Positions 1-64,000 of a DNA stretch of 64,000 nt are shown here, one piece after another. The position numbers and the translations under genes were made by a program. Within the stretch, counting starts at the first letter, position 1. Each line of letters begins with the position of its first letter. Origin of the DNA: Microtetraspora malaysiensis. GTDB lineage: Bacteria; Actinomycetota; Actinomycetes; Streptosporangiales; Streptosporangiaceae. Below the pieces are notes generated by a model. That model ran no database searches, had not been told where the DNA came from, and saw only the letters and a program-made list of their open reading frames with translations. The stretch spans positions 186,001-250,000 of the forward strand of contig NZ_BBYJ01000010.1 in the NCBI RefSeq assembly GCF_001528665.1. The letters run 5' to 3'.

Positions 1-143
1 ACCTTGGACAGCCCGGTCAGCTCGCCGATCTGGCCCCTGGTGAGCGGCCCCGAGGCGAGGAGCAGTTCGAGCGCGGCCCGATCGTTGATCTCCCGTAGCA
101 GCCTCGGGACGCCGGGACGTCGCTCCACCGTCCTACTTTCCAT
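1..143 (-). CDS. ROK-family transcriptional regulator, N-terminal fragment
   Basis: Only the first 47 codons are inside the window; the gene runs off the left edge. The translation from the ATG at 143 contains LLREINDRAALELLLASG followed by a helix-turn-helix (TRGQIGELTGLSK), the usual N-terminal DNA-binding region of ROK (repressor/ORF/kinase) regulators of sugar genes. The sugar-kinase-like domain is not visible. It is divergent from the gene at 313. A palindrome centred at 191 in its upstream region shares its core with one in front of the NagZ-like gene at 57.9 kb. Which sugar it senses cannot be told from this fragment. Confidence 0.8.
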   Translation of the reverse strand, partial: MESRTVERRPGVPRLLREINDRAALELLLASGPLTRGQIGELTGLSK

Positions 144-183
144 GCTCGCCCCCGAAAATCCGTTAGGTGCGCCCGCGACCAAT

Positions 184-198
184 CAGCAAAGTTTCCTG
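184..198. promoter_or_regulatory. putative ROK operator
   Basis: 15-bp palindrome CAGCAAAGTTTCCTG centred on G191, with a single mismatched pair, about 40 bp upstream of the ROK gene start. The core AAAGTTTCC is of the type bound by ROK repressors and matches the core of the site at 57907-57925. Autoregulation is inferred. Confidence 0.45.
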
Positions 199-312
199 CC
201 AGCTTAGCGATCAGGCAATCCCCCCGCATCGGACGGAAACCCTGAGACCTCGCTATTGCCCTCCCGATCAAGAAGTACGAGGATCGCTCATGTCTTCGGC
301 AGAGGAGAGCGC

Positions 313-2199
313 ATGGCCGGACAGGTCACCGAAAATCGCGACACCCCCATCGTGGGCCGGCTCACTCCCCGGGCCGCGACCCCCGTCGCCATCGCCCTGG
401 GCGTCCTGCTGCTCAGCGACGTGCTGCGGGGCTTCCTGCCCTCCCTGATCACCCTGTACGGCAGGGCCGGCGAGACCCCACCGGAACAGATGGGACTCTT
501 CGCCGCGCTGTGGTTCGCGCTGCCCTTCGCCGCGGCACCGGTCGCGCGTCTCACGGGCGTCCGCCCGATCCTGCTCTTCGGCGCCGTCGCCCTGGTCGCG
601 GCCCGGATCGGCCTCCAGACGACCGACGGCGGCGACCCACAGCTCTACCTCTCCGCGATCGGCGTGTGCGCCGGCCTGCTCTTCCTGTACGGCGCCGCCC
701 GCACGGCCGCGCGCGACGCCGCCCCCGTCGGCATCGCGGCCGGACTCGCGGCCTCCACCGTCGTCCACCTGCTGCTCGACCGGATGGACCTGGTCTGGCG
801 GGACGGCCCGCTCCCCTGGATCGCCGTACTCGCCTTCTGCGCCGCCTTCCTGGCCGCCGTCCTCACGTCCGTACGGCTCGCGCACCGGCCGGGCGACCTC
901 GCCCCCGCCGCCGTGTGGCTCCTCGCCGGTCCGGCCCTGATGCTCACCGGCATGTTCTCCGGCGGCCCCGGATTTCTCGAACTCGGCCAGGACTGGGCCG
1001 CGCTCTTGTCCTTCGACGTGGCGCTGCGCGTCGTGCTGGTGTGCTGGGGCGTCGTGTGCGCCCGGACGGCCCCGTGGAGCGGCTGGGCCGGGCTCATCCT
1101 GATCGTCGCGGCGTCCGCCCAGGCCACCGACCTGGCGGGCGGCCTCGTCATCGTCACGCCGGTCGTCCTGGGCGCCTGCCTCGGCCAGGCCGCGCGCGGC
1201 GACCTCCCCACCGGCCGGCCACCCAGGAACGGCGCGGCCGTCCTCGGCGGCATGGCGGTGTTCCTCGTCGGCACATTCCTCTACTACGCGGCCTACGACA
1301 CGAACCTCGGCTTCCCCAACGTGGTGATCCCGATCGCCGCCGCGGTCCTGGTCGCGGTGACGGGCACGCGGATCTCCCGGCGCCGCCCCGCCGTACCGGC
1401 CGGGCGGCCGGCGATGCGGTGGCTCGCGTTCGCCCTGCCGCTGGCCCTGGTCGCCGGGGTGCTCTCCTGGCGGCCCGCCCCCGGCACGCGGGCGGCGGAC
1501 GGGCCCGAGTTCACCCTGATCACCTACAACATCCGCATGGGGTTCGGCCTGAAGGGACGGCTCGACCTGGACCGGATCGCCGACTGGGCCCGCGCGCAGC
1601 GCCCGGACGTGGTGCTGCTCAGCGAGGTGGACCGGGGCTGGATGCTCAACGGCGGGCACGACGACCTGGCCAGGATCGCCGCGGGCCTCGGCATGCGCTA
1701 CTACTTCGCCCCCGCGGCCGACCCGCTCTGGGGCGACGCGCTGCTGACGAACCTGCCGGTCCGGCAGATCGTCTCGCACCCCCTGGGCCGGCACGACTAC
1801 CCGACCGGAGCCCAGGCCCAGGCGATCGTGCTCACCGTCGGCGGCACGGAGGTCGGCATCGTCAACACCCACCTGCAGGCCCCGCCCGGGCAGGCTCCGG
1901 AGGCGGCCGCGATCGTCCGCGCCCTCGCGCAGCCGAGAGGCGGTACGGCACGGCCGGTGCTCCTCGCCGGCGACCTCAACACCACGCCGGACGATCCGGC
2001 GATGCGGGTCCTCACGGCCGCCGGACTCTCCGACCCGCTGCTCGCACTCGGCGACCCGCCCTCGTCGCCCGCCGACGCGCCCACCGAGCGCATCGACCAT
2101 GTGCTCCTCTCCCCCGGGCTGCGGGCGGTCGAGGCCCGGGTGCCGCGGGTCCCGTTCTCCGACCATCTCCCGATCGTCGTACGGCTCCGCCTGGAGTGA
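313..2199 (+). CDS. membrane protein with C-terminal endonuclease/exonuclease/phosphatase domain
   Basis: 628 residues from the ATG at 313, chosen over an upstream TTG at 256 because AGGAG lies just before it. Residues about 20-390 are strongly hydrophobic and form roughly ten membrane segments. Residues about 400-628 are an EEP-fold domain with its motifs in order: ITYNIRMG, LLSEVDRG, IVNTHLQAP, LAGDLNTTP and SDHLPI. EEP enzymes are Mg-dependent phosphodiesterases or phosphatases (sphingomyelinase, DNase I, inositol phosphatases); the membrane anchor suggests a phospholipid or extracytoplasmic phosphoester substrate, but none can be named. It is divergent from the ROK gene. Confidence 0.85.
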   Translation: MAGQVTENRDTPIVGRLTPRAATPVAIALGVLLLSDVLRGFLPSLITLYGRAGETPPEQMGLFAALWFALPFAAAPVARLTGVRPILLFGAVALVAARIGLQTTDGGDPQLYLSAIGVCAGLLFLYGAARTAARDAAPVGIAAGLAASTVVHLLLDRMDLVWRDGPLPWIAVLAFCAAFLAAVLTSVRLAHRPGDLAPAAVWLLAGPALMLTGMFSGGPGFLELGQDWAALLSFDVALRVVLVCWGVVCARTAPWSGWAGLILIVAASAQATDLAGGLVIVTPVVLGACLGQAARGDLPTGRPPRNGAAVLGGMAVFLVGTFLYYAAYDTNLGFPNVVIPIAAAVLVAVTGTRISRRRPAVPAGRPAMRWLAFALPLALVAGVLSWRPAPGTRAADGPEFTLITYNIRMGFGLKGRLDLDRIADWARAQRPDVVLLSEVDRGWMLNGGHDDLARIAAGLGMRYYFAPAADPLWGDALLTNLPVRQIVSHPLGRHDYPTGAQAQAIVLTVGGTEVGIVNTHLQAPPGQAPEAAAIVRALAQPRGGTARPVLLAGDLNTTPDDPAMRVLTAAGLSDPLLALGDPPSSPADAPTERIDHVLLSPGLRAVEARVPRVPFSDHLPIVVRLRLE

Positions 2200-2258
2200 G
2201 GGCGTACGGCCCGAGGGCGGCGTCGAACCAGTCCCAACCAGGCGGGATAATCGACTAC

Positions 2259-2723
2259 ATGCGACTTTCTGCCCGTGTCGACTACGCCCTCCGTGCCGCC
2301 GCCGAGCTCGCCGCCGCGGGCGAGGGACCCACAACCGTGGGCGAGCTCGCCAAGGGTCAGGAGATGCCCCCGAAATATCTGGAGAACATCCTGCTCCAGA
2401 TGCGCCGCGCGGGACTGGTCCGCGGTCAGCGCGGCCCGGAAGGCGGCTACGTCCTGGCCCGGCCGGCCGACCAGATCTCGCTCGCCGACGTGATCAGGGC
2501 GGTGGACGGCCCGCTGGCCAACGTCCGAGGCGAGCGCCCCGAGCACGTGGGATACACCGGCGCGGCCGAGGCGCTCCAGCGTGTGTGGATCGCGTTGCGG
2601 GCCAGCGAGCGCGCCATCCTGGAAGAGGTCAATCTGGAGCAGATCGCCAAGGGCGAGCTGCCCCAGAAGGTCACCGACCTGGCCGCCGACCCGTCCGCGT
2701 GGAACTCACACACGCCGGTCTGA
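2259..2723 (+). CDS. Rrf2-family transcriptional regulator lacking cluster cysteines
   Basis: 154 residues starting MRLSARVDYALRAAAELA, a typical Rrf2 N-terminus, with a winged helix (TTVGELAKGQEMPPKYLENI) and the wing RGPEGGYVLARP. IscR, NsrR and RsrR bind an Fe-S cluster through cysteines in the central loop; this protein has no cysteine at all, so it cannot sense by that route. The sequence GGGATAATCG just before the ATG looks like a -10 element, suggesting a very short leader. Its stop codon is one base before the Nei-like start, so the two are probably co-transcribed. The signal sensed is unknown. Confidence 0.85.
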   Translation: MRLSARVDYALRAAAELAAAGEGPTTVGELAKGQEMPPKYLENILLQMRRAGLVRGQRGPEGGYVLARPADQISLADVIRAVDGPLANVRGERPEHVGYTGAAEALQRVWIALRASERAILEEVNLEQIAKGELPQKVTDLAADPSAWNSHTPV

Positions 2724-2724
2724 G

Positions 2725-3510
2725 ATGCCCGAGGGCGACGCGGTCTATCGGGCCGCCAAGCGGCTGCGCGGGGCGCTCGACGGCCGGACGCTCACCCGAT
2801 CGGACTTCCGGGTGCCCCGGCACGCCACCGCCGACCTGCGCGGCCACACCGTCCTGGAAACCGTCTCCCGAGGCAAGCACCTGCTCACCCGTGTGGAGGG
2901 CGGCCTCACGATCCACACGCACCTGCGCATGGACGGTGCCTGGCGGATCTCCCCCGCCGGGCGGCCTGCCCCTCGCGGCGACGTCGTACGGCTGATCCTC
3001 GCCAACGTCGAATGGCAGGCCGTCGGCACCAAGCTGGGCGTGGTCGACCTGCTGCGCCGGGACAAGGAGGACCTGGTCGTCGGCCATCTGGGGCCCGATC
3101 TCCTCGGCCCCGACTGGGACGCGGCGACGGCTGTGCGGAATCTCCATGAAGCGCCGGGGACCACCATCGGGGAGGCGCTGCTCGACCAACGAAACCTGGC
3201 GGGGATCGGCACCATCTGGCGAGCCGAGACGCTCTTCCTCGCGCGTCTGTCGCCGTGGCGGACGGTCGGGTCGCTGTCGGCGGACGAACTCGAAAACGTG
3301 GTGACGCTCGCCCATCGAATCATGGACGCGAGCAAGGACGCTCCGGCCCCGGTCACCACCGGCGACTCCCGGCCAGGGCGGGCATTCTTCGTTTATGGCA
3401 GGGCACACCGCCCCTGCCGGCGTTGCGGTAACCCGGTCAGCAGTGGAGAACTCGGGCCGCGGTCGTACGAACGGTTGATCTACTGGTGCCGCGCCTGTCA
3501 GGCAGACTAG
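2725..3510 (+). CDS. nei: Fpg/Nei-family DNA glycosylase (endonuclease VIII-like)
   Basis: 261 residues starting MPEGD. In this family Pro2 (after Met removal) is the Schiff-base nucleophile, Glu3 is catalytic, and Lys51 (SRGKHLL) matches the conserved lysine; all are present. The C-terminus has a four-cysteine zinc finger (CRRCG near residue 230, CRAC at the end). Such enzymes excise oxidised bases and nick the abasic site in base-excision repair. MPEGD instead of MPELPE favours the Nei rather than the Fpg/MutM branch. It begins one base after the Rrf2 stop, and its TAG stop shares the palindrome CTAG (3507-3510) with the stop of the opposing ClgR-like gene. Confidence 0.9.
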
Positions 3511-3872
3511 GCGGCGACCATGTCCTTGACCTCGGGAAAGCCGTCGAACTCGGGGCCGGGTAGGCCACCGGGGACGGTCTCCGGAATCGGCAGCCGCTCG
3601 TGCTCGGGCACGTCGGCCAACACCGGCGCATGCTGCAGCTCGGCCAGCGCGAACTGGTCGGAAACCTCACGAAGCACCTGGGACAGCGGGACACCGAGAG
3701 CACCGCAGATCGAGGCGAGCAGCTCCGAGGACGCCTCCTTCTGGCCGCGCTCCACCTCGGACAGGTAACCGAGTGAGACACGCGCCAAAGTGGACACCTC
3801 GCGCAGGGTGCGGTTCTGCCGCACCCGCAGCCGCCGCAGCACATCACCGAGCAGCTGACGCAGCAGGACCAT
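3507..3872 (-). CDS. clgR: ClgR-like XRE-family regulator of protease genes
   Basis: 121 residues from the ATG at 3872, preceded by GGGAGGG. A longer frame to 4100 exists but lacks a ribosome site and the extra residues are not family-like. The body ([19 protein letters not shown], then [31 protein letters not shown]) is the cro/C1 helix-turn-helix of actinobacterial ClgR, which activates clp protease and chaperone genes. The C-terminus ends in VAA, as does ClgR, itself a Clp substrate; the C-terminal degron is inferred from the family. The location beside cinA and pgsA is the usual actinobacterial context. Confidence 0.85.
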
Positions 3873-3934
3873 CTGTCGCTCCCTCCCGAGCGCAGGCGTC
3901 TTCACGGCGCTCCGCGCGGTCACCTCGTATCGCT

Positions 3935-3947
3935 CGTTCTTCGAACG
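3935..3947. promoter_or_regulatory. short inverted repeat upstream of clgR
   Basis: CGTTC-TTC-GAACG, 63 bp upstream of the ClgR-like start. ClgR autoregulates through GTTCGC-type sites; this palindrome shares GTTCG but does not match the published spacing, so the link is weak. Confidence 0.25.
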
Positions 3948-4125
3948 CCCTTCGTACACAGTCCTCGCCGTCATCATTGGTTCGTTCGGCCCTTTCCCCG
4001 GCCGTTTCCCGGACTTGCTCCTCGCCGATGGCTCACGGACCTCACTCACAGCTCCACCGTACCCGTATCGAGCGACACCGCGGCAGACCGTGGCGAGCAT
4101 GTTCGCTGGTGACGTAACGCGGTAA

Positions 4126-4623
4126 TCACCCCGATTGTTCCCCCAAATTTGCTTCTAGCACACCTCTCAGGAGCTCCAAGGCCTCCTGGGCGGTGGCTTC
4201 GCGGATGCTCTCGCGCGACCCGCTCAACACCATGTTCCGATGCCAGACCCGACCGTCCGGGCCGCAGAGCGCGGCGTAAACGGTGCCGACGTCCTTGCCG
4301 TCCTGCATGTCCGGACCGGCCACCCCGGTCACCGCCAGGCCATAGTCGGCCCCGGTGGCGTCGCGGACCCCCTTGGCCATCGCGACGGCGACGTCGGGAT
4401 GCACGGCCCCCTCCCGCTCAAGCAGGTCGGCCGGAACCCCCAGCAGCTTCGTCTTCAACTCGGTCGCGTACGCGATCACGCCGCCGCGAAAAGCGGCCGA
4501 GGCGCCCATGGGGTCGGTCAGCCCGGCCCCGAGCAGGCCGCCCGTCAAAGACTCGGCCACCGCGACGGTGGCCCCCTGCCTGACCAGCAGCGACAGGATG
4601 TGCGCTGCGGCTGAACCCCTCAC
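4126..4623 (-). CDS. cinA: CinA C-terminal domain protein (nicotinamide-nucleotide amidohydrolase family)
   Basis: 165 residues from a GTG at 4623 that overlaps the pgsA stop as GTGA, showing translational coupling. The sequence is the stand-alone CinA C-domain: [36 protein letters not shown] and TGVAGPD. PncC/CinA C-domains deamidate nicotinamide mononucleotide to nicotinate mononucleotide in NAD salvage; the N-terminal molybdopterin-like domain of full-length CinA is absent, as is common in actinobacteria. A longer upstream frame lies inside pgsA and is not credible. NMN deamidase activity is a family inference. Confidence 0.9.
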
Positions 4624-5276
4624 GCGGCCCGCGACCTCCTCGCCACCTGACGCAACCGGACCGCCCGGACCACATAGTCGACGCCCGTGCCGATCGTGAC
4701 AGCCAACGCGAGTCCCATGGACAGCCACCGCAGCAGGTCGGGCGTCTGCGGGAGGATGTAGAACGCGATCGCCACGATCTGCAGGACGGTCTTCACCTTC
4801 CCGCCGTAGCTGGCCGGTATCACGCCGTGCCGGATGACGATGAACCGGAGCAGGGTCACCCCCGCCTCCCTGCTGATGATCACAATGGTGACCCACCAGG
4901 GCAGCTCGCCGAGCAGCGACAGGCTCACCAGCGCGGCCCCGATCAGCGCCTTGTCGGCGATGGGGTCCGCGATCTTCCCGAAGTCGGTGATCAGGCCGTA
5001 CCGGCGGGCCAGCCAGCCGTCGAGCTGATCGGTGAGCGAGGCGATGAGGAAGACCCCGAGCGCGGCGAACCGCCAGCCCTCCCCCTCCATGAAGAGGAAC
5101 ACCGTGAAGACCGGCACGATCGCCAGCCGCACGATGGTCAGGGCGTTCGCGATGTTCCAGGTGCTGACCAGGCGAGCGGGAGCCTCCGCCGGCTCGGCGA
5201 GGCGCGGCGCCGACGGCTCCGGGATGATCTCCGGCGAACTCGCGGCGGTCATCGAAGGCTCGCTGCGCTCGGTCAT
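4620..5276 (-). CDS. pgsA: CDP-diacylglycerol-glycerol-3-phosphate 3-phosphatidyltransferase
   Basis: 218 residues with about five membrane segments. The CDP-alcohol phosphatidyltransferase signature DG-x2-AR-x8-G-x3-D-x3-D is complete from residue 86 ([19 protein letters not shown], then PIADK). The family joins CDP-diacylglycerol to glycerol-3-phosphate in phosphatidylglycerol synthesis. Its ATG overlaps the rimO stop as ATGA and its own stop overlaps the cinA start, so rimO-pgsA-cinA is a coupled operon. Actinobacteria have several paralogues with other alcohol substrates; the position next to cinA and clgR supports pgsA. Confidence 0.9.
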
Positions 5277-6682
5277 GGACCGGCCTTGATCCGGGCGATC
5301 AGGTCAACCCCCTCCGAGTCGACGGCGACGGCGGGGACGATCTGCCCGGGCACCAGGCCGATGCCCTGGACGGTGACCGAACCGTCCACCTCCGGCCCCT
5401 GATGGGCCGCCCGTCCCTCGTAGCCTCCGTCGCCCAGATCCTCCTCGATGAGGACCTCGAGGTCGGTGCCGATGCGCTCCTCCGCCCGCTGAGCGACGAG
5501 CTCCTCGGCCAGCTCGGACAGGATGGCGACCCGCTCGTCCACGACCTCCTGGTCGAGCTTGCCGTCGAAGGACGCCGCCTCCGTGCCCTCCTCGTCTGAG
5601 TAGCCGAAGACGCCGATCACGTCGAGCCTGGCCTCCTGAAGGAAGGCCACCAGCTCGTCGAAGTGCTCCTGGGTCTCCCCCGGGAAGCCCACGATGAAGT
5701 TGGAGCGCACACCCGCCTCGGGGGTCCGCTCGCGGATCTGCTCCAGCAGGTCCAGGAAGCGCCGGGGGTCGCCGAACCGCCGCATCCGCCGCAGCACCGG
5801 CCCGCTCGCGTGCTGGAACGACAGGTCGAAGTACGGCGCCACGCCTTCGGTGGAGGCGATCACGTCCAGCAGGCCGGGCCGCACCTCGGCCGGCTGCAGG
5901 TAGCTGACCCGGACCCGCTCGATGCCGTCGGTCGCCGCCAGCCGCGGCAGCAGCGCCTCCAGCGCCCGCAGGTCGCCCAGGTCCTTGCCGTAGGACGTGG
6001 AGTTCTCGCTGACCAGCACCAGCTCCTTGACGCCCTGCTCGGCCAGCCAGCCCGCCTCCGCCAGCAGATCCTCGGGGCTCCTGGAGACGTACGCGCCGCG
6101 GAAGGCCGGGATGGCGCAGAAACTGCACCGCCGGTCGCAGCCGGAGGCGAGCTTCAGCGAGGCGACGGGACCGCCGGTCAGCCGCTTGCGCAGCGTGCGG
6201 GGGCCGCTGGCCGGGGCCAGGCCCTCCGGCAGGTCACCGCCGTGGCCGGGGATCTGGGCCCGCGCGGCCTGCCGCTCGACCGGAGAGATCGGCAGCAGCA
6301 GCCGCCGGTCGCGCGGCGTGTGCGGCTTGAGCGCCCGGCCGGCCACCACGTCGTCCAGCCGCTCCCCGATCGAGGTGTAGTCGTCGAAGGAGATCACCGC
6401 GGCCGCCTCGGGGAGCGCCTCGGCGAGTTGCTCGCCGTAGCGCTCCGCCATGCAGCCGGCCGCCACGACCTTGGCGCCGGAGTCGGCCGCCGCGAGCAGC
6501 GTGTCGATCGAATCTTTCTTCGCCGAATCGATGAAGCCACAGGTGTTCACGACGATGACGTCCGGCGCGTCATCGCCCATCTGCCAGCCTGCGGCTTCGA
6601 GACGCGCGGCCAGCTCTTCCGAGTCCACCTCGTTGCGCGCGCAACCCAAGGTGACCAGCGATACGGTTCGGCGAGAAGACAT
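5273..6682 (-). CDS. rimO: ribosomal protein S12 methylthiotransferase RimO
   Basis: 469 residues. The N-terminal UPF0004 domain has its three cluster cysteines (LGC14, NTC48, AGC77). The radical-SAM domain carries CDRRCSFC for the second 4Fe-4S cluster, and a C-terminal TRAM domain ends the protein. The [11 protein letters not shown] start and the GFPGET and FQHAS motifs distinguish RimO from MiaB. It methylthiolates the conserved aspartate of ribosomal protein S12. Compared with E. coli it has an Arg/Gly/Pro-rich insertion near residues 135-170. First gene of the coupled rimO-pgsA-cinA set; the RodZ-like gene stops 30 bp upstream. Confidence 0.95.
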
Positions 6683-6711
6683 GATGAAACTACGGTATCG
6701 GGAGTCGGGCC

Positions 6712-7428
6712 CTAGCGGGGACCCGGGACTCCCGGCCCGTAGGTGCGCCGCAGCATCTGCCCTCCCTTGCCCGGGGTGCCGAGGTCCTTGCCGTTCACCT
6801 CAAGGTGGAAGGCGCCGGCGTCGCCGAAGACGACTTTTACCTGGTCACGCGCCTTCCAGGTGGACGTCTTGCCCTTCGGGACAGTGCCCTGGAAGAGCTG
6901 GCGGCCCGCGCCGTCCCTGACATTGATCCAGGACGGCCTCTTGGCGGTGACCTTGAGCACGACCATGTCGCTCTCCGGCTTGGCCGGGGCGTGCCGCGCC
7001 TCGGGCGCCCGCCGGGTGTGCGCCGCCGTCTCCTGGACCGCGTCCCCACCTCCGCCGAGCAGCCGGACGATGCCGAAGATCAGGGCGAGGACCACGGCGA
7101 CCGCCAGCGCCATCGTCCATCCGGATGCCCTGCGCGCCCGGGCCCCGAGGGAGCGGCCGGCCTTGAACACGCTCGACGCGCGCACCGGCATGACGGACCC
7201 GCCGCGCAACTCGTCGTACTGCCTGACCGTCTCGTCGGGGTCGAGCCCGACCGCCCTGGAGATCGCGCGCAGATGCCCCCGCGCGTAAAAGTCGCCTCCA
7301 CAGAGCGAGAAGTCGTCCCGCTCGATGCCCTCGATCACGGTCTCGCGTATGCGCGTGCGCTGGCTGAGTTGACCGATCGTCAACCCCATGCGCTCCCGCG
7401 CCTCCGCCAGAGCTTCGCCTATGGTCAT
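6712..7428 (-). CDS. RodZ-like membrane protein (XRE domain + DUF4115)
   Basis: 238 residues. Residues 1-75 form a RodZ-type helix-turn-helix ([20 protein letters not shown], then [23 protein letters not shown]). One membrane helix (about 104-124, [20 protein letters not shown]) and a periplasmic DUF4115 domain ([33 protein letters not shown]) follow. RodZ links MreB to the cell-wall machinery; in actinobacteria the gene regularly sits between ftsK and rimO, as here. A role in envelope or division organisation is inferred. It lies 128 bp downstream of ftsK on the same strand. Confidence 0.9.
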
Positions 7429-7556
7429 AGTTTCCGCCCCCCGAAACGACTACGCCGGAACCATCACCCGTCATCGACGGTGCGTAGTTGGTCCCATTCA
7501 ATCAGTAGTCGGTCCGAGACAGCCCAGTACGGGCACTCCATATCGTAATATTCCGG

Positions 7557-10130
7557 CTACTCTCCGCGCAGATCGGCGAGCAGTCCCGGCAGGTCATCCG
7601 GCTTGACGAGGACCTCGCGCGCCTTGGACCCCTCGCTCGGACCGACGACATTGCGGCTCTCCAGCAGGTCCATCAACCGCCCCGCCTTGGCGAAACCGAC
7701 CCGCAGCTTGCGCTGCAACATCGACGTGGAGCCGAACTGGGTCGAGACGATCAGCTCCGCCGCCTGGATCAGCAGGTCGAGGTCGTCGCCGATCTCCTCG
7801 TCGATCTCGCGCTTGGCCGAGGCCGGGGCGGCCACGTCCTCGCGGTACTCGACCTGCATCTGCGACTTGCAGTGCTCGACGACGTCGGCGATCTCCTTCT
7901 CGGAGACGAAAGCGTTCTGCAGGCGCATGGGCTTGCTCGCGCCCATCGGCAGGAACAGCGCGTCACCCTGCCCGACCAGCTTCTCCGCGCCCGGCTGGTC
8001 GAGGATGACCCGGGAGTCGGCGAGCGAGGAGGTCGCGAACGCGAGCCGGGACGGCACATTGGCCTTGATCAGGCCGGTGACGACGTCCACGGACGGCCGC
8101 TGCGTGGCGATCACCAGGTGGATGCCGGCGGCGCGGGCGAGCTGGGTGATGCGGACGATCGAGTCCTCCACGTCACGCGGCGCGACCATCATCAGGTCGG
8201 CGAGCTCGTCGACGATCACCAGAAGATAAGGGTAGGGCTGGTAGACGCGCTCGCTGCCGGGCGGCGGGATGAGCTTGCCCGCGCGTACGGCCTTGTTGAA
8301 ATCGTCCACGTGCCGGAAGCCGCTGGCCGCGAGGTCGTCGTAGCGCCGGTCCATCTCGCCGACGACCCATTCGAGGGCCTCGGCGGCCTTCTTCGGGTTG
8401 GTGATGATCGGCGTGATGAGGTGCGGGATGCCCTCATAGGAGGACAGCTCCACCCGCTTGGGATCGACGAGCACCATCCGGACCTCGTCCGGGGTGGACC
8501 GCATCAGGATCGAGCTGATCAGGCCGTTGATGCAGGTCGACTTGCCCGCGCCGGTGGCGCCCGCGATGAGGATGTGCGGCATCTTGGCGAGGTTCGCCAC
8601 TATGGTGCGGCCCTCGACGTCCTTACCGAGGCCCACGATCATCGGATGGTGGTCCGCCTGGGCCACCTGGGAGCGCAGCACGTCGCCGAGCGAGACGAGG
8701 TCCTTGTCGGTGTTGGGGATCTCCACGCCGATCGCCGACTTGCCGGGGATCGGGGACAGGATTCTGACATCGGCGGACTTGACGGCGTAGGCGATGTTCT
8801 TGGTGAGCGCCGTGACCTTCTCGACCTTGACCGCCGGGCCCAGCTCGATCTCGTACCGGGTGACGGTCGGCCCCCGGGTGAACCCGATCACCTGCGCATC
8901 GATGCCGAACTGCTCCAGCACGCTGCTCAGCGCGTTCACCACGATCGTGTTGGCCTTCGTCTGCGGCTTGGGCGCCGACCCCGTCCGCAGCATCTGCGTG
9001 TCCGGCAGCGTGTACGGCCCGGCCTGCGGCGAGAGAACGAGCTGCTCGACCTTGCGCGGCGCCGGGGTCGGCTCCGGCGGCGGGGAGGGCGCCTTGGCCG
9101 AAGCCGCCGCGGTCTCCGCCTCGTCGTCGACCAGCCCGGGGACGATCTCCGGCGCGTGGTCCGCGCGCCGTCCCTCGTCCTCCGACAGCACCGGGGTGTC
9201 GTACGGCTTGACGTTGTCGCCGATCTCAGTCTCGCCGTCGGACGTCCCCGGCTTCTTCCGTACGCGCTTGGGACGCTGCGACTTAGACCGGTCGCCGGAG
9301 GAGCCCCGCCCGGCCGAGTCCGGGCGCTGGAAGAGCATGTGCCGGATCTCGGCGAGGCGCTCAGGGACCCGGTGGACCGGGGTGGCCGTGATGACCAGGA
9401 CGCCGAAGCCCGACAGCATCAGCAGCAACGGGATCGTGATGAACGCGGGCAGGATGCTCGACGGCGGGGCCGAGACGAGGAAGCCTAGCATCCCCCCGGC
9501 CTCCGAGATCTTGTCCATGCCGTCGTTCGGCCCGCCCGAGGGGTACGGCGTGCCGTGCGTCACGTGGACGATCCCGAGGATGCCGGTCAGCAGCGCCGCC
9601 CAGCCGATGCCCATCCGGCCGGTCTCCGCGTTCTGGTCGGGGTGGCGCAGGAAGCGCCAGGCGAGCAGCCCGAGCAGGAACGGCACCGACCAGGTGAGCG
9701 CGCCGACGGTGCCGTGGATGACGGCGTCGACCACCGCGGCGACGCCGGTCTTGGTGTCCCGCCAGGTCATCGCGGCCACCACGATCGCGCCGGCGAGCAC
9801 CGAGAGGCCGAGGCCGTCACGGCGGTGCGCCGGGTCGAGGTCGCGGGCGCCCTGCCCGAGAGCGCGTACGGCGCTACCCATGCCGTTGGCGATCACGGAC
9901 CAGACGCCGATGACCAGCTTGCCGATCATGAGGAAGACCCAGCTCACCGGGTCCTGGCCGGTCGCGACCTGACGAGAGCGGGCCGAGCGGGACCCGGAGC
10001 CGGACGGGCGGGAACCCGACCCGGACCGGCCGCGGGACCCCGACGGCGTCCGCTTGGCGGCGGCCGGGCGGGACCCGGTCCGCGGCGTGGGACGTTTCCC
10101 TGAACCGTTGCCGGACGTACGGGTGGCCAT
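7557..10130 (-). CDS. ftsK: DNA translocase FtsK/SpoIIIE
   Basis: 857 residues from the ATG at 10130 (MATRTSGNG); an upstream start adds 15 non-conserved residues. A basic Ser/Gly/Arg-rich N-terminal stretch is followed by four to five membrane helices (about residues 55-260), a Pro/Glu-rich linker, and a RecA-like motor with Walker A GATGAGKST near residue 520 and LVDPKRVEL downstream. A C-terminal gamma winged helix (STSMLQRKLRVGFAKAGRLMDLLE) recognises KOPS-type DNA in the family. It pumps chromosome DNA at the division or sporulation septum. Length and architecture match Streptomyces FtsK. Confidence 0.95.
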   Translation of the reverse strand: MATRTSGNGSGKRPTPRTGSRPAAAKRTPSGSRGRSGSGSRPSGSGSRSARSRQVATGQDPVSWVFLMIGKLVIGVWSVIANGMGSAVRALGQGARDLDPAHRRDGLGLSVLAGAIVVAAMTWRDTKTGVAAVVDAVIHGTVGALTWSVPFLLGLLAWRFLRHPDQNAETGRMGIGWAALLTGILGIVHVTHGTPYPSGGPNDGMDKISEAGGMLGFLVSAPPSSILPAFITIPLLLMLSGFGVLVITATPVHRVPERLAEIRHMLFQRPDSAGRGSSGDRSKSQRPKRVRKKPGTSDGETEIGDNVKPYDTPVLSEDEGRRADHAPEIVPGLVDDEAETAAASAKAPSPPPEPTPAPRKVEQLVLSPQAGPYTLPDTQMLRTGSAPKPQTKANTIVVNALSSVLEQFGIDAQVIGFTRGPTVTRYEIELGPAVKVEKVTALTKNIAYAVKSADVRILSPIPGKSAIGVEIPNTDKDLVSLGDVLRSQVAQADHHPMIVGLGKDVEGRTIVANLAKMPHILIAGATGAGKSTCINGLISSILMRSTPDEVRMVLVDPKRVELSSYEGIPHLITPIITNPKKAAEALEWVVGEMDRRYDDLAASGFRHVDDFNKAVRAGKLIPPPGSERVYQPYPYLLVIVDELADLMMVAPRDVEDSIVRITQLARAAGIHLVIATQRPSVDVVTGLIKANVPSRLAFATSSLADSRVILDQPGAEKLVGQGDALFLPMGASKPMRLQNAFVSEKEIADVVEHCKSQMQVEYREDVAAPASAKREIDEEIGDDLDLLIQAAELIVSTQFGSTSMLQRKLRVGFAKAGRLMDLLESRNVVGPSEGSKAREVLVKPDDLPGLLADLRGE

Positions 10131-10196
10131 GATGTCAAAGTTACCCGCGAGACTCGGCCGAGATCCCGGAGGCACGCCGAAGGGAGCTCCAGCCGG

Positions 10197-10958
10197 TCAG
10201 CTCTCCACGGTGCGGCCGCCGAGCCGGGCGTAGTCGGGGTCGGCGACGTCGAGCCCGGGCAACTCGGCCGCGTAGACCTCCGCGTCGTCGCACGGGTGGT
10301 AGCCGAGGGCCCGTCCCGGCTCCAGGTCGAGCCACCCCCTGGTGTTGGCCGACACGCCCCACACCAGCGCGTAGGTCAGGTCCGGTGCCGTCAGGCAGGC
10401 GTGGGCCAGCCGCACCATGTCGCCCGGGCTGAGCCACGTGGACAGGGCTCGGGCGTCGGGCGGACGGGGCTCGAAGGAGCCGATGCGCAGGCAGGCCACG
10501 CGCATGCCGTACCGGTCGGCGTAGTACCGCCCCAGGGCCTCGCCGTACGCCTTGGAGACGCCGTAGAGCGAGTCGGGCCGGACCGGCGTGTCGGCCGGGG
10601 CGCACTTCTGGCGCGGCGTGAACCCGGCGGCGTGGTTGCTGCTGGCGAAGACGATCCGTTCCACGCCCGCGAGCCGCGCCGCCTCGAAGACCCGATACGT
10701 CCCCTCGATATTGGCGTCGAGCACGCTGTCGAAGGACGCGCCCGTCGAGGGGTCGCCCGCCAGGTGGACGACGGCGCGCACACCCTCCATGGCACGGGTG
10801 AGCGTCGCGGGGTCGGTGATGTCACCGACGACCTGGTCGATGCCGGCATCCCCGATCGGGGCCCGGTCAGTGAGGCGCAGCCGGTGCCCGAGCGCGGGCA
10901 GTCCCCCGCGCAGACAGGCGCCGATGCGACCCGCGGCGCCCGTGATGAGCGTGATCAT
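10197..10958 (-). CDS. NAD-dependent epimerase/dehydratase, uronate dehydrogenase-like
   Basis: 253 residues, extended SDR fold: GAAGRIG nucleotide loop, IVFASSNH and LYGVSKAYGE (Tyr-x3-Lys). The series SSNHAAGF, RPDSLYGVSK, RIGSFEP, LSTWLSPGDMVRL and VWGVSANTRGW is the pattern I know from Agrobacterium uronate dehydrogenase, which oxidises glucuronate or galacturonate to the aldaro-lactone with NAD. The divergent gene at 11268 is a ketoglutarate-semialdehyde-type dehydrogenase, the last step of the same oxidative uronate route, which supports the call. The intermediate dehydratase genes are not in the window. Confidence 0.8.
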   Translation of the reverse strand: MITLITGAAGRIGACLRGGLPALGHRLRLTDRAPIGDAGIDQVVGDITDPATLTRAMEGVRAVVHLAGDPSTGASFDSVLDANIEGTYRVFEAARLAGVERIVFASSNHAAGFTPRQKCAPADTPVRPDSLYGVSKAYGEALGRYYADRYGMRVACLRIGSFEPRPPDARALSTWLSPGDMVRLAHACLTAPDLTYALVWGVSANTRGWLDLEPGRALGYHPCDDAEVYAAELPGLDVADPDYARLGGRTVES

Positions 10959-11267
10959 GTACCGACCCTAGTGGCCCTCCCGCCGATTTTTGCCCCGGGC
11001 AAACCTTGCCGATCACGGCACTGGCCGCCGGCACGGCGAAGCTGGGAGCTCGATCGCAGAGTGCGGCTGCCGGTGGTCACGGGACCGGTCGGGCGGCCCA
11101 CTGGTGATGCCCGCCCGGCCGCGCCTCGGTCCGGCGGGGTTGTCCACAGGACGGTGACACCGGTCACCTTGTCACGAGCCGCCTGGTGCAGGATGGGTCC
11201 AGCCGCCGGCGCCTGGCCCGCGCCCCTCCGGCGGACCGCGTGAGATCGTGATTGGAGACCCACACCG
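10959..11267. promoter_or_regulatory. divergent promoter region with an inverted repeat at 11153-11168
   Basis: 309 bp without a credible gene separates the two divergent dehydrogenases. It contains GGTGAC-ACCG-GTCACC at 11153-11168, about 100 bp before the rightward start, followed by another GTCAC. A repressor site controlling one or both genes is plausible; I cannot assign a regulator. GGAGAC before 11268 is the ribosome site of the downstream gene. Confidence 0.35.
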
Positions 11268-12791
11268 ATGACCCTTTGGAGCGTCGACGCCCGCACCGGC
11301 GACCCCCGCGGCGAGTTCGCCGAGTCATCCGCTGATCAGGTCGATCTGGCTTGCCATACCGCCGAGGCGACCCGGCGGGCGCTGGACGAGGCGGGCCCGC
11401 GCGGACGCGCGGAGCTGCTGGAGGCGATCGCCGCCGAGCTGGAGGCGGCCAGGGACGCGCTCGTCGCCGCCTCCGACGCCGAAACCGCGCTCGGCGTGCC
11501 GCGGCTGACGGGCGAGGTGGGCCGGGCCGCCGGGCAGTTCCGGCTGTTCGCCGCGGCGTTGCGCGAGGGGTCCTTCCTGGACGTGCGCGTCGACCTGCCC
11601 GCCCCCTCGGCGACGCCGCCGCGCCCCGACCTGCGCCGGATGAACGTGCCCGTCGGCGTGGTGGCCGTGTTCTCCGCGAGTAACTTCCCGCTCGCCTTCA
11701 GCGTCAGCGGGGGCGACACCGCGAGCGCCCTCGCCGCCGGCTGCCCGGTCGTGGTCAAGGCCCACCCGCTGCACCCCGAGACCTCGGAGCTCGCCTTGGC
11801 GGCACTGCGCGCCGGAGCGCGCAAGGCCGGCCTGCCCGCGGACGTCGTCCAGCTCGTCCACGGCCAGGACGCCGGGATCGCCCTGGTCCGCCACCCGCTC
11901 GTGAAGGCCGTGGGCTTCACCGGGTCGGTCCCCGGAGGCCGCCACCTGCACGACGTGGCGAAGTCGCGGCCCGAGCCGATCCCCTTCTACGGCGAGCTGG
12001 GCAGCCTCAACCCGCTGGTCGTCACGCCGGGTGCGGCGCAGGCGCGCGGCGCCGAGATCGCCTCCGGTCTGGCCGCGTCCGCGACGCTCGGCTCCGGACA
12101 GTTCTGCACCAAGCCGGGCCTCGTCCTCGCCCCCGCCACGGACGCGGGTCGCGCGCTGGTCGAGGCGCTGGCCGCGCACTTCACCGAGACCGGGCCGCAG
12201 GTGCTGCTCGGCGACAACATTCGCCGCGGCTTCGCGTCGGGGGCGGACGCCCGCTCCTCGCTGCCCGGCGTGACCGTCGCCGCCACGGGCAAGCCCGGGG
12301 ACGACCGGCAGGTGGCCGCGCGCCTGCTGACCGCCCCCGCCACGCTGCTCTCCGACGGGAACGCCGCCGAGCTGCTCCTTGAGGAGTGCTTCGGCCCGCT
12401 GACCGTCGTGCTGACATACCAGGACGAGGACGAGCTGGTGGCGGCGCTGTCGGCCACGCCCGGCAACCTGACCGCCACCCTGCACAGCGAGCCTGGCGAG
12501 GAGGAGCCGGCGACGCGGCTGCTGTCCGTCCTGCGCGACCGCGCCGGTCGGCTGATCTTCAATGGGTACCCAACCGGCGTCGCGGTGTCCTGGGCTCAGC
12601 AGCACGGCGGGCCGTACCCCTCGTCCACCGAGCCGGCCACGACCTCGGTGGGTCAGGCGGCGATCTTCCGCTTCCTCAGACCGGTGGCCTACCAGGACAC
12701 TCCCCAGGCCCTGCTGCCCGAGGCGCTGCGCGACGACAACCCGCTGCGGGTGCCCCGCCACGTGGACGGCGTCCTGGACCTGCCGCGCTGA
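11268..12791 (+). CDS. NADP-type aldehyde dehydrogenase, alpha-ketoglutarate semialdehyde dehydrogenase-like
   Basis: 507 residues of the aldehyde dehydrogenase superfamily. Catalytic Cys280 lies in GSGQFCTKPG and the general base Glu243 in FYGELGSLNP; the nucleotide-binding segment FSASNFPLAFS is intact. The FCTKPG and GELGSLNP motifs belong to the branch containing 2,5-dioxovalerate (alpha-ketoglutarate semialdehyde) dehydrogenase, which finishes the uronate/aldarate, pentose and hydroxyproline routes. Being divergent from a uronate dehydrogenase-like gene fits the uronate route. The start ATG follows GGAGAC. NADP preference is a family inference. Confidence 0.85.
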   Translation: MTLWSVDARTGDPRGEFAESSADQVDLACHTAEATRRALDEAGPRGRAELLEAIAAELEAARDALVAASDAETALGVPRLTGEVGRAAGQFRLFAAALREGSFLDVRVDLPAPSATPPRPDLRRMNVPVGVVAVFSASNFPLAFSVSGGDTASALAAGCPVVVKAHPLHPETSELALAALRAGARKAGLPADVVQLVHGQDAGIALVRHPLVKAVGFTGSVPGGRHLHDVAKSRPEPIPFYGELGSLNPLVVTPGAAQARGAEIASGLAASATLGSGQFCTKPGLVLAPATDAGRALVEALAAHFTETGPQVLLGDNIRRGFASGADARSSLPGVTVAATGKPGDDRQVAARLLTAPATLLSDGNAAELLLEECFGPLTVVLTYQDEDELVAALSATPGNLTATLHSEPGEEEPATRLLSVLRDRAGRLIFNGYPTGVAVSWAQQHGGPYPSSTEPATTSVGQAAIFRFLRPVAYQDTPQALLPEALRDDNPLRVPRHVDGVLDLPR

Positions 12792-12802
12792 TCCCCAACG
12801 GG

Positions 12803-12844
12803 CAACTCTTGAACTTATCAATAGTTGACCCTATAAAGAGAATG
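12803..12844 (+). promoter_or_regulatory. leaderless sigma-70-type promoter with overlapping MarR operator
   Basis: TTGAAC (12809-12814) and TATAAA (12832-12837) are 17 bp apart. The expected transcription start, about 7 bp after the -10, falls on the GTG at 12844, so the MarR mRNA should be leaderless. A 25-bp palindrome centred at 12815 covers the -35: CAACT (12803-12807) pairs with AGTTG (12823-12827), and TTGA (12809-12812) with TCAA (12818-12821), with one mismatched pair between them. This is the expected geometry for MarR autorepression. Confidence 0.75.
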
Positions 12845-13284
12845 TGCGTGACGAGACGTCCGAGGACAGGTTCTTCCGCGAGCTGGGCGGCGCCTGCTCT
12901 GAGCTGAGACAGGCGTTCGCCCGGCATGTGGGGATGAGTGCCCACCGAGTGCAGTTGCTCGTTCGGCTGCGGCGTGCGGGCGAGACCAGCCACAGCGACC
13001 TGCGCCAGGCGCTGGGCCTCGACGGTGCGAGCATCACCCGGCTGGTCAAGGAACTGGAGAGCGAAGGACTGGCCGGCCGCCGCCTCGATCCGGCGGACAA
13101 CCGCTACACCCTGGCCGCGCTGACTCCCGCCGGCGAACAGGCCGCCGCAGATCTGGAGCGATCACACCAGGCGTACCAAGAGCGGCTGCTGGACGGCGTC
13201 GCCACACAAGAGCAGGAGATCGTGCTGCGCGTCCTGCGGCGCGTCCGCGCGAACATCACCGGGCAGGAGACCCATGACCAATGA
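12844..13284 (+). CDS. MarR-family transcriptional regulator
   Basis: 146 residues from GTG. The central winged helix (SHSDLRQALGLDGASITRLVKELE, wing RRLDPADNRYTLAALTPAG) is the MarR signature with the conserved D-x-R-x-x-x-L-x-L-T-x-x-G pattern. MarR dimers repress neighbouring genes and release DNA on binding small aromatic or toxic ligands, or on oxidation. The start is supported by a promoter placing transcription initiation at the GTG. The downstream SnoaL-like gene overlaps its end by 11 bp and is co-transcribed. Confidence 0.9.
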   Translation: MRDETSEDRFFRELGGACSELRQAFARHVGMSAHRVQLLVRLRRAGETSHSDLRQALGLDGASITRLVKELESEGLAGRRLDPADNRYTLAALTPAGEQAAADLERSHQAYQERLLDGVATQEQEIVLRVLRRVRANITGQETHDQ

Positions 13285-13615
13285 CGTGCGGGCGGCGGCC
13301 CGACGGATGTACGCGGCGTTCAACGCCCACGACCATGACGCCGCCCAAAACATCTTCACGGCCGACTTCTACAGCCACCCCTTGGCCACCACCGGGCCGG
13401 ACAGCGTCGTCCATGCCTGGCGGCGGCTCCACGAGACCTTCCCCGAGGCCCACGTCACCGTCGAGGACATGGTTGTCGAAGGGGACATGGCCGCCGTCCG
13501 CACGCGCGTGCACGGCGTTCCCGGACAGCAGTCGCCCATGATGCTGGAGTTCTTCCGCGTGCGCGACGGACGCATCTCCGAGCTGTGGGGCCTGTCCTCC
13601 CTGCAGCGCTCCTGA
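13274..13615 (+). CDS. SnoaL-like / NTF2-fold small protein
   Basis: 113 residues. The NTF2-like cone fold is indicated by MYAAFNAHDHDAAQNIF at the start, the central FPEAHVTVEDMVVEGDMAAVRTRV, and the end strand MMLEFFRVRDGRISELWGL. SnoaL-like proteins include polyketide cyclases, ester cyclases and many uncharacterised enzymes acting on small hydrophobic molecules. Overlap with marR suggests it is the MarR target. Substrate unknown. Confidence 0.85.
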   Translation: MTNDVRAAARRMYAAFNAHDHDAAQNIFTADFYSHPLATTGPDSVVHAWRRLHETFPEAHVTVEDMVVEGDMAAVRTRVHGVPGQQSPMMLEFFRVRDGRISELWGLSSLQRS

Positions 13616-13684
13616 AGTCCTGCTCCCGACGGCCGCCTGCAGCGCGTTTCGCGATCTCGGTTGCCGGGATTTCGTCGGAAGGCG

Positions 13685-14194
13685 TCAGCCGACCAGGGAG
13701 AGCCACCGGTCGTGGGCCCCTCCGAAGGGGCCGTCACCGCGCCGTACCGCGTCCATCAGCCAGGCGGCCGACCGCTCCGCCTGGCTGATGATCTCCGCCG
13801 GATAGCCGTAAATCACCTGGTGCTCGGCGAACTCGTCCTCGTCGTCGAGATGCAGGCGGCCGTCCTGGAAGCGCAGCACGTCGAGATCCAGATCGACCAT
13901 GGTCACCTCGCCGTCACGCCACTCGGGCACGGTGGTGACATCGCAGTAGATCGCCGTCTTGTGGTCGGCGGGGTTGAACGTGGCCGTCCACCACGCCTGG
14001 TGGGGGAACAGGATCACGAACGGCCGCTCCCATACGACCGGAGGCTCCTCGCCCCTGCGGCCGCTGGTCCCGGCCGGGCACCCCACCCACACGCCGAACT
14101 CGTCGTCTCCGAGCAGGCGTGCCCGATGGTTCCAGTGCAGCGACCCGCCGTACTTGCGGTATACGACCCTGACCTGATCCGCCTCGGCCGTCAC
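13685..14194 (-). CDS. DUF402 family protein
   Basis: 169 residues from GTG at 14194, preceded by GGGAGGAAGG; an upstream extension lacks a ribosome site. It carries the DUF402 hallmarks VYRKYGGSLHWNHRARLLG, WWTATFN, IYCDVTT and the acidic DLDLDVLRFQDGRLHLDDEDEF. Members have a beta-barrel with an acidic metal site; characterised relatives hydrolyse nucleoside di/triphosphates or act in fosfomycin biosynthesis (FomD). A phosphatase role is a family inference. It is convergent with the MarR operon. Confidence 0.85.
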   Translation of the reverse strand: MTAEADQVRVVYRKYGGSLHWNHRARLLGDDEFGVWVGCPAGTSGRRGEEPPVVWERPFVILFPHQAWWTATFNPADHKTAIYCDVTTVPEWRDGEVTMVDLDLDVLRFQDGRLHLDDEDEFAEHQVIYGYPAEIISQAERSAAWLMDAVRRGDGPFGGAHDRWLSLVG

Positions 14195-14264
14195 GCGGCC
14201 CCTTCCTCCCGTACGTCGATGATCGCTCCGAACGTACGCGCCGGCGCACCGGTCGCACAAGGTG

Positions 14265-14299
14265 AGGAGCACCGGGCACACACGGTCCCCGGTGCTCCT
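14265..14299 (-). terminator. hairpin terminator downstream of rnj
   Basis: Perfect 12-bp stem AGGAGCACCGGG (14265-14276) / CCCGGTGCTCCT (14288-14299), 11-nt loop, 4 bp past the rnj stop. There is no U-tract, which is common for actinobacterial terminators. Confidence 0.7.
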
Positions 14300-14303
14300 T
14301 CCG

Positions 14304-15989
14304 CTATACCTCGACCACCACGGGGATGATCATCGGGCGGCGGCGGTAGGTGTCGCTCACCCACCGGCCGACCGTGCGACGAACCGCGCGGCGGATCTGC
14401 TGCACGTCCGCGACCCCGTCGGCCGCCGCCTCCTGAAGGGCGGCCTCGATCTGCGGGATGACCCCGTCGAGCGCGTCCGGATCGATGCCGGAACCGCGAG
14501 CGGTGATCTCGGGACCTCCGGTCAGCTTGCCGGTCGTCGAGTCGACCACCACGACGACGGAGATGAAGCCCTCGTCGCCAAGGATGCGGCGGTCCTTGAG
14601 CGCGATGTCCGTGATGTCGCCGACCGACGTCCCATCGACGAACACGTAGCCGCAGGCGACCGCCCCTGTGATCCGCGCCTGACCGTCGACGAGGTCGACC
14701 ACCACGCCGTCGTCGGCGATGACGATGTTCTCGTCAGGCACGCCGGTCAGCCGCGCGAGCTGGGCGTGCGCCCGCAGGTGCCGCCACTCCCCGTGCACCG
14801 GCATGAAGTTCGACGGCTTGGTGAGGTTCAGCACGTACAACAGCTCACCGGCCGCCGCGTGCCCGGACACGTGGACGCGGGCATTGCCCTTGTGCACGAC
14901 TCGGGCACCCCAGCGGCTCAGGCCGTTGATGACCTTGTTGACCGCCGTCTCGTTGCCCGGGACCAGCGAGGACGCCAGCAGGACCGTGTCGCCGGCAGCG
15001 ATCCGGATGGGGTGGTCGCGGTTGGCCATGCGCGACAGCGCGGCCATCGGCTCCCCCTGGGACCCGGTGCAGATCAGCACCACGTCCTCCGGCGGCCGCT
15101 CCTCGATCTCGCGGGAGTCGACCAGCAGCCCGGCGGGCACGTTGAGGTAGCCGAGGTCGCGGGCCACCCCCATGTTGCGGACCATGGACCGGCCGATCAG
15201 CGCCACCTTGCGCCCGTGCTTTTCCGCCGCGTCCATGACCTGCTGCACGCGGTGGATGTGCGAGGCGAAGCTGGCCACGATGATCCGCTTCTCGGCGGTG
15301 CGGAAGACGCCGTCGATGACCGGGGCGATGTCCCGCTCACTGGTGACGAAGCCGGGCACTTCGGCGTTCGTCGAGTCCGACATCAGGAGGTCGACGCCCT
15401 CGGCCCCGAGCCGGGCGAACCCGCCGAGGTCGGTCAGCCGCCCGTCCATCGGGAGCTGGTCCATCTTGAAGTCGCCGGTGTGCAGCACGATGCCGGCCGG
15501 CGTCCTGACCGCGACCGCGAGGGCGTCCGGGATCGAGTGGTTGACCGCGAAGAACTCGCACTCGAACGGCCCGAACCGGCGCCGCTCCCCCTCGATGACC
15601 TCGACCTTGACCGGCTGCATCCGGTGTTCGGTGAGCTTGCTCTCGATCAGGCCCAGGGTCAGCCGCGACCCGACCAGCGGCAGGTCCCGACGCTCCCGCA
15701 GGAGGTACGGCACCGCGCCGATGTGGTCCTCGTGGGCATGGGTCAGGACGACCGCCTCGATGTCATCCAGTCGGTCGCGGATGTAGTCGAAGTCGGGCAG
15801 GATCAGGTCGATGCCCGGCTGCTCGGGGTCGGGGAAAAGCACCCCGCAGTCCACCACGAGCAGACGGCCGTCGAACTCGAAGACCGCCATGTTGCGGCCG
15901 ATCTCCCCGAGACCGCCAAGCGCGACGATGCGCAGGCCGCCCGCGGGCAGCGGCGGCGGAGGCCCGAGTTCAGGATGCGGATGGCTCAT
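14304..15989 (-). CDS. rnj: ribonuclease J
   Basis: 561 residues of the metallo-beta-lactamase/beta-CASP fold. The zinc-binding motif HAHEDH is at residues 84-89 and the following His in the LHTGDFK segment. The beta-CASP and C-terminal domains contain SDSTNA, ICTGSQGEPMAALSRMA and the HVSGHA motif. RNase J combines endonuclease and 5-prime exonuclease activity in mRNA decay and rRNA maturation. AGGAG precedes the ATG. It lies 136 bp downstream of dapA on the same strand, the standard actinobacterial pairing. Confidence 0.95.
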   Translation of the reverse strand: MSHPHPELGPPPPLPAGGLRIVALGGLGEIGRNMAVFEFDGRLLVVDCGVLFPDPEQPGIDLILPDFDYIRDRLDDIEAVVLTHAHEDHIGAVPYLLRERRDLPLVGSRLTLGLIESKLTEHRMQPVKVEVIEGERRRFGPFECEFFAVNHSIPDALAVAVRTPAGIVLHTGDFKMDQLPMDGRLTDLGGFARLGAEGVDLLMSDSTNAEVPGFVTSERDIAPVIDGVFRTAEKRIIVASFASHIHRVQQVMDAAEKHGRKVALIGRSMVRNMGVARDLGYLNVPAGLLVDSREIEERPPEDVVLICTGSQGEPMAALSRMANRDHPIRIAAGDTVLLASSLVPGNETAVNKVINGLSRWGARVVHKGNARVHVSGHAAAGELLYVLNLTKPSNFMPVHGEWRHLRAHAQLARLTGVPDENIVIADDGVVVDLVDGQARITGAVACGYVFVDGTSVGDITDIALKDRRILGDEGFISVVVVVDSTTGKLTGGPEITARGSGIDPDALDGVIPQIEAALQEAAADGVADVQQIRRAVRRTVGRWVSDTYRRRPMIIPVVVEV

Positions 15990-16125
15990 GCGAACTCCTC
16001 GATCCGCCCACCGCGGGTTCCGATCGCTCCCCCGTTCACCGGTTCTCCCCGCCGGTCGGCTGGATCCCCCGGAGATCGCGACCGTTATGTCTGGTGATGC
16101 GCTTGCTCATTCGTCTCCATCATTA

Positions 16126-17043
16126 CTAGCTATCTGCAAGCTTCAGGCCGCCCGCGACAAGGTCCACGCGCAGCATCGCGATCTGCTCCTCGGTCGCGTC
16201 GACGAGCGGCAACCGCATGTAACCGGCGTCCTGGCCGATCAGCCGCAGCGCGGCCTTGGACATGATCGCCCCCTGGGTCCGCGTCATGATGCCCGCGACC
16301 ACGGGCAGCAGCCTGCGGTGCACCTCCAGGGCGCCGGCGACGTTCCCGGACCGGTAGCGCTCGATCATCGAGGCGAGGTCCGCGCCGACCACGTGACCCA
16401 CCACGCTGACGAACCCGGCGGCGCCCACGGACAGCCACGCCAGGTTCACCAGATCGTCCCCGGAGTAGAACACCAGGTCGGTGGCCGTCATGACCTGCGA
16501 GCCCGCGAACAGGTCGCTCTTGGCGTCCTTCACGGCGACGATCCGGGGATGCTGGGCCAGCCGGATGAGCGTCTCGGTCGCGATGGGCACCCCCGTCCGG
16601 CCGGGAATGTCATAAAGCATCACTGGAAGACCAGTAGCGTCAGCCACAGCGGTGAAATGACGATAAAGGCCCTCTTGCGGCGGTTTATTGTAATAGGGAG
16701 TCACCACCAACAGACCATGCGCTCCGGCGCGCTCGGCAACCCGGGCGAGCTCCACGCTGTGATGCGTGTCGTTGCTGCCGGCCCCTGCCACGACCGTGGC
16801 CCGGTCACCCACTGCCTCGACCACCGCGCGGAGGATGCGCTCCTTCTCATCGTCGGTGGTGGTGGGGGACTCTCCGGTCGTGCCGCTCACGACGAGTCCG
16901 TCGTTGCGCTGCTCGTCGACCAGATAGGCAGCGAGACGCTGGACGCCCTCGTAGTCGACGGCTCCGTCCTTGGCGAACGGGGTGACCATCGCGGTCAGCA
17001 TGCGACCGAAGGGGGCGTCAGAGGTTCCAGTTGGCGATGCCAT
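16126..17043 (-). CDS. dapA: 4-hydroxy-tetrahydrodipicolinate synthase
   Basis: 305 residues from the ATG at 17043; a GTG at 17088 would add 15 residues. The family motifs are present: TTGES (55-59), TPYYNKPPQEG (115-125), catalytic Tyr134 in YDIPGRTG and the Schiff-base Lys162 in VAVKDAKSD. The enzyme condenses pyruvate with aspartate semialdehyde in lysine/diaminopimelate synthesis. Ketodeoxyglucarate dehydratases share the fold, but the position upstream of rnj and the match to actinobacterial DapA favour lysine synthesis; dapB lies at 26959-27696. Confidence 0.92.
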   Translation of the reverse strand: MASPTGTSDAPFGRMLTAMVTPFAKDGAVDYEGVQRLAAYLVDEQRNDGLVVSGTTGESPTTTDDEKERILRAVVEAVGDRATVVAGAGSNDTHHSVELARVAERAGAHGLLVVTPYYNKPPQEGLYRHFTAVADATGLPVMLYDIPGRTGVPIATETLIRLAQHPRIVAVKDAKSDLFAGSQVMTATDLVFYSGDDLVNLAWLSVGAAGFVSVVGHVVGADLASMIERYRSGNVAGALEVHRRLLPVVAGIMTRTQGAIMSKAALRLIGQDAGYMRLPLVDATEEQIAMLRVDLVAGGLKLADS

Positions 17044-17136
17044 AGACCGAACGCTACCCGGATCCTCGGAATCGGTGGACCTCGCCACCCCGTTACCCGG
17101 ACGGCCCCGTACGGACCGGGTCAGGACGGGATGGAA

Positions 17137-17182
17137 AGAGGCCGCTGATATGTGCTCGGGGGTACACAGATCAGCGGCCTCT
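17137..17182 (-). terminator. strong imperfect hairpin between dapA and upstream gene
   Basis: A perfect 13-bp stem AGAGGCCGCTGAT (17137-17149) / ATCAGCGGCCTCT (17170-17182) is extended by TGTG/CACA after one mismatch, with a 10-nt loop. It lies 94 bp upstream of the dapA start and downstream of the leftward small gene at 17391, which it would terminate. On the minus strand the stem is followed by TTTCC. Confidence 0.6.
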
Positions 17183-17390
17183 ACTCCATGAATCGCCGCG
17201 TCTTACGATCGCGTTACACGTAACGGACGAGAATTTTTCAAAACTCGCGGCTGATGACGTTTTCCCAGGTCACGGGCACCCCGGCCTGTCTCGACCAGGT
17301 CACGGTCATCTCTCCTGCCGTACCCCGCGCACGACACCGGCCGCAGCTCGCCCCGACCGGGCGCCGACGCTGGCGTGGGCCACCGCGCTG

Positions 17391-17729
17391 TCACCGGGCC
17401 TCGCCGAGCAGCAGCATGAGCCAAAGGGCCTCCATCTTGGCCGTGACGAGCCGATCGCTCTCGTGGATCCGCGCCCCGTCGGGTCCACGTACTGTCCGGC
17501 GCATGAACAGCAGACCGCCGGAGTGGCACAACTCATAGATCGTCGCCTTGCATTCGCACGTATGCCGACGAACCCGGACGCGGTCGCTCCGCTGACTCGG
17601 GGCGAGCCAGCGGATCTTCTCGTGCCCCCTTTGCGCCGGGGCCACGTGAACGCCGTGATACGGCTCGGGAATCGGGTTTTCCGGAACGGCCGTGGGGGGC
17701 GTCTCCATCTCCGGCGCACCTTTCACCAT
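17391..17729 (-). CDS. small conserved-looking hypothetical protein, Cys/His-bearing
   Basis: 112 residues from the ATG at 17729; other starts at 17765 or 17708 are possible and no ribosome site decides. The C-terminal half (CECKATIYELCHSGGLLFMRR, then ESDRLVTAKMEALWLMLLLGEAR) resembles small proteins I associate with GntR genes in this group, with a C-x-C...C pattern that could bind metal. It is divergent from the GntR gene at 17833 and is followed by a strong hairpin at 17137-17182. Function unknown. Confidence 0.5.
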   Translation of the reverse strand: MVKGAPEMETPPTAVPENPIPEPYHGVHVAPAQRGHEKIRWLAPSQRSDRVRVRRHTCECKATIYELCHSGGLLFMRRTVRGPDGARIHESDRLVTAKMEALWLMLLLGEAR

Positions 17730-17832
17730 CTGATCCGTAAAGTTGGAGTCACAGACAGGGACCATTACTCTGGGTTGTCCATCGGATACGCCAAGATTGG
17801 GCGACCGCATCAAAGCCCACCCCCAGGGATGG

Positions 17833-18573
17833 ATGATGGCCAATTCCGATCCGGTCTACCTGCGCGTTGTCGAGGACATTCGACGTCAGATCGTCGATGG
17901 CACTCTGCCGCCGGGCGCACCGATCCCCTCACGTCACCAGATCACGCGGAAATACGGCGTCGGCGAGACCGCGGCCCGGCACGCGTTGCGCGTGCTCGCG
18001 CACGAGGGTCTCATCGTCGGCCGCGTCGGCTCCGGCCACCGCGTCCGAGAGAAACCGATATTGCTCCCCCTCTACCGAAGCCGCCTCCCCGACACCCTGG
18101 CCACGCTGCCGTCGGAGATCCACGGCGGCGGCTATCGCCCCACCTGGAGCTGGCGCAGCGAACTTTCGGAGGCCCCTCCGGAAATCGCCCAGCGCCTGCG
18201 GCTCGGGCAGGGCAGCCAGGTGACCAAGGTCTTCCACGTGGTTCGCGGCGACGGGCGACCGATCCAGCTCGCCACCTCCTACGAGCTGCTGGAGTTCAGC
18301 CTGGGGCAGCCCCCCGACGAGGGCACGACGGAGCGCAAGAGTGTTCTGGAACGCCTGGCGATCTCCGGGACGAAGATCACCGAGATCAGCGAGAGCGTTC
18401 ACGTCAGGGTCCCCCAGCCGACCGAGAGCGACCTGCTCGAACTCCCGGCCGGGGTCCAGGTGATGCACGTCGAGCGCACCCACTGGACCGGCGACCGCCC
18501 GGTCGAGACCAGTGACATCGTCATCCCGGGCGACAGGTTCCGCCTGGTCTACGGGATCCCGGTCCAGCTCTGA
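17833..18573 (+). CDS. GntR-family regulator, HutC/UTRA type
   Basis: 246 residues. The N-terminal GntR winged helix (VYLRVVEDIRRQIVDGTLPPG, IPSRHQITRKYGVGETAARHA) is followed by a UTRA ligand domain (VFHVVRGDGRPIQLATSYELL, TEISESVHVRVPQPTESDLLELPAG). UTRA domains bind small metabolites such as sugars, amino acids or urocanate. AGGGATGG precedes two in-frame ATGs (17833, 17836). It is divergent from the small gene at 17391, its most likely target. Ligand unknown. Confidence 0.9.
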   Translation: MMANSDPVYLRVVEDIRRQIVDGTLPPGAPIPSRHQITRKYGVGETAARHALRVLAHEGLIVGRVGSGHRVREKPILLPLYRSRLPDTLATLPSEIHGGGYRPTWSWRSELSEAPPEIAQRLRLGQGSQVTKVFHVVRGDGRPIQLATSYELLEFSLGQPPDEGTTERKSVLERLAISGTKITEISESVHVRVPQPTESDLLELPAGVQVMHVERTHWTGDRPVETSDIVIPGDRFRLVYGIPVQL

Positions 18574-18625
18574 CTGTCGGTGGCCGCTGGTAGAACCGAT
18601 CCGGATTCCCCGTCCGGAGGTGGCG

Positions 18626-19312
18626 ATGCGCGTCAAGGATCTGCCCGTGGCCGACCAGCCCCGAGAGCGCCTGCTCGCCTCGGGCCCGGCCGCACTCGCC
18701 GATCGTGAGCTGCTCGCGCTGTTGCTCGGCTCGGGCAGCAAGGGCGCCAACGCCGTCGAGCTGGCCTCGCGGCTCATCGCCCATTGCGGCGACCTGGGAG
18801 AGCTGGCCCGGGCCGAAGCCCATCGCCTGCTGGCGGTTCCCGGCGTGGGTCCCGCCAAGGCCGCCCGCGTCGCCGCCGCCTTCCAGCTCGTACGGCGTGC
18901 CCAGGCCGAGCCGGAGCGGACCCGCATCACCTGCTCGGGAGACCTGGCCGCCGCCGCGGCACCACTCCTGCACGGCCAGGCGAGGGAACGCCTGGTCGTG
19001 CTGGTCTGCGACACCAGGGGCAACGTCCTGCGGCGGACCCTGGCCAGCGAAGGGGGCAGCGACCACACCCCCGCACCCGTTCGCGACATCATCACCACCG
19101 TCCTCGTCTCCGGCGGGGCCGCCTTCGGCCTCGCCCACAACCACCCCAGCGGCTCGCTTGAGCCCAGCCAGGCCGACCTGGAGGTCACCGCACGCCTGCT
19201 TGAGGCGGCCGAGACCGTCGGCCTGCGCTTCCTCGACCACGTGATCGTCACCGACACGCGCTGGCGCCGTATCCCCCTTCTCTCCCCTCCCCCTCAAGGC
19301 GCACGCGATTGA
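18626..19312 (+). CDS. radC: RadC family JAB-domain protein
   Basis: 228 residues from the ATG at 18626 after GGAGG. A UPF0758 N-terminus (PRERLLASGPAALADRELLALLLGSG) with a helix-hairpin-helix (LLAVPGVGPAKAARV) precedes a JAMM/MPN metalloprotease-like domain with AHNHPSGSLEPSQAD, i.e. H-x-H-x7-S-x2-D, all ligands present. RadC was named for a repair phenotype later traced to another gene; its function is unresolved. It follows the GntR gene by 52 bp. Confidence 0.92.
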   Translation: MRVKDLPVADQPRERLLASGPAALADRELLALLLGSGSKGANAVELASRLIAHCGDLGELARAEAHRLLAVPGVGPAKAARVAAAFQLVRRAQAEPERTRITCSGDLAAAAAPLLHGQARERLVVLVCDTRGNVLRRTLASEGGSDHTPAPVRDIITTVLVSGGAAFGLAHNHPSGSLEPSQADLEVTARLLEAAETVGLRFLDHVIVTDTRWRRIPLLSPPPQGARD

Positions 19313-19313
19313 T

Positions 19314-19331
19314 GATACGTCTAGTCGTATC
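19314..19331. promoter_or_regulatory. 18-bp palindrome and CTAG cluster before the first double-GntR gene
   Basis: GATACGTCTAGTCGTATC is palindromic except for the two positions flanking the central CTAG, and begins just after the radC stop. Further CTAG-containing half-sites follow (ATCTAGAG near 19345, GGCTAGAC near 19363). The first 13 bp recur exactly at 19924-19936 in front of the second double-GntR gene, so both genes probably share an operator. Confidence 0.6.
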
Positions 19332-19416
19332 CTTCCGTCTAATCTAGAGGAATCCTTCGGCTAGACAGACATAGCTCAACGGGATGGGTCGACACCGGTC
19401 GCCTATGTTGCCGACC

Positions 19417-19899
19417 GTGCTCGATCATGATGGCGACACCCACCTCTACGTGCAGATCGCCGAGATCATCCGGCAGCAGATCCTGCGCGGCGAACTGGCT
19501 CCGGGAAACGCGGTCCCAAGCGAGGCGGCGATCCAGAGTCAGTTCGGCGTGGCGCGCACGACGGCCAGGCGTGCCTTCCACATGCTTCGCGAAGAAGGAC
19601 TCATCTACACGGTTCAAGGCGAGGGCACGTTCGTCGGGCCCCCGGGCGAGGCGCCTCGGGAGGCGCGGAGGACACCGCTCTACCGGCAGATCGCGGATGA
19701 CGTCATCGAGCGCATCCGCCAAGGAGAACTCCGCCCGCGCCGCCCGATCCCGAGCGAGACCACCCTCCTGCAGCAGTACGACGTGGCGCGTGAGACCGTG
19801 CGCAGAGCCATCGCGCTCCTCCGAGAGGAGAAGTGGGTCTACACGGTCCCGCAGCGCGGCAGCTTCGTCTCCCCCGAGGAGAACTGGCCCAAGGATTAG
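19417..19899 (+). CDS. regulator with two tandem GntR winged-helix domains (copy 1)
   Basis: 160 residues from GTG 19417. This start aligns with the GTG of the sister gene (VLDHDG against VLDREG) and has TATGTT 8 bp upstream, allowing a leaderless mRNA; an ATG at 19384 would add 11 residues. Residues about 10-70 are a complete GntR winged helix (IPSE-type turn, ARTTARRAFHMLREEGL, wing VQGEGTFVG). Residues about 80-150 are a second one (LYRQIADDVIERI, ARETVRRAIALLREEKW, wing VPQRGSFVS). No effector domain exists. The two domains could bind both halves of one site, or bridge two. Targets are unknown; the adjacent paralogue is an obvious partner. Confidence 0.85.
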   Translation: MLDHDGDTHLYVQIAEIIRQQILRGELAPGNAVPSEAAIQSQFGVARTTARRAFHMLREEGLIYTVQGEGTFVGPPGEAPREARRTPLYRQIADDVIERIRQGELRPRRPIPSETTLLQQYDVARETVRRAIALLREEKWVYTVPQRGSFVSPEENWPKD

Positions 19900-19918
19900 C
19901 CGAACCGATCAACTACTT

Positions 19919-19943
19919 GTATCGATACGTCTAGTCTTGAAGC
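19919..19943 (+). promoter_or_regulatory. promoter/operator of the second double-GntR gene
   Basis: Perfect 10-bp palindrome GTATCGATAC (19919-19928) overlaps the repeated GATACGTCTAGTC (19924-19936). TAGTCT (19932-19937) is a plausible -10; initiation 7 bp downstream would fall on the GTG at 19944, giving a leaderless mRNA. The -35 is weak, compatible with activator dependence. Confidence 0.5.
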
Positions 19944-20423
19944 GTGCTTGACCGAGAGGGACCGATACCTGTCTACAAGCAGGTCGCTGAGATCATCCGT
20001 CGGCGCATCGATCACGGTGAGCTGAAGGCAGGCGACGCAGTTCCCAGCGAGGTCGAGCTGGAGGCCGAGTACGGCATCGCCCGCATGACCGCTCGGCGGG
20101 TGGCCCGGGAGCTCAGAGAACTCGGCCTCGTGCACACCATCCAGGGCGAGGGAACCTTCGTCGGAGACGACACCGCGCCGCGAAACCACCGCCGCCCCCT
20201 GCTCTACCAGCAGATCGCCGAGGAGATCGCCGAACGCATCCGGCGTGAGGAACTCAGCCCCAATCGGCCGATCCCCAGTGAGAAGGCCCTCATGCGGCAG
20301 CACTCGGTCGCCAAGGCCACCGTCCGGCAGGCCGTCGCGCTTCTCCGCGAGCGGAAGTGGGTCTTCACCGTCCCCTACCGGGGCACGTACGTCTCCCCCC
20401 GCGAGGACTGGCCCCAGGACTGA
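19944..20423 (+). CDS. regulator with two tandem GntR winged-helix domains (copy 2)
   Basis: 159 residues from GTG. Same architecture as the gene at 19417: first winged helix with ARMTARRVARELRELGLVHT and wing IQGEGTFVG, second with LYQQIAEEIAERIRREELSP, AKATVRQAVALLRERKW and wing VPYRGTYVS, ending in the shared SPREDWPQD (SPEENWPKD in copy 1). The paralogues are 45 bp apart and clearly arose by tandem duplication, but have diverged in the recognition helices. No ligand-binding domain. The promoter shares an operator core with copy 1, suggesting cross-regulation. Function unknown. Confidence 0.85.
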   Translation: MLDREGPIPVYKQVAEIIRRRIDHGELKAGDAVPSEVELEAEYGIARMTARRVARELRELGLVHTIQGEGTFVGDDTAPRNHRRPLLYQQIAEEIAERIRREELSPNRPIPSEKALMRQHSVAKATVRQAVALLRERKWVFTVPYRGTYVSPREDWPQD

Positions 20424-20529
20424 GGGCGATCTGGGACGTTTTTCTGCGGTTTGGCGGGTAGTGACCGGATGCGGGCGGCCTGTCCTGGCCGCGCCGTGAT
20501 CGTCCGACAAGAGGTCCAGGGGGGATCTC

Positions 20530-21132
20530 ATGGTGAGACGGATTGTCCTTCTGCTGGCAATCGTGATCAGCGCGCTGGTGGCAGGGGCCACCGGCGCGTT
20601 CGCGCAACCGAGCCCCAGTCCCACCGGCGCTCACAGTCCGAGCCCGAGCCCCGGCGTGAGCGAACAGGACCAGATGTTCCTCATCAAGGCCCACCAGGGC
20701 AACCTGGCGGAGATCCGGGCGGGAAGGCTGGCGCAGCAAAAGGGGCACACGTCGGCGGTACGCGACCTGGGAACGAGGCTGATCAAGGATCACACCAGGC
20801 TCGACACGAAGCTCCGGCAGGTGGCCAAGGACGTCGGCGTCCAACTGCCCCATGAGCCGAGCAAGCAGCAGCAGGCCCAGCTCAAGGAAGTGAGCGGGCT
20901 GAGCGGCGCCAACTTCGACCACGCCTGGGTCCAGTCGCAGCTGACCGCCCACCGCCAGACCCTGACCCTCATCAACAAGCAGCTGGCGAACGGCAAGTCT
21001 GAGCAGGTCAAGAAGACGGCCCAGGAGGCGAAGCCCGTCATCCAGGAGCACCTGACGCTGCTCAGGAAGGCGGCGGCCACCACAACTCCGCACATGGGCA
21101 CTCCGACCGCGCACCCCACGCCCACCCACTGA
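20530..21132 (+). CDS. exported DUF4142 protein
   Basis: 200 residues. A signal peptide (MVRRIVLLLAIVISALVAG, cleavage near Ala25 in GAFA-QP) is followed by a Ser/Pro-rich linker and a DUF4142 four-helix domain (residues about 45-180: DQMFLIKAHQGNLAEIRAGR, VRDLGTRLIKDHT, ANFDHAWVQSQLTAHRQTLTL). DUF4142 proteins are ferritin-like in fold and exported; roles in envelope stress or metal handling are suggested but not established. A GGGGGATC ribosome site precedes the ATG. The C-terminus is His/Thr/Pro-rich (HMGTPTAHPTPTH), a possible metal-binding tail. Confidence 0.9.
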   Translation: MVRRIVLLLAIVISALVAGATGAFAQPSPSPTGAHSPSPSPGVSEQDQMFLIKAHQGNLAEIRAGRLAQQKGHTSAVRDLGTRLIKDHTRLDTKLRQVAKDVGVQLPHEPSKQQQAQLKEVSGLSGANFDHAWVQSQLTAHRQTLTLINKQLANGKSEQVKKTAQEAKPVIQEHLTLLRKAAATTTPHMGTPTAHPTPTH

Positions 21133-21141
21133 GCGCCCCGT

Positions 21142-21171
21142 CCGGGCACGCCGGCGAACGCCGGGGCCCGG
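21142..21171 (+). terminator. hairpin after the DUF4142 gene
   Basis: Two stacked stems: CCGGGC (21142-21147) / GCCCGG (21166-21171) outside CCGGCG (21151-21156) / CGCCGG (21159-21164), starting 10 bp after the stop codon. Confidence 0.5.
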
Positions 21172-21194
21172 CACAGCCGCCTACGGCGCTCCTC

Positions 21195-21249
21195 CGCTTC
21201 CGAGGTCGCTCTCAGGGAGTCCGCTCCCGCACGGACGACCTCGGAAGCG
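21195..21249. terminator. nested inverted repeat between convergent genes
   Basis: Perfect 14-bp arms CGCTTCCGAGGTCG (21195-21208) and CGACCTCGGAAGCG (21236-21249) enclose a second hairpin GGGAG-TCCG-CTCCC (21215-21228). It lies between the converging DUF4142 and EamA genes and probably serves as a bidirectional terminator. Confidence 0.6.
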
Positions 21250-21318
21250 CACGTCTGGAGAACCGCGGATCAGAGCATCCGGAATGATCGATGCAGCACG
21301 CCGGCTGCGTACGGTCGC

Positions 21319-22281
21319 TCAGGTCCGGTCCGGGCGCCTCGCCCCGAGTCCGCGGCTCACCTGGGTGACCGCCACGCACACCAGTACGGCGAGAGCCGCC
21401 GCGACCGTCGCCCAGCCGAACCGTTCGCCCATCAGGAGCCAGGCCCACAGCAGCGTCAGCAGCGGCTGCGCGAGCTGGACCTGCCCGGTACGGGCGATCC
21501 CGCCCATGGCGAGACCCGCGTACCAGGGGATGAATCCGAGGAACATCGAGACCAGGCCGACGTAGGCCAGCCCGCCCAGCGAGACGGCGTCCGGACTCGG
21601 GTCGGTCGTGAACGCGAGCACGACGGTGACGGGCACGGTGACCGGAGCGGCCACGACCAGCGAGTACGAGATGACGCGCCAGCCAGGGGTCTCCCTGGCC
21701 AACCGCCCTCCCTCGGTGTAACCGGCGGCGGCTCCGACCAGGGCGAGCACCAGGAGCAGATCCGCCACGGCGAAACGGCCGCCGCCGCGGGTGAGGACGA
21801 AGACCGTGATGGAGAGCGCGCCGCCGGCGCAGGCGATCCAGAACAGCGGCCGCGGCCGCTCCCCCGCGCGTAGCACCGCGCCCACCGCCGTCGCCGCGGG
21901 AAGCAGGCCGGTCACGACGGCCGCATGGGCCGTGCTCGCCCCGCCGTGCAAAGCCAGGGCGCTGAACAACGGGAAGCCGAAGACGACGCCCACGGCGATC
22001 ACGAGGTACGACCGCAGATGCCCCCTCGGCGGCAGCAGCGGCGCGCCCGCCATGGCCAGGCAGGTGACGGCCGCCAGGGTGGCGAGACCGGCGCGCGCGA
22101 ACGTGAGGAGGTACGGGTCGAACCCCCGCATCCCGAAGACGGTGCCGGGGAACGAGCCGGAGAACGACACAACGCCGACCAAGGCGAGCACGGTGCCCAA
22201 CCAGGCGCTCCGCCGAACGGCGGCTCCCGCGCGGCTCGGCGCTACTGACGCCGTCTCGATAGCGCTATCGTAATCTCTCAT
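21319..22281 (-). CDS. EamA/DMT-family transporter
   Basis: 320 residues with ten predicted membrane helices in two EamA repeats (GTVLALVGVVSFSGSFPG in the first; SLGGLAYVGLVSMFLGFIPW in the second). DMT-superfamily members export amino acids, drugs or nucleotide sugars. The start ATG at 22281 overlaps the ATG of the divergent MocR-like gene in the tetranucleotide CATG (22279-22282), so both mRNAs must be leaderless if these starts are used. Control by the divergent MocR regulator is very likely. Substrate unknown; an amine or amino acid is plausible given the aminotransferase-like partner. Confidence 0.88.
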   Translation of the reverse strand: MRDYDSAIETASVAPSRAGAAVRRSAWLGTVLALVGVVSFSGSFPGTVFGMRGFDPYLLTFARAGLATLAAVTCLAMAGAPLLPPRGHLRSYLVIAVGVVFGFPLFSALALHGGASTAHAAVVTGLLPAATAVGAVLRAGERPRPLFWIACAGGALSITVFVLTRGGGRFAVADLLLVLALVGAAAGYTEGGRLARETPGWRVISYSLVVAAPVTVPVTVVLAFTTDPSPDAVSLGGLAYVGLVSMFLGFIPWYAGLAMGGIARTGQVQLAQPLLTLLWAWLLMGERFGWATVAAALAVLVCVAVTQVSRGLGARRPDRT

Positions 22282-22301
22282 GAATGACGATAGCAGTATC
22301 G
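22257..22301. promoter_or_regulatory. twin operator and overlapping divergent leaderless promoters
   Basis: Perfect palindrome CGATAGCGCTATCG (22257-22270) and related CGATAGCAGTATCG (22288-22301) lie exactly 31 bp apart, either side of the shared CATG. TATCGT sequences at 22266-22271 (+ strand) and 22287-22292 (- strand) can act as -10 elements for the two divergent starts. This suits a MocR dimer binding repeated half-sites. Confidence 0.7.
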
Positions 22302-23680
22302 CCCGTTTGGCCGCGATCCTGCGCGACGAGACGGAGCGCGCGCGGCCGGGCGATCGGCTGCCGTCCAGCCGGGAGCTGATGCGGCGGCACGGTGTCAGCC
22401 CGGTGACCGTCTCCCGCGCCATCGCGCAGCTCAGCGCGGAGGGCCGGGTCGTGACCAGGCCGGGCAGCGGAGCGTTCGTGGCCCCGGCGCGCGGGCGCGC
22501 GGCCGAGGCCCTCGACCTCTCCTGGCAGACCGTGACGCTCGACGACCGTATGGTCGATGACTCCGCCGTCTCCGGGCTCCTTGCCCGGCCGGCCGACGGA
22601 GTGATCCCGTTGACCGGCGGATATCTACCTCCCGACCTCCGACCGCTTTCGGCCCTGTCCGCCGCGGCCGCCCGTGCCGTACGACGGCCGGAGTCGTGGT
22701 CGCTACCTCCCCTCAACGGCGACCCGGGGCTGCGGCGATGGTTCGCGAGCGAGGCGGGCGGCACGGCCACGCCGGACGACGTGCTCGTGGTCAGCGGCGG
22801 CCAGGCCGGGCTCACCCACGCCCTGCGCGCGCTGGCCGCTCCGGGCAGGCCCGTCCTCGTGGAGACCCCCACGTACCCGGGGGCGCTGGCGGCGGCCAAG
22901 GCCGCCGGGCTACGTGCGACCGCCGTCCCGGTCGACCGGGACGGCGTACGGCCCGACCTGCTGGCCGAGGCGTTCGCCGTCACCGGGGCGCGGGTCTTCC
23001 TCTGCCAGCCCACGCTGCACAACCCCACCGGCGCGACTCTCCCTCTCGAACGCAGGGAGCAGGTGCTCGCGGTCGCGCGGGCGGCGGGTGCGTTCGTCAT
23101 CGAGGACGACTACGCCCGCTATCTCGGGGCCGACCCGACCCCGCCCTCGCTCGGCTCGATGGACCCGAACGGCACGGTCGTCCACATCATCTCGCTGAGC
23201 AAGATCTCGGCGCCGAGCATGCGGGTGGCGGGGGTCATCGCCCGCGGCCCGGCGGCGCACCGCCTGCGGGCGAGCCAGGTGGTCGAGTCGTTCTTCGTCG
23301 CGCGGCCGCTGCAGGAGGCGGCGCTGGAGTTCGTCAGCTCACCGGCATGGCGGCGTCATCTCGCCGCCGTACGACAGGAGATCCTGGTGCGGCAGGGGGC
23401 GCTGCTCTCCGGTCTGGCCCGGTATGTGCCGCAGGCCGAGGTCGAACTCCGGCCTCACGGAGGGTTCCACGTCTGGGTGCGCCTCCCCCAGGGCACGGAC
23501 GAGGCGGCGGTCGTCGAGGCCGCGCAGCGCAAGGGGGTGCTGGTCAGCCCCGGCCGCATCTATTACCCGTCAGAACCTCCCGGACCGCGCATCAGACTCA
23601 CCCACATCGCCTCGTCGAGCGTCGCGGAGCTGGACGAGGGCGTGCGCCGCCTGGGCGCCGCGTTCCAGGACACACGCTGA
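22280..23680 (+). CDS. MocR-type regulator (GntR domain fused to aminotransferase-like domain)
   Basis: 466 residues. Residues 1-75 are a GntR winged helix (LPSSRELMRRHGVSPVTVSRAIA, wing RPGSGAFVAP). Residues about 105-466 are a fold-type I aminotransferase domain with the PLP motifs HNPTGATLP, IEDDYARYLG and the Schiff-base lysine in IISLSKISAPSMRVAG. MocR proteins use PLP or PLP-amino acid adducts as signals; PdxR and GabR are examples. The start ATG overlaps that of the divergent EamA transporter. Two CGATAG palindromes flank the starts, one inside its own first codons. Confidence 0.92.
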   Translation: MNDDSSIARLAAILRDETERARPGDRLPSSRELMRRHGVSPVTVSRAIAQLSAEGRVVTRPGSGAFVAPARGRAAEALDLSWQTVTLDDRMVDDSAVSGLLARPADGVIPLTGGYLPPDLRPLSALSAAAARAVRRPESWSLPPLNGDPGLRRWFASEAGGTATPDDVLVVSGGQAGLTHALRALAAPGRPVLVETPTYPGALAAAKAAGLRATAVPVDRDGVRPDLLAEAFAVTGARVFLCQPTLHNPTGATLPLERREQVLAVARAAGAFVIEDDYARYLGADPTPPSLGSMDPNGTVVHIISLSKISAPSMRVAGVIARGPAAHRLRASQVVESFFVARPLQEAALEFVSSPAWRRHLAAVRQEILVRQGALLSGLARYVPQAEVELRPHGGFHVWVRLPQGTDEAAVVEAAQRKGVLVSPGRIYYPSEPPGPRIRLTHIASSSVAELDEGVRRLGAAFQDTR

Positions 23681-23883
23681 TCGAACGGAAGCGCCCCCGG
23701 CAGGCGAACGCCGCCAGGCCGCCCGCGTCGACCGGCACGGCGTTTCTGCAACCGCACGTCATCACCTCGGGCGGCGCTGAGCCCGGTCTGCATCCGGAAC
23801 ACAGCCGCGGCCGGGCCGGGGACGGTGCGGTCATTTCCCCGTCTGCGCCTCCCATACAGTGGTCGCGGGAGGGGATCACGCAG

Positions 23884-24615
23884 ATGACAGGCCCCGCGGA
23901 GCTGCTTCGCGATTTCGTGAACACCTACGACGTCGAGTCGGACGTCGACGATCTCGCGTCACCGGCCGAGCTGACCGTATGGCTACAGGAACGCGACCTG
24001 ATCCAGGACACGGATCGCGCGGCGGACGACGACCTCGTCCTCGCCGTCCGGCTGCGTGAGGGCCTCCGTGAAGCGTTGCGCCGAAACCACGACGCGACGC
24101 CGTACGAGATCGGTGCGGGACTGGAAGCGGCCCTGGCGACGTTCCCGCTGCGGGTGACGCTGGTGGGAGGCGTGCCCACTCTGGAGCCGGCGGCGTACGT
24201 CCCGCGCGGTGGTCCGGGATCATCGGGAACGCTCGGGCCGTCCGGCGTGCCAGGCGATGCCGACACAGGGTGTGCCGCCGGCACGTGGGGAACGGCCGGC
24301 CTCTCGGAAATGCCCGGCTCCCACGACTCGGCCGCCTCCAGTACGCCGGGGCCCTCCGGCGCCCCGGCGGTCTCCTCGGAGGGTGGGGTGGGCGCGGGCC
24401 TCGCCCGGATCGTCGCCGCGATCCCCGCCGCCCACGCCGAGGGGATGTGGCCCCGACTGAAGGTGTGCGCGGAGAGCACGTGTCAGTGGGCCTTCATAGA
24501 CTCTTCCAAGAACCGCTCCCGATCCTGGTGTTCCATGCGGGTGTGTGGAAACCGCACAAAAACTCGGGCATATCGGGCACGACGCCAGACGGACGGTTCA
24601 TCTCGCATCTCCTGA
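23884..24615 (+). CDS. CGNR zinc-finger / ABATE-domain protein with a low-complexity insertion
   Basis: 243 residues from the ATG at 23884 after GGGAGGGG. The N-terminal ABATE-like domain (LLRDFVNTYDVESDVDDLASP, DLVLAVRLREGLREALRRN) and the C-terminal CGNR zinc finger (RLKVCAESTCQWAFIDSSKN, WCSMRVCGNRTKTRAYRARR) are both complete. CGNR proteins are putative stress-related DNA-binding regulators. Residues about 108-165 are an unusual Gly/Ser/Pro/Ala-rich spacer (GPGSSGTLGPSGVPGDADTG and onwards) where most relatives have only a short linker. Target genes unknown. Confidence 0.85.
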   Translation: MTGPAELLRDFVNTYDVESDVDDLASPAELTVWLQERDLIQDTDRAADDDLVLAVRLREGLREALRRNHDATPYEIGAGLEAALATFPLRVTLVGGVPTLEPAAYVPRGGPGSSGTLGPSGVPGDADTGCAAGTWGTAGLSEMPGSHDSAASSTPGPSGAPAVSSEGGVGAGLARIVAAIPAAHAEGMWPRLKVCAESTCQWAFIDSSKNRSRSWCSMRVCGNRTKTRAYRARRQTDGSSRIS

Positions 24616-24653
24616 CCAGTACGGTGATACATGTACAGAGAGGAGCCGGCCGC

Positions 24654-25256
24654 ATGGGTGTTAGATCTGCCCGTCTGGAAGACGTCGACGCGGTGACGAG
24701 CACCCAGATCAGGGCGTGGAAGTGCGGATATCGCGACTTCCTCCCCCCCGGCCCGCTGGAGCAGATGACCGGCCCCGCCGCCGAGAAGATGTGGCGGCGA
24801 CAGTGGGACGAGGCGATCCTCTCACCACCCACCCCGCGTCACCGCGTTCTCGTCGCGGTCGAGCGGGTGGTGCCCGACACGGACGCGTTCACGGCGCTCG
24901 GTCCCGGCGGCATCCTGGCCAGCGCGGCGTCCCGGGCGTCCGACCGGGTCGTGGGGCTCGCCTCGCACGGCCCCGCCGAGGATCCCGACCTGCGCCCGTC
25001 GGAGACCGCCGAGCTGCTCACCCTCCTCGTCGACCCGAACCACATCCGCCGCGGACACGGCAGTCGCCTGCTCAACGCCACGGTGGACCACCTGCGCGAG
25101 GACGGCTACAGCAGCGTCGTCACCTGGGTGTTCGCCGACAACCACCCGATGCTCGGCTTCCTTGAGTCGGCGGGGTGGGGCGAGGACGAGGCGGAGCGCG
25201 TGCTCGACATGGGCCGCCCCATCAGGATGATCCGTCTCGGCACCGACATCAGCTGA
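24654..25256 (+). CDS. GNAT-family N-acetyltransferase
   Basis: 200 residues from the ATG at 24654 after AGAGAGGAG. GNAT fold: N-terminal RSARLEDVDAVTSTQIRAW, the acetyl-CoA loop VDPNHIRRGHGSRLLNATVDHL (R/Q-x-x-G-x-G/A pattern) and AWVFADNHPMLGFLESAGW-like motif B. An extra loop of about 35 residues near residues 60-95 is longer than usual. Substrate unknown. The palindrome TACATGTA at 24629-24636 is close upstream and may be a promoter element. Confidence 0.85.
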   Translation: MGVRSARLEDVDAVTSTQIRAWKCGYRDFLPPGPLEQMTGPAAEKMWRRQWDEAILSPPTPRHRVLVAVERVVPDTDAFTALGPGGILASAASRASDRVVGLASHGPAEDPDLRPSETAELLTLLVDPNHIRRGHGSRLLNATVDHLREDGYSSVVTWVFADNHPMLGFLESAGWGEDEAERVLDMGRPIRMIRLGTDIS

Positions 25257-25419
25257 CCTGCCCCAGCGTGAGCAGGATCCCCGTCGGTTCTCCGGCCCTC
25301 GTGGACGTGCCGTGTCCGTCGGTACGTCCTGCCCTGAGCCGTTGCACGACGGGACGCCCGCGGATGGTCGTGGCCGTGCGCGGGCTTCCACTCTCCGGTG
25401 ATCTCACAAAGGTATAAAC

Positions 25420-26289
25420 GTGGCCACACCAGCTCAATGGGTCGCGGGCGCGCGTCCCCGTACCCTTCCCGCAGCCGTCGTTCCGGTCGCCGTCGGCACC
25501 GGCGTAGCTGTCGCCGAGGGCGGAGCCGTCTGGTGGCGGGCACTCCTCGCCCTCTTCGTGGCGCTGGCTCTGCAGGTCGGCGTGAACTACGCCAACGACT
25601 ACAGCGACGGCGTCCGAGGCACCGACAAGGACCGGGTCGGCCCGATGCGCCTCGTCGGGTCCGGCGCGGCCGCTCCCAAGGAGGTGCTGGCGGCGGCGCT
25701 GGGCTGCTTCCTCGCGGCCGCAATCGCCGGCCTGGCACTCGTGGTGGCCACCCGTGCCTGGTGGCTGCTGCTGGTCGGTCTCCTCTCGATCCTGGCGGCC
25801 TGGTTCTACACCGGGGGTTCCCGCCCGTACGGCTACCGCGCCATGGGCGAAATCTCGGTCTTCGTGTTCTTCGGCCTCGTCGCGGTCGCCGGGACGACAT
25901 ACGTCCAGTTGGAGCGGCTGCCCTGGCTGGCCCTGGCCGCCGCCGTCCCGGTGGGCCTGCTCGCCTGCGCCCTGCTCGTCGTCAACAACCTGCGCGACAT
26001 CGTGACGGACGGTCCTTCGGGCAAGCGGACACTCGCCGTCGTCCTCGGCGACGGGCGGACCCGGCTGCTCTACGCGGCCGCGCTGATCGTGCCCTTCCTG
26101 ATCGCACTCGGCGTCGTCCCCGACCGGCCGTTCGCCGCGATCGCCGTGCTCGCGCTCCCGCTGGCCATCGCACCGGTGCAGACGGTGCGCTCGGGGGCGA
26201 CCGGGCCCGCGCTCATCGCGACGCTGCAGCAGACGGGGCGCCTCCAGCTCGCCTTCGGCGCCCTGTTCACCCTCGGCCTGGCCCTCTGA
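25420..26289 (+). CDS. menA: 1,4-dihydroxy-2-naphthoate polyprenyltransferase
   Basis: 289 residues from a GTG at 25420, with AAAGG 7 bp upstream. UbiA-superfamily membrane protein with eight to nine helices and both Asp-rich Mg-diphosphate motifs: NDYSDGVRGTDKDR (about 48-61) and NNLRDIVTDGPSGKRTLA (about 188-205). RPRTLPAAVVPV at the N-terminus is typical of MenA. It prenylates dihydroxynaphthoate to demethylmenaquinone, the membrane step of vitamin K2 synthesis. It is monocistronic by appearance, with a strong terminator downstream. Confidence 0.93.
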   Translation: MATPAQWVAGARPRTLPAAVVPVAVGTGVAVAEGGAVWWRALLALFVALALQVGVNYANDYSDGVRGTDKDRVGPMRLVGSGAAAPKEVLAAALGCFLAAAIAGLALVVATRAWWLLLVGLLSILAAWFYTGGSRPYGYRAMGEISVFVFFGLVAVAGTTYVQLERLPWLALAAAVPVGLLACALLVVNNLRDIVTDGPSGKRTLAVVLGDGRTRLLYAAALIVPFLIALGVVPDRPFAAIAVLALPLAIAPVQTVRSGATGPALIATLQQTGRLQLAFGALFTLGLAL

Positions 26290-26327
26290 CCAAGAGGCGC
26301 CGGCGAGGGCCGAAACCAAAGGGCAAT

Positions 26328-26382
26328 CTGACGGCGGAGCCGTCAGGCACGTGTACGGGGCGCTCTGGCGCCCCGTACACGT
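26328..26382. terminator. tandem hairpins between convergent genes
   Basis: First stem CTGACGGC-GGA-GCCGTCAG (26328-26346). Second: perfect 15-bp arms ACGTGTACGGGGCGC (26349-26363) and GCGCCCCGTACACGT (26368-26382) with loop TCTG. Placed between menA and the leftward gene at 26395, it can terminate both. Confidence 0.8.
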
Positions 26383-26394
26383 ATCGGCCTTTCG

Positions 26395-26832
26395 CTAGTT
26401 CACGGATGTGACGCCTTGGGCACGACCGTCGGCCATCCCCCTGATGAGTGAGACGACCTCATCGATCCGGGAGTCCATCCGATCGAAGCGAGAATCCATC
26501 CCGTCGAAGCGGGAATCCATCCGATCGAGACGAGAATCCATCGCATCGAAGCGAGAGTCCATCCGATCGAGCCTGGCGTCGATGTGGGTGAAGCTGGAGT
26601 CCACCGCGTCGAACCGGGCGTCGACGGAGTCGAAGCGGACCGAGACCTCCTGACGGAACTCCGTCATGTCGTCGCGTACGGCCTGGATCATGCGCGTGTT
26701 GGCGGCCTGAGCCTGCCGCACATCGGCGCGGACCCGTTCGACCTTGTTGTCCACCATGCCGATGGCGATCTTCATGGACTGCATGTCAAGTTCCAGTGCG
26801 GTGACCCGCTCCTCGAAACCAATGCCGGTCAT
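26395..26832 (-). CDS. coiled-coil heptad-repeat protein
   Basis: 145 residues, no cysteine and no membrane segment. Nearly the whole protein is predicted coiled coil; residues about 65-125 are repeated heptads of the form MDSRFDR/MDSRLDR. The hydrophobic positions (Met, Phe/Leu/Ile) every 3-4 residues imply an extended parallel oligomer. Similar repeats occur in phage tail-fibre-like and tethering proteins, but no phage genes are nearby. It lies between menA and dapB. Function unknown. It ends 12 bp from the terminator it shares with menA. Confidence 0.8.
   Translation of the reverse strand: MTGIGFEERVTALELDMQSMKIAIGMVDNKVERVRADVRQAQAANTRMIQAVRDDMTEFRQEVSVRFDSVDARFDAVDSSFTHIDARLDRMDSRFDAMDSRLDRMDSRFDGMDSRFDRMDSRIDEVVSLIRGMADGRAQGVTSVN
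26471..26575. repeat. five 21-bp tandem repeats coding heptads
   Basis: Five near-identical 21-bp units (26471, 26492, 26513, 26534, 26555) of the type GAATCCATCCGATCGAAGCG(A), with decayed copies continuing to about 26638. Each encodes one heptad on the minus strand. The unit equals exactly seven codons, so expansion or contraction keeps frame. Confidence 0.85.
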
Positions 26833-26958
26833 GCCTCTCCCCTGGGCGGTCGGTTAGGGCCGCCGGGCGGCGACCCATGGGACAGCCTTCCTGAAGGCGG
26901 AAGTGGGGTGGCAAGCCGAAGCTCGTTCGGTGGATAAGCGGCTGCCTGTGGATGAGGT

Positions 26959-27705
<747 letters not shown>

Positions 27706-27777
27706 CTATACCCGGACGTCACGCTCTCACCTGCAGCATGCGCGGCGCCGGCAGCTGAAAGACCCTGGACATGCGAA

Positions 27778-27804
27778 GGGCCCGGACCACCACGATCCGG
27801 GCCC
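27778..27804 (-). terminator. hairpin downstream of the M16 peptidase gene
   Basis: Perfect 9-bp stem GGGCCCGGA (27778-27786) / TCCGGGCCC (27796-27804), 9-nt loop, starting 11 bp after the peptidase stop. On the minus strand TTCG follows. Confidence 0.6.
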
Positions 27805-27815
27805 CTCTCACGGGT

Positions 27816-29126
27816 TCAGGCGATCGCCCCGCTGAAGTCCTTGTCGGCGTACGGCCCGATGACGGCGAGCGTCAGCGGCCGGGTGAGGATGTCCTGCGCC
27901 ACGGCGCTGACGTCCTCGGGCGTGACCGCCTCGATCCGGGCGAGAACCTCGTCCACGGACATGAGCTCTTCGTAGACGAGCTCGCTCTTGCCGATCCGGG
28001 ACATACGGGAACCGGTGTCCTCCAGGCCGAGGACCAGCCCGCCACGCATCTGTCCCTTGCCGCGAGTGATCTCCTCGGCGGTGATGCCCTCGGCGACGAT
28101 CCGGGACAGCTCGTCCCGGCAGATCTTGAGAACGTCGTCGATCTTCGAGGGGAGGCAGCCGACGTAGATGCCGAACTGGCCCGTGTCGGCGTACTGCGAG
28201 GTGTAGCTGTACGCGCTGTAGGCCAGTCCGCGTTTCTCACGGATCTCCTGGAACAACCGGGACGACATGCCGCCGCCCAGCGCCGCGTTCAGCACGCCGA
28301 GGGCGAACCTGCGGTCGTCGCCGCGGGAGACGCCGGTGGTGCCCAGCACGAGGTTGGCCTGCTCGGTGGGCCGGTCGACGACCCGGATGCCGGACCGCTG
28401 CTCGACGCCGGGGCCGTCGAGGCGCGGAGGCGCGGGCGGCGCGAGCTGGGCCAGGGCGCCGGCGCGCTCGTACGCCGCGGCGACCAGTTCGACCACGCGC
28501 TCGTGGTTCACGTTGCCCGCCACGGAGACGACCGTCAGCGGGGGAAGGTAGTAGCGCTGGTAGTACTCGTGGATCCGATCGCGGCTGAGCGCGTTGATCG
28601 ACTCCTCGTTGCCCAGAATGGGCCGGCCGATGGGCGTGTCGCCGTACAGCTCGGCGGAGAACTGCTCGTGCACGACGTCCGACGGGTCGTCGTCGTGCAT
28701 CGCGATCTCCTCCAGGATCACGCCGCGCTCGGACTCCACGTCCTCGGGGGTGATGAGGGAAGAGGTGACGACGTCGGCCAGGACGTCGATCGCCAGGGGG
28801 AGGTCCTCGTCGAGCACCCGCGCGTAGTAGCAGGTGTACTCCTTGGCGGTGAACGCGTTGATCTCACCGCCGATGCCCTCGATGGACGCCGAGATCTCCA
28901 TGGCGTCCCTCGTGGAAGTGCCCTTGAAGAGCAGGTGCTCGAGGAAGTGGGTGGCCCCCATGTGCTCGGGGGCCTCATCACGGGAACCGATGCCGACCCA
29001 CATGCCGACGGCGACACTGCGCACCGTCGGCATGGTCTCGGTCACCACTCGCAGACCGCCGGGAAGGACGGTGCGGCGGATGACCCCCGCACCGTCCTTG
29101 CCGGGATAGAGGATGGTGGTCGTCAC
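27816..29126 (-). CDS. M16 (pitrilysin)-family zinc peptidase
   Basis: 436 residues, GTG start overlapping the pnp stop as GTGA. The inverted zinc motif HFLEH is at residues 60-64, with the distal glutamate in the [11 protein letters not shown] segment about 75 residues later. The second half contains the M16C arginine/tyrosine region ([17 protein letters not shown]). These cytosolic peptidases degrade peptides; the bacterial homologue linked to pnp is related to mitochondrial processing peptidase beta. Its exact substrates are unknown. Co-translated with pnp. Confidence 0.93.
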
Positions 29127-31420
29127 GAGTTGCGGTCGTCCCGTCCGCCGCGGGTGCGCCGACGCGGACGCTCGGAGCGGTCCTCCTGCTGCTGCGGCGC
29201 CTCGGCGGGCTCGGCCGCCTCATCGCCGCCCGCGGCCTTCTCCGCGGCTTCCTTCTCGACGACCTCGACCGGGACGAGCGACAGCTTGCCGCGCGAGTCG
29301 ATCTCGGCGATCTCCACCTGGATCTTCTCGCCGACGTTCATGACGTCCTCGACGTTCTCGATGCGCTTGCCGCCGTGCAGCTTGCGGATCTGCGAGACGT
29401 GCAGCAGGCCGTCCTTGCCGGGCAGCAGCGAGATGAACGCCCCGAAAGCGGCGATCTTCACGACCGTGCCCAGGTAGCGCTCGCCGACCTCGGGCATGTG
29501 CGGGTTCGCGATGCCGTTGATCAGCGACCGGGCGGCCTCAGCGGACGGACCGTCGGTGGCGCCGATGTAGATCGTGCCGTCGTCCTCGATGGTGATCTCG
29601 GCGCCGGTGTCGTCCTGGATCTGGTTGATCATCTTGCCCTTGGGCCCGATGACCTCGCCGATCTTGTCGACCGGGACCTTGATCGTGATGATGCGCGGCG
29701 CCGTCGGGTTCATCTCCGCGGGAGAGTCGATGGCCTCCTGCATCACGTCCAGGATCGCCAGGCGGGCCGCCTTGGCCTGCTTGAGCGCCGCGGCCAGGAC
29801 CGACGCCGGGATGCCGTCGAGCTTGGTGTCGAGCTGCAGCGCGGTGATGAGGTCCTTGGTGCCGGCGACCTTGAAGTCCATGTCGCCCATGGCGTCCTCG
29901 GCGCCGAGGATGTCGGTCAGGGTGACGTACTGGTCACCCTCGCCGATCAGGCCCATGGCGATGCCGGCGACCATCTCCTTGAGCGGCACACCGGAGTCGA
30001 GGAGCGACATCGTCGAGGCGCAGACCGAGCCCATCGAGGTCGAGCCGTTCGACCCGAGAGCCTCCGACACCTGGCGGATCGCGTACGGGAACTCCTCGCG
30101 GCTCGGCAGCACGGGGATCAGCGCCCGCTCGGCGAGCGCACCGTGACCGATCTCGCGCCGCTTCGGCGAGCCGACGCGGCCCGTCTCACCGGTGGAGTAC
30201 GGCGGGAAGTTGTAGTTGTGCATGTACCGCTTGGTGCGCTCCGGGTTGAGCGTGTCGATCATCTGCTCCATGCGCAGCATGTTGAGCGTGGTGATGCCCA
30301 GAATCTGGGTCTCACCGCGCTCGAACAGAGCCGAGCCGTGGACCCGCGGCACGACGTGGACCTCGGCGTTGAGCTGCCGGATGTCCTTGGTGCCACGCCC
30401 GTCGATGCGGATGCCCTCGGTCATCACCCGCTCGCGCATGAGCTTCTTGGTCAGCGACCGGAACGCGGCGGAGACCTCCTTCTCACGCCCCTCGAAGTCG
30501 GCGAGCAGCTTCTCGGCGGCGAGGGCCTTGACCCGGTCGATCTCGGTCTCGCGCTCCTGCTTGCCGGCGATCGTCAGCGCGGCGGCGAGCTCGCTGCGCA
30601 CCGCGGCGGTGACCGCCTCCAGGACGTCGTCCTGGTAGTCGAGGAAGATCGGGTACTCGGCGGTCTCCTTCGCGGCGACCTTGGCCAGCCGCGACTGCGC
30701 CTCGCACAGGACCTTGATGAACGGCTTGGCCGCCTCCAGACCCTGGGCCACGGCCTCCTCGGTCGGCGCGGCGTCGCCCTCGGCGACCAGCTTCAGCGTG
30801 TCGCGCGTGGACTCGGCCTCGACCATCATGATCGCGACGTCGCCGTCCTGCAGGACCCGGCCGGCCACCACCATGTCGAAGGTGGCGCCCTCCAGCTCTG
30901 AGTGCGTCGGGAAGGCCACCCACTGGCCGTTGATCAGCGCGACGCGGACGCCGCCGATCGGGCCGGAGAACGGCAGCCCCGCGAGCTGCGTCGACAAGCT
31001 CGCCGCGTTGATCGCGACCACGTCGTACAGGTGGTCCGGGTGCAGCGACATGACGGTCGCCACGACCTGGATCTCGTTGCGCAGGCCCTTGACGAACGAC
31101 GGGCGCAGCGGCCGGTCGATCAGGCGGCAGGTGAGGATCGCGTCCTCGGACGGCCGCCCTTCCCGGCGGAAGAACGAGCCGGGGATGCGGCCCGCGGCAT
31201 ACATCCGCTCCTCGACGTCGACGGTGAGCGGGAAGAAGTCCAAGTTCTCCTTCGGATGCTTGGACGCGGTGGTGGCGGAAAGGACAGTCGTCTCCTCGTC
31301 CAGGTAGACGACGGCGCTTCCGGCCGCCTGGCGCGCGAGCCTGCCGGTCTCGAACCGGATGGTACGCGTGCCGAACGAGCCGTTGTCGATAACGGCTTCT
31401 GTGCTGTGGACACCCTCCAC
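29123..31420 (-). CDS. pnp: polyribonucleotide nucleotidyltransferase (PNPase)
   Basis: 765 residues from GTG at 31420, preceded at ideal spacing by AAGGAGGTC; a frame extension to 31453 is ignored. Two RNase PH domains, with VFERGETQ-like [15 protein letters not shown] and the catalytic DIxGxEDxxGDMDFK segment ([20 protein letters not shown]), then a KH domain ([20 protein letters not shown]) and S1 domain ([21 protein letters not shown]). The tail is acidic/Arg-rich. PNPase degrades RNA phosphorolytically and, in actinomycetes, makes 3-prime tails; Streptomyces PNPase also responds to ppGpp. Confidence 0.96.
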
Positions 31421-31767
31421 GGGGGACCTCCTTCTCGGGTCGGTCTCCCCCACGTCCGTGTGCTGCGGTCAAGGCAGCCTGACCGGCCTACCCCTTCCTT
31501 TGCCGGCTCCCCGTCAGGTGCAGTGCCGGTCTTCGATCGAAGCGCCCGGTTCCCTCCGCGGCTGTGCCGCATGACCGGGGGCCACTACCGAGGACCGGCC
31601 CTCTCACGCCGCGGATCGCGCGTGTGCTTGCGTGCGGACGCGGGGCACTGTCTGTCGGGTTGAGGAGACTATCCGGTCTCCTCTCCCTTTCGGCTATTAA
31701 GTTTGCGCGGTCCTAAGCCCGCTTCTGCGGCGACTCGCCGAACCGTAGGCCTATTTTGACCTGATAT
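31421..31767 (-). other. pnp leader region
   Basis: No gene is visible in this 347-bp stretch. On the minus strand it forms the pnp 5-prime region downstream of the rpsO hairpin. It contains an 8-bp hairpin GAGGAGAC (31662-31669) / GTCTCCTC (31676-31683) and ends in a strong Shine-Dalgarno. In Streptomyces the rpsO-pnp leader is processed by RNase III and controls pnp; the same may apply here. Confidence 0.5.
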
Positions 31768-31803
31768 GTGAAAGGAGCGGCGTTGGATCGCCGCTCCTTT
31801 CAC
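31768..31803 (-). terminator. rpsO-pnp intergenic hairpin
   Basis: Perfect 15-bp stem GTGAAAGGAGCGGCG (31768-31782) / CGCCGCTCCTTTCAC (31789-31803), 6-nt loop, immediately after the rpsO stop. No U-tract follows, so read-through into pnp with RNase III processing, known for Streptomyces rpsO-pnp, is as likely as termination. Confidence 0.8.
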
Positions 31804-31804
31804 C

Positions 31805-32074
31805 CTATCGACGAAGGCCGAGCCGCTCGATCAGGGAGCGGTAGCGGGTGATGTCCTTGGCCTGCAGGTACTTCAGCAGGCGGCGCCGACGGCCGACCAG
31901 CAGGAGCAGCCCGCGACGGCTGTGGTGGTCGTGCTTGTGGGTCTTCAGGTGCTCCGTCAGGTCGCTGATCCGCTTGCTGAGCAGCGCGATCTGGACCTCG
32001 GGGGACCCGGTGTCACCCTCGCTGGCGCCGTACTCGGCGACGATGGCCTTCGTGGTGGCGGTGTCAAGCGACAC
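31805..32074 (-). CDS. rpsO: 30S ribosomal protein S15
   Basis: 89 residues from GTG at 32074 with AAGGAG upstream. Complete S15: [55 protein letters not shown] and [12 protein letters not shown]. It binds the 16S rRNA central domain early in 30S assembly. A frame extension to 32224 has no ribosome site. It is placed upstream of pnp as in most bacteria, and downstream of ribF. Confidence 0.97.
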
Positions 32075-32255
32075 TGCATCTCCTTTTCTGGGAGGCACGC
32101 GTAAGGATGGTTCCAGCTCGCGAACGACCGTGCGTGCCAACAGTCGCCGTGCCAGCCCGGCCACTCGGCGGACATACACCCGCACCGATGGCCGACATGC
32201 AAGGCTACCATCGCGTTCCGCCACCCGGGACGGGCGGGGCGTGACCGGCCGCTCT

Positions 32256-33203
32256 TCAGCCGCTGGTCAGCCGCCTGGCCTCGGCCACGTCGGCGTGCAT
32301 CTGCTCGATCAGCGCCTCGATCGAGTCGAACTTGAGATTGTCGCGGAGTCGCGTCGTGAAGTCGACCGCCACGTGCATGCCGTACAGATCGAGGTCGTCG
32401 CGGTCCAGCGCGTACGCCTCGACCGTCCGGGCGACGTTCTGGAACGTGGGGTTGGTGCCGACCGAGATCGCGGCGGGCCAGAGCTCCCCCTCGTATCGCG
32501 AGGGCGACTCGGTGCAGCGCAGGTAGCCGGCGTAGACGCCGTCGGCCGGGATCGCGGTGTGCTGCGGCGACTCGACGTTGGCGGTCGGGAAGCCGAGGGC
32601 CCTCCCCCGCTGGTGGCCACGCACGACCACGCCCTCGACCCGGTGCGGACGACCCAGCTCGGCCGCGGCGGCCTCGACGTCGCCCTCCGCCAGCCGCCCG
32701 CGGATGCGGGTGGACGAGATCGCCTCGCCCTCACTCACCAGGGGCACGCCTTCCACCACGAAGTCGTACTTCTCACCGAGCGTGCGCAGCGTTTCCAGAT
32801 CGCCGGACGCCTTGTGGCCGAAGCGGAAGTTCTCCCCCACGACCACGCCGGCCGCGTGCAGCCGGTCGACGAGCGTGGTCTGCACGAACTCGTCCGGCGA
32901 CATCCGGGAGAACTCCACCGTGAACGGCATCACGCACACCGCGTCGACGCCCAGCGACACGAGCAGCTCGGCGCGGCGGCGCGTGTCGGTGAGCAGCGGC
33001 GGGTGGCTGCCGGGGCGGACCACCTCGTCGGGATGCGGGTCGAATGTGATGGCGACCGAGGGAAGTCCGAGCTTCGCGGCCATGTCCACCGCACGCGCCA
33101 CCATCTGCTGGTGACCGCGATGTACCCCGTCGAACACGCCGATCGTGACGACGGATCTGCCCCAGTCCTCGGGCACGTCGTCCAGTCCGTGCCAGCCCTG
33201 CAC
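32256..33203 (-). CDS. ribF: bifunctional riboflavin kinase / FAD synthetase
   Basis: 315 residues from GTG at 33203, chosen because relatives begin (M/V)[21 protein letters not shown] and a GAGG ribosome site precedes it. The N-terminal nucleotidyltransferase domain has [10 protein letters not shown] (the HxGH-type motif) and ISSTRIR. The C-terminal flavokinase domain has [15 protein letters not shown] with the PTAN motif. It converts riboflavin to FMN and FAD. It follows truB by 93 bp. No FMN riboswitch is visible upstream. Confidence 0.95.
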
Positions 33204-33296
33204 CTCGACCTCGATTCCCTCACACGCGATCCGGCAGTAGACAAGACTGCCATGCCCGGACACCTGACCGGGAACCAACCCCCGCCGATCCTCTTC

Positions 33297-34196
33297 TCAC
33301 GGGACGAACACCGCGAGCGGCCGGGCCGTACGCCCCCGCTCCTCGACGAGCGCGAGCAGCGTGCCGTCGGGGGCGAAGACGCCGATGGGACCGGAGCCGA
33401 GCCCCGCGGCGGGCAGCCGGCCGCCGTGCGCGACCAGGCGCGCCTCCTCCTCGGTCACGTCCCTGCGTGGGAATGCCGCCGCCACCGCGTCCGCCATGGG
33501 GAGAATCACGCACTCCTCCACGAGCTGCTCGATCGTGCGCGCCGACTCGATCGTGTACGGCCCGACACGGGTACGGCGCAGCCGGGTGAGGTGCCCGCCG
33601 ACGCCGAACCCGTTCCCGAGGTCGCGGGCCAGCGCGCGGATGTAGGTGCCGCTTGAGCAGGTGACAATCGCGTCCACGTCCACCACGTCGCCCTCGTGGC
33701 GGATCGCGGTCACCTCGAAGCCGTACACGGTGACGGGGCGGGCGGCCAGCTCGACCTCCTCGCCGGCGCGGGCCCGCTTGTACGCGCGCTCGCCGTTCAC
33801 CTTGATCGCGCTCACCTGGGGCGGAACCTGGCTGATCTCGCCGGTCAGCGCCGCGACGCCCTTGCGGACGTCCTCGTCGGTCACGTGCCCGGCCGGCACG
33901 GTCGCCACGACCTCGCCCTCGGCGTCGTCGGTGTTGGTGCTCACGCCGAGCCGGATCGTGGCCTCGTACACCTTCTCGGTCAGCGCGAGGTGGCCGAGAA
34001 GCCGGGTCGCCTTCTCGACGCCGACCACCAGAACGCCGGTGGCCATCGGGTCGAGCGTCCCCGCGTGGCCGACCTTGCGGGTGCCGGCGACGCCGCGCAT
34101 CTTGCCGACCACGTCGTGGGAGGTCCACTCCGCGGGCTTGTCCACGATGATGAGGCCGCTCGGGGGCGGGGTTCGCCTGGCCTTGGCCGTGCGCAT
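33297..34196 (-). CDS. truB: tRNA pseudouridine-55 synthase
   Basis: 299 residues. The catalytic Asp49 lies in GHAGTLDPMATG; SGLIIVDKPAEWTSHDVV, YEATIRLGVSTNTDDAEGEV and CSSGTYIRALARDLG complete the TruB signature, followed by an actinobacterial C-terminal domain. It isomerises U55 in the T-loop of tRNAs. Part of the leftward nrnA-truB-ribF-rpsO order. Confidence 0.96.
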   Translation of the reverse strand: MRTAKARRTPPPSGLIIVDKPAEWTSHDVVGKMRGVAGTRKVGHAGTLDPMATGVLVVGVEKATRLLGHLALTEKVYEATIRLGVSTNTDDAEGEVVATVPAGHVTDEDVRKGVAALTGEISQVPPQVSAIKVNGERAYKRARAGEEVELAARPVTVYGFEVTAIRHEGDVVDVDAIVTCSSGTYIRALARDLGNGFGVGGHLTRLRRTRVGPYTIESARTIEQLVEECVILPMADAVAAAFPRRDVTEEEARLVAHGGRLPAAGLGSGPIGVFAPDGTLLALVEERGRTARPLAVFVP

Positions 34197-34260
34197 GACG
34201 CTGGTCCTCCGCAGGGATGGTCGAGCAGGGATGGTCGGGAGAGGTGGATGGGACGCCCGG

Positions 34261-35304
34261 TCAGGACGAGAGCAGGGGGCGCAGGGCCGCCATGATGTCA
34301 GGCGGCGACTCGCGGGAGGAGAAACCCGCGGCGCGCGGATGACCGCCTCCGCCCAGGGCCGAGCAGGCGCGTCCCACGTCCACGGCCCCCTTGGACCGGG
34401 TGGAGACGTTCCACGTGCCCGTGTCGTCCTCCTTGAGCACCACCGCGACGTCCGCCTCCTCGACCCGGCGGACGACGTCGATCACGCCCTCCACCTCGTC
34501 GTACGGCAGGGCCGCCGCGGCGCGCTCCGCCCGCGTCACGTACGTCCAGACCAGGCCGTGCCCGCCGGCGGCGGCGGGTTCGAGCGTGACCCGGCCGATC
34601 GCGGCGCCGAGGACGGTGAGATAGCCGAAGGGCGCGCCGTCCCACAGCTCCCGCGCGATCTCGTCGGGACGCAGCCCGGTCGCGATCAGCCGCGCGGCCA
34701 GCGCGTGGACCTCCGGCGTGGTGGAGTACTTGAACGAGCCCGTGTCGGTCACCAGCGCCGTGTAGAGGCAGGTCGCGACGTCGATATCCACGGCCAATCC
34801 CAGGCGCCGGACAAGCTCCTCGACCAGGACGGACGTGGCGGCGACGGTGGAGTCGACCAGGTTCAGCGTGCCGAACCCGGTGTTCGACGCGTGGTGGTCG
34901 ACCACGACCAGTTCCCCGGCCTGGCCCGCGTGCGGGGTGAGCAGGCCCAGCCGCTCCACGGTGGAGGCGTCGAAGGTCATCATCAGCGGCGGCCCGGTCG
35001 GATAGTCCAAGGGATCGACCAGCAGGTCCTGCCCCGGCAGGAAACGCAGCAGCCGCGGCACGGTGAAGCGGCGGTCGCCGAAGGACGCGACCACCTCCTT
35101 CCCCGCGCCGCGGAGGGCGAGGCCGAAGCCGAGCATGGAGCCGAGGGCGTCACCGTCCGGCGACACGTGACAGGCCAGCGCGATCCGGTCCGCGGCGGCG
35201 ATCAACTCGACCGCGCGCGCCCAGTCCCGCTCGTCGGGCGCCGGGATGCCGCCCGCCGCGGGCTCGACCCGACCGCCCGCGTCCCGTGTCACGTCCGGTG
35301 CCAC
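34261..35304 (-). CDS. nrnA: DHH-family phosphoesterase (NrnA-like oligoribonuclease / pAp phosphatase)
   Basis: 347 residues from GTG 35304 (a GTG 12 bp later is also possible). The DHH domain has HVSPDGDALGSMLG, DHHASN and TDTGSFKYSTT; the DHHA1 domain ends with ALGGGGHPRAAGFS. NrnA removes nanoRNAs and dephosphorylates 3-prime-phosphoadenosine-5-prime-phosphate. The position between rbfA and truB is conserved in actinobacteria. Dual activity is inferred from the family. Confidence 0.92.
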   Translation of the reverse strand: MAPDVTRDAGGRVEPAAGGIPAPDERDWARAVELIAAADRIALACHVSPDGDALGSMLGFGLALRGAGKEVVASFGDRRFTVPRLLRFLPGQDLLVDPLDYPTGPPLMMTFDASTVERLGLLTPHAGQAGELVVVDHHASNTGFGTLNLVDSTVAATSVLVEELVRRLGLAVDIDVATCLYTALVTDTGSFKYSTTPEVHALAARLIATGLRPDEIARELWDGAPFGYLTVLGAAIGRVTLEPAAAGGHGLVWTYVTRAERAAAALPYDEVEGVIDVVRRVEEADVAVVLKEDDTGTWNVSTRSKGAVDVGRACSALGGGGHPRAAGFSSRESPPDIMAALRPLLSS

Positions 35305-35322
35305 CTTCCGCGCCGCGTCCGC

Positions 35323-35808
35323 TCAGATCGCCCGGTGGCCGGGGCGCTCGGACTCGTCGTCACTCTCGTCGTCGCCCGCCTCGCCGTCGTAGGCCTCCTC
35401 AAGGCGGTACGGGTCGGCCTCGCCGGCGTAGTTCGCGCCCTCGGCCCGCTTGGCGATCTCGGCGTCCTTGGCCCTGGCCACGGCGAACAGGTCGTCCATG
35501 TGCCGGGCGCTGTCAGGCAACGGGTCGTGCACGAACGTGAGCGTGGGGGTGTGCCGCAGGCCGGTCTGCCGGCCCACCTCGGAGCGGATGATCCCCTTGG
35601 CGCTCTCCAGGGCGGCGGCCGTGCCGGCCCGGTCCACCTCGGATCCGAAAACGGTGTAGAAGACCGTGGCGTCACCGAGGTCGGCGGTGATCCGGGCGTC
35701 GGTCACCGTCACGAAGCCGAGGCGCGGATCCTTGATCCGTCGCTCCAGCATCTCGGCGACCACCTGCTGAATGCGGTCGGCCAACTTCCTGGCGCGCGCT
35801 GCGTCCAT
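35323..35808 (-). CDS. rbfA: ribosome-binding factor A
   Basis: 161 residues from the ATG at 35808, with GGGGGAG upstream. KH-like RbfA core: [47 protein letters not shown], then [18 protein letters not shown]. An acidic, Asp/Glu-rich C-terminal tail (residues about 135-160) is typical of actinobacteria. It assists late 30S maturation and cold adaptation. 18 bp upstream of the NrnA-like gene. Confidence 0.95.
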
Positions 35809-35861
35809 GGCCGCGCTCCCCCTTCTCGGTTCTGGCACGGCCGCGCTCGGGGCACGGCCGT

Positions 35862-36161
35862 CTATTCTTCGTCGTCGTTGAAAAGCCGCTGTCGCGCGGA
35901 CAGCAGCTCGATCTCGGGGCGGAAGGCGACGAGACGCTCGCAGGCGTCGAGTACCTCACCGCAGTTGGCCGCGGAGGCCGACACCACGGCCACACCGATC
36001 TCGGCACGGCGATGCAGGTCGAGATGGCCGGTCTCGGCCACGGCCACCCCGGGAAACCGCCGTTGCACCTCGGCGACGAGGGGGCGGATCACGGAACGCT
36101 TCTGCTTCAGCGACCGCACGTCGCCGAGCAGGATGTCCAACGTCAGAGCACCGATGTACAT
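35862..36161 (-). CDS. DUF503 (YlxP-like) protein
   Basis: 99 residues: [43 protein letters not shown] and a C-terminal helix. The DUF503 family lies between infB and rbfA in most Gram-positives; B. subtilis YlxP is a small ferredoxin-like-fold protein implicated in ribosome assembly. Function here is inferred from context only. A strong hairpin separates it from infB. Confidence 0.92.
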
Positions 36162-36187
36162 CGATTTCTCACCGCAGAACGACGGTC

Positions 36188-36224
36188 ACGCCGCCGCCCC
36201 CGCACCAGGCGGGGGCGGCGGCGT
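36188..36224 (-). terminator. strong hairpin between infB and the DUF503 gene
   Basis: Perfect 16-bp GC-only-rich stem: ACGCCGCCGCCCCCGC (36188-36203) / GCGGGGGCGGCGGCGT (36209-36224), 5-nt loop, 7 bp after the infB stop. It should reduce or end transcription before the DUF503-rbfA genes. Confidence 0.75.
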
Positions 36225-36230
36225 CACACG

Positions 36231-39200
36231 TCACACGCGCGGCTTCTCCTGCATCTCGAACGTCTCGATGACGTCGTCGATCTTGATGTCGTTGTAGCCG
36301 ACACCGATACCGCACTCGAAGCCCTCGCGGACCTCGGTCGCGTCGTCCTTGAAGCGACGCAGCGACGAGACGGTGAGATTGTCGGCCACCACGACACCGT
36401 CGCGGATGATCCGTGCCTTGCTGTTGCGGGTGATCGTGCCCGAGCGGACCAGAGCACCGGCGATGTTGCCGATCTTCGGCACCTTGAAGACCTCGCGGAC
36501 CTCGGCGGTACCCGTCCTGACCTCTTCGAACTCCGGCTTGAGCATGCCCTTGAGGGCCGCCTCGATCTCCTCGATCGCCTGGTAGATGACCGAGTAGTAC
36601 CGGATGTCGACGCCCTCGCGCTCGGCCAGGTCGCGCGCCCGGACCTCCGGACGCACGTTGAAGCCGATGATGACGGCGTTGTCGTCGGCCACCGCCAGGT
36701 TGACGTCGTACTCCGTGATCGCACCGACGGCGCGGTGCAGAACCCGGAGGTTGACCTCTTCGCCGACGTCGATCTTGAGTAGCGCGTCCTCGAGGGCTTC
36801 CACCGAACCGGAGACGTCACCCTTGATGATGAGCTTGAGCTCGTCGACCTGACCCTTCTCGAGGTCCTTGAACAGCTCCTCGAGAGTGCGCCGGCGGCCG
36901 GACTTCGCCATGTCGGCGATGCGCTGACGGGCCGCCCGCTGCTGGGCGATCTGCCGCGCCATCCGGTCGTCGGTGACGACGATGAAGTTGTCGCCCGCGC
37001 GCGGGACAGCGGTCAGACCGAGCACCAGGACCGGACGCGACGGGTCGGCCTCTTCGACCGTCTCGCCGTTGTCGTCCAGCATCGCCCGGACGCGGCCGAA
37101 GGCCTCGCCACAGACGATGGAGTCGCCCACCCGGAGCGTGCCGCGCTGCACCAGCACGGTCGCCACCGGACCGCGGCCCTTGTCGAGATGCGCCTCGATG
37201 GCCAGGCCCTGGGCGTCCATGTCCGGGTTCGCCCGCAGGTCGAGCTCGGCGTCGGCGGTCAGCAGGATCGCCTCGAGCAGCTTGTCGATGCCGAGGCCCT
37301 GCTTGGCGGAGATGTCCACGAACAGCGTGGAGCCGCCGAACTCCTCGGCCACCAGGCCGTACTCGGTGAGCTGGGCCCGGACCTTGGTCGGGTCCGCACC
37401 CTCCTTGTCGACCTTGTTGACCGCGACCACGATCGGCACGTCCGCCGCCTGCGCGTGGTTCAGCGCCTCGATCGTCTGCGGCTTCACGCCGTCGTCTGCG
37501 GCGACGACGAGCACCGCGATGTCGGTGGCCTGGGCACCACGGGCACGCATGGCGGTGAACGCCTCGTGACCGGGGGTGTCGATGAAGGTGATCTTGCGGG
37601 TCTCACCCTCGTGCTCGGTGGCCACCTGGTACGCACCGATGTGCTGGGTGATGCCACCCGCCTCGCGCGCGACCACGTTGGTGTGCCGGATCGCGTCGAG
37701 GGTCTTCGTCTTACCGTGGTCGACGTGGCCCATGACGGTCACGACCGGCGGACGCGGCGCGAGGTCGGCCTCGTCACCCTCGTCCTCACCGAACTCGATC
37801 TTGAAGGACTCGAGAAGCTCGCGGTCCTCCTCCTCCGGGCTGACGACCTGGATGATGTAGTCGAGCTCAGCGCCGAGAAGCTGCAGCGTCTCCTCGTTGA
37901 CCGACTGGGTCGCGGTCACCATCTCGCCGAGGTGCAGCATGATCTGCACCAGCGACGCGGGGTTCGCGCCGATCCGGTCGGCGAAGTCGGACAGGGACGC
38001 GCCACGCGGCAGACGGATCGTCTGCCCGCCGCCACGCGGAGCCTGGACGCCGCCGATCGACGGAGCCGACATGTTGTCGAACTCCTGGCGCCTCTGCCGC
38101 TTCGACTTGCGACCACGGGTCGGACGCCCGCCGGGACGACCGAAGGCGCCCGCCGTACCGCCACCGCGGCCGCGGCCGCCGCCACCGGGACGACCGACGA
38201 AACCGCCGCCGCCACCACCCGGGCCACCGCCCGCACCGGGACGACCGCCGGTGCCCGTACGGGCACCGCCGAAGCCGCCGCCACCACCGGGACGACCGGC
38301 ACCGCCACCGCCACCGGGACGGCCACCGCCGCCACCGCCGGGACGGCCACCGCCGCCACCGCCGGGACGACCGGCACCGCCACCCGGAGCGGCCGGGCGG
38401 CCCTGCGGCATCATCATCGGGTTCGGACGCGGACCACCGGGACGCGGACCACCGGCGCCAGGCCCCGGACGGGGACCGCCGGCACCAGGGCCAGGACGGG
38501 GACCGCCCGCTCCCGGACCGGGACGCGGACCGCCGGCGCCGGGAGCACCCGGGCGCGCCGACGGCGGACGCGGCATCGCGCCGTCGCGGGCGCCGTCACG
38601 CCGCGGCTCGCGAGGACCACGGTCGCCGCGGTCGCCGCGGTCGCCGCGCTCGCCACCGTCGCGGGCGCCGGGACGCGGAGGCCGCTGACCCATGCCGCTC
38701 GCGGTGGACGAGAACGGGTTGTTGCCCGGACGCGGACCGCGCGGGCCCGGCTTGGGCGCACCCGGACGCGGAGCCTGACCGGACGGCGTCGGCGCACCCG
38801 GAGCGGCCGGACGCGACGCGGGACCCGGGCGCGGGCCCGGCTTCGGCGCGCCGCCACCCGGACGGGGGCCGGACGCGGCCGGACGCGGGGTCTCGGGCCG
38901 CGCAGCCTCGGGCCGCGGAACCTGCGGACGCACCGCGGGCCGCGCCGCCTCGGGCCGCGCAGCCTCGGGCCGCACCTCCTCGGGCGCGGGCTGCGTCGGA
39001 TGGGGCATGGGAACCGGACGGGGCGCGGGCCGCGGGCCCGGCTTGGGGACCGGCCTGACGCCGGCGTCCGGAGACTGGGAAACAGGCGCCGCCGCGCCGG
39101 CGGCCTGGCCTTCGGCCGGCCTCGGCGCAGGCCGAGGCTGCGCCGGACGGGGAGACGGCTTGCCGCCCCTGGAGGAGTCGCCCTTACCGAACGCCTCCGT

Positions 39201-39338
39201 AAGCTTGCGGACGACCGGTGCCTCAATCGTTGAGGACGCCGATCGCACGAACTCGCCCATCTCGGTGAGCTTGGCCATCACGACCTTGCTCTCTACTCCG
39301 AACTCCTTGGCGAGTTCGTAAACCCGGACCTTCGCCAC
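36231..39338 (-). CDS. infB: translation initiation factor IF-2
   Basis: 1035 residues. The last ~600 contain the GTPase: [15 protein letters not shown] (G1), [15 protein letters not shown] (G3), NKVDKEGAD (G4) and SAKQG (G5), then domains II-IV. The first ~55 residues are the IF2-N domain ([26 protein letters not shown]). Between them, about 370 residues are Pro/Gly/Arg low complexity ([14 protein letters not shown]-type and [10 protein letters not shown]-type repeats), giving a protein longer than the ~890 of E. coli. IF-2 delivers initiator tRNA to the 30S subunit. Confidence 0.97.
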
Positions 39339-39423
39339 TGCACTCCCTAACTCGGCCCGGGAGGCTGGCTGGCCGCCGGACCGTCGCTACCTAGACGTAC
39401 TCATCGCCGCGTGCTCATCAGGC

Positions 39424-39451
39424 GCTCATAGCAATCTGACTCCGCCCATCA
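39424..39451 (-). promoter_or_regulatory. candidate infB promoter
   Basis: Reading leftward, TTGATG (39446-39451) and TATGAG (39424-39429) are 16 bp apart, about 90 bp before the infB ATG and inside the 191-bp gap behind ylxR. infB may therefore be transcribed independently of nusA. Confidence 0.4.
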
Positions 39452-39529
39452 ACTCGGCGTCCCTTACATGACAGTTCGTTCCGACCCCATGCCTACCGTG
39501 AGATCGGCAATTGGTAACCATTCACCCGG

Positions 39530-39826
39530 TCAGCGCCGGGCGTCAAGCCCCGCGAGGTAGTCACTCAGACGCGTCACATCGAGCGTCCTCCCGGTGCGGA
39601 AGGCACGAGAGAACGCCCGGCGACGCATCGCGAGCTCCAGACAGCTCGGCGCGGGATGCAGTGACGCACCTCGCCCAGGAAGCCGTCCTCGCACGTCGGG
39701 GACGATGACGTCCTCGACCACGACCAGGCGGAGCAGCTCGGACTTGACCGTGCGAACCCGGCAGCCCACGCAAGTTCTCAGCGGGGCCGCCTGGCCACCA
39801 TGCTCCAGCTTACCTTGCCGACGCAT
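39530..39826 (-). CDS. ylxR: YlxR / DUF448 RNA-binding protein
   Basis: 98 residues. Core motif [20 protein letters not shown], then [31 protein letters not shown]. The YlxR fold is a small basic putative RNA-binding protein; a homologue binds RNase P RNA or acts as a nucleoid-type regulator in other bacteria. The gene lies between nusA and infB as usual. The ATG at 39826 overlaps the nusA end by 17 bp, so translation is coupled. Confidence 0.9.
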
Positions 39827-40811
39827 CAGCGGGATCGGCCGGTGCCTCCTGGGTGTCCGGCCGGATGTCGATGCGCCATCCGGTGAGCCGGTTGGCGAGG
39901 CGGGCGTTCTGCCCCTCCTTGCCGATCGCCAGCGAGAGCTGGTAGTCGGGCACGATCACCCGGGCGACGCGCGCCTCCGCGTCGACCACCTCGACACGGG
40001 AAACACGCGCGGGCGACAGGGCATTCCCCACGAACTCCGCCGGGTCCTCCGACCAGTCGATGATGTCGATCTTCTCGCCGTGCAGCTCGGTCATCACGTT
40101 GCGCACACGCGAACCCATCGGGCCGATGCAGGCGCCCTTGGCGTTCACGCCGCCCTTGCGGGAGCGTACGGCGATCTTCGTGCGGTGGCCGGCCTCGCGG
40201 GCGATGGCGGCGATGTCCACCGTGCCGTCGGCGATCTCGGGCACCTCAAGGGCGAAGAGCTTCTTCACCAGGTTGGGGTGCGTCCGCGACAGCGTCACCG
40301 ACGGCCCCTTGGGCCCCTTCTTCACCTGCACCACGTAGCAGCGGATCCGCTCGCCGTGGGTGTACTCCTCGCCGGGGACCTGCTCGTTGTGGGGCAGGAT
40401 CGCCTCGATCTTCCCCAGGTCGACCAGGACGACCCGCGGGTCCTTGCCCTGCTGGATGATCCCGGCGACGAGCTCACCCTCGCGGCTGGCGAACTCCCCG
40501 AAGTTGATCTCGTCCTCCGCGTCCCGCAGCTGCTGCAGGATCACCTGCTTGGCCGTGGTCGCGGCGATGCGGCTGAAGTTGCCGGGGGTGTCGTCGTACT
40601 CCCTCAGCACCTCACCGCCCTCGCCCAGCTCGACCGCCCAGATGGTCACGTGACCGGTGGCGCGGTCAAGCTCGGCCCTGGCCTTCTGCGCCGCGCCCTC
40701 GGTACGGAAGTAGGCGATCAGAAGCGCGTCCTCGATCGCCTTGACGACGAGGTCGAAGGAGATGTCCTTCTCCCGCTCCAGGCTGCGCAGGACGCTCATG
40801 TCAATGTCCAC
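39810..40811 (-). CDS. nusA: transcription termination/antitermination factor NusA
   Basis: 333 residues: N-terminal RNAP-binding domain ([35 protein letters not shown]), S1 domain ([22 protein letters not shown]), KH1 ([25 protein letters not shown]) and KH2 ([26 protein letters not shown]). No C-terminal acidic repeats, as is normal for actinobacteria. NusA modulates pausing, intrinsic termination and rRNA antitermination. In the rimP-nusA-ylxR-infB order. Confidence 0.96.
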
Positions 40812-40822
40812 AAGGCTCCCCC

Positions 40823-41323
40823 TTAGCCCTCGTCCTCGATGTCGCCATCGAGATCTTCACCGTGGCCGTCGTCCGCCCGGTTGAACTCCACCTGGACCCG
40901 CCCCTTGGCCAGGTCCGCAAGATCGATGCGGCGCGTGCCGTCCAGCTCCACGCCGGACTCGTCGACGCCGGTCACCCGTCCCTCGACGGAGGAGCCGTCT
41001 CGCAGGTCGGCCTTGACCAACCGGCCGTGGGCCCGCCGCCAGTGGCGCGGCTCGGTGAGCGGCCGGTCGACTCCCGGCGAGGTGACCTCCAGCACGTACG
41101 GGCTGCCGCCCAGCACGTCGGCCTCGTCAAGCTCCTTGGAGACGGCCTGGCTGACCTCCGCCACGTCGTCGAGGCTTATGCCGCCGTCGCGATCCACCAC
41201 CACGCGGACCAGCCGCCGCTTGCCCGCCGGAGTGATCGTCACGTCCTCCAGATCGAGCCCCTCGGCGGCGACCACCGGGCCGAGCAGCTCCAAAAGGCGG
41301 CCGCGTCGAGCATCCTCGCCCAT
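40823..41323 (-). CDS. rimP: ribosome maturation factor RimP
   Basis: 166 residues: [51 protein letters not shown] and [21 protein letters not shown] are the RimP signature; an acidic tail ends the protein. It assists 30S assembly. It is the first gene of the nusA operon, 11 bp before nusA. Confidence 0.95.
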
Positions 41324-41448
41324 GCCGACCTCCCTGATTCAATTGGCGTACCTCGCCGAATGTGCCAACAGCCTATCGACACCACGGGGCGGAAAGAGCG
41401 CGACGCCTGGCCCCGACTACGGCGTCTCCCCCCTTACGATGCTGTCTC

Positions 41449-41964
41449 GTGGACGGAGGATCGACGCTGACGAGGCGCTCGTTGCTGGGTGTCGCGGTGG
41501 CCGGGGTGCTCGTCTCGGGCTGCTCGTCGTCCCCCGCCGCGAAACCCCGCGTGCCGGGGCCCCCTGATCCCGAGACGCTGCTGCTCAGGTCGCTGATCGC
41601 AGGCAAGGAGGAGACCGTCGCCCTGTACCACGGGGCCGCGCTCTCCCTGACGAAGCTGGCCGCCGAGCTGCGGCCGTTCGAGCAACGCCATCTGGCCCAT
41701 CTGGCCGCGTTGCGCGGCATGCTCCCGCAGGGCGCGGGCACGTCCGCCCCCGCGTCCGCGGCTCCGTCCGGTGCGGCACCGTCCGGGTCGCCGTCACCGT
41801 CGGCGTCCGCCGTCTCGCTGGCCGACCTGCGCCGCGCGGAACGGCGCGCGGCGACCGCGCGCCCCGGGCAGACGGAGGGGGCCTCCCCTGCCCTGTCCCA
41901 GCTCATCGCCAGCATCGGCGCCTGCGAGGCCGTGCACGTGATCGCCCTCGGGAGGCTGCGATGA
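41449..41964 (+). CDS. Tat-exported ferritin-like lipoprotein
   Basis: 171 residues from a GTG at 41449; TACGAT 8 bp upstream allows a leaderless mRNA. The N-terminus has TRRSLLGVAVAGVLVSGC: a twin-arginine (residues 9-10) and a lipobox with Cys25, so export by Tat with lipidation is likely. Residues about 40-170 are alpha-helical (LLLRSLIAGKEETVALYHGAA, ALSQLIASIGACEAVHVIALG) with a Ser/Pro/Ala-rich loop, resembling ferritin-like DUF4439-type domains. Stop and next start overlap (ATGA). Function unknown; metal or oxidative-stress handling is a guess. Confidence 0.8.
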   Translation: MDGGSTLTRRSLLGVAVAGVLVSGCSSSPAAKPRVPGPPDPETLLLRSLIAGKEETVALYHGAALSLTKLAAELRPFEQRHLAHLAALRGMLPQGAGTSAPASAAPSGAAPSGSPSPSASAVSLADLRRAERRAATARPGQTEGASPALSQLIASIGACEAVHVIALGRLR

Positions 41965-42428
41965 TCGACCCGCTCGAAAAGGCGCTCGCCGCCGAGCACG
42001 CCGCCGTGTACGCCTACGGAGTGATCGGCGGCAAGACCGGCGGCGCGCTGCGCACGAAGGCGACGGCCGGGTTCGACGCCCACCGGGCGCGCCGCGACCG
42101 GCTGCGCACGCTGATCCTGCGGCGGGGCGGCACACCGCCGGAGGCGAACCCCGCCTACCCGCTCCCGTTCGACGTGAAGGACAAGGACGACGCCGTACGG
42201 CTCGCGGTGCTGATCGAGGAGCGGGTCGTCGCCGCCTACCTGGAGCTCGCCGGCGATGGGGACGCCTCGCTGCGCCGGCTCGCCGCCCAGGCGATGCAGG
42301 AGGGCGCCGCCCGCGCGTACGACTGGCGGCCCGCGGTGGCCGCGTTCCCCGGGATGCCGGCGGAGCGGACCACCGGGTCGCCGCCGGTCAAGACCGAGCC
42401 GACGCCGGTGCCCGCGGCCTCCCCATGA
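41961..42428 (+). CDS. DUF4439 ferritin-like protein
   Basis: 155 residues, coupled by ATGA to the preceding lipoprotein gene. DUF4439 pattern: LEKALAAEHAAVYAYGVIGGKTGG, FDAHRARRDRLRTLILRRGGTPPEANPAYPLPF, and AVLIEERVVAAYLEL. The repeated E-x-x-H/Y residues match the ferritin-like di-metal arrangement. No signal peptide, so it acts inside the cell while its partner is outside. Role unproven. Confidence 0.88.
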   Translation: MIDPLEKALAAEHAAVYAYGVIGGKTGGALRTKATAGFDAHRARRDRLRTLILRRGGTPPEANPAYPLPFDVKDKDDAVRLAVLIEERVVAAYLELAGDGDASLRRLAAQAMQEGAARAYDWRPAVAAFPGMPAERTTGSPPVKTEPTPVPAASP

Positions 42429-42432
42429 ATGT

Positions 42433-42459
42433 GCCCGGTCCGGCCGTGCCGGACCGGGC
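42433..42459. terminator. bidirectional hairpin between DUF4439 and proS genes
   Basis: Perfect 12-bp stem GCCCGGTCCGGC (42433-42444) / GCCGGACCGGGC (42448-42459) with a 3-nt loop, 4 bp after the DUF4439 stop and 15 bp before the proS end. Confidence 0.8.
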
Positions 42460-42474
42460 GATGCCTCGGGTACG

Positions 42475-44217
42475 TCAGGCCCGGCAGGCCGCGAACACGC
42501 GCTCCACGGCCTCGGCGAGCGGGATCTCCTCCTTGGCGCCGGTGGCGCGGTCGCGCAGCTCCACGACGCCCTGAGCCAGCCCCCGGCCCACGATCAGCAC
42601 GGTGGGCATGCCGAGCAGCTCGGAGTCCTTGAACTTCACGCCGGGCGAGACGCCGGGGCGGTCGTCCACCAGGACGCGCAGGCCGCGCGCTTCGAGCTCC
42701 TCGGCGATCTGGGTCGCCACCTCGATCTGGTTCTCCTTGCCGGTGCCGACGACGTGGACGTCGGCGGGCGCGATCTCGCGCGGCCACGCCACGCCGAGGG
42801 CGTCGTGCCGCTGCTCGACCAGCACGGCGACGGCGCGCGAGACGCCCACGCCGTACGAGCCCATGGTGACGCGGATCGGCTTGCCGTCGGGGCCGAGGGC
42901 GTCGAGCCCGGCGGCGTCGGCGTACTTGCGGCCGAGCTGGAAGATGTGGCCGATCTCGATGCCGCGGTCGATGGACAGCGGGTGCGCGCAGCGCGGGCAG
43001 GAGTCACCGGCCCGGATCTCCGCCGCCTCGATGGTGCCGGCCGGCTGGAAGTCGCGGCCGGCGACGACGTGGGCGGCGTGCTTGCCGGGCTCGTTCGCGC
43101 CGGTGATCCAGGCGGAGCCGTCGACGACGCGCGGATCGACGAGGTAGGTGAGGCCCAGCGAGGCGAGCACCTGCGGGCCGATGTAGCCGCGGACGAGCCC
43201 GGGGTGCCGGGCGAAGTCCTCGGCCTCGAAGATCTCGGGGACGCCGGGGGTGAAGACCGCCTCCAGGCGCTTGAAGTCGACCTCGCGGTCGCCGGGCACG
43301 CCGACGACGACGACCTCGACCTTGTCTGATCCGGGGGTGCGGACCTTGACCACGATGTTCTTGAGGGTGTCCGCGGCGGTGATCCCGAGCCCGTGGTGCT
43401 CGTTGACGTACTCGACCAGCGACTCGATGGTCGGGGTGTCCGGCGTGTCGAGGACGCGGAGGGCGGGCTGCTCGGCCGTCACGGCGGGCGGCGCGGGCGT
43501 GGTGACCGCCTCGGCGTTCGCGGCGTATCCGCAGTTGTGGCAGGCGACGAAGGTGTCCTCACCGGTGGGGCAGGGCGCGAGGAACTCCTCGGAGGCCGAG
43601 CCGCCCATCGCGCCGGACATGGCGAAGCAGATGCGGTAGTCGATGCCGAGCCGGTCGAAGATGCGGATGTACGCCTCGCGGTGCTGCTCATACGAGTGCT
43701 TGAGGCCGTCGTCGTCGAGGTCGAAGGAGTAGGAGTCCTTCATGACGAACTCGCGCCCGCGCAGGATGCCCGCCCTGGGCCGGGCCTCGTCGCGGTACTT
43801 CGTCTGGATCTGGTAGAGGGTGACCGGATAGTCCTTATAGGAGGAGTACTCGCCCTTCACCATGTCGGTGAACATCTCCTCGTGGGTGGGACCCAGGAGG
43901 TAGTCGGCGCCCTTGCGGTCCTTCAGGCGGAAGAGCGTGTCGCCGTACTCGGTCCAGCGGCCGGTCGCCTCGTAGTAGTCGCGGGGCAGCAGCGCGGGGA
44001 AGAGCACCTCCTGGCCGCCGATCCGGTTCATCTCCTCGCGCACCACGCGGGCGACGTTCTCCAGGACGATCTTGCCGAGCGGCAGCCAGGAATAGATGCC
44101 GGGCGCGACCCGCCGGACATAGCCGGCGCGGACGAGCAGCTTGTGGCTCGGCACTTCCGCGTCCGCCGGATCCTCACGCAGGGTGCGCAGGAACAGGGTC
44201 GACATACGCAGCAGCAC
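42475..44217 (-). CDS. proS: prolyl-tRNA synthetase
   Basis: 580 residues from GTG at 44217, six bases after GAGGAG; this beats both an ATG at 44205 and longer frames. Class II motifs: [25 protein letters not shown], motif 2 [27 protein letters not shown] and motif 3 [17 protein letters not shown]. The YbaK-like editing insertion (about 230-390) and anticodon-binding domain indicate the long bacterial-type ProS with editing of Ala-tRNAPro. No T-box is visible in the 142-bp upstream gap. Confidence 0.96.
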
Positions 44218-44359
44218 GGCTACTCCTCGCTCGGTGATGGGAGATCTCATAAGAGACGATGTGCTAAGGCTATCCACTCCCGGCCGCGAAGTGCCCGCCG
44301 TTATCCCCAGGCTCCGCCGTGAGCTCTACTGTCGACCCCTGTTCGAACCCGGAACGTGG

Positions 44360-45016
44360 CTAGGACACGGCGGTCAGCGCGTAGATCACGACGAGCCCGA
44401 ACGCGACCCCGGAGGCGCGCAGCCGGGACGGCAGGGTGGGGCGCAGGCACAGTGCGGAGGCCAGGCCGAGCGCGAGCGCCGTGCCCCACTGCCACACCGG
44501 CAGCGCCGCGCCGTTCAGCAGGTCCAGGTAGCCGTCCACGTCGTCGGCCAGGAAGAGCACGGCGAGGCCGCCGGCGGCGACGTCGCCCCACCTGTCCCGC
44601 AGCCGGGTGAGGGAGGCGAGCACACCGCTCAGGACCATGAGGAACAGCAGGCGGTTGAGGGAGTCGGCCACGCCGTCGAGAGGGGACTGCCCACCGATGA
44701 CGGCCGCGCAGACGATCCGCGAGATCAGCGCGCCGAACGCGGTGAGGGTGCTGTTGACCAGCGCCCAGCCGAACCCGAGCGACAGGCGGCCGGACAGGAT
44801 CACGACGGCGACCACGAGGTAGGGGTCCGCGGCGGCCGAGGCCTGCGCGGGGGCGAACCTGACGCAGACGGCGGCGACCACCCCGGCGACCACGCCCATG
44901 GCGAGTCCGAGCAGCATGTCGCGCTGGATGCGGTTCTCCCACCGCTCCAGATCCGCGAAGTCACCCGGCAGGTCGCCTACGACCCGACGCCGGAGCTTGT
45001 CCAAGGCCACAGCCAC
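44360..45016 (-). CDS. hypothetical multi-pass membrane protein
   Basis: 218 residues from GTG at 45016, with GGGGGA upstream. An N-terminal ~35-residue cytoplasmic stretch (VALDKLRRRVVGDLPGDFADLERWENRIQRD) precedes six to seven hydrophobic segments (LLGLAMGVVAGVVAAVCV, YLVVAVVILSGRLSLGFGW, ALISRIVCAAVIGG, LLFLMVLSGVLASLT, GLAVLFLADDVDGYLDLL, ALALGLASALCL). I do not recognise a family. It is divergent from the IpdE2-like gene; the shared 118-bp region holds a KstR2-like site, so it may belong to that regulon. Confidence 0.7.
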   Translation of the reverse strand: MAVALDKLRRRVVGDLPGDFADLERWENRIQRDMLLGLAMGVVAGVVAAVCVRFAPAQASAAADPYLVVAVVILSGRLSLGFGWALVNSTLTAFGALISRIVCAAVIGGQSPLDGVADSLNRLLFLMVLSGVLASLTRLRDRWGDVAAGGLAVLFLADDVDGYLDLLNGAALPVWQWGTALALGLASALCLRPTLPSRLRASGVAFGLVVIYALTAVS

Positions 45017-45109
45017 TCGATCCCCCGAAATCCTACGAAAGTGGCAATAGCGAGTATATAGATGCCTCAAAACAGGACAAAATACCCCACAGGAAGGCAA
45101 TGATTGGCA

Positions 45110-45123
45110 AGCAAACGCTTGTT
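45110..45123. promoter_or_regulatory. KstR2-like operator 1
   Basis: AGCAAACGCTTGTT differs at one position from the KstR2 motif AnCAAGnnCTTGnT; it is also part of the palindrome CAAGC-AAAC-GCTTG. TTATCC (45122-45127), a plausible -10, overlaps it, and initiation 7-8 bp later falls on the GTG at 45135 (leaderless). Confidence 0.6.
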
Positions 45124-45134
45124 ATCCTGCCCGC

Positions 45135-46115
45135 GTGACCTCTTCTGATGAACTGCGCGAGCTGCGAGCCGCCGTACGATCCTTCCTCGACGCCCACCCC
45201 GGCGCGGCGGACCAGAACACGTGGCGCCGCTTCGCCGGAGAGCTCGGGGTCGCCGGGCTGGCCGTCCCCGAGGAGTACGGCGGCGCCGGCTGCGGACTCG
45301 CCGAGGCGGCCGTCGTCTGCGAGGAGATCGGCCGGGCGCTGTCGCCGCTCCCCTATCTCTCCACCGCCGTCCTGGCCGTCACCGCGATCACCGAGTCGGG
45401 AGACGACGACGCCAAGGAGCGCCTACTGCCCGGCATCGCCGACGGGACCGTGACCGCCACCGTCGTCTTCCCCGGCGAGGCGGAACTGTCCGTGGAGGGC
45501 GGACTCCTGAGCGGCGTCGCGCCGTACGCGCTGGACGGCGCGGTGGTGCTCGCCTACGTCGGCGACGCCCTGATCGAGGCGGCGCCCTCCGCGCGCCGGC
45601 CGCTCGTCACCATGGACCAGACCCGGCCACTGGCCGAGCTGACCTTCGACGGCGTCCCGGCCCGGCGGATCGGGGACGCGGCCGCCCACGACCGGGTGCG
45701 CGACATGGGCGTCGCGGCGCTCGCGGCCGAGCAGGTCGGCGGCGCGGCCCGCTGCCTGGAGTCGGCCGTGGGGTACGCCAAGCAGCGGCACCAGTTCGGC
45801 CGCCCGATCGGCTCGTTCCAGGCGATCAAGCACAAGCTGGCCGACGTGCTGCTCCAGGTGGAGTCGGCCCGCTCGGCGGCCTACCAGGCCTGCGCGGCTC
45901 CCGCCAGCGAACTGGCCGTCTACGCCGCGATCGCGGGGTCGTACTGCACCGAGGCCTACCTCTCGGCGGCCGGCGAGAGCATCCAGATCCACGGCGGCAT
46001 CGGCGTCACCTGGGAGCACGACGCGCACCGCTACTTCAAGCGCGCGACCTCCGACGCCCAGCTCTTCGGGCCGCCGCAGGCGCACCGGGCGCGGCTGGCC
46101 CGGTCCATCCTCTGA
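45135..46115 (+). CDS. acyl-CoA dehydrogenase, IpdE2/FadE33-like
   Basis: 326 residues, shorter than the usual ~380 of the family. Motifs include LAVPEEYGGAGCGLAEAAVVCEEIGRAL, AKQRHQFGRPIGSFQAIKHKLADV and QIHGGIGVTWEHDAHRYFKRA. The sequence follows M. tuberculosis FadE33 (IpdE2) closely from memory. IpdE2 forms a hetero-oligomer with IpdE1 to dehydrogenate 5-OH-HIP-CoA during steroid C/D-ring breakdown. The partner-like gene is at 53276. The operator before it and the KstR2-like regulator at 59491 support the assignment. Biochemical role is inferred. Confidence 0.85.
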   Translation: MTSSDELRELRAAVRSFLDAHPGAADQNTWRRFAGELGVAGLAVPEEYGGAGCGLAEAAVVCEEIGRALSPLPYLSTAVLAVTAITESGDDDAKERLLPGIADGTVTATVVFPGEAELSVEGGLLSGVAPYALDGAVVLAYVGDALIEAAPSARRPLVTMDQTRPLAELTFDGVPARRIGDAAAHDRVRDMGVAALAAEQVGGAARCLESAVGYAKQRHQFGRPIGSFQAIKHKLADVLLQVESARSAAYQACAAPASELAVYAAIAGSYCTEAYLSAAGESIQIHGGIGVTWEHDAHRYFKRATSDAQLFGPPQAHRARLARSIL

Positions 46116-46170
46116 TCACGCTTTGACGGCGCTCGATCGCGTTCTGATCGGTGGGAGCCGGACGGGGCGG

Positions 46171-46644
46171 TCAGCCGCCGAGCAGTTCCTCCCAGTGCCT
46201 GCGGGACTCGCCGCGCCCCGCGGGCTCCCCGTCGGCGGCGCTGATCGACGCGGCCATCCGCCACAGGCCCGGGGTGGTGCGCAGGCGTTCCAGCCCGAGT
46301 GGATCGACCGCGCGCAGCAGGAGGCCGACGCCCATGACGTCGATGTTCGCCTCCGTGCGCGTGGCCGGGCCGGACGACGCGGCCAGGGCCGCGTCCGGTC
46401 CCGCCGCGCGGAGCCGCCCGACGACCAGGTCGGCCACCTCCGAGGCGTACGGGCCATCGCCCCACTCGATGTGCCAGCTCTCGTCCGCCGCCTGCCACCA
46501 GGTCAGGTCGCGGCAGGCGTCACGCATCTCCGCGTCTCCGGACAAAGCGGCGAGCACCCGGCCGAGCGCCTCGTAGCGCCGTGCTTCCGGCAGCGGCCCG
46601 TCCTCCGGACGCGCGCCGGGCTGCCTCCTACGGAATCCCCTCAT
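46171..46644 (-). CDS. hypothetical protein
   Basis: 157 residues from the ATG at 46644 (weak ribosome site; the frame opens to 46713). Soluble, no signal peptide. Features: a basic N-terminus (MRGFRRRQPGARP), ARRYEALGRVLAALSGD, LTWWQAADESWHIEWGDGPYASEVADLVVGRL, and MGVGLLLRAVDPLGLERLRTTPG. I do not recognise a family. It converges with the acyl-CoA dehydrogenase gene. Confidence 0.7.
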   Translation of the reverse strand: MRGFRRRQPGARPEDGPLPEARRYEALGRVLAALSGDAEMRDACRDLTWWQAADESWHIEWGDGPYASEVADLVVGRLRAAGPDAALAASSGPATRTEANIDVMGVGLLLRAVDPLGLERLRTTPGLWRMAASISAADGEPAGRGESRRHWEELLGG

Positions 46645-46892
46645 GTCTGGGAGCGTGCCATCCGACCGCTGGTGCGTCCCGGGGTTTCTCCGCCTTTTGC
46701 CCACGAGGATCAACTTTGATCGTCACAGCAACCCCACGCAACCCTCATTCGCGACATTTCCCCGTACTGCACAGCGGTGCCGTGCGGCGGGGCGAGTCGG
46801 GGAAAGACATCCTCCGCCGGTGGCGCGGCCCACCTGGCCCGTCGGGGCCCTCGTGGTAAAGAATCACGTAAAGGACACCTGCCCTGGAGGCC

Positions 46893-48227
46893 ATGGTGAC
46901 GTTGCGCGTGGCAATCGTGGGATCGGGACCGGCCGGGATCTACACCGCCGAGGCCCTGTCCAAGCAGTCCGGCGAGCCTATCGAGATCGACGTGCTCGAG
47001 CGGCTGCCCACCCCCTATGGACTCGTCCGGTACGGCGTGGCCCCCGACCACACGTCCATCAAGTCGATCGCGGGCTACCTGCGACGGGTCCTCGAATCGC
47101 CCGGCATCCGCTTCCTCGGCGGCCTCGAGCTGGGCGCTGACGTCTCCGCCGACGACCTGCTGGCCTGCTACGACGCGGTCGTCTACTGCACGGGGGCGAT
47201 GGTGGACCGGCACCTCGGCATCCCGGGCGAGGATCTGCCCGGCAGCGTGGCGGCCACCGACTTCGTCAACTGGTACTGCGGCCACCCGGACGTCCCCGCC
47301 GACGCGTTCACGCTCGACGCCGAGGAGGTCGCGGTGATCGGCGTCGGCAACGTCGCCGTGGACGTCGTCCGCATCCTCGCCAAGACCGCCGACGAGTTGC
47401 GCGGCACCGACGTGCCCGAGGAGGTGCTCGACCGGCTCGCCGCCTCCCGCGTCCGCAGGATCCACATGATCGGCCGCCGGGGGCCCGAGCACGCCAAGTT
47501 CACCCTGAAGGAGCTGCGCGAGCTGGGCGAGGTGACCAACGCCGACGTCCGCACTCTCCCGAGCGAGGTCGAGGTCGCCGACGTCGAGGGGCTCTCCCGG
47601 CAGATCAGGGGGAACGTCGAGGTGCTGCGGTCCTGGTCGACGCGGGTCCCGGCGGGCCGGCCGCGCGCGCTGGACGTGCGCTTCTGGCTGCGCCCGGTCG
47701 AGATCCTCGGCGCCGCCCGGGTCGAGGGCCTCCGGCTGGAGCGCACACGGCTGGTGGAGGGCCGGGTCACCGGCACCGGCGAGTACGAGACCATCCCGGC
47801 GGACATGGTGCTGCGGTCGGTGGGCTACCGGAGCGTGGCGCTGCCCGGCGTGCCGTTCGACACCGGGACCATGACCGTGCCCAACGTCGCGGGCAAGGTG
47901 ACGGGGACCGACCGCCAGTACGTCGCCGGATGGCTCAAGCGGGGCCCGACCGGCGTGATCGGCACCAACAAGTCCGACGCCGCCGAGACCGCGCGCACCC
48001 TGCTCGCGGAAGCCGTCCCCGGCACCGCGGACGCCAAGCTGGACGACCTGCTGAGCGCGCGCGGGATCACGCCGGTGACGTACGACGACTGGCTCGCGAT
48101 CGAGACGGCCGAGGCCGAGCTGGCCCGCACGCTGGGCCGCGGCGAGCGGGTCAAACTGGTCGGCCGCCCCGCCATGCTGGCCGCCTGCGGCCGCGTTCCC
48201 CGGGACACTGCGGGCGCCTCCTCCTGA
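46893..48227 (+). CDS. fprA: FprA-type ferredoxin/NADP reductase
   Basis: 444 residues, start after GGAGG. FAD loop VGSGPAGIYTAEAL, RLPTPYGLVRYGVAPDH, NADP loop GVGNVAVDVVRILAK and RRGPEHAKFTLKELRELGE, and the C-terminal WLKRGPTGVIGTNK: this is the adrenodoxin-reductase-type flavoprotein, like M. tuberculosis FprA. It passes electrons from NADPH to ferredoxins serving P450s and oxygenases, so it fits the surrounding oxidative catabolic genes. Not obviously in an operon with either neighbour; the gene at 48261 follows by 33 bp. Confidence 0.92.
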   Translation: MVTLRVAIVGSGPAGIYTAEALSKQSGEPIEIDVLERLPTPYGLVRYGVAPDHTSIKSIAGYLRRVLESPGIRFLGGLELGADVSADDLLACYDAVVYCTGAMVDRHLGIPGEDLPGSVAATDFVNWYCGHPDVPADAFTLDAEEVAVIGVGNVAVDVVRILAKTADELRGTDVPEEVLDRLAASRVRRIHMIGRRGPEHAKFTLKELRELGEVTNADVRTLPSEVEVADVEGLSRQIRGNVEVLRSWSTRVPAGRPRALDVRFWLRPVEILGAARVEGLRLERTRLVEGRVTGTGEYETIPADMVLRSVGYRSVALPGVPFDTGTMTVPNVAGKVTGTDRQYVAGWLKRGPTGVIGTNKSDAAETARTLLAEAVPGTADAKLDDLLSARGITPVTYDDWLAIETAEAELARTLGRGERVKLVGRPAMLAACGRVPRDTAGASS

Positions 48228-48260
48228 CCTCGCCCCCGCACGCTTTGCGAGGATCGAAAG

Positions 48261-49487
48261 ATGAAGACGACCCTGCCCGAACCGGCCGGCCTCATCGGGG
48301 GCTTCGAGGAGACCTACCGCGAGCAGTCGGCCCGGTTCTCGGGGGCGGGACCGGCCTGGCAGCCGGTGCACACGGTGTATATCCCCGCCGACCGGGTCTC
48401 CGCGACCACGGTCGACGAATGGGGACGCGCGGCCACCGAACTGCTCCACGAGCATCTCTTCTCCCCCGGGGAGCTGCCGCCGCTGTGCGGGCTCGACCCG
48501 GACCTGGCCGCGCCGGTCCACGACCGGGTCCGCAGGAAGCTGCGGATCGAGCCGGTCGAGGACCTGCGGATCGACTTCGAGGACGGGTACGGCCGACGGC
48601 CCGACGCCGAGGAGGACCGGCACGTCGAGAGCGCCGCCGAGGCCGTGGCGGCCATGGCGCGGGCGGGCACGCTGCCGCGCCGGTGGGGCCCGCGGGTGAA
48701 GTCGTTCGCCGACGGCGACCCCGTACGCAGTGTCAGGACGCTCGACGGCTTCGTCACGGAGGTGCTCAGGCGGGTGGGCGAGCTGCCGCCGGGGTTCACG
48801 GTCACGTTCCCGAAAGTGCTGATGGAGGGCTATCTCCGGCAGTTCGCACGCTGCCTGGAGGCGCTGGAGGGCGCGGCGGGCCTGCCGGAGTGCGTCCTGC
48901 GGTTCGAGATCCAGGTCGAGGCCCCGCAGACCGTGGCCTTCCTGCTGCGCTCCCCCGACCTGGTGCCGTCCCTCGGCGGACGGCTGGCCGCCGCGCATTT
49001 CGGGGTGTTCGACTACACCGCGGCCTGCGGGCTGCCGCCGCACGAGCAGCGGCTCGACCATCCCGTGTGCGACCACGCCAGGGAGATCATGCGGATCGCG
49101 TTCGCGGGGACCGGGGTGGAACTGGCCGACGGCTCGCTGGCCGCCTTCCCCGCGTCGAACTCGGCGAAGGACGTCCACGCCCTGTGGGCCCGGCACGCCC
49201 AGTTGGTGGCGCACTCGCTGTCGAACGGTTTCTACCAGGGCTGGGACATGCACCCGTCGCATCTCGTCAGCCGCTACGCGACCGTGTACGCGTTCCATCT
49301 CGCGCACTACGAGGAGTACAGCGCGCGGGTGGAGGCCTGGGAGCAGCGGCGTGAGGCGGGCGGCGGCGTCATGGACGAGCCCTCCACGATCAAGACCATG
49401 GCGGCGGCCCTGGCGCGCGCCGACCACGCTCTGCTGGATCGTCCCACCTCGGGCGAGACAGGCTTGGGGCTCCCCTTGAGGCGATGA
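48261..49487 (+). CDS. aldolase/citrate lyase-like protein (DUF6986 family)
   Basis: 408 residues. HpcH/HpaI-type TIM-barrel features: RIDFEDGYGRRPDAEEDRH (acidic metal-site motif), VTFPKVLMEGYLRQF, LRFEIQVEAPQTVAFL, FGVFDYTAACGLPPHEQRLDHPVCDHARE and LSNGFYQGWDMHPSHLVSRY. This pattern marks a family of uncharacterised malate-synthase-like/aldolase proteins in actinobacteria. The reaction is probably C-C cleavage or condensation with a 2-oxoacid or acyl-CoA, but nothing fixes the substrate. Confidence 0.8.
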   Translation: MKTTLPEPAGLIGGFEETYREQSARFSGAGPAWQPVHTVYIPADRVSATTVDEWGRAATELLHEHLFSPGELPPLCGLDPDLAAPVHDRVRRKLRIEPVEDLRIDFEDGYGRRPDAEEDRHVESAAEAVAAMARAGTLPRRWGPRVKSFADGDPVRSVRTLDGFVTEVLRRVGELPPGFTVTFPKVLMEGYLRQFARCLEALEGAAGLPECVLRFEIQVEAPQTVAFLLRSPDLVPSLGGRLAAAHFGVFDYTAACGLPPHEQRLDHPVCDHAREIMRIAFAGTGVELADGSLAAFPASNSAKDVHALWARHAQLVAHSLSNGFYQGWDMHPSHLVSRYATVYAFHLAHYEEYSARVEAWEQRREAGGGVMDEPSTIKTMAAALARADHALLDRPTSGETGLGLPLRR

Positions 49488-49521
49488 CCTTCGGGCCGTC
49501 GCTCGGGGATCGCCCCTTCGA

Positions 49522-50202
49522 TCAAGCGCTGTCCAGGATGTGGCGCCAGGCACGTACGCGGGAGGGATCCACAGGGTGCGCCCACGACTCGCGCGCCGGA
49601 CTGCCGACGTGGAAGGCGCGTACGCCCCACCGGCGCAGCGCGGGGACGTGCTCCTCCTTGAGTCCGCCTCCGGCCAAGATGATCTCGCCGTCCCCGGCGT
49701 CGGTGCGCTCGCGCAGCACCGGGAGCCCCTCACCGACCCCCTTCGGGGAGCCGGACGAGAGGACGGTGGCCAGGTTCGGCAGCAGCCGTACGGCACGCCA
49801 GGCGGCACGGACGTCGGCGGCGTGGTCGACGGCGCGGTGGAAGGTCCACGGGAGCGGCGCCACCGCGTGGATGAGCGCCTCGGTCGCCTCCAGGTCGACC
49901 GTGCCCTCCTCGGTGAGGAATCCGAAGACGAAGCCGCCCGCGCCCGCCTTGGCCAGCTCGCGGGCCTCCTCGCGAAGACGGTCGAGCTCCTCGGCGGTGG
50001 CCGTGAAGCCCGCGTTGCCGCGGAGCATCACCATCTGGGGCAGCGAGCACACCTCGGCGATGGCCGCGACCACGTCCGCCGAGGGGGTGAGCCCGCCGGA
50101 GGCCATGTCGGACACGACCTCCAGCCGGTCGGCTCCACCCTCCTCGGCGGCGACGGCGTCACGCACGTCCAGCGCGATCACTTCCAGCAGCGGTGCGGTC
50201 AT
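49522..50202 (-). CDS. cutC: CutC family protein
   Basis: 226 residues from ATG at 50202. TIM-barrel CutC signature: LEVIALDVRDAVAAEEGGADRLEVVSDMASGGLTPS, MLRGNAGF, GFVFGFLTEEGTVD, WTFHRAVDH and GLKEEHVPALRRWGVRAFHVGS. It was once linked to copper tolerance in E. coli, but the effect was reassigned; the enzymatic role is unknown. No ribosome site; TACTGT 7 bp upstream suggests a leaderless mRNA. Confidence 0.92.
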   Translation of the reverse strand: MTAPLLEVIALDVRDAVAAEEGGADRLEVVSDMASGGLTPSADVVAAIAEVCSLPQMVMLRGNAGFTATAEELDRLREEARELAKAGAGGFVFGFLTEEGTVDLEATEALIHAVAPLPWTFHRAVDHAADVRAAWRAVRLLPNLATVLSSGSPKGVGEGLPVLRERTDAGDGEIILAGGGLKEEHVPALRRWGVRAFHVGSPARESWAHPVDPSRVRAWRHILDSA

Positions 50203-50267
50203 GTACCGAACAGTAGCCGGTCCGTTTGACACGCTGTACGGCATGCGCCCCGTTCAGCGGGAGATCG

Positions 50268-50819
50268 CTACCTTGTGCGAGCGGATGTCACGGTGGCTCC
50301 CGCCGGGCGCTCGAAGAGCGCGCCCGACGCCCGGTGGGCCAGGTCCACGGTCCGGACGTGCCGGAACCCCAGTTCGGCGTAGTAGCGCTGCAGCCGGAGG
50401 TTGTCCTTGGAACAGTCCAGCCGCAGCCAGCGCCTCCCGTCGGCCGCCGCGCGCAGCCCGGCCCAGTCGAGGAGCGCCTCGCCCAGTCCCCTTCCGGCGT
50501 ACGCGCGGCTCACCGCGAGTTTGTGGACGTAGCGCGCGGTGTCGGGACGGTCGTCGCGCCCCCAGAACTCGGGGTCGGCGTGGCCGTCGAGCGCTACGGT
50601 CGCGGCCGCGCCCCTGCCGTCGTCGAGGACGTACATCGTGCCGGTCTCGATGAGCGGTTCGATCCGGGAGGCGGGGAAGCCGTCGGCCGGCCACTGCCGT
50701 ACGCCCTGGGAGGCGAGCCATCGCGCGGCGTCGGCGAGCAGGGACAGCACGGAGGGCAGGTCGTCGGGGACGGCCCCGCGGAGGGTGAACTTGCCGGGGA
50801 GGAGAATGTGGGACGGCAT
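50268..50819 (-). CDS. GNAT-family N-acetyltransferase
   Basis: 183 residues from ATG at 50819 with AAAGGAA upstream. GNAT core: LRGAVPDDLPSVLSLLADAARWLASQGVRQW, KLAVSRAYAGRGLGEALLDWAGLRA with the R/Q-x-x-G-x-G acetyl-CoA loop, and LRLDCSKDNLRLQRYYAELGFRHV. The WLASQGVRQWP segment is typical of a Streptomyces acetyltransferase group of unknown substrate. Confidence 0.88.
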   Translation of the reverse strand: MPSHILLPGKFTLRGAVPDDLPSVLSLLADAARWLASQGVRQWPADGFPASRIEPLIETGTMYVLDDGRGAAATVALDGHADPEFWGRDDRPDTARYVHKLAVSRAYAGRGLGEALLDWAGLRAAADGRRWLRLDCSKDNLRLQRYYAELGFRHVRTVDLAHRASGALFERPAGATVTSARTR

Positions 50820-51066
50820 GGTCGATTCCTTTCTGTGGTGCGATGAACACGGAAAGTCACCGATGGAGAGTGTGCGCCTCCGCGCCGCCTCGGCGGGCGT
50901 CTAGGGGGAGCGGCCTTCCAGCGGCGTTCGCCCGCCGGATGGCGGCCTTCTCCAGCTCATGGAGGGGGCAGGCCGTGACTGATGCGACGGCGAGCGGGCC
51001 CCGCGGTCGCCCGCGGGGAGGAACATGGGGGAACGCCCCGTCAGGCGACGGGGGATCCGTGGCGCG

Positions 51067-51819
51067 TCATCGGGCTTCCAGCTCGTATCTGATGAGGTGC
51101 TTGTCGGCGGGAAGCACCGACACCGCGACGCGTACGGGAACGTCCTCGGGGTCGTATCCGACCCGGACGTAGACGACGACGGGGGTGCCCGGCTCGATCT
51201 GGAGCCGGGACGCCTCGTCGGGGGTGGGCATCCGGGCGGAGATGTCGTCGACGACGCGAACCTGGGGGTGCCCGAGCTCTTCGAGCACCCGGTTGCCGCC
51301 CCGCCTGATGTCGCCGGGCCGGGCGATCTCCGAGTCGGCGACGATGACGTACGGGAAGTAGGAGTCGTTCGTGTTGTACGGCTGGCCGTCCACGTAGCGG
51401 AGGCGGCGGCGCACGACGGCGAGGGCCCGGTCGGCGAGGGCGAGCCGGGTGGCCACGTCCTCCGGCGGCTCGACGATGGCCACCTCGATGTCCTGCCCGG
51501 CCTCACGACCCTCGGAGGTGACGGCGTGCACGAACGCGTCGCTGCGGGGCTCACCCGTCCTCAGGGGCAGCAGCTCGTGCTGTGGACGGAGGAGGAGCGG
51601 GCGGCGCTCGCGGACGAAGGTGCCACGGCGGCGCATCCGGAGGATCAGGCCTTCATTCTCGAGCTCGCCGAGCGCCAGCCGCACGGTGTTCCGGCTGACT
51701 CGGTGGGCCTCCATGAGCTCGGCCTCGGTGGGGATCTGGTCTCCTGGCCCGAGCGCCCCCGCGTAGATGGCCTTCCGTAGCTCGGCGGCCACCTGCTGGT
51801 AGAGCGACGATCGTGCCAT
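51067..51819 (-). CDS. GntR-family regulator, HutC/UTRA type
   Basis: 250 residues. GntR winged helix (LYQQVAAELRKAIYAGALGPG, IPTEAELMEAHRVSRNTVRLALGELENEGLI, wing RRRGTFVRE) and UTRA domain (VRRRLRYVDGQPYNTNDSYFPYVI, RMPTPDEASRLQIEPGTPVVVYVRV). Two TTGTnnnnACAA sites 20-62 bp upstream of its start should be its operators. The only rightward candidate beyond them is the small frame at 51998. Ligand unknown. Confidence 0.92.
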   Translation of the reverse strand: MARSSLYQQVAAELRKAIYAGALGPGDQIPTEAELMEAHRVSRNTVRLALGELENEGLILRMRRRGTFVRERRPLLLRPQHELLPLRTGEPRSDAFVHAVTSEGREAGQDIEVAIVEPPEDVATRLALADRALAVVRRRLRYVDGQPYNTNDSYFPYVIVADSEIARPGDIRRGGNRVLEELGHPQVRVVDDISARMPTPDEASRLQIEPGTPVVVYVRVGYDPEDVPVRVAVSVLPADKHLIRYELEAR

Positions 51820-51838
51820 TTTCCCTCAATCTACCCTT

Positions 51839-51881
51839 TTGTTCCAACAAATTTAGACGATCTCTGTCTTTGTGCAAACAA
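51839..51881. promoter_or_regulatory. twin GntR operators TTGTnnnnACAA
   Basis: TTGTTCCAACAA (51839-51850) and TTGTGCAAACAA (51870-51881) both fit TTGTnnnnACAA and are exactly 31 bp apart, three helical turns, in the A/T-rich region upstream of the GntR gene. Cooperative autorepression is inferred. Confidence 0.65.
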
Positions 51882-51997
51882 CCACTTGACCTGAGCGGGC
51901 AGACCGCGCATCATCCAAACGTTGGTACAAATCCATCGAATGGGAGCGGGGGGCGCCGCAAGGGGCTTCCCACACCTACCAGAGCAACGGAAGCGGG

Positions 51998-52189
51998 ATG
52001 TCGGTGCCGTCGGTATGTACCGAACTGGCCGCCTGGCACGCGTACGGGGCCTTCGCCGGGAATGTTGGTGAAGTCGTCGCGACGCGCCGGGTGGACGACG
52101 CCGGCGCCGCACTGCTGACCATGCGCCATCGAACGGGATCGGCCGGTCCCGGCGAGGACGACCGGCCACCGCGAGACTCCGCGCGATGA
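51998..52189 (+). CDS. possible small protein divergent from GntR gene
   Basis: 63 residues (MSVPSVCTELAAWHAYGAFA, then GNVGEVVATRRVDDAGAALL and a polar tail), ATG after GGAAGCGGG. Most codons in the first 45 end in G or C, and tandem hairpins begin 9 bp after the stop. It lies across the twin GntR operators. Evidence for translation is modest and the transcript could instead be a regulatory RNA. No family recognised. Confidence 0.35.
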   Translation: MSVPSVCTELAAWHAYGAFAGNVGEVVATRRVDDAGAALLTMRHRTGSAGPGEDDRPPRDSAR

Positions 52190-52197
52190 ACGACGGC

Positions 52198-52287
52198 CAC
52201 GACCTCAACCCTCGCCGAGGTCGTGACCGTCGCGCCCGGAGCGTGACGTGTCCTGGCGGGCTCCCCACGCCCGCCAGGACGCGTCAC
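52198..52287 (+). terminator. tandem hairpins in an intergenic region
   Basis: First: perfect 9-bp stem CACGACCTC (52198-52206) / GAGGTCGTG (52217-52225). Second: 19-bp stem 52243-52261 / 52269-52287 with one G-U pair and a 7-nt loop (core GTCCTGGCGGGC / GCCCGCCAGGAC). The second is among the most stable hairpins in the window. Confidence 0.7.
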
Positions 52288-52587
52288 GTCACTTCGCCCC
52301 CCGCCCACGGGCGCGCCTCCGGGCCGAAACCAGCCGCCCCTTCCTCTGCTGACCGGCGGCCGACGACACCCTCATAAGGGACACCGGGAATGACACCGGC
52401 CGGAATCGGCTTGAAATTCAGCGGAGGCCCGGCCGCGTACGAGCGCTCGCCGACGGGCGCGCCGCCCCGACTGAGCCTCGGGCCACCTCCACGTCCGAAC
52501 GGCACGGTCCCCTCAGGGCCGGGCCACGTCCGTACGTCCAGGTCAGAGCGAGTCGCCGCGATGTCGCGGGGATCGCTGTCGCGTCGA
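52288..52587. other. intergenic region without a recognisable gene
   Basis: 300 bp between the hairpins and the KstR2-like site. A 72-codon frame (52390-52608) runs across the operator and its translation is Pro/Arg/Ser-rich without a ribosome site, so I do not accept it. Nothing else is seen. Confidence 0.4.
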
Positions 52588-52601
52588 ACCAAGCGCTTGC
52601 T
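52588..52601. promoter_or_regulatory. KstR2-like operator 2
   Basis: ACCAAGCGCTTGCT is an exact match to AnCAAGnnCTTGnT. TAAGGT (52601-52606), a plausible -10, abuts it. It lies 46 bp before the flavin reductase ATG. Confidence 0.7.
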
Positions 52602-52646
52602 AAGGTGAACGCAGGGCAGGGCGGGACCGAGGGAGGAAACGCCAGG

Positions 52647-53279
52647 ATGAGCACCGACGCGGTCCGGCCGCTCACGCCGGACCCCGCACGTCCCTCCTCG
52701 CGCGGCCCCGGTCACCGCCATCCCGCCGGCGAGCACGCCCCGTCCTCGGCCGCCGGGCACCGCGCCCGGCCGGACGCCCGCCTCAGGCAGCACGCCTTCC
52801 CCTCTGACAGCAAGCACTTCCGAAACGTCCTCGGCCGGTTCGCCACCGGAGTCGTCGCCGTCACCGCGATCGACGAGGCGACCGGCGAGCCGTGCGGCCT
52901 CGCGGCCAACTCCTTCACCTCGGTCAGCCTGGACCCGCCGCTGGTGGCGTTCTGCGTGGCCCACACCAGCACGAGCTGGCCCCGGGTGAAGGCGGCCGGG
53001 CGGCTGTGCGTGAACGTGCTCGCCGAAACCCAGCGGCACGTCTGCGACCGGCTCGCGGCCAAGGGCGGGGACAAGTTCGCCGGCCTGTCCTGGTCCCTCT
53101 CACCCGCGGGCGGTCCCGTCTTCGACGGCACGCTCGCCTGGCTCGACTGCACGATCGAGACCGAGCTCCCGGCCGGGGATCACGTCATCGTGGTGGCCCG
53201 CGTCCACGGCCTCGACAAGCACGAGGACGGCGATCCGCTCGTCTTCTTCCGCGGAGATTACGGACGGTTCCACGCATGA
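52647..53279 (+). CDS. flavin reductase domain protein, HsaB-like
   Basis: 210 residues from ATG at 52647 after GGGAGGAAAC. An unusual 65-residue Pro/His/Arg-rich N-terminal extension precedes the flavin-reductase-like FMN-binding split barrel (FRNVLGRFATGVVAVTAIDE, AANSFTSVSLDPPLVAFCVAHTS, LCVNVLAETQ, DKFAGLSW, VFFRGDYGRF). HsaB, the reductase of the HsaAB steroid hydroxylase, has the same motifs. It supplies reduced flavin to an oxygenase. Coupled by ATGA to the acyl-CoA dehydrogenase gene and preceded by a KstR2-like site. Confidence 0.85.
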   Translation: MSTDAVRPLTPDPARPSSRGPGHRHPAGEHAPSSAAGHRARPDARLRQHAFPSDSKHFRNVLGRFATGVVAVTAIDEATGEPCGLAANSFTSVSLDPPLVAFCVAHTSTSWPRVKAAGRLCVNVLAETQRHVCDRLAAKGGDKFAGLSWSLSPAGGPVFDGTLAWLDCTIETELPAGDHVIVVARVHGLDKHEDGDPLVFFRGDYGRFHA

Positions 53280-54430
53280 CATCAGACAGCTTCCGACACG
53301 AGGTCCGGGAGTGGCTGGAGGCCAGCCTGACCGGTGAGTTCGCCGACGCGCGGGGCCTCGGTGGGCCGGGCCGCGAGCACGAGGGCCACGAGCTGCGGGT
53401 CGCCTGGGAGCGCCACCTCGGCGCGGCCGAATGGACCTGCCTCGGCTGGCCCGGCGAGTACGGCGGACGCGACGCGTCGCTCGACGATCAGGTCGTGTTC
53501 TACGAGGAGTACGCGCGGGCGAACGCCCCGGCGCGGGTCGGCCACATCGGCGAGGGCCTGATCGGCCCGACCATCCTCGACTTCGGCACGCCCGAGCAGA
53601 AGAAGCGGTTCCTCCCGCCCATCCAGCGGGGCGAGGAGCTGTGGTGCCAGGGCTACTCCGAGCCGGACGCCGGTTCCGACCTCGCGAACGTGCAGACGAA
53701 GGCCGTCCTCGACGGCGACGAGTGGCTCGTCACCGGGCAGAAGGTGTGGACCTCCCTCGCCCACGTCGCCGACTGGTGCTTCGTCGTGTGCCGTACCGAG
53801 CCGGGCTCACAGCGGCACAAGGGCCTGTCGTACCTGCTGGTCCCGATGGACCAGCCGGGGGTCGAGATCCGGCCGATCACGCAGATGACCGGCACCGGCG
53901 AGTTCAACGAGGTCTTCTTCGACGGCGCCCGTACGGCGGCCGCGAACATCCTGGGCGGGCCCGGCGACGGGTGGCGGGTGGCGATGGCCACGCTCGGGTA
54001 CGAGCGCGGCGCGTCCACGCTCGGCCAGCAGATCGGCTTCCGCCGGGAGCTGGCCGCGGTGATCGAGGCCGCCCGCGGGTCCGGCGCGGTGGACGACCCG
54101 GTGCTGCGCGACCGGCTCACCCAGTCCTGGCTGGAGCTGGAGATCATGCGCCTGAACGCCCTGCGCACGATGACCTCCCTCAGCTCGGGTGAGCCGGGCC
54201 CCGAGGTGTCGATCGCGAAGCTCTACTGGTCGGAGTGGCACCGCAGGCTGGGCGAGCTGGCACAGGCCGTCCAGGGACGGGCCGGGCTGGTCGCCGACGG
54301 CGAGCCGTACGACCTGAACGATCTGCAGCGGCTGTACCTGTTCAGCCGGGCCGACACCATCTACGCCGGGTCGAGCGAGATCCAGCGCAACATCATCGCC
54401 GAGCGCACGCTCGGCCTGCCCCGCGGCTAG
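53276..54430 (+). CDS. acyl-CoA dehydrogenase, IpdE1/FadE30-like
   Basis: 384 residues. FRHEVREWLEASLTGEFADARGLGGPGREHE, CLGWPGEYGGRD, WCQGYSEPDAGSDLA, GQKVWTSLAH and IYAGSSEIQRNIIAERTLGLPRG place it with M. tuberculosis FadE30 (IpdE1). Glu243 in YERG is the candidate catalytic base. IpdE1 pairs with IpdE2 to desaturate 5-OH-HIP-CoA in steroid catabolism; the IpdE2-like gene is at 45135. ATGA overlap with the flavin reductase indicates one operon under operator 2. Confidence 0.88.
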   Translation: MTSDSFRHEVREWLEASLTGEFADARGLGGPGREHEGHELRVAWERHLGAAEWTCLGWPGEYGGRDASLDDQVVFYEEYARANAPARVGHIGEGLIGPTILDFGTPEQKKRFLPPIQRGEELWCQGYSEPDAGSDLANVQTKAVLDGDEWLVTGQKVWTSLAHVADWCFVVCRTEPGSQRHKGLSYLLVPMDQPGVEIRPITQMTGTGEFNEVFFDGARTAAANILGGPGDGWRVAMATLGYERGASTLGQQIGFRRELAAVIEAARGSGAVDDPVLRDRLTQSWLELEIMRLNALRTMTSLSSGEPGPEVSIAKLYWSEWHRRLGELAQAVQGRAGLVADGEPYDLNDLQRLYLFSRADTIYAGSSEIQRNIIAERTLGLPRG

Positions 54431-54466
54431 AGGTCCGAGCGAACGCCACGGCCGGGTCGCCCGTAC

Positions 54467-55288
54467 CTAGCCGCGGAGCATCTCGGCCAGGGCGCGGGCG
54501 AACAGGCCGGGGGCGTCCAGCTCGTAGCGGAGGAAGAGGTACGGCTCGGTGAGTTCGAGCTCGATCAGCACGGGCTCGCCGTTCGGCATCCGCACGAGGT
54601 CGACGCGCGCGTAGAGCAGCGGCTCGGACACCTTGCTCAGCACCAGCTCGGCGACCTCGAACTGGTCGGCGTCCGGGTCGCGCAGCGTCGCCCTGTTGTT
54701 CAGGTCGAGCTCCTGGCCGTCCCCGGCCAGCATCGGGTGTCGCCGTACGGCGTGGCTGAACTCGCCCCCGAAGTAGAGCAGCGACAGCTCGCCCTCGTGC
54801 TCGACGCTGTCCAGGTAGGGCTGCACCATGACGGTCCGCCCCTCGGCGGCGAGCCGGGCGGCGTGCGCCTCGGCCACGGCCCGGTCGGCGGTCCGGATGG
54901 TGTCCCGCGCGCCCGACGAGATCGCCGGCTTGACGACGTATTCGTCCCACTCAGGGATGCCCTCGTGGCTCCAATGGGTGGGGACGGTTGGCACGCCGAG
55001 GTCGCGCAGGTAGGTCTTGTCGGTGTTCCGTTCGAGCACCGGCGCGGGGTTCAGCAGCCGGGTCAGCCCGCCGACCCGGTATGCCCAGGCGACGAACTCG
55101 TCCCTCCGCTCGATGTAGTCCCACGCGGAGCGGACCACCGCGGCGTCGAAGGAGGCCCAGTCCGCTTCCGGATCGTCCCATCGCACCGGCGTGCCCTGGA
55201 TGCCCTCCCCCAGCCACGCGGCGAGTGCGGTCTCCCGCTCGTCGTCGTGCCCCAGCGGGTCGGCGAAGGTGACGTAGGCGACCTTCAT
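54467..55288 (-). CDS. ATP-grasp domain protein
   Basis: 273 residues. ATP-grasp features: VVRSAWDYIERRDEFVAW, LLNPAPVLERNTDKTYLRDLGVPTVPT, YVVKPAISSGARDTIR (phosphate loop), VMVQPYLDSVEHEGELSLLYFGG and VLIELELTEPYLFLRYE. The group resembles RimK/glutathione-synthetase-like ligases that form amide bonds, including uncharacterised actinobacterial enzymes of about this size. Substrates unknown. Convergent with the IpdE1-like gene. Confidence 0.85.
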   Translation of the reverse strand: MKVAYVTFADPLGHDDERETALAAWLGEGIQGTPVRWDDPEADWASFDAAVVRSAWDYIERRDEFVAWAYRVGGLTRLLNPAPVLERNTDKTYLRDLGVPTVPTHWSHEGIPEWDEYVVKPAISSGARDTIRTADRAVAEAHAARLAAEGRTVMVQPYLDSVEHEGELSLLYFGGEFSHAVRRHPMLAGDGQELDLNNRATLRDPDADQFEVAELVLSKVSEPLLYARVDLVRMPNGEPVLIELELTEPYLFLRYELDAPGLFARALAEMLRG

Positions 55289-55364
55289 CGCGCTCCTATC
55301 CTGTCGCGTCAGTACCGAAGAAATCGTACGGACATGTCACGGGGGACGCGACACGCGGGGGACG

Positions 55365-56231
55365 TCAGGCGAAGCCGTACACGGGCACGGGGACGGGGGC
55401 GTGCGCGAGCAGCCCGGCCACGGCGGCGCCCACGTCCGCGCGGTCCCACTTGTCCCCGCCCGCGCTGGGGCCCTGCCGCCAGCCGGTCGCCAGGGAGATC
55501 GCGCCCTCCCCCACCTCGAACACTCGGCCCGTGACGTGCCGCGACCCGGCCGACCCGAGCCAGGCGGTCAGGGCCGCCGCGTCGTTCTCGCCCGCCTCGG
55601 CCGTGCCGGCGACCCGGTCGCGGCTCGCGCCCGGCGCGACGGCGTTGACGGTGACGCCGTACGGTCCCAGTTCGGCGGCGGCCACGTGGGTGAGCGCGGC
55701 TATGCCGGCGGTGGCGGCCACGTAGTTGCCCTGGCCCGCGCTGCCGTACAGGCCCGCGCCGGACGAGATGGTGATCACCCGGGCGTCCGCGGGGTGCCCG
55801 GCCGCGGCCCGTTCCCGCCAGTGCTCGGAGGCGTGCCGCATCGGCAGGAAGCAGCCCTTGAGGTGGGACCGGATCACGTCGTCCCAGTCGCCCTCGGTCA
55901 TGGCCACCAGCGCGCGGTCGCGGGTGAAACCGGCGGCGCAGACCAGCACGTCCAAACCCCCGAACGCGCTCAGCGCGGTCTTGACCAGGCGTTCCGCCCC
56001 GTCCCAATCCGTGACGTCGTCGCAGCTCGCCACGGCCTGGCCGCCCCTGGCGCGGATCTCCTCGGCCACCTCGCGGGCCGGGCCGCCGCCCCCGGCGGCG
56101 CCGTACGGACTCGTGCCGGGATCGTTGACGACGACCTTCGCACCCTGACGCGCGAACTCCAGGGCTTGCGCGCGCCCGATGCCGCGTCCGGCCCCCGTCA
56201 CGACGACCACCCGGCCCTCGCAGATCCCCAT
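55365..56231 (-). CDS. short-chain dehydrogenase/reductase with altered catalytic lysine
   Basis: 288 residues. Classical SDR: VTGAGRGIGRAQALEFARQGAKVVVND, catalytic Ser in TISSGAGLYG, Tyr170 in GQGNYVAATAGIAAL. The lysine four residues after Tyr is Thr174, and the usual NNAG is VCAAG (Asn replaced). The family with a GAAGGGGPAREV insertion resembles the SDRs of mycobacterial HIP catabolism. Without the Lys the normal proton relay should fail, so the enzyme may be inactive, a structural subunit, or use another mechanism. No operator was seen upstream. Confidence 0.85.
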   Translation of the reverse strand: MGICEGRVVVVTGAGRGIGRAQALEFARQGAKVVVNDPGTSPYGAAGGGGPAREVAEEIRARGGQAVASCDDVTDWDGAERLVKTALSAFGGLDVLVCAAGFTRDRALVAMTEGDWDDVIRSHLKGCFLPMRHASEHWRERAAAGHPADARVITISSGAGLYGSAGQGNYVAATAGIAALTHVAAAELGPYGVTVNAVAPGASRDRVAGTAEAGENDAAALTAWLGSAGSRHVTGRVFEVGEGAISLATGWRQGPSAGGDKWDRADVGAAVAGLLAHAPVPVPVYGFA

Positions 56232-56374
56232 TTATCGACCCTTTCGCACCGTAATCCCCGACAGTGTTCTGGAGCGCGGATGATCTGTCCAGGGCCGGAA
56301 GACCTCTGTCTGAGAAACGGCATGACGCGGGGAAAGGGCGCTGGTCAGGCGCGGCGTGCGCACCTGGACGAAGA

Positions 56375-57895
56375 TCAGACGCGGCCGGTCAGCACCTCGG
56401 CGGCGGCCTGACCGCAGACGCGCGCCACCCCGTGGGTGGCGATGTGCACCGCCCCCAGGTCCGTACGGCCCGGCAGCCCCATCTCGACCACCACGCCGTC
56501 CGGGCGGGCGGCGAGCAGGTGGGTCAGCGTGTCCATCTGCCAGGGGTGGCGGTGGGCGTCCCGCACGACGACGACCAGCGGCCGCCCGGCCGCCTTCTCG
56601 AGCGCCTCGGGGGGTACCCCGTCGGCCACGTCCTCCTCGCGGAGCCGGATGGCGGTGGTGCCCGGCAGGATCCGCCCGAGCGGCTCCGCGGTGCCCCACG
56701 GCATGTGCCGGTCGATGGCGAGGTTGGTCTCGGGGGCCAGCTCGACCACGTGTGGCGCCTCCGTGAGCGGCAGCGCATCAGGCACCCCCGCGCGCCGGGT
56801 GATCCGGATGGCGCGGCGCGCCGCCACCAGCCCGACCTCCGCCGGGGCTCCCGCGCCGTTCCCGCCGGAGGCGTGGCCGTTCGCTCCGCTCCCGGCGGCC
56901 GTGGCCGAGGCGTGCCAGGCCGCCAGCTGCCGGACCCGCCAGGCGGCATCGGCGAGCCGTTCCTCGGGCAGCCGCCCCTCGACGACCGCGGTCACGATGG
57001 CGCGGCGGATGTGCTCCAGCGTCTCCTCGTCGGAGTTCTCCCCGCCCACGCACACGGCGTCGGCGCCCGCCGCGACGGCCATGGCGCTCGCGCCGCCCAG
57101 CCCGTACGCGCCGGACACGGCGGCCATCTCGATCCCGTCGGTGACGATCAGGCCATCGAAGCCGAGCTCGTTCCTGAGCAGGCCGGTCAGGATGCGGGGG
57201 CTGAGGGTGGCGGGCAGCCCGTCGTCGTAGGCGGTGACGAGCAGGTGCCCGGTCATGATCGAGCGGACGCCCTGCTCGATCGCGACCCGGAACGGCCACA
57301 GCTCCACTTCCGCGAGCTCCTCCGAGGAGACGGTGACGCGGGGAACGCCGTGGTGGGAGTCGACCGCGGTGTCCCCGTGCCCCGGGAAGTGCTTGGCGCA
57401 GGCCGCGACGCCAGCGGACTGGAGACCGCGGATCCAGGCGGCCGTGTGGCGGGCGACCAGCTCGGGGTCCGCCCCGAACGCCCGCAGCCCGATGACCGGG
57501 TTGTCGGGGTTGGAGTTGACGTCCGCCGCGGGCGCGAAGTCGAGGTTCACGCCCGCGGCGGCGAGATCGCGCCCCACGTCGCGGGCGACCTGCTCGGTCA
57601 GCTCCTCGTCGTCGACCACTCCCAGCGCGTAGTTACCGGGACGGGAGCTGCCGGTGCGCGCCTCCAGACGGGTGACCTCGCCCGCCTCCTCGTCGATGCC
57701 GACGAGGACCCGCGGGTTCTCCGCGCGCAGCGCCGCGGTCAGGTCGGCGAGCTGGCCGGGGCTCTCGACGTTGCGCGAGAACAGCACGACCCCGGCCAGG
57801 CCGTCGGCCAGCCGCCGGCGCAGCCAGTCGGGCGGCGCGGCCCCGGGGAAGCCGGGCAGGATGACAGTGTCGGCGAGGCGCAGCAGATCACGCAT
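56375..57895 (-). CDS. glycoside hydrolase family 3, NagZ-like beta-N-acetylhexosaminidase
   Basis: 506 residues. GH3 NagZ motifs: VGIDEEAGEVTRL, LDFAPAADVNSNPDNPVIGLRAFG, AKHFPGHGDTAVDSHHGVP (His-Asp catalytic dyad), and nucleophile in IVTDGIEMAAV. A C-terminal alpha/beta domain of about 150 residues follows an Ala/Gly-rich linker, as in two-domain actinobacterial GH3. NagZ removes N-acetylglucosamine from cell-wall fragments in recycling; no signal peptide supports a cytoplasmic role. A ROK-like operator lies just upstream. Confidence 0.9.
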   Translation of the reverse strand: MRDLLRLADTVILPGFPGAAPPDWLRRRLADGLAGVVLFSRNVESPGQLADLTAALRAENPRVLVGIDEEAGEVTRLEARTGSSRPGNYALGVVDDEELTEQVARDVGRDLAAAGVNLDFAPAADVNSNPDNPVIGLRAFGADPELVARHTAAWIRGLQSAGVAACAKHFPGHGDTAVDSHHGVPRVTVSSEELAEVELWPFRVAIEQGVRSIMTGHLLVTAYDDGLPATLSPRILTGLLRNELGFDGLIVTDGIEMAAVSGAYGLGGASAMAVAAGADAVCVGGENSDEETLEHIRRAIVTAVVEGRLPEERLADAAWRVRQLAAWHASATAAGSGANGHASGGNGAGAPAEVGLVAARRAIRITRRAGVPDALPLTEAPHVVELAPETNLAIDRHMPWGTAEPLGRILPGTTAIRLREEDVADGVPPEALEKAAGRPLVVVVRDAHRHPWQMDTLTHLLAARPDGVVVEMGLPGRTDLGAVHIATHGVARVCGQAAAEVLTGRV

Positions 57896-57906
57896 GCCCG
57901 CAATCT

Positions 57907-57925
57907 AATAAGAAAGTTTCCTATT
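57907..57925. promoter_or_regulatory. putative ROK operator upstream of the NagZ-like gene
   Basis: 19-bp palindrome AATAAGAAAGTTTCCTATT centred on G57916 with one mismatched pair, 12-30 bp before the gene. The AAAGTTTCC core is shared with the site at 184-198 before the ROK gene. Confidence 0.6.
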
Positions 57926-57988
57926 CGCTAGCCCACCTCATCCCCTATTTGGCGTGGCATCTCCTGTTCGGCCCCTATTCGCCTCCAG

Positions 57989-59341
57989 TCAGCGCAGCCT
58001 GCCGTCCGCGATCTCGTACCGGGCCACCGTTGAGACGGGGGCGTCCGGCCGGTCCACGTGATCCACCGCGCGGAACTCCGCGCGGAAGCCGTCCATGTCG
58101 GCCGTGCAGGTGAGGTAACCCCGGCGGTCGGTGGCGAGCCGGAGACGCGGATCGCGGTCGAGAACGGCCTGGGAGCCGACCCGCGGCGCGGCCGACACCG
58201 AGGTGGTGGAGAACTCGACGCCGACGGCGCGCGACCCCGGATCGGCCGGGTCGGCCCGCAGGTCGCCCGCCCAGCCGTCGCCCGTGTCTCCGCTCAGCAC
58301 GACGAGGCCCTCCGGGGCGTCCGCCAGCACGCGGGCGCGGCTGCGCGGGAAGGCGTCCCACCCGGTGGGGTCCCCGTCCGTGAGACCGCGCGGGCCGAAG
58401 AACGCGGGCTGGACCAGGACCCTCCAGCGGGCGGTCCCACTCGCCAACCGGGTGCGCAACCACTCCTCCTGCTCCGCGCCCAGCATGTCGTCACCGTCGC
58501 GGTGCTGCCGCGTGTCGAGCAGCAGGAGGTCGGCCACCCGGCCGTACGGCCGCCAGCGGTGCACGCGCAGTGACGCGCCGGTCGGCCGGACGCGCAGCGG
58601 CATGTGCTCGAAGTACGCCTTGAACGCGGCGGCACGCCGCTTGAGGAAGGCGGCCGGACTGGATCCGTCGCCGGGCCGCGCGCCCGCGCAGCCCTCGCGT
58701 ACCTCGTGGTCGTCGAGGACGGGCAACCACGGCGCCGCGGCGTGCGCCGCCCGCAGGTCGGGGTCCGTCCGGTAGGTCGCGTACCGGTTCCGGTACGCCG
58801 CCAGGGTCGTGCACTCCGCCTCCGATTCCAGCGGCCGTACGTACGCGTCCGGCCCGGAGCGTACGGTCGCGCCCGCGTACATGTAGCCGCCGAGGTGCAC
58901 GATCACGTCGGGACGCTCGGCGGCGAGGTGCCGCAGCGCGGTGAAGCGGCCCTCCTCGTAACGCTGACCCGAGGCGACCGCGAACCGCACGGGCGCGGTC
59001 GAGCCGGGATCGGGGGCGGTCCTGGTCCGCCCGACCGGGCTCTCGTGGCCGTCCACGGAGAACCGGTAGAAGTACTCCCGTCCGGGCCGCAGGCCCGCCA
59101 CCCTTACGTGGACGCTGTGCGCCCGGTCCGGCCACGCGGAGGCCTCGCCGGACCGGACCACGCGGGTGAGCTTCTCGTCCTCCGCGATCTCCCAGCGCAC
59201 GGCGGCCGTCCGGCCGGGCATGCCGCCGGGACGTACGGCATCAAGAGGGTCGGGGGCGAGACGGGTCCACAAGATGATCCCGTCGGGAAGCGGCTCCCCC
59301 GATGCCACTCCCAAGGTAAACGGATACCCCAATTTCACCAT
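57989..59341 (-). CDS. PhoD-like phosphodiesterase/phosphatase with altered metal motifs
   Basis: 450 residues from ATG at 59341; no signal peptide. The N-terminal Ig-like part (GVASGEPLPDGIILWTRLAP) and barrel match PhoD. Family motifs HLGDYIYE, DDHExxNN and GDVHxxW appear as HLGGYMYAG (149-155), DDHEVREG (210-217) and GDTGDGWAG (351-359): the first Asp is Gly152 and the GDVH histidine is absent. Metal binding is therefore doubtful. PhoD enzymes are normally Tat-exported; this one appears cytosolic. Function uncertain. Confidence 0.8.
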   Translation of the reverse strand: MVKLGYPFTLGVASGEPLPDGIILWTRLAPDPLDAVRPGGMPGRTAAVRWEIAEDEKLTRVVRSGEASAWPDRAHSVHVRVAGLRPGREYFYRFSVDGHESPVGRTRTAPDPGSTAPVRFAVASGQRYEEGRFTALRHLAAERPDVIVHLGGYMYAGATVRSGPDAYVRPLESEAECTTLAAYRNRYATYRTDPDLRAAHAAAPWLPVLDDHEVREGCAGARPGDGSSPAAFLKRRAAAFKAYFEHMPLRVRPTGASLRVHRWRPYGRVADLLLLDTRQHRDGDDMLGAEQEEWLRTRLASGTARWRVLVQPAFFGPRGLTDGDPTGWDAFPRSRARVLADAPEGLVVLSGDTGDGWAGDLRADPADPGSRAVGVEFSTTSVSAAPRVGSQAVLDRDPRLRLATDRRGYLTCTADMDGFRAEFRAVDHVDRPDAPVSTVARYEIADGRLR

Positions 59342-59401
59342 AAGGAGGATCTTGCACAATATGTGACCTTGGTGGTGCCAGGATGCGCAAGTCCGAATTG
59401 C

Positions 59402-59415
59402 AGCAAGCGCTTGGT
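59402..59415. promoter_or_regulatory. KstR2-like operator 3
   Basis: AGCAAGCGCTTGGT is an exact match to AnCAAGnnCTTGnT, in the 149-bp region between the PhoD-like gene and the TetR gene. TAGCAT abuts it rightward; TGCAAT overlaps it leftward, so it may serve both directions. Confidence 0.7.
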
Positions 59416-59490
59416 AGCATATCTGGACGGCGATGAGCAGGTGACTCTCCACCGCTTTAAGGCGAGCAAGCCATTGCTCGGACCTTCATA

Positions 59491-60189
59491 ATGGGTGGTG
59501 TGAACCAGCGAAAGAACTCCGGCGGCGCCACCGCCGCCCCAGTGAGGCGCCAGGGCACGGCGAAACGAGCGGCCACCGCGGGCTCGGCCTCCGAGCGGCG
59601 CGACCACCTCGTCAAGCTCGCGGCGGAGCTCTTCGCGCGCAAGGGCTTCCAGGCGACCACCGTCCGGCAGATCGCCGACGAGGCGGGGATCCTCTCCGGA
59701 AGCCTCTACCACCACTTCGACTCCAAGGAGACGATCGTCGACGAGGTGCTGCGCACCTTCCTCGAAGATCTCACCGCCCGCTACCGCGCGGTCCTGGAGA
59801 CAGCGGGCGACGCCCGCACCGCGCTGACCGAGATGGTGCGCGTCGGTTTCGGCACACTGGAGCCGCACCGCGCGGCCATCACGGTGATGCAGAACGACTG
59901 GAACTACCTCCGCTCCCTCCCCGGCGACCGCTTCGGCTACCTGGTCAAGGCCGAGGACGAGGTCGAGCGGATGTGGGTCGAGCAGATCAAGCGCGGCCAG
60001 GCCGAGGGCCTCTTCCGCGCCGACCTCGACCCCAAGCTCACCTACCGCATGATCCGCGACACGATCTGGGTCGCGGTGCGGTGGTTCCGCCCCGGCGGGC
60101 GGCTCAACACCACAACGCTGGCCGAGCATTACATCACGGTGCTGTTCGACGGCCTCGCCACCGGTGACCGCACCAGCCACGGCGCATGA
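59491..60189 (+). CDS. kstR2: TetR-family repressor, KstR2-like
   Basis: 232 residues from ATG 59491; a GTG at 59500, 8 bp after CATAAT, is an alternative leaderless start. TetR helix-turn-helix FQATTVRQIADEAGILSGSLYHHFDSKETIVDEVLRTFL, then a ligand domain with MWVEQIKRGQAEGLFRADLDPKLTYRMIRDTIWVAVRWFRPGGRL. This C-terminal half follows M. tuberculosis KstR2, which senses HIP-CoA. Stop overlaps the alkD-like start. Three matching operators in the window support the call. Confidence 0.85.
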   Translation: MGGVNQRKNSGGATAAPVRRQGTAKRAATAGSASERRDHLVKLAAELFARKGFQATTVRQIADEAGILSGSLYHHFDSKETIVDEVLRTFLEDLTARYRAVLETAGDARTALTEMVRVGFGTLEPHRAAITVMQNDWNYLRSLPGDRFGYLVKAEDEVERMWVEQIKRGQAEGLFRADLDPKLTYRMIRDTIWVAVRWFRPGGRLNTTTLAEHYITVLFDGLATGDRTSHGA

Positions 60190-60866
60190 TGCTCCTCAAG
60201 GCCGTACGGCACGCCCTCGCCGAGGCGGCCGACCCGGCGAAGGCCCCGGTGATGCAGGCGTACATGAAGTCGGACATGCCGTTCCTGGGCGTGCAGGCCG
60301 TCCCCCGGCGCGCCGCGCTCAGGCGGGTCTTCGCCGAGCACCGCCTGGGATCGGCCCCCGAGTGGCGCCGGGCCGTGCTCGCGCTGTGGCGCGAGGCCGA
60401 ATACCGCGAGGAGCGGTACGCCGCGATCGAGCTGTCCGCGCACCGCTTCTACCGTTCCTGGCAGACGCTCTACACGCTCCCGATGTACGAGGAGATGATC
60501 GTCACCGGCGCCTGGTGGGACCTGGTGGACGACATCGCCATCAACCGGATCGGCACGCTGATGCGGCTCTACCCGGAGAGCATGCGCCCGCTCATGCTGG
60601 AGTGGGCGTACCACCCCAACCTCTGGAAGAGGCGCACCGCCATCCTCTGCCAGAACTCCTTCAAGGAGCGGACCGACCCGGCGCTGCTGTACGCGTGCAT
60701 CGAGCCGAGCCTGTCGGACATCGACTTCTTCGCCCGCAAGGCCATCGGCTGGGCCCTCCGCGAGTACGCGAAGACCAACCCCGACGAGGTCGTCCGCTAC
60801 GTCGACCACCACGGCATCTCCGGACTGAGCCGCCGCGAGGCCCTCCGCAACCTCCCCAGCCGTTAG
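60186..60866 (+). CDS. DNA alkylation repair protein, AlkD-like
   Basis: 226 residues, start overlapping the kstR2 stop (ATGA). HEAT-like repeats typical of AlkD/DNA_alkylation family: RRAALRRVFAEH, WREAEYREERYAAIELS, YEEMIVTGAWWDLVDDIA, WAYHPNLWKRRTAILCQNSFK, and WALREYAKTNPDEVVRYV. AlkD excises bulky or charged N-alkyl purines. The coupling to kstR2 is unexpected for repair and may simply reflect read-through. Confidence 0.9.
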   Translation: MMLLKAVRHALAEAADPAKAPVMQAYMKSDMPFLGVQAVPRRAALRRVFAEHRLGSAPEWRRAVLALWREAEYREERYAAIELSAHRFYRSWQTLYTLPMYEEMIVTGAWWDLVDDIAINRIGTLMRLYPESMRPLMLEWAYHPNLWKRRTAILCQNSFKERTDPALLYACIEPSLSDIDFFARKAIGWALREYAKTNPDEVVRYVDHHGISGLSRREALRNLPSR

Positions 60867-60997
60867 TTCCCACCGGGCGGGGACGGGGTGGCCAACGGAC
60901 AGGCCCCCTCGGCGATGCGTGTGAACGATCTTGCATCGGTGGACGATCCGGCTCGGAAGCTCTCGAATCCCGATGCCGCTTCGCCCATGATGGCGGG

Positions 60998-63001
60998 ATG
61001 GACGACGCGTCGCACCTGCCGTCAGGGGCCGGACCGCTAGCTCCGGAGTTCGCCGGCATCGACCCGTCGCTGATGAACGGGTTCATCAGCGAACTGGAGC
61101 GGACCGGGCAGGTGATCGCCGAACACGCCGAAGGGATCCGCCGGGAGCTGGCCGTCGTCGATCTGCCTGCCACCGACCTCGCCCCGGTCAGAGAGATCGG
61201 CGGCTGGGCCGAGGAGCAGATCCCCCGGCTCCGTCAGCGGGCGGAGACCATCGACGTCACCCTGCCGTGGCTGCCCAGCGCGGGCTTGCGGCCGTATCAG
61301 GAGAAACCGTTGCTCGCCCCCGGGGACGCACGACGTCAGGGCGCCGCCCTGGCCGAGCGCTTCGTGGCCATCGACCCGGATGAACTCGTTCTCACAGGTA
61401 CGTCGCCCACCGACAGGATGACCGCCGTCATCGGGACGCTCCGCAACCACCGGCACGACGCGAACTTCACCGCAGCCTTCTTCGCCGCTCTCGGAGCCGA
61501 GGGAACGCGGCGGCTCGCCGCCACTCTGCGTCGCCGTCTCTCCGATGAGGCGGTCGACGTCGCCGGTACGGCGTTCGCCACCGCGCTCAGGGGCGGGACA
61601 AAGGTGCCCGGGTTCGCCGCGGTCGCGAACGAACTGCGCAAGAGTACGGGAAAGGACCTCGACGGAGTCGTCGACCTGCTGAAGCCGGGGCCGTACCCGA
61701 CCGAATGGCTGGCCGGGATCGCTTCGGCCGTGCTCACGGAGCGGGTTCACAGCACGGCCGCCAACGGAAACCTCTCCACGTTCATGGACCTGCTCGCGGC
61801 CAACCCCTCGGCGGCACGGTTGGCCATCGGCAAGGCGGCGCGCCTCGGCCCGCCCTCAGCCTGGGAGAAAGAGCTCCTGCGCGGGTTCTCGGAGCGAGAT
61901 GAGAGCGACAAGCTGGCGGGATTCCTGGTGAAGCTCGGCGAGCGGGCACAGCGGGACGGGACGACAGCCGACGCCTTCGGGCGCCTGCTGGCCGCGATGT
62001 CGGGCGCCTACGACGAGAAGCAGGGCGGACACAGCCGGGAGGCCGCCTTCTTCGCCTACACGGTGATGACTACCGTCGATGACATCTCGCTGCATGACGC
62101 GACCCGTGTCCACCTTGGGGAACTCGCCGGTTCGTACGCCCCGGAGATCACCCTGGGCGCCGACATCGAAGCCGTGGACGCGACCATGGACAGCGCTCGG
62201 TTGCCCTCCCCCGGAGTGTTCGAGCCTGTTCTCGTTCCAGGGTTGCGGGGCGCGTTCCGGCTAAGCCCCAAGGACACGTTCCGGTTCCTGACCACCTTCG
62301 CGGCCCAGGCCGAATCGCGAGTTCCGTTCGACGCGGGGATGGGCGAACTCACCCAACGGCTCCTTCCCAGGGTGTCCCAACTGACAAAGAAGGGAGACCC
62401 CTCTGCGATGCACGCTCTCTTCAAAATGCTCGGCAACACCCGAGGTTTCGAACTTGCCGCCGCCGTACGGGTGCTCACGCCGAAAGATAAGGCGGCCAAG
62501 AGCGCACACGACGCAGAGAGCTTTGTGATCGGCACGGCGATGGGAATCGTCGGTTTTGCCCCTCCGTTCGGTGCCGTGATCTGGACCGGGCTCTCCACCG
62601 GAGCGTCCGCGTACTACACGTGGATGCACGAGCCGGAAAAGGATACAGAAGAGCTCCAGAAGCTCATCTCATTCGAAGTACTGGGCCGCAAGCACAACAT
62701 CACCGGCCTCCTCATGGAGCAAGGTTTCACACCACGGGTTCCTCCTGCCCAGACCTCCCACGGCAAGGGGTCTCTTATCACAGACAAGAACGGCTCTCTC
62801 TTGCCTTTCGTTGAGATCAACAAGCATGGCGAGAATGGCCGTCAGGCTCTCGATCAATGGTTGATCGACAATGGGATGGGAACTTCCCAGACCCACACCC
62901 TGGGCTACCTGTCAAGCACCGAAGCAGACTTTTTCGAGGGGAACAGGAACACCGGATACCAGCGGGCGCTCGCCTACGAGGGAAAACTTACGACAGACTG
63001 A
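60998..63001 (+). CDS. large DUF6571-like protein, possible type VII-associated cargo
   Basis: 667 residues from ATG at 60998; CATGAT 6 bp upstream would make it leaderless. The N-terminal ~95 residues are helical (SLMNGFISELERTGQVIAEH), as in ESX substrates. The middle (NFTAAFFAALGAEGTRRLAA, YPTEWLAGIASAVLTERV, DLLAANPSAARLAIGKAARL) resembles DUF6571 proteins. A hydrophobic stretch about 509-541 (IGTAMGIVGFAPPFGAVIW) precedes a ~125-residue C-terminal part with lower GC3 (LITDKNGSLLPFVEINKHGE). No signal peptide. Secretion and toxicity are inferences. Confidence 0.8.
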   Translation: MDDASHLPSGAGPLAPEFAGIDPSLMNGFISELERTGQVIAEHAEGIRRELAVVDLPATDLAPVREIGGWAEEQIPRLRQRAETIDVTLPWLPSAGLRPYQEKPLLAPGDARRQGAALAERFVAIDPDELVLTGTSPTDRMTAVIGTLRNHRHDANFTAAFFAALGAEGTRRLAATLRRRLSDEAVDVAGTAFATALRGGTKVPGFAAVANELRKSTGKDLDGVVDLLKPGPYPTEWLAGIASAVLTERVHSTAANGNLSTFMDLLAANPSAARLAIGKAARLGPPSAWEKELLRGFSERDESDKLAGFLVKLGERAQRDGTTADAFGRLLAAMSGAYDEKQGGHSREAAFFAYTVMTTVDDISLHDATRVHLGELAGSYAPEITLGADIEAVDATMDSARLPSPGVFEPVLVPGLRGAFRLSPKDTFRFLTTFAAQAESRVPFDAGMGELTQRLLPRVSQLTKKGDPSAMHALFKMLGNTRGFELAAAVRVLTPKDKAAKSAHDAESFVIGTAMGIVGFAPPFGAVIWTGLSTGASAYYTWMHEPEKDTEELQKLISFEVLGRKHNITGLLMEQGFTPRVPPAQTSHGKGSLITDKNGSLLPFVEINKHGENGRQALDQWLIDNGMGTSQTHTLGYLSSTEADFFEGNRNTGYQRALAYEGKLTTD

Positions 63002-63443
63002 GACACTCCGTCTCCCCCCGGACCACGTACCGCCCTGTCACCGAATCCAAGACCAGAACAGTCCTGGTCACCTCATTCACCAAACGGAACGGCTTCGCCA
63101 TAGGATCCGAAAAATGGTACTTATGGTCGGCTGTGCGTCCTAACGCGCCGACCAGCAAATCGTTCATAGAGCCAGGGTCCATCTCCGGCTCAGCGCCCTC
63201 TCCGGTGGCGGCGAAGGTGCGTTTCGCCCTGTCCTCTCCGCAGGGGATGTCCTTCCCGCCGGGATCCGTTACCCGGACATTCAGCGCACCGCGTTCCTTG
63301 AGAAGTCGCAAAACGTGGGTTTGCAGGGTCGCCGCGGCTTCGGCCACCGTGGGTTCCCGCTCCCCGCAGGCGACCACGAGCAGGGCGAGCACCGAGACCG
63401 CTCCAACGAGCCGCGCGGGAGAGCTGTGACGAGAACGGGACAT
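62988..63443 (-). CDS. lipoprotein of unknown function
   Basis: 151 residues from ATG at 63443, with GGAGG at ideal spacing. Lipobox LLVVAC with Cys26. The body (VAEAAATLQTHVLRLLKERG, VRVTDPGGKDIPCGEDRAKR, MNDLLVGALGRTADHKYHFSD, MAKPFRLVNEVTRTVLVLDS, VVRGETECLSLS) has two cysteines that may form a disulphide. It converges on the DUF6571-like gene, overlapping its end by 14 bp. It could be an immunity-type or accessory lipoprotein; no family recognised. Confidence 0.8.
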   Translation of the reverse strand: MSRSRHSSPARLVGAVSVLALLVVACGEREPTVAEAAATLQTHVLRLLKERGALNVRVTDPGGKDIPCGEDRAKRTFAATGEGAEPEMDPGSMNDLLVGALGRTADHKYHFSDPMAKPFRLVNEVTRTVLVLDSVTGRYVVRGETECLSLS

Positions 63444-63525
63444 GAAATATCCTCCGAGTCTGGCCGCCTGAGCGCACGATCTCATATGGGCCGGGGGACT
63501 GCACACGCCATTCCGGAGAGGAAAG

Positions 63526-63825
63526 GTGAGGTGTTTGACGGCGAACCCTGATGACATGGTGCCGAACCCTCGCAAGCAGGAACTTTTGCGAGCGCTGGAA
63601 AAGGTGCGCATGCATGCCAGGCAACTGGAGGCGGCGCTCGACCCGCCGCATGCGACCTTCACCGGGAAGACGGTCTGGGTGGGGCCGCAGGCGCGGGCGT
63701 TCGCGGACGAACTGACCCAAAGGCGGGCGCGACTGCGGTCGCTCATCCAGCGGATCGTCAGCGACCTGGAGGCCGAGTTCATGGCCACGCCTGAGAAGGT
63801 GAGGCGATCGCCAACCGCGTACTGA
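63526..63825 (+). CDS. small WxG-containing helical protein
   Basis: 99 residues from GTG 63526 after GGAGAGGAAAG; TTG 63535 or ATG 63556 are alternatives. Two amphipathic helices (KQELLRALEKVRMHARQLEAAL; ARAFADELTQRRARLRSLIQRIVSDLEAEF) flank TVWVGPQA, with W51-V-G53 in the turn, the WXG100 layout of ESX substrates. It lies 82 bp from the divergent lipoprotein. Assignment to WXG100 is by pattern only. Confidence 0.7.
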   Translation: MRCLTANPDDMVPNPRKQELLRALEKVRMHARQLEAALDPPHATFTGKTVWVGPQARAFADELTQRRARLRSLIQRIVSDLEAEFMATPEKVRRSPTAY

Positions 63826-64000
63826 GACCGGCAGAGCTCCCCCACGCAGCTTGATCTCGACGCTTCGTCTGTTCCATCGCGCTCCTCGCAGATAGGAACA
63901 GGCTGTCTCGGGTGGTCATCGGACATGACCAAGCAGGATGTTCGTCCACAGCCGCCGGGCAGGGACGGCGCGGAGCCACTCGCTCTCCGTGACAACGGCG

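Follow-up and report, generated by a model that had tools for sequence, protein, structure and literature searches.

How can two divergent genes be controlled when no DNA lies between them? Divergent genes that overlap are strongly under-represented in prokaryotes, a shortage ascribed to the regulatory DNA needed upstream of both (PMC2174442). The question is raised by a locus in the window, the 64,000-nucleotide stretch of Microtetraspora malaysiensis DNA analysed here. A previous inspection of the DNA letters and open reading frames (the sequence-only reading) had placed the start codons of a transporter gene and of a regulator gene in one CATG, and the ORFs confirmed this arrangement:

eamA, 21319..22281, minus strand: EamA/DMT-family transporter of 320 aa (PF00892), ATG with its A at 22281.
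mocR, 22280..23680, plus strand: regulator of 466 aa with a GntR winged helix-turn-helix (wHTH) and an aminotransferase fold (PF00392, PF00155), ATG at 22280.
CATG with both start codons, 22279..22282, both strands: invariant in 151/151 related loci.

In the regulator, Pfam matches to PF00392 (7.1e-12) and PF00155 (Aminotran_1_2, aminotransferase I/II; 5.9e-25) lie in a single protein, with the N-terminal GntR wHTH fused to a fold-type-I aminotransferase-like domain, as in the MocR subfamily. Its putative PLP lysine is Lys308 in SLSK, an S-[ST]-K motif that was matched in 144/151 loci; the remaining seven show SLTK or SLSK on inspection. PLP binding by this MocR rests on homology, namely the Pfam domains and the Lys308 motif. 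The best NCBIfam model is PdxR (NF052282), at 239.6 bits against a curated cutoff of 320, and the PdxR identity was therefore not assigned. No RNA families were found within positions 21000-24000 of the window. Further away, at 19384-20423, inspection of the translations by eye suggests that each of two adjacent ORFs (171 and 159 aa) has a pair of GntR-like wHTH repeats but lacks an effector domain.

The shared CATG is a fixed feature of related loci. A search returned 80 of them, mostly from Streptosporangiaceae and relatives, Actinomadura, Actinoallomurus and Streptomyces; this set is biased toward a conserved N-terminus, since MNDDSSIA was among the search peptides. Together with the window, the CATG is present in 81/81 sequences, and conserved blocks from -40 to +21 far exceed the upstream flank in conservation. 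The full set of 151 distinct loci, all of which keep the CATG, was partly gathered with a DNA pattern containing the hexamers described below. Because start-site assignment in that set used the motif, the unbiased count comes from a search with the whole MocR protein against 297 Actinomycetes genomes (E <= 1e-70), which gave 89 matches in 84 genomes, all 89 with the shared CATG start. Eighty of the 89 coincide with the full DNA motif, and the other nine, read individually, also have a CATG start common to MocR and EamA (9/9). The DNA motif occurs in 110/395 genomes of the class, and a reversed control pattern in 0/395. One pattern match without a MocR locus (L101) was left out. As the loci are related, their counts are non-independent events and were not turned into a combined probability. 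In the same phylum and outside the class, locus L157 (genome G649) has the full motif, with 49% identity for MocR and 46% for EamA.

A TANNNT hexamer lies on each side of the CATG, inside the opposite gene:

Putative mocR -10 TATCGT (TANNNT), 22266..22271, plus strand: within eamA codons 4-6; its last T precedes the A of the ATG by 9 bases.
Putative eamA -10 TATCGT (TANNNT), 22287..22292, minus strand: within mocR codons 3-5; its last T precedes the A of the ATG by 6 bases.

The two facing elements are separated by 15 bp. TANNNT is directed towards the CATG at fixed spacing in 151/151 loci on the eamA side and in 146/151 on the mocR side, and the last T of the mocR hexamer is invariant (151/151). 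Fairer support comes from the 81 sequences gathered free of the pattern, because the pattern used for the rest of the set contains the hexamers; in these 81, the TA and the final T are invariant in both hexamers. Mycobacterial promoters have a -10 TANNNT centred 7-12 bp upstream of the transcription start and no conserved -35 (PMC3898074). At this locus, no -35 consensus was evident by eye, and a Shine-Dalgarno-like tetramer was found upstream of either start in 0/151 loci. Both genes thus combine a putative TANNNT -10 just upstream of the start codon with the lack of a Shine-Dalgarno sequence, the profile of leaderless actinobacterial genes. The simplest reading of the hexamers is a pair of leaderless promoters placed face to face; the 9 bases between the mocR hexamer and its ATG are long for a strictly leaderless start. 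The overlap of the start codons had been taken to forbid any leader with a ribosome site. That conclusion fits the lack of Shine-Dalgarno-like tetramers, but the logic behind it was wrong: a transcript starting within the opposite gene would still have a leader, so the CATG overlap alone does not exclude one.

The design is rare in its own genome. A whole-genome pattern search of the 8.8-Mb sequence found the exact geometry TANNNT-N7-CATG-N4-ANNNTA in two places, and spacings of 4/4, 5/4 and 5/5 gave no matches. The second place was rejected as a divergon of the same design: it is a chance match, with only a 6-aa ORF on one side. Among the other MocR paralogues of the genome no CATG shared with a long ORF was seen, a weak negative given that starts and HTH were parsed for a minority of them.

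The CATG is flanked by twin palindromes, as the sequence-only reading had described, and a third box lies further upstream of mocR:

P1 CGATAGCGCTATCG, 22257..22270: perfect 14-bp palindrome with boxes GRTAGC and GCTAYC; putative MocR operator.
P2 CGATAGCAGTATCG, 22288..22301: imperfect palindrome GATAGC/AGTATC; putative MocR operator.
Third upstream box GCTAYC (here GCTACT), 22241..22246, plus strand: the matching box of P1 is 23 bp away.

P2 equals P1 at 12/14 positions, and the two lie 31 bp apart (start to start). One palindrome had been thought to lie in coding sequence; in fact both do, P1 encoding eamA codons 4-9 and overlapping the putative mocR -10, and P2 encoding mocR codons 3-8 and overlapping the putative eamA -10. 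Chance palindromes were ruled out, since both sites are conserved and the joint P1/P2 pattern has exact matches at these two sites alone in the genome. A regulator divergent from its neighbour, with repeated operator-like boxes, is the layout of a MocR divergon. Conservation strongly supports the shared starts, the leaderless-type promoters and the paired putative operators.

The boxes differ between lineages. In clade A (MocR 52-100% identical to that of the window), a GCTAYC-like box stands at -39 in 90/97 loci, and the equal box at -16 is 23 bp away. Clade B (MocR below 50% identity) has a GATAGC-like box at -45 instead (23/31 loci), separated by 23 bp from the GRTAGC at -22. The five loci of clade C carry GCTTYC at both -39 and -16, and their MocR has SALT where the recognition helix begins, the other loci having [SG]PxT. 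The boxes thus seem to vary in concert, both among themselves and with MocR, although clade C may be near to a single event. A group of diverged MocR-EamA copies (L142-L145, L140) has GCGCTTYCC boxes and retains the CATG; several of these show an apparent inverted GGAAGCGC copy within early mocR codons.

These patterns bear on whether MocR itself would bind the palindromes. Another regulator could do so, MocR being a mere neighbour with targets elsewhere, and the boxes do lack the TGT/TGG group usual in MocR motifs (PMC5320631). Such an arrangement is improbable given that the motif coincides with 80/89 matches of this MocR clade and that the boxes differ together with the recognition-helix motif. 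The boxes also persist where another gene takes the divergent position (L131, L091-L109), and the exact sites occur in their own genome at this locus only, as a local regulator predicts.

The first codons of both genes carry a second signal. The residue at mocR codon 3 can be any of seven (D/N/E/Q/H/Y/K) and that at eamA codon 4 likewise (K/D/Q/E/N/H/Y), yet the middle base of each codon is A in 151/151 loci. Read on the other strand, each of these invariant bases is the T that ends the TANNNT of the opposite gene. They lie beyond the palindromes by a single position, and the corresponding bases of the outward-facing boxes (-39, -22) vary, so a -10 element explains them better than an operator does. 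Rare codons are also fixed: GAT at mocR codon 4 (119/119, against 8% elsewhere in the genes), AGT at mocR codon 6 (115/131, against a background of 2.5%) and GCT at eamA codon 7 (143/148, against 2.5%). Judged by these codon patterns, the constraint on the N-terminal codons is on the DNA and not on the protein.

The same bases help to decide what the hexamers are. They might be mere parts of extended MocR boxes, with the true promoters further upstream inside the opposite genes and short antisense leaders. The coincidence of the hexamers with the operator boxes (GCTANNNT) would agree with this, as would clade C, in which the mocR-side hexamer reads TTTCCT/TTCCCT and loses its A as the boxes change. 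We nevertheless regard it as unlikely, because the last hexamer T is invariant on the CATG-facing boxes only, varying on the outward ones (-39, -22), because clade C retains the CATG and the eamA-side TATCNT despite its altered boxes, and because there is no ribosome site for any leader to present. If the hexamers are -10 elements of leaderless promoters, as we prefer, the mocR promoter of clade C, which has no TANNNT, would be weaker or lie elsewhere.

The sequence-only reading had also staked itself on neither gene starting at downstream codons. That the CATG overlap arose by chance, or that the starts are misassigned and translation begins further in, seems scarcely credible. In the window, an in-frame TTG near eamA codon 27 has a GGAG, noted by eye, ~7 nt ahead of it. 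This TTG is unconserved, however, homologous EamA N-termini commonly reading WRG where the window has WLG, and the candidate downstream TTG of mocR is unconserved as well. The CATG in 151/151 loci, the fixed rare codons and the NAN pattern of the DNA-constrained N-terminal codons all argue for the shared starts.

The locus is therefore probably a MocR divergon without a spacer, in which two leaderless promoters face and overlap each other and have their -10 elements at the operator boxes. The geometry and the constraint are read directly from the loci, whereas the transcription starts, MocR binding, the ligand and the sign of regulation are inferred. Each gene would be read from its own mRNA, leaderless or with a leader of 0-3 nt. 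Because the putative -10s face each other 15 bp apart, with polymerase footprints that would overlap almost completely, polymerase binding would be mutually exclusive, as the sequence-only reading had proposed: the promoters would overlap almost entirely, RNA polymerase would occupy one at a time, and elongation from either would traverse the other. MocR could block both promoters, since the -10 elements coincide with operator boxes; bound to P1 it would block the mocR -10, its own promoter, and bound to P2 the eamA -10. A PLP-bound amino compound would shift MocR between box arrangements, so that eamA is released or activated while mocR would remain autorepressed. PdxR shows a PLP-dependent switch of preference between direct and inverted repeats (PMC5320631). 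EamA would be the probable exporter of the amino compound.

The start module is also joined to genes other than eamA. In locus L131 (353-1588), the module and its N-terminal codons (MRDENSAT) run into a class-V aminotransferase, not EamA; the genome carrying it (G357) also has a second copy of the module with EamA (L132). In 20 loci a minus-strand mini-ORF of 21-59 aa starts from the CATG, and its stop shares 4 or 8 nt with the start that follows. In one family of 18 loci (f17; L091-L100, L102-L109), the minus-strand ORF from the CATG has just 27-59 aa and is followed by a predicted membrane protein of 42-111 aa, whose start overlaps the stop of the ORF by 4 or 8 nt. This microprotein is conserved, predicted to be single-pass, and carries the motif GPD[TS]RDxx[YF]; it has no Pfam match above cutoff. 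In two further loci (L065, L066), the end of a 21-aa mini-ORF and the start of EamA overlap in GTGA. These stop-start overlaps are as expected for translational coupling, which suggests that the CATG is a genuine translation start. It may be, and we propose this tentatively, that an ancient and portable start module of ~65 bp, contained entirely in codons of two genes, serves as a one-polymerase-at-a-time switch. The CATG and promoter geometry would then have been kept across Actinomycetota families, with exchange of the operator sequence and of the gene under control, be it a transporter, an aminotransferase, or a mini-ORF together with a membrane microprotein.

The mocR-eamA pair appears to meet the need for regulatory DNA without any upstream DNA, in a geometry retained over many families. 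As a minimal natural system, it could be used to test whether two leaderless promoters facing each other across a single start site are mutually exclusive, and whether a MocR dimer can switch between the two. It also shows that the N-terminal codons of two proteins can be fixed through DNA function and not protein function.

Several elements of the design are known: MocR divergons, facing overlapping promoters (scbA-scbR) and exporter divergons with a leaderless start (lysG-lysE). In the open-access literature, no report was found of a divergon whose two starts share one CATG and whose elements are all coding, nor any relevant paper that treats leaderless mRNA in divergent genes whose start codons overlap. 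The M. tuberculosis lysG-lysE pair (PMC5648196) likewise combines a divergent regulator and exporter gene with overlapping promoters, one leaderless lysE transcript and an inverted repeat (GCTAAT/ATTAGC). It differs in its LysR-type regulator and its 108-bp intergenic region, where the promoters overlap in the spacer and not in coding sequence. The scbA-scbR genes of Streptomyces coelicolor (PMC7384680) are also divergent with facing, overlapping promoters, and transcriptional interference has been proposed there. They overlap by 53 bp, with a proposed antisense RNA, whereas the mocR and eamA mRNAs would overlap by ~2-8 nt, so little antisense pairing is expected.

The closest relatives are the MocR-TF divergons (GabR, PdxR, TauR and others; Suvorova and Rodionov, PMC5320631), in which a GntR-aminotransferase regulator is likewise divergent from its target. 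Their motifs commonly contain two to four boxes, repeated as here; autorepression is common, and targets include DMT transporters (PdxQ), comparable to EamA. MocR regulators linked to membrane-protein genes have also been described (Milano et al., PMC4944035). The four-box order -> <- -> <- seen here is absent from Table 2 of PMC5320631, and the box consensus is without the TGT/TGG group present in most MocR motifs. Compared with the divergons described there, mocR-eamA stands apart in its zero intergenic space, its cis elements all in coding sequence, its leaderless-type promoters and its fixed CATG.

Follow-up and report, generated by a model that had tools for sequence, protein, structure and literature searches.

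Steroid catabolism is described as divided between two regulons, with KstR governing the upper and KstR2 the lower part of the pathway; in mycobacteria, cyp125 and echA19/fadD19 are KstR targets. The KstR2 of Mycobacterium and Rhodococcus is a TetR-family protein with the recognition helix ILSGSLYHHF that acts on the operator AnCAAGnnCTTGnT and controls its own gene (PMC3068626, PMC5380842), and it counts ipdE1 and ipdE2 (fadE30 and fadE33) among its targets. Its motif was described, with gel-shift support, by Kendall et al. 2010 (PMC3068626), and HIP-CoA was identified as its effector by Crowe et al. 2017 (PMC5380842). In Nocardioides simplex, KstR2-type sites are predicted at 29 operons and ipdAB is duplicated (PMC7807495), so that dispersal of a KstR2 regulon already has a precedent; the accessible part of that report describes one KstR2 gene, without a second repressor with a changed operator (PMC7807495).

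The Microtetraspora locus described here resembles the mycobacterial and rhodococcal system in repressor family, helix and operator, and, as predictions, in self-control and the two ipdE targets. It differs in two respects: there, three operators belong to one HIP cluster, whereas this genome has three repressor paralogues, with the HIP core probably under another of them; and the operator class found here also reaches cyp125, echA19/fadD19 and cholesterol oxidase.

Predicted KstR2-type operators in the window

We analysed a stretch of 64,000 nucleotides (the window) from a genome of 8.8 Mb belonging to a Microtetraspora close to M. fusca. An earlier note on this DNA had reported two exact matches to AnCAAGnnCTTGnT and one with a single mismatch, and our scan found all of them: exact at 52588 and 59402, and with one mismatch at 45110 (AGCAAACGCTTGTT). 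Two further one-mismatch sites lie at 59465 and 39277, bringing the window to five matches at up to one mismatch, as compared to 0.29 expected; none of 100 shuffles gave five. The match at 39277–39290 (ATCACGACCTTGCT) is probably due to chance. The note's count of three operators becomes four, since 59465 had been missed, and its 14-mer at 45110 turns out to be part of a longer element (Table 1). The M. tuberculosis kstR2 probe shares 14 identical bases with the 59402 site (PMC3068626).

Table 1. Predicted operators, genes and repressors, with positions in the window unless a locus is named.
Feature	Position	Strand	Remarks
ipdE2 operator	45106..45123	+	GGCAAGCAAACGCTTGTT, CAAGC-N4-GCTTG; contains the 14-mer 45110-45123 of the earlier note; kept in 18 orthologous promoters
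IpdE2/FadE33-like acyl-CoA dehydrogenase small subunit	45135..46115	+	profile and mycobacterial match
hsaB-like/ipdE1 operon operator	52588..52601	+	ACCAAGCGCTTGCT; same place in several relatives
HsaB-like flavin reductase	52647..53279	+	reading frame open from 52605; translation probably begins at ATG 52647, preceded by GGAGG
IpdE1/FadE30-like acyl-CoA dehydrogenase large subunit	53276..54430	+	mycobacterial match
SDR, possible HIP-cluster remnant	55365..56231	-	resembles Rv3548c
Distal kstR2A operator	59402..59415	+	AGCAAGCGCTTGGT
Proximal kstR2A operator	59465..59478	+	AGCAAGCCATTGCT; 12 bp upstream of the start codon; overlooked in the earlier note
KstR2-type TetR repressor KstR2A	59491..60189	+	recognition helix ILSGSLYHHF; PDB matches; tree
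Third KstR2-type repressor	C5, L024:10029-10652		solitary gene

The element upstream of ipdE2 is better taken as 45106–45123 because its first CAAG, which lies partly beyond the 14-mer, is conserved: in the window and its 18 orthologous promoters the AG of the first half and the CGCTTG of the second are invariant (19/19). This longer form is comparable to CCAAGCAAGTGCTTGCTTAGGT, the probe for Rv3549c/Rv3550 of M. tuberculosis (PMC3068626). In the window it is followed by the -10-like hexamer TATCCT and a near-leaderless GTG start. The earlier suggestion that the operators adjoin -10-like elements held to the extent that such a hexamer also directly follows the 45110-type site on its 3' side in the orthologues (TTATGCT, TTAAGAT), but a sigma-70 scan called no promoter at the operator sites of the window. 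A phoD-like ORF on the minus strand (57989–59452) covers the site at 59402 when read from its most distant start codon; were translation to begin near 59221, the site would fall between genes.

The genes behind these sites best match mycobacterial IpdE2, HsaB and IpdE1; the earlier note had named the two dehydrogenases as IpdE2-like and IpdE1-like and the third gene as a flavin reductase. Our reference was one mycobacterial HIP cluster that we fetched. Its IpdE2 (FadE33 position) has its best match in the window protein, at 41% as compared to 32% for C11 (window and fetched loci compared), and the same gene is the only one in the genome to match the NCBIfam IpdE2 model at E<=1e-60. Its 240.5 bits are below the curated cut-off of 450, a cut-off that looks mycobacterial because the in-cluster IpdE2 homologues of other genera (279–296 bits) likewise fall short of it. 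The FadE30-position protein (IpdE1) finds its best match, at 64%, in the window dehydrogenase (window and several fetched loci compared). The flavin reductase is 46% identical to mycobacterial HsaB and scores 186 bits against NCBIfam HsaB, below the curated cut-off of 230. The intervening genes, called unrelated in the earlier note, are not all so: the SDR is 53% identical to the SDR at the mycobacterial Rv3548c position, to which a copy on C11 is 67% identical.

Motif counts and conservation across the family

Genome-wide, the motif is barely enriched, and matching alone would therefore not prove a regulon: exact AnCAAGnnCTTGnT occurs at 8 sites as compared to 4 for a reversed-pattern control, and at up to one mismatch the figures are 178 and 172. 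Four of the eight exact matches are likely chance, as two lie inside genes (C6:238083 and C10:315624), one has no promoter position (C19:89790) and one has no gene close by (C41:53453). The narrower class ANCAARCGYTTGNT has 6 sites in the genome and none in the control, namely the three window sites named earlier plus C7:43285, C40:24376 and C4:114620. The genome scan suggested in the earlier note thus gave a mixed answer, poor for the strict motif and clean for the narrower class. Since that class was picked after the sites were known, comparison across relatives is the fairer test, and with the published motif count not decisive, both the narrower class and phylogenetic conservation are needed.

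This comparison bears directly on the reading that the palindromes are nothing but chance matches in a G+C-rich genome. The weak genome-wide enrichment is what this reading has in its favour; the elements, however, are conserved in specific positions across many genera and species and co-occur with the repressor, and we consider it extremely improbable. The proximal operator (-26) has a counterpart at -20 to -33 in 77 of the 80 orthologous repressor promoters compared across Streptosporangiaceae (one of the 77 loci has a different start, and its site was counted at the corresponding place). A strong distal operator is kept in 52 of the 80. Every one of the 39 loci in which a fadA6 homologue neighbours the repressor has it, as do 13 of the remaining 41. 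The operator before the hsaB-like gene is kept in several genera and is missing in Microbispora and some others. Among 25 genomes of the family we counted 36 sites, all of them in the 15 genomes that encode a KstR2-type repressor; the other 10 have no site (p = 9e-5, by genome count); the reversed control gave 3 and 4, respectively. A chance origin of the four window elements is refuted by this conservation, and from the aligned sequences they are predicted to be conserved KstR2-type operators.

Sites of the window class recur before the repressor gene in G001, G003, G009 and G016, before the hsaB-like gene in G003 and G008, before the dapB-like head of the cholesterol-oxidase operon in G003, G015 and G022, before cyp125 in G003 and G005, and before echA19/fadD19 in G003 and G015.

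KstR2A is one of three KstR2-type repressors

The best PDB matches of KstR2A are 2ibd (2.8e-55) and the KstR2 structure 4w1u (3e-52), to whose sequence it is 46% identical. An R-D-x-x-W motif is conserved where M. tuberculosis KstR2 has RDTTW, residues that we take to contact HIP-CoA. The genome encodes three KstR2-type repressors: KstR2A in the window, KstR2B on C11 and a third on C5, whose own promoter has no recognisable KstR2-type site. In the tree, the window type forms one clade (support 100/100) and the C11 and C5 types another (100/99); the mycobacterial and Rhodococcus KstR2 proteins join the latter in the best tree (80/67), with an unresolved root, which also persisted when the tree with long outgroups was rerun minus its longest rows. 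A clade uniting KstR2A with mycobacterial KstR2 is not rejected (p-AU 0.074). Given this tree, we call the window protein KstR2-type rather than KstR2; the earlier description of the gene as KstR2-like is supported, with the correction that it is one of three such genes in the genome.

One could still read the window gene as the KstR2 orthologue and the locus as nothing more than a KstR2 regulon whose three operators are dispersed. Its helix and operator equal those of M. tuberculosis KstR2, it sits in a HIP cluster in many relatives, and the p-AU value accommodates it. The genome, however, holds two more KstR2-type genes, of which one is a member of the core HIP cluster, the best tree places mycobacterial KstR2 with the C11/C5 clade, and there are additional sites and upper-pathway targets; on balance we regard this reading as unlikely, roughly a one-in-four prospect.

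That the sites are bound mainly by the C11 or C5 repressor, with the window gene a minor or autoregulating leftover, seems to us more doubtful still. Three paralogues with related operator classes, and a C5 gene with no recognisable site of its own, would fit such an arrangement, but in 77 of 80 genomes the promoter of the window-type gene itself carries the proximal site, the C11 and C5 helices differ, and Nonomuraea deserti (G003) has CAAGCGCTTG sites although the window type is its only KstR2-type gene at the threshold used.

The HIP core on C11 and a changed operator

The core HIP genes fadA6 and ipdAB are absent beside KstR2A in this genome and are located on C11. There, the KstR2B gene is followed by fadA6, with ipdF-, fadE31-, fadE32- and echA-like genes alongside; an SDR gene, echA20, ipdA, ipdB and ipdC lie about 15 kb from this group. 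The two divergent promoters of the KstR2B gene carry AACAAATGTTTGGT and AACAATTGTTTGGT, and exact matches to the C11 operator AACAAWTGTTTGGT occur nowhere else in the genome. Operators of this type B are also present in five relatives (e.g. AACAACTGTTTGGT and ACCAAACGTTTGTT). The fadD3-like gene (C11:49320; L241:1450-3027; 54% to the mycobacterial protein) has no recognisable KstR2-type operator.

The helix ILSGSLYHHF, shared by the window type, mycobacteria and Rhodococcus, pairs with CAAGnnCTTG operators, and the C11-type helix (I/M)L(G/A)GSLYYHF with CAAnnnTTTG operators. Helix and operator thus appear to change in step; with few independent lineages, this is a lead and not proof.

In many relatives the window-type repressor sits in an intact HIP cluster, and for this reason the window has the look of such a cluster that has come apart. 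Nonomuraea deserti has the same repressor together with fadA6, ipdABC, echA20, an SDR gene and ipdE1-like and hsaB-like genes within ~20 kb; fadA6 stands beside a KstR2A-type repressor in 39 of 80 relatives, and ipdA lies within 10 kb (<=10 kb) in 32 of 80. Of such a cluster, the window has the repressor, both ipdE genes, the hsaB-like gene and the Rv3548c-like SDR; the other HIP genes are not in it. The simplest account would be that the HIP core was lost from the window, or moved, and that the C11 cluster now serves; we infer the direction of evolutionary change between the intact and the split locus. The dispersal over 15 kb that had been claimed is lineage-specific. In this genome the HIP core forms a cluster on C11, with its own KstR2-type gene and operator.

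Sites in upper-pathway promoters

Outside the window, four more sites lie in three steroid promoters, those of echA19/fadD19, the cholesterol oxidase operon and cyp125, and one further site lies upstream of an SDR gene. Before cyp125, as in the KstR regulon, there is a KstR-type site (TAGAACACGTTCCA); different from that regulon is the KstR2A-type operator downstream of it (GCCAAGCGTTTGAT here, one mismatch), the two sites being 28–30 bp apart in three genomes (this one, G003 and G005). On C40 (L026:7377-10713) the operator is followed by dapB-like, AhpD-like and secreted cholesterol-oxidase-like genes.

Proposed regulation

We think it quite probable that KstR2A represses its own gene, ipdE2 and the hsaB-like/ipdE1 operon until released by a CoA thioester, that C11 is under KstR2B, and that the window holds the remains of a HIP cluster. 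KstR2A would cover its own promoter through the sites at 59402 and 59465 and so repress itself, would repress ipdE2 from 45106–45123 and the hsaB-like/ipdE1 operon from 52588, and would be released by a CoA thioester from steroid rings C/D, HIP-CoA or a closely related compound being the likeliest. KstR2B would hold the remaining HIP pathway on C11, and cyp125 would be under both KstR-type and KstR2-type repressors, coupling the first sterol steps to a late intermediate. We infer DNA binding, repression and effector of KstR2A by analogy: promoter occlusion and release by HIP-CoA or a related thioester are suggested by the KstR2 precedent and by where the elements lie, on likely promoters or adjoining them. 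Speaking against this account, the echA20-ipdAB promoter of Nonomuraea has only a degenerate site.

Whether the rewiring is family-wide we consider an open bet, with about equal chances either way: two KstR2-type repressors would share the ancestral regulon, the (I/M)L(G/A)GSLYYHF/CAAnnnTTTG pair holding the HIP core and the ILSGSLYHHF/CAAGnnCTTG pair having spread to the first sterol steps, with cyp125 jointly controlled. If so, cyp125 would answer both to an early-metabolite sensor of the KstR type and to a late-metabolite sensor of the KstR2 type. In the genome studied, a KstR2-type operator class reaches the upper pathway, and the paralogous repressors appear to have split their DNA specificity through a few residues of the recognition helix, which offers a testable pair of protein and operator changes. 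Caution is also due where an actinobacterium has several KstR2-like TetR genes: similarity by itself is a poor ground for calling one of them 'kstR2'.

At about 30 loci of Nonomuraea and relatives (L060 and L067 among them), a conserved asymmetric element, ACCAAGCAAGCGTTAGGT, lies 20–50 bp before the echA20 homologue; upstream of echA20-ipdAB it amounts to a half-degenerate KstR2-type site. Separately, G016 has four KstR2-type genes (L185, L190, L191 and L192), and there the helix form ILAGSIYHHF is found beside ipdAB with ACCAAATGTTTGTT-type (CAAA-type) sites.
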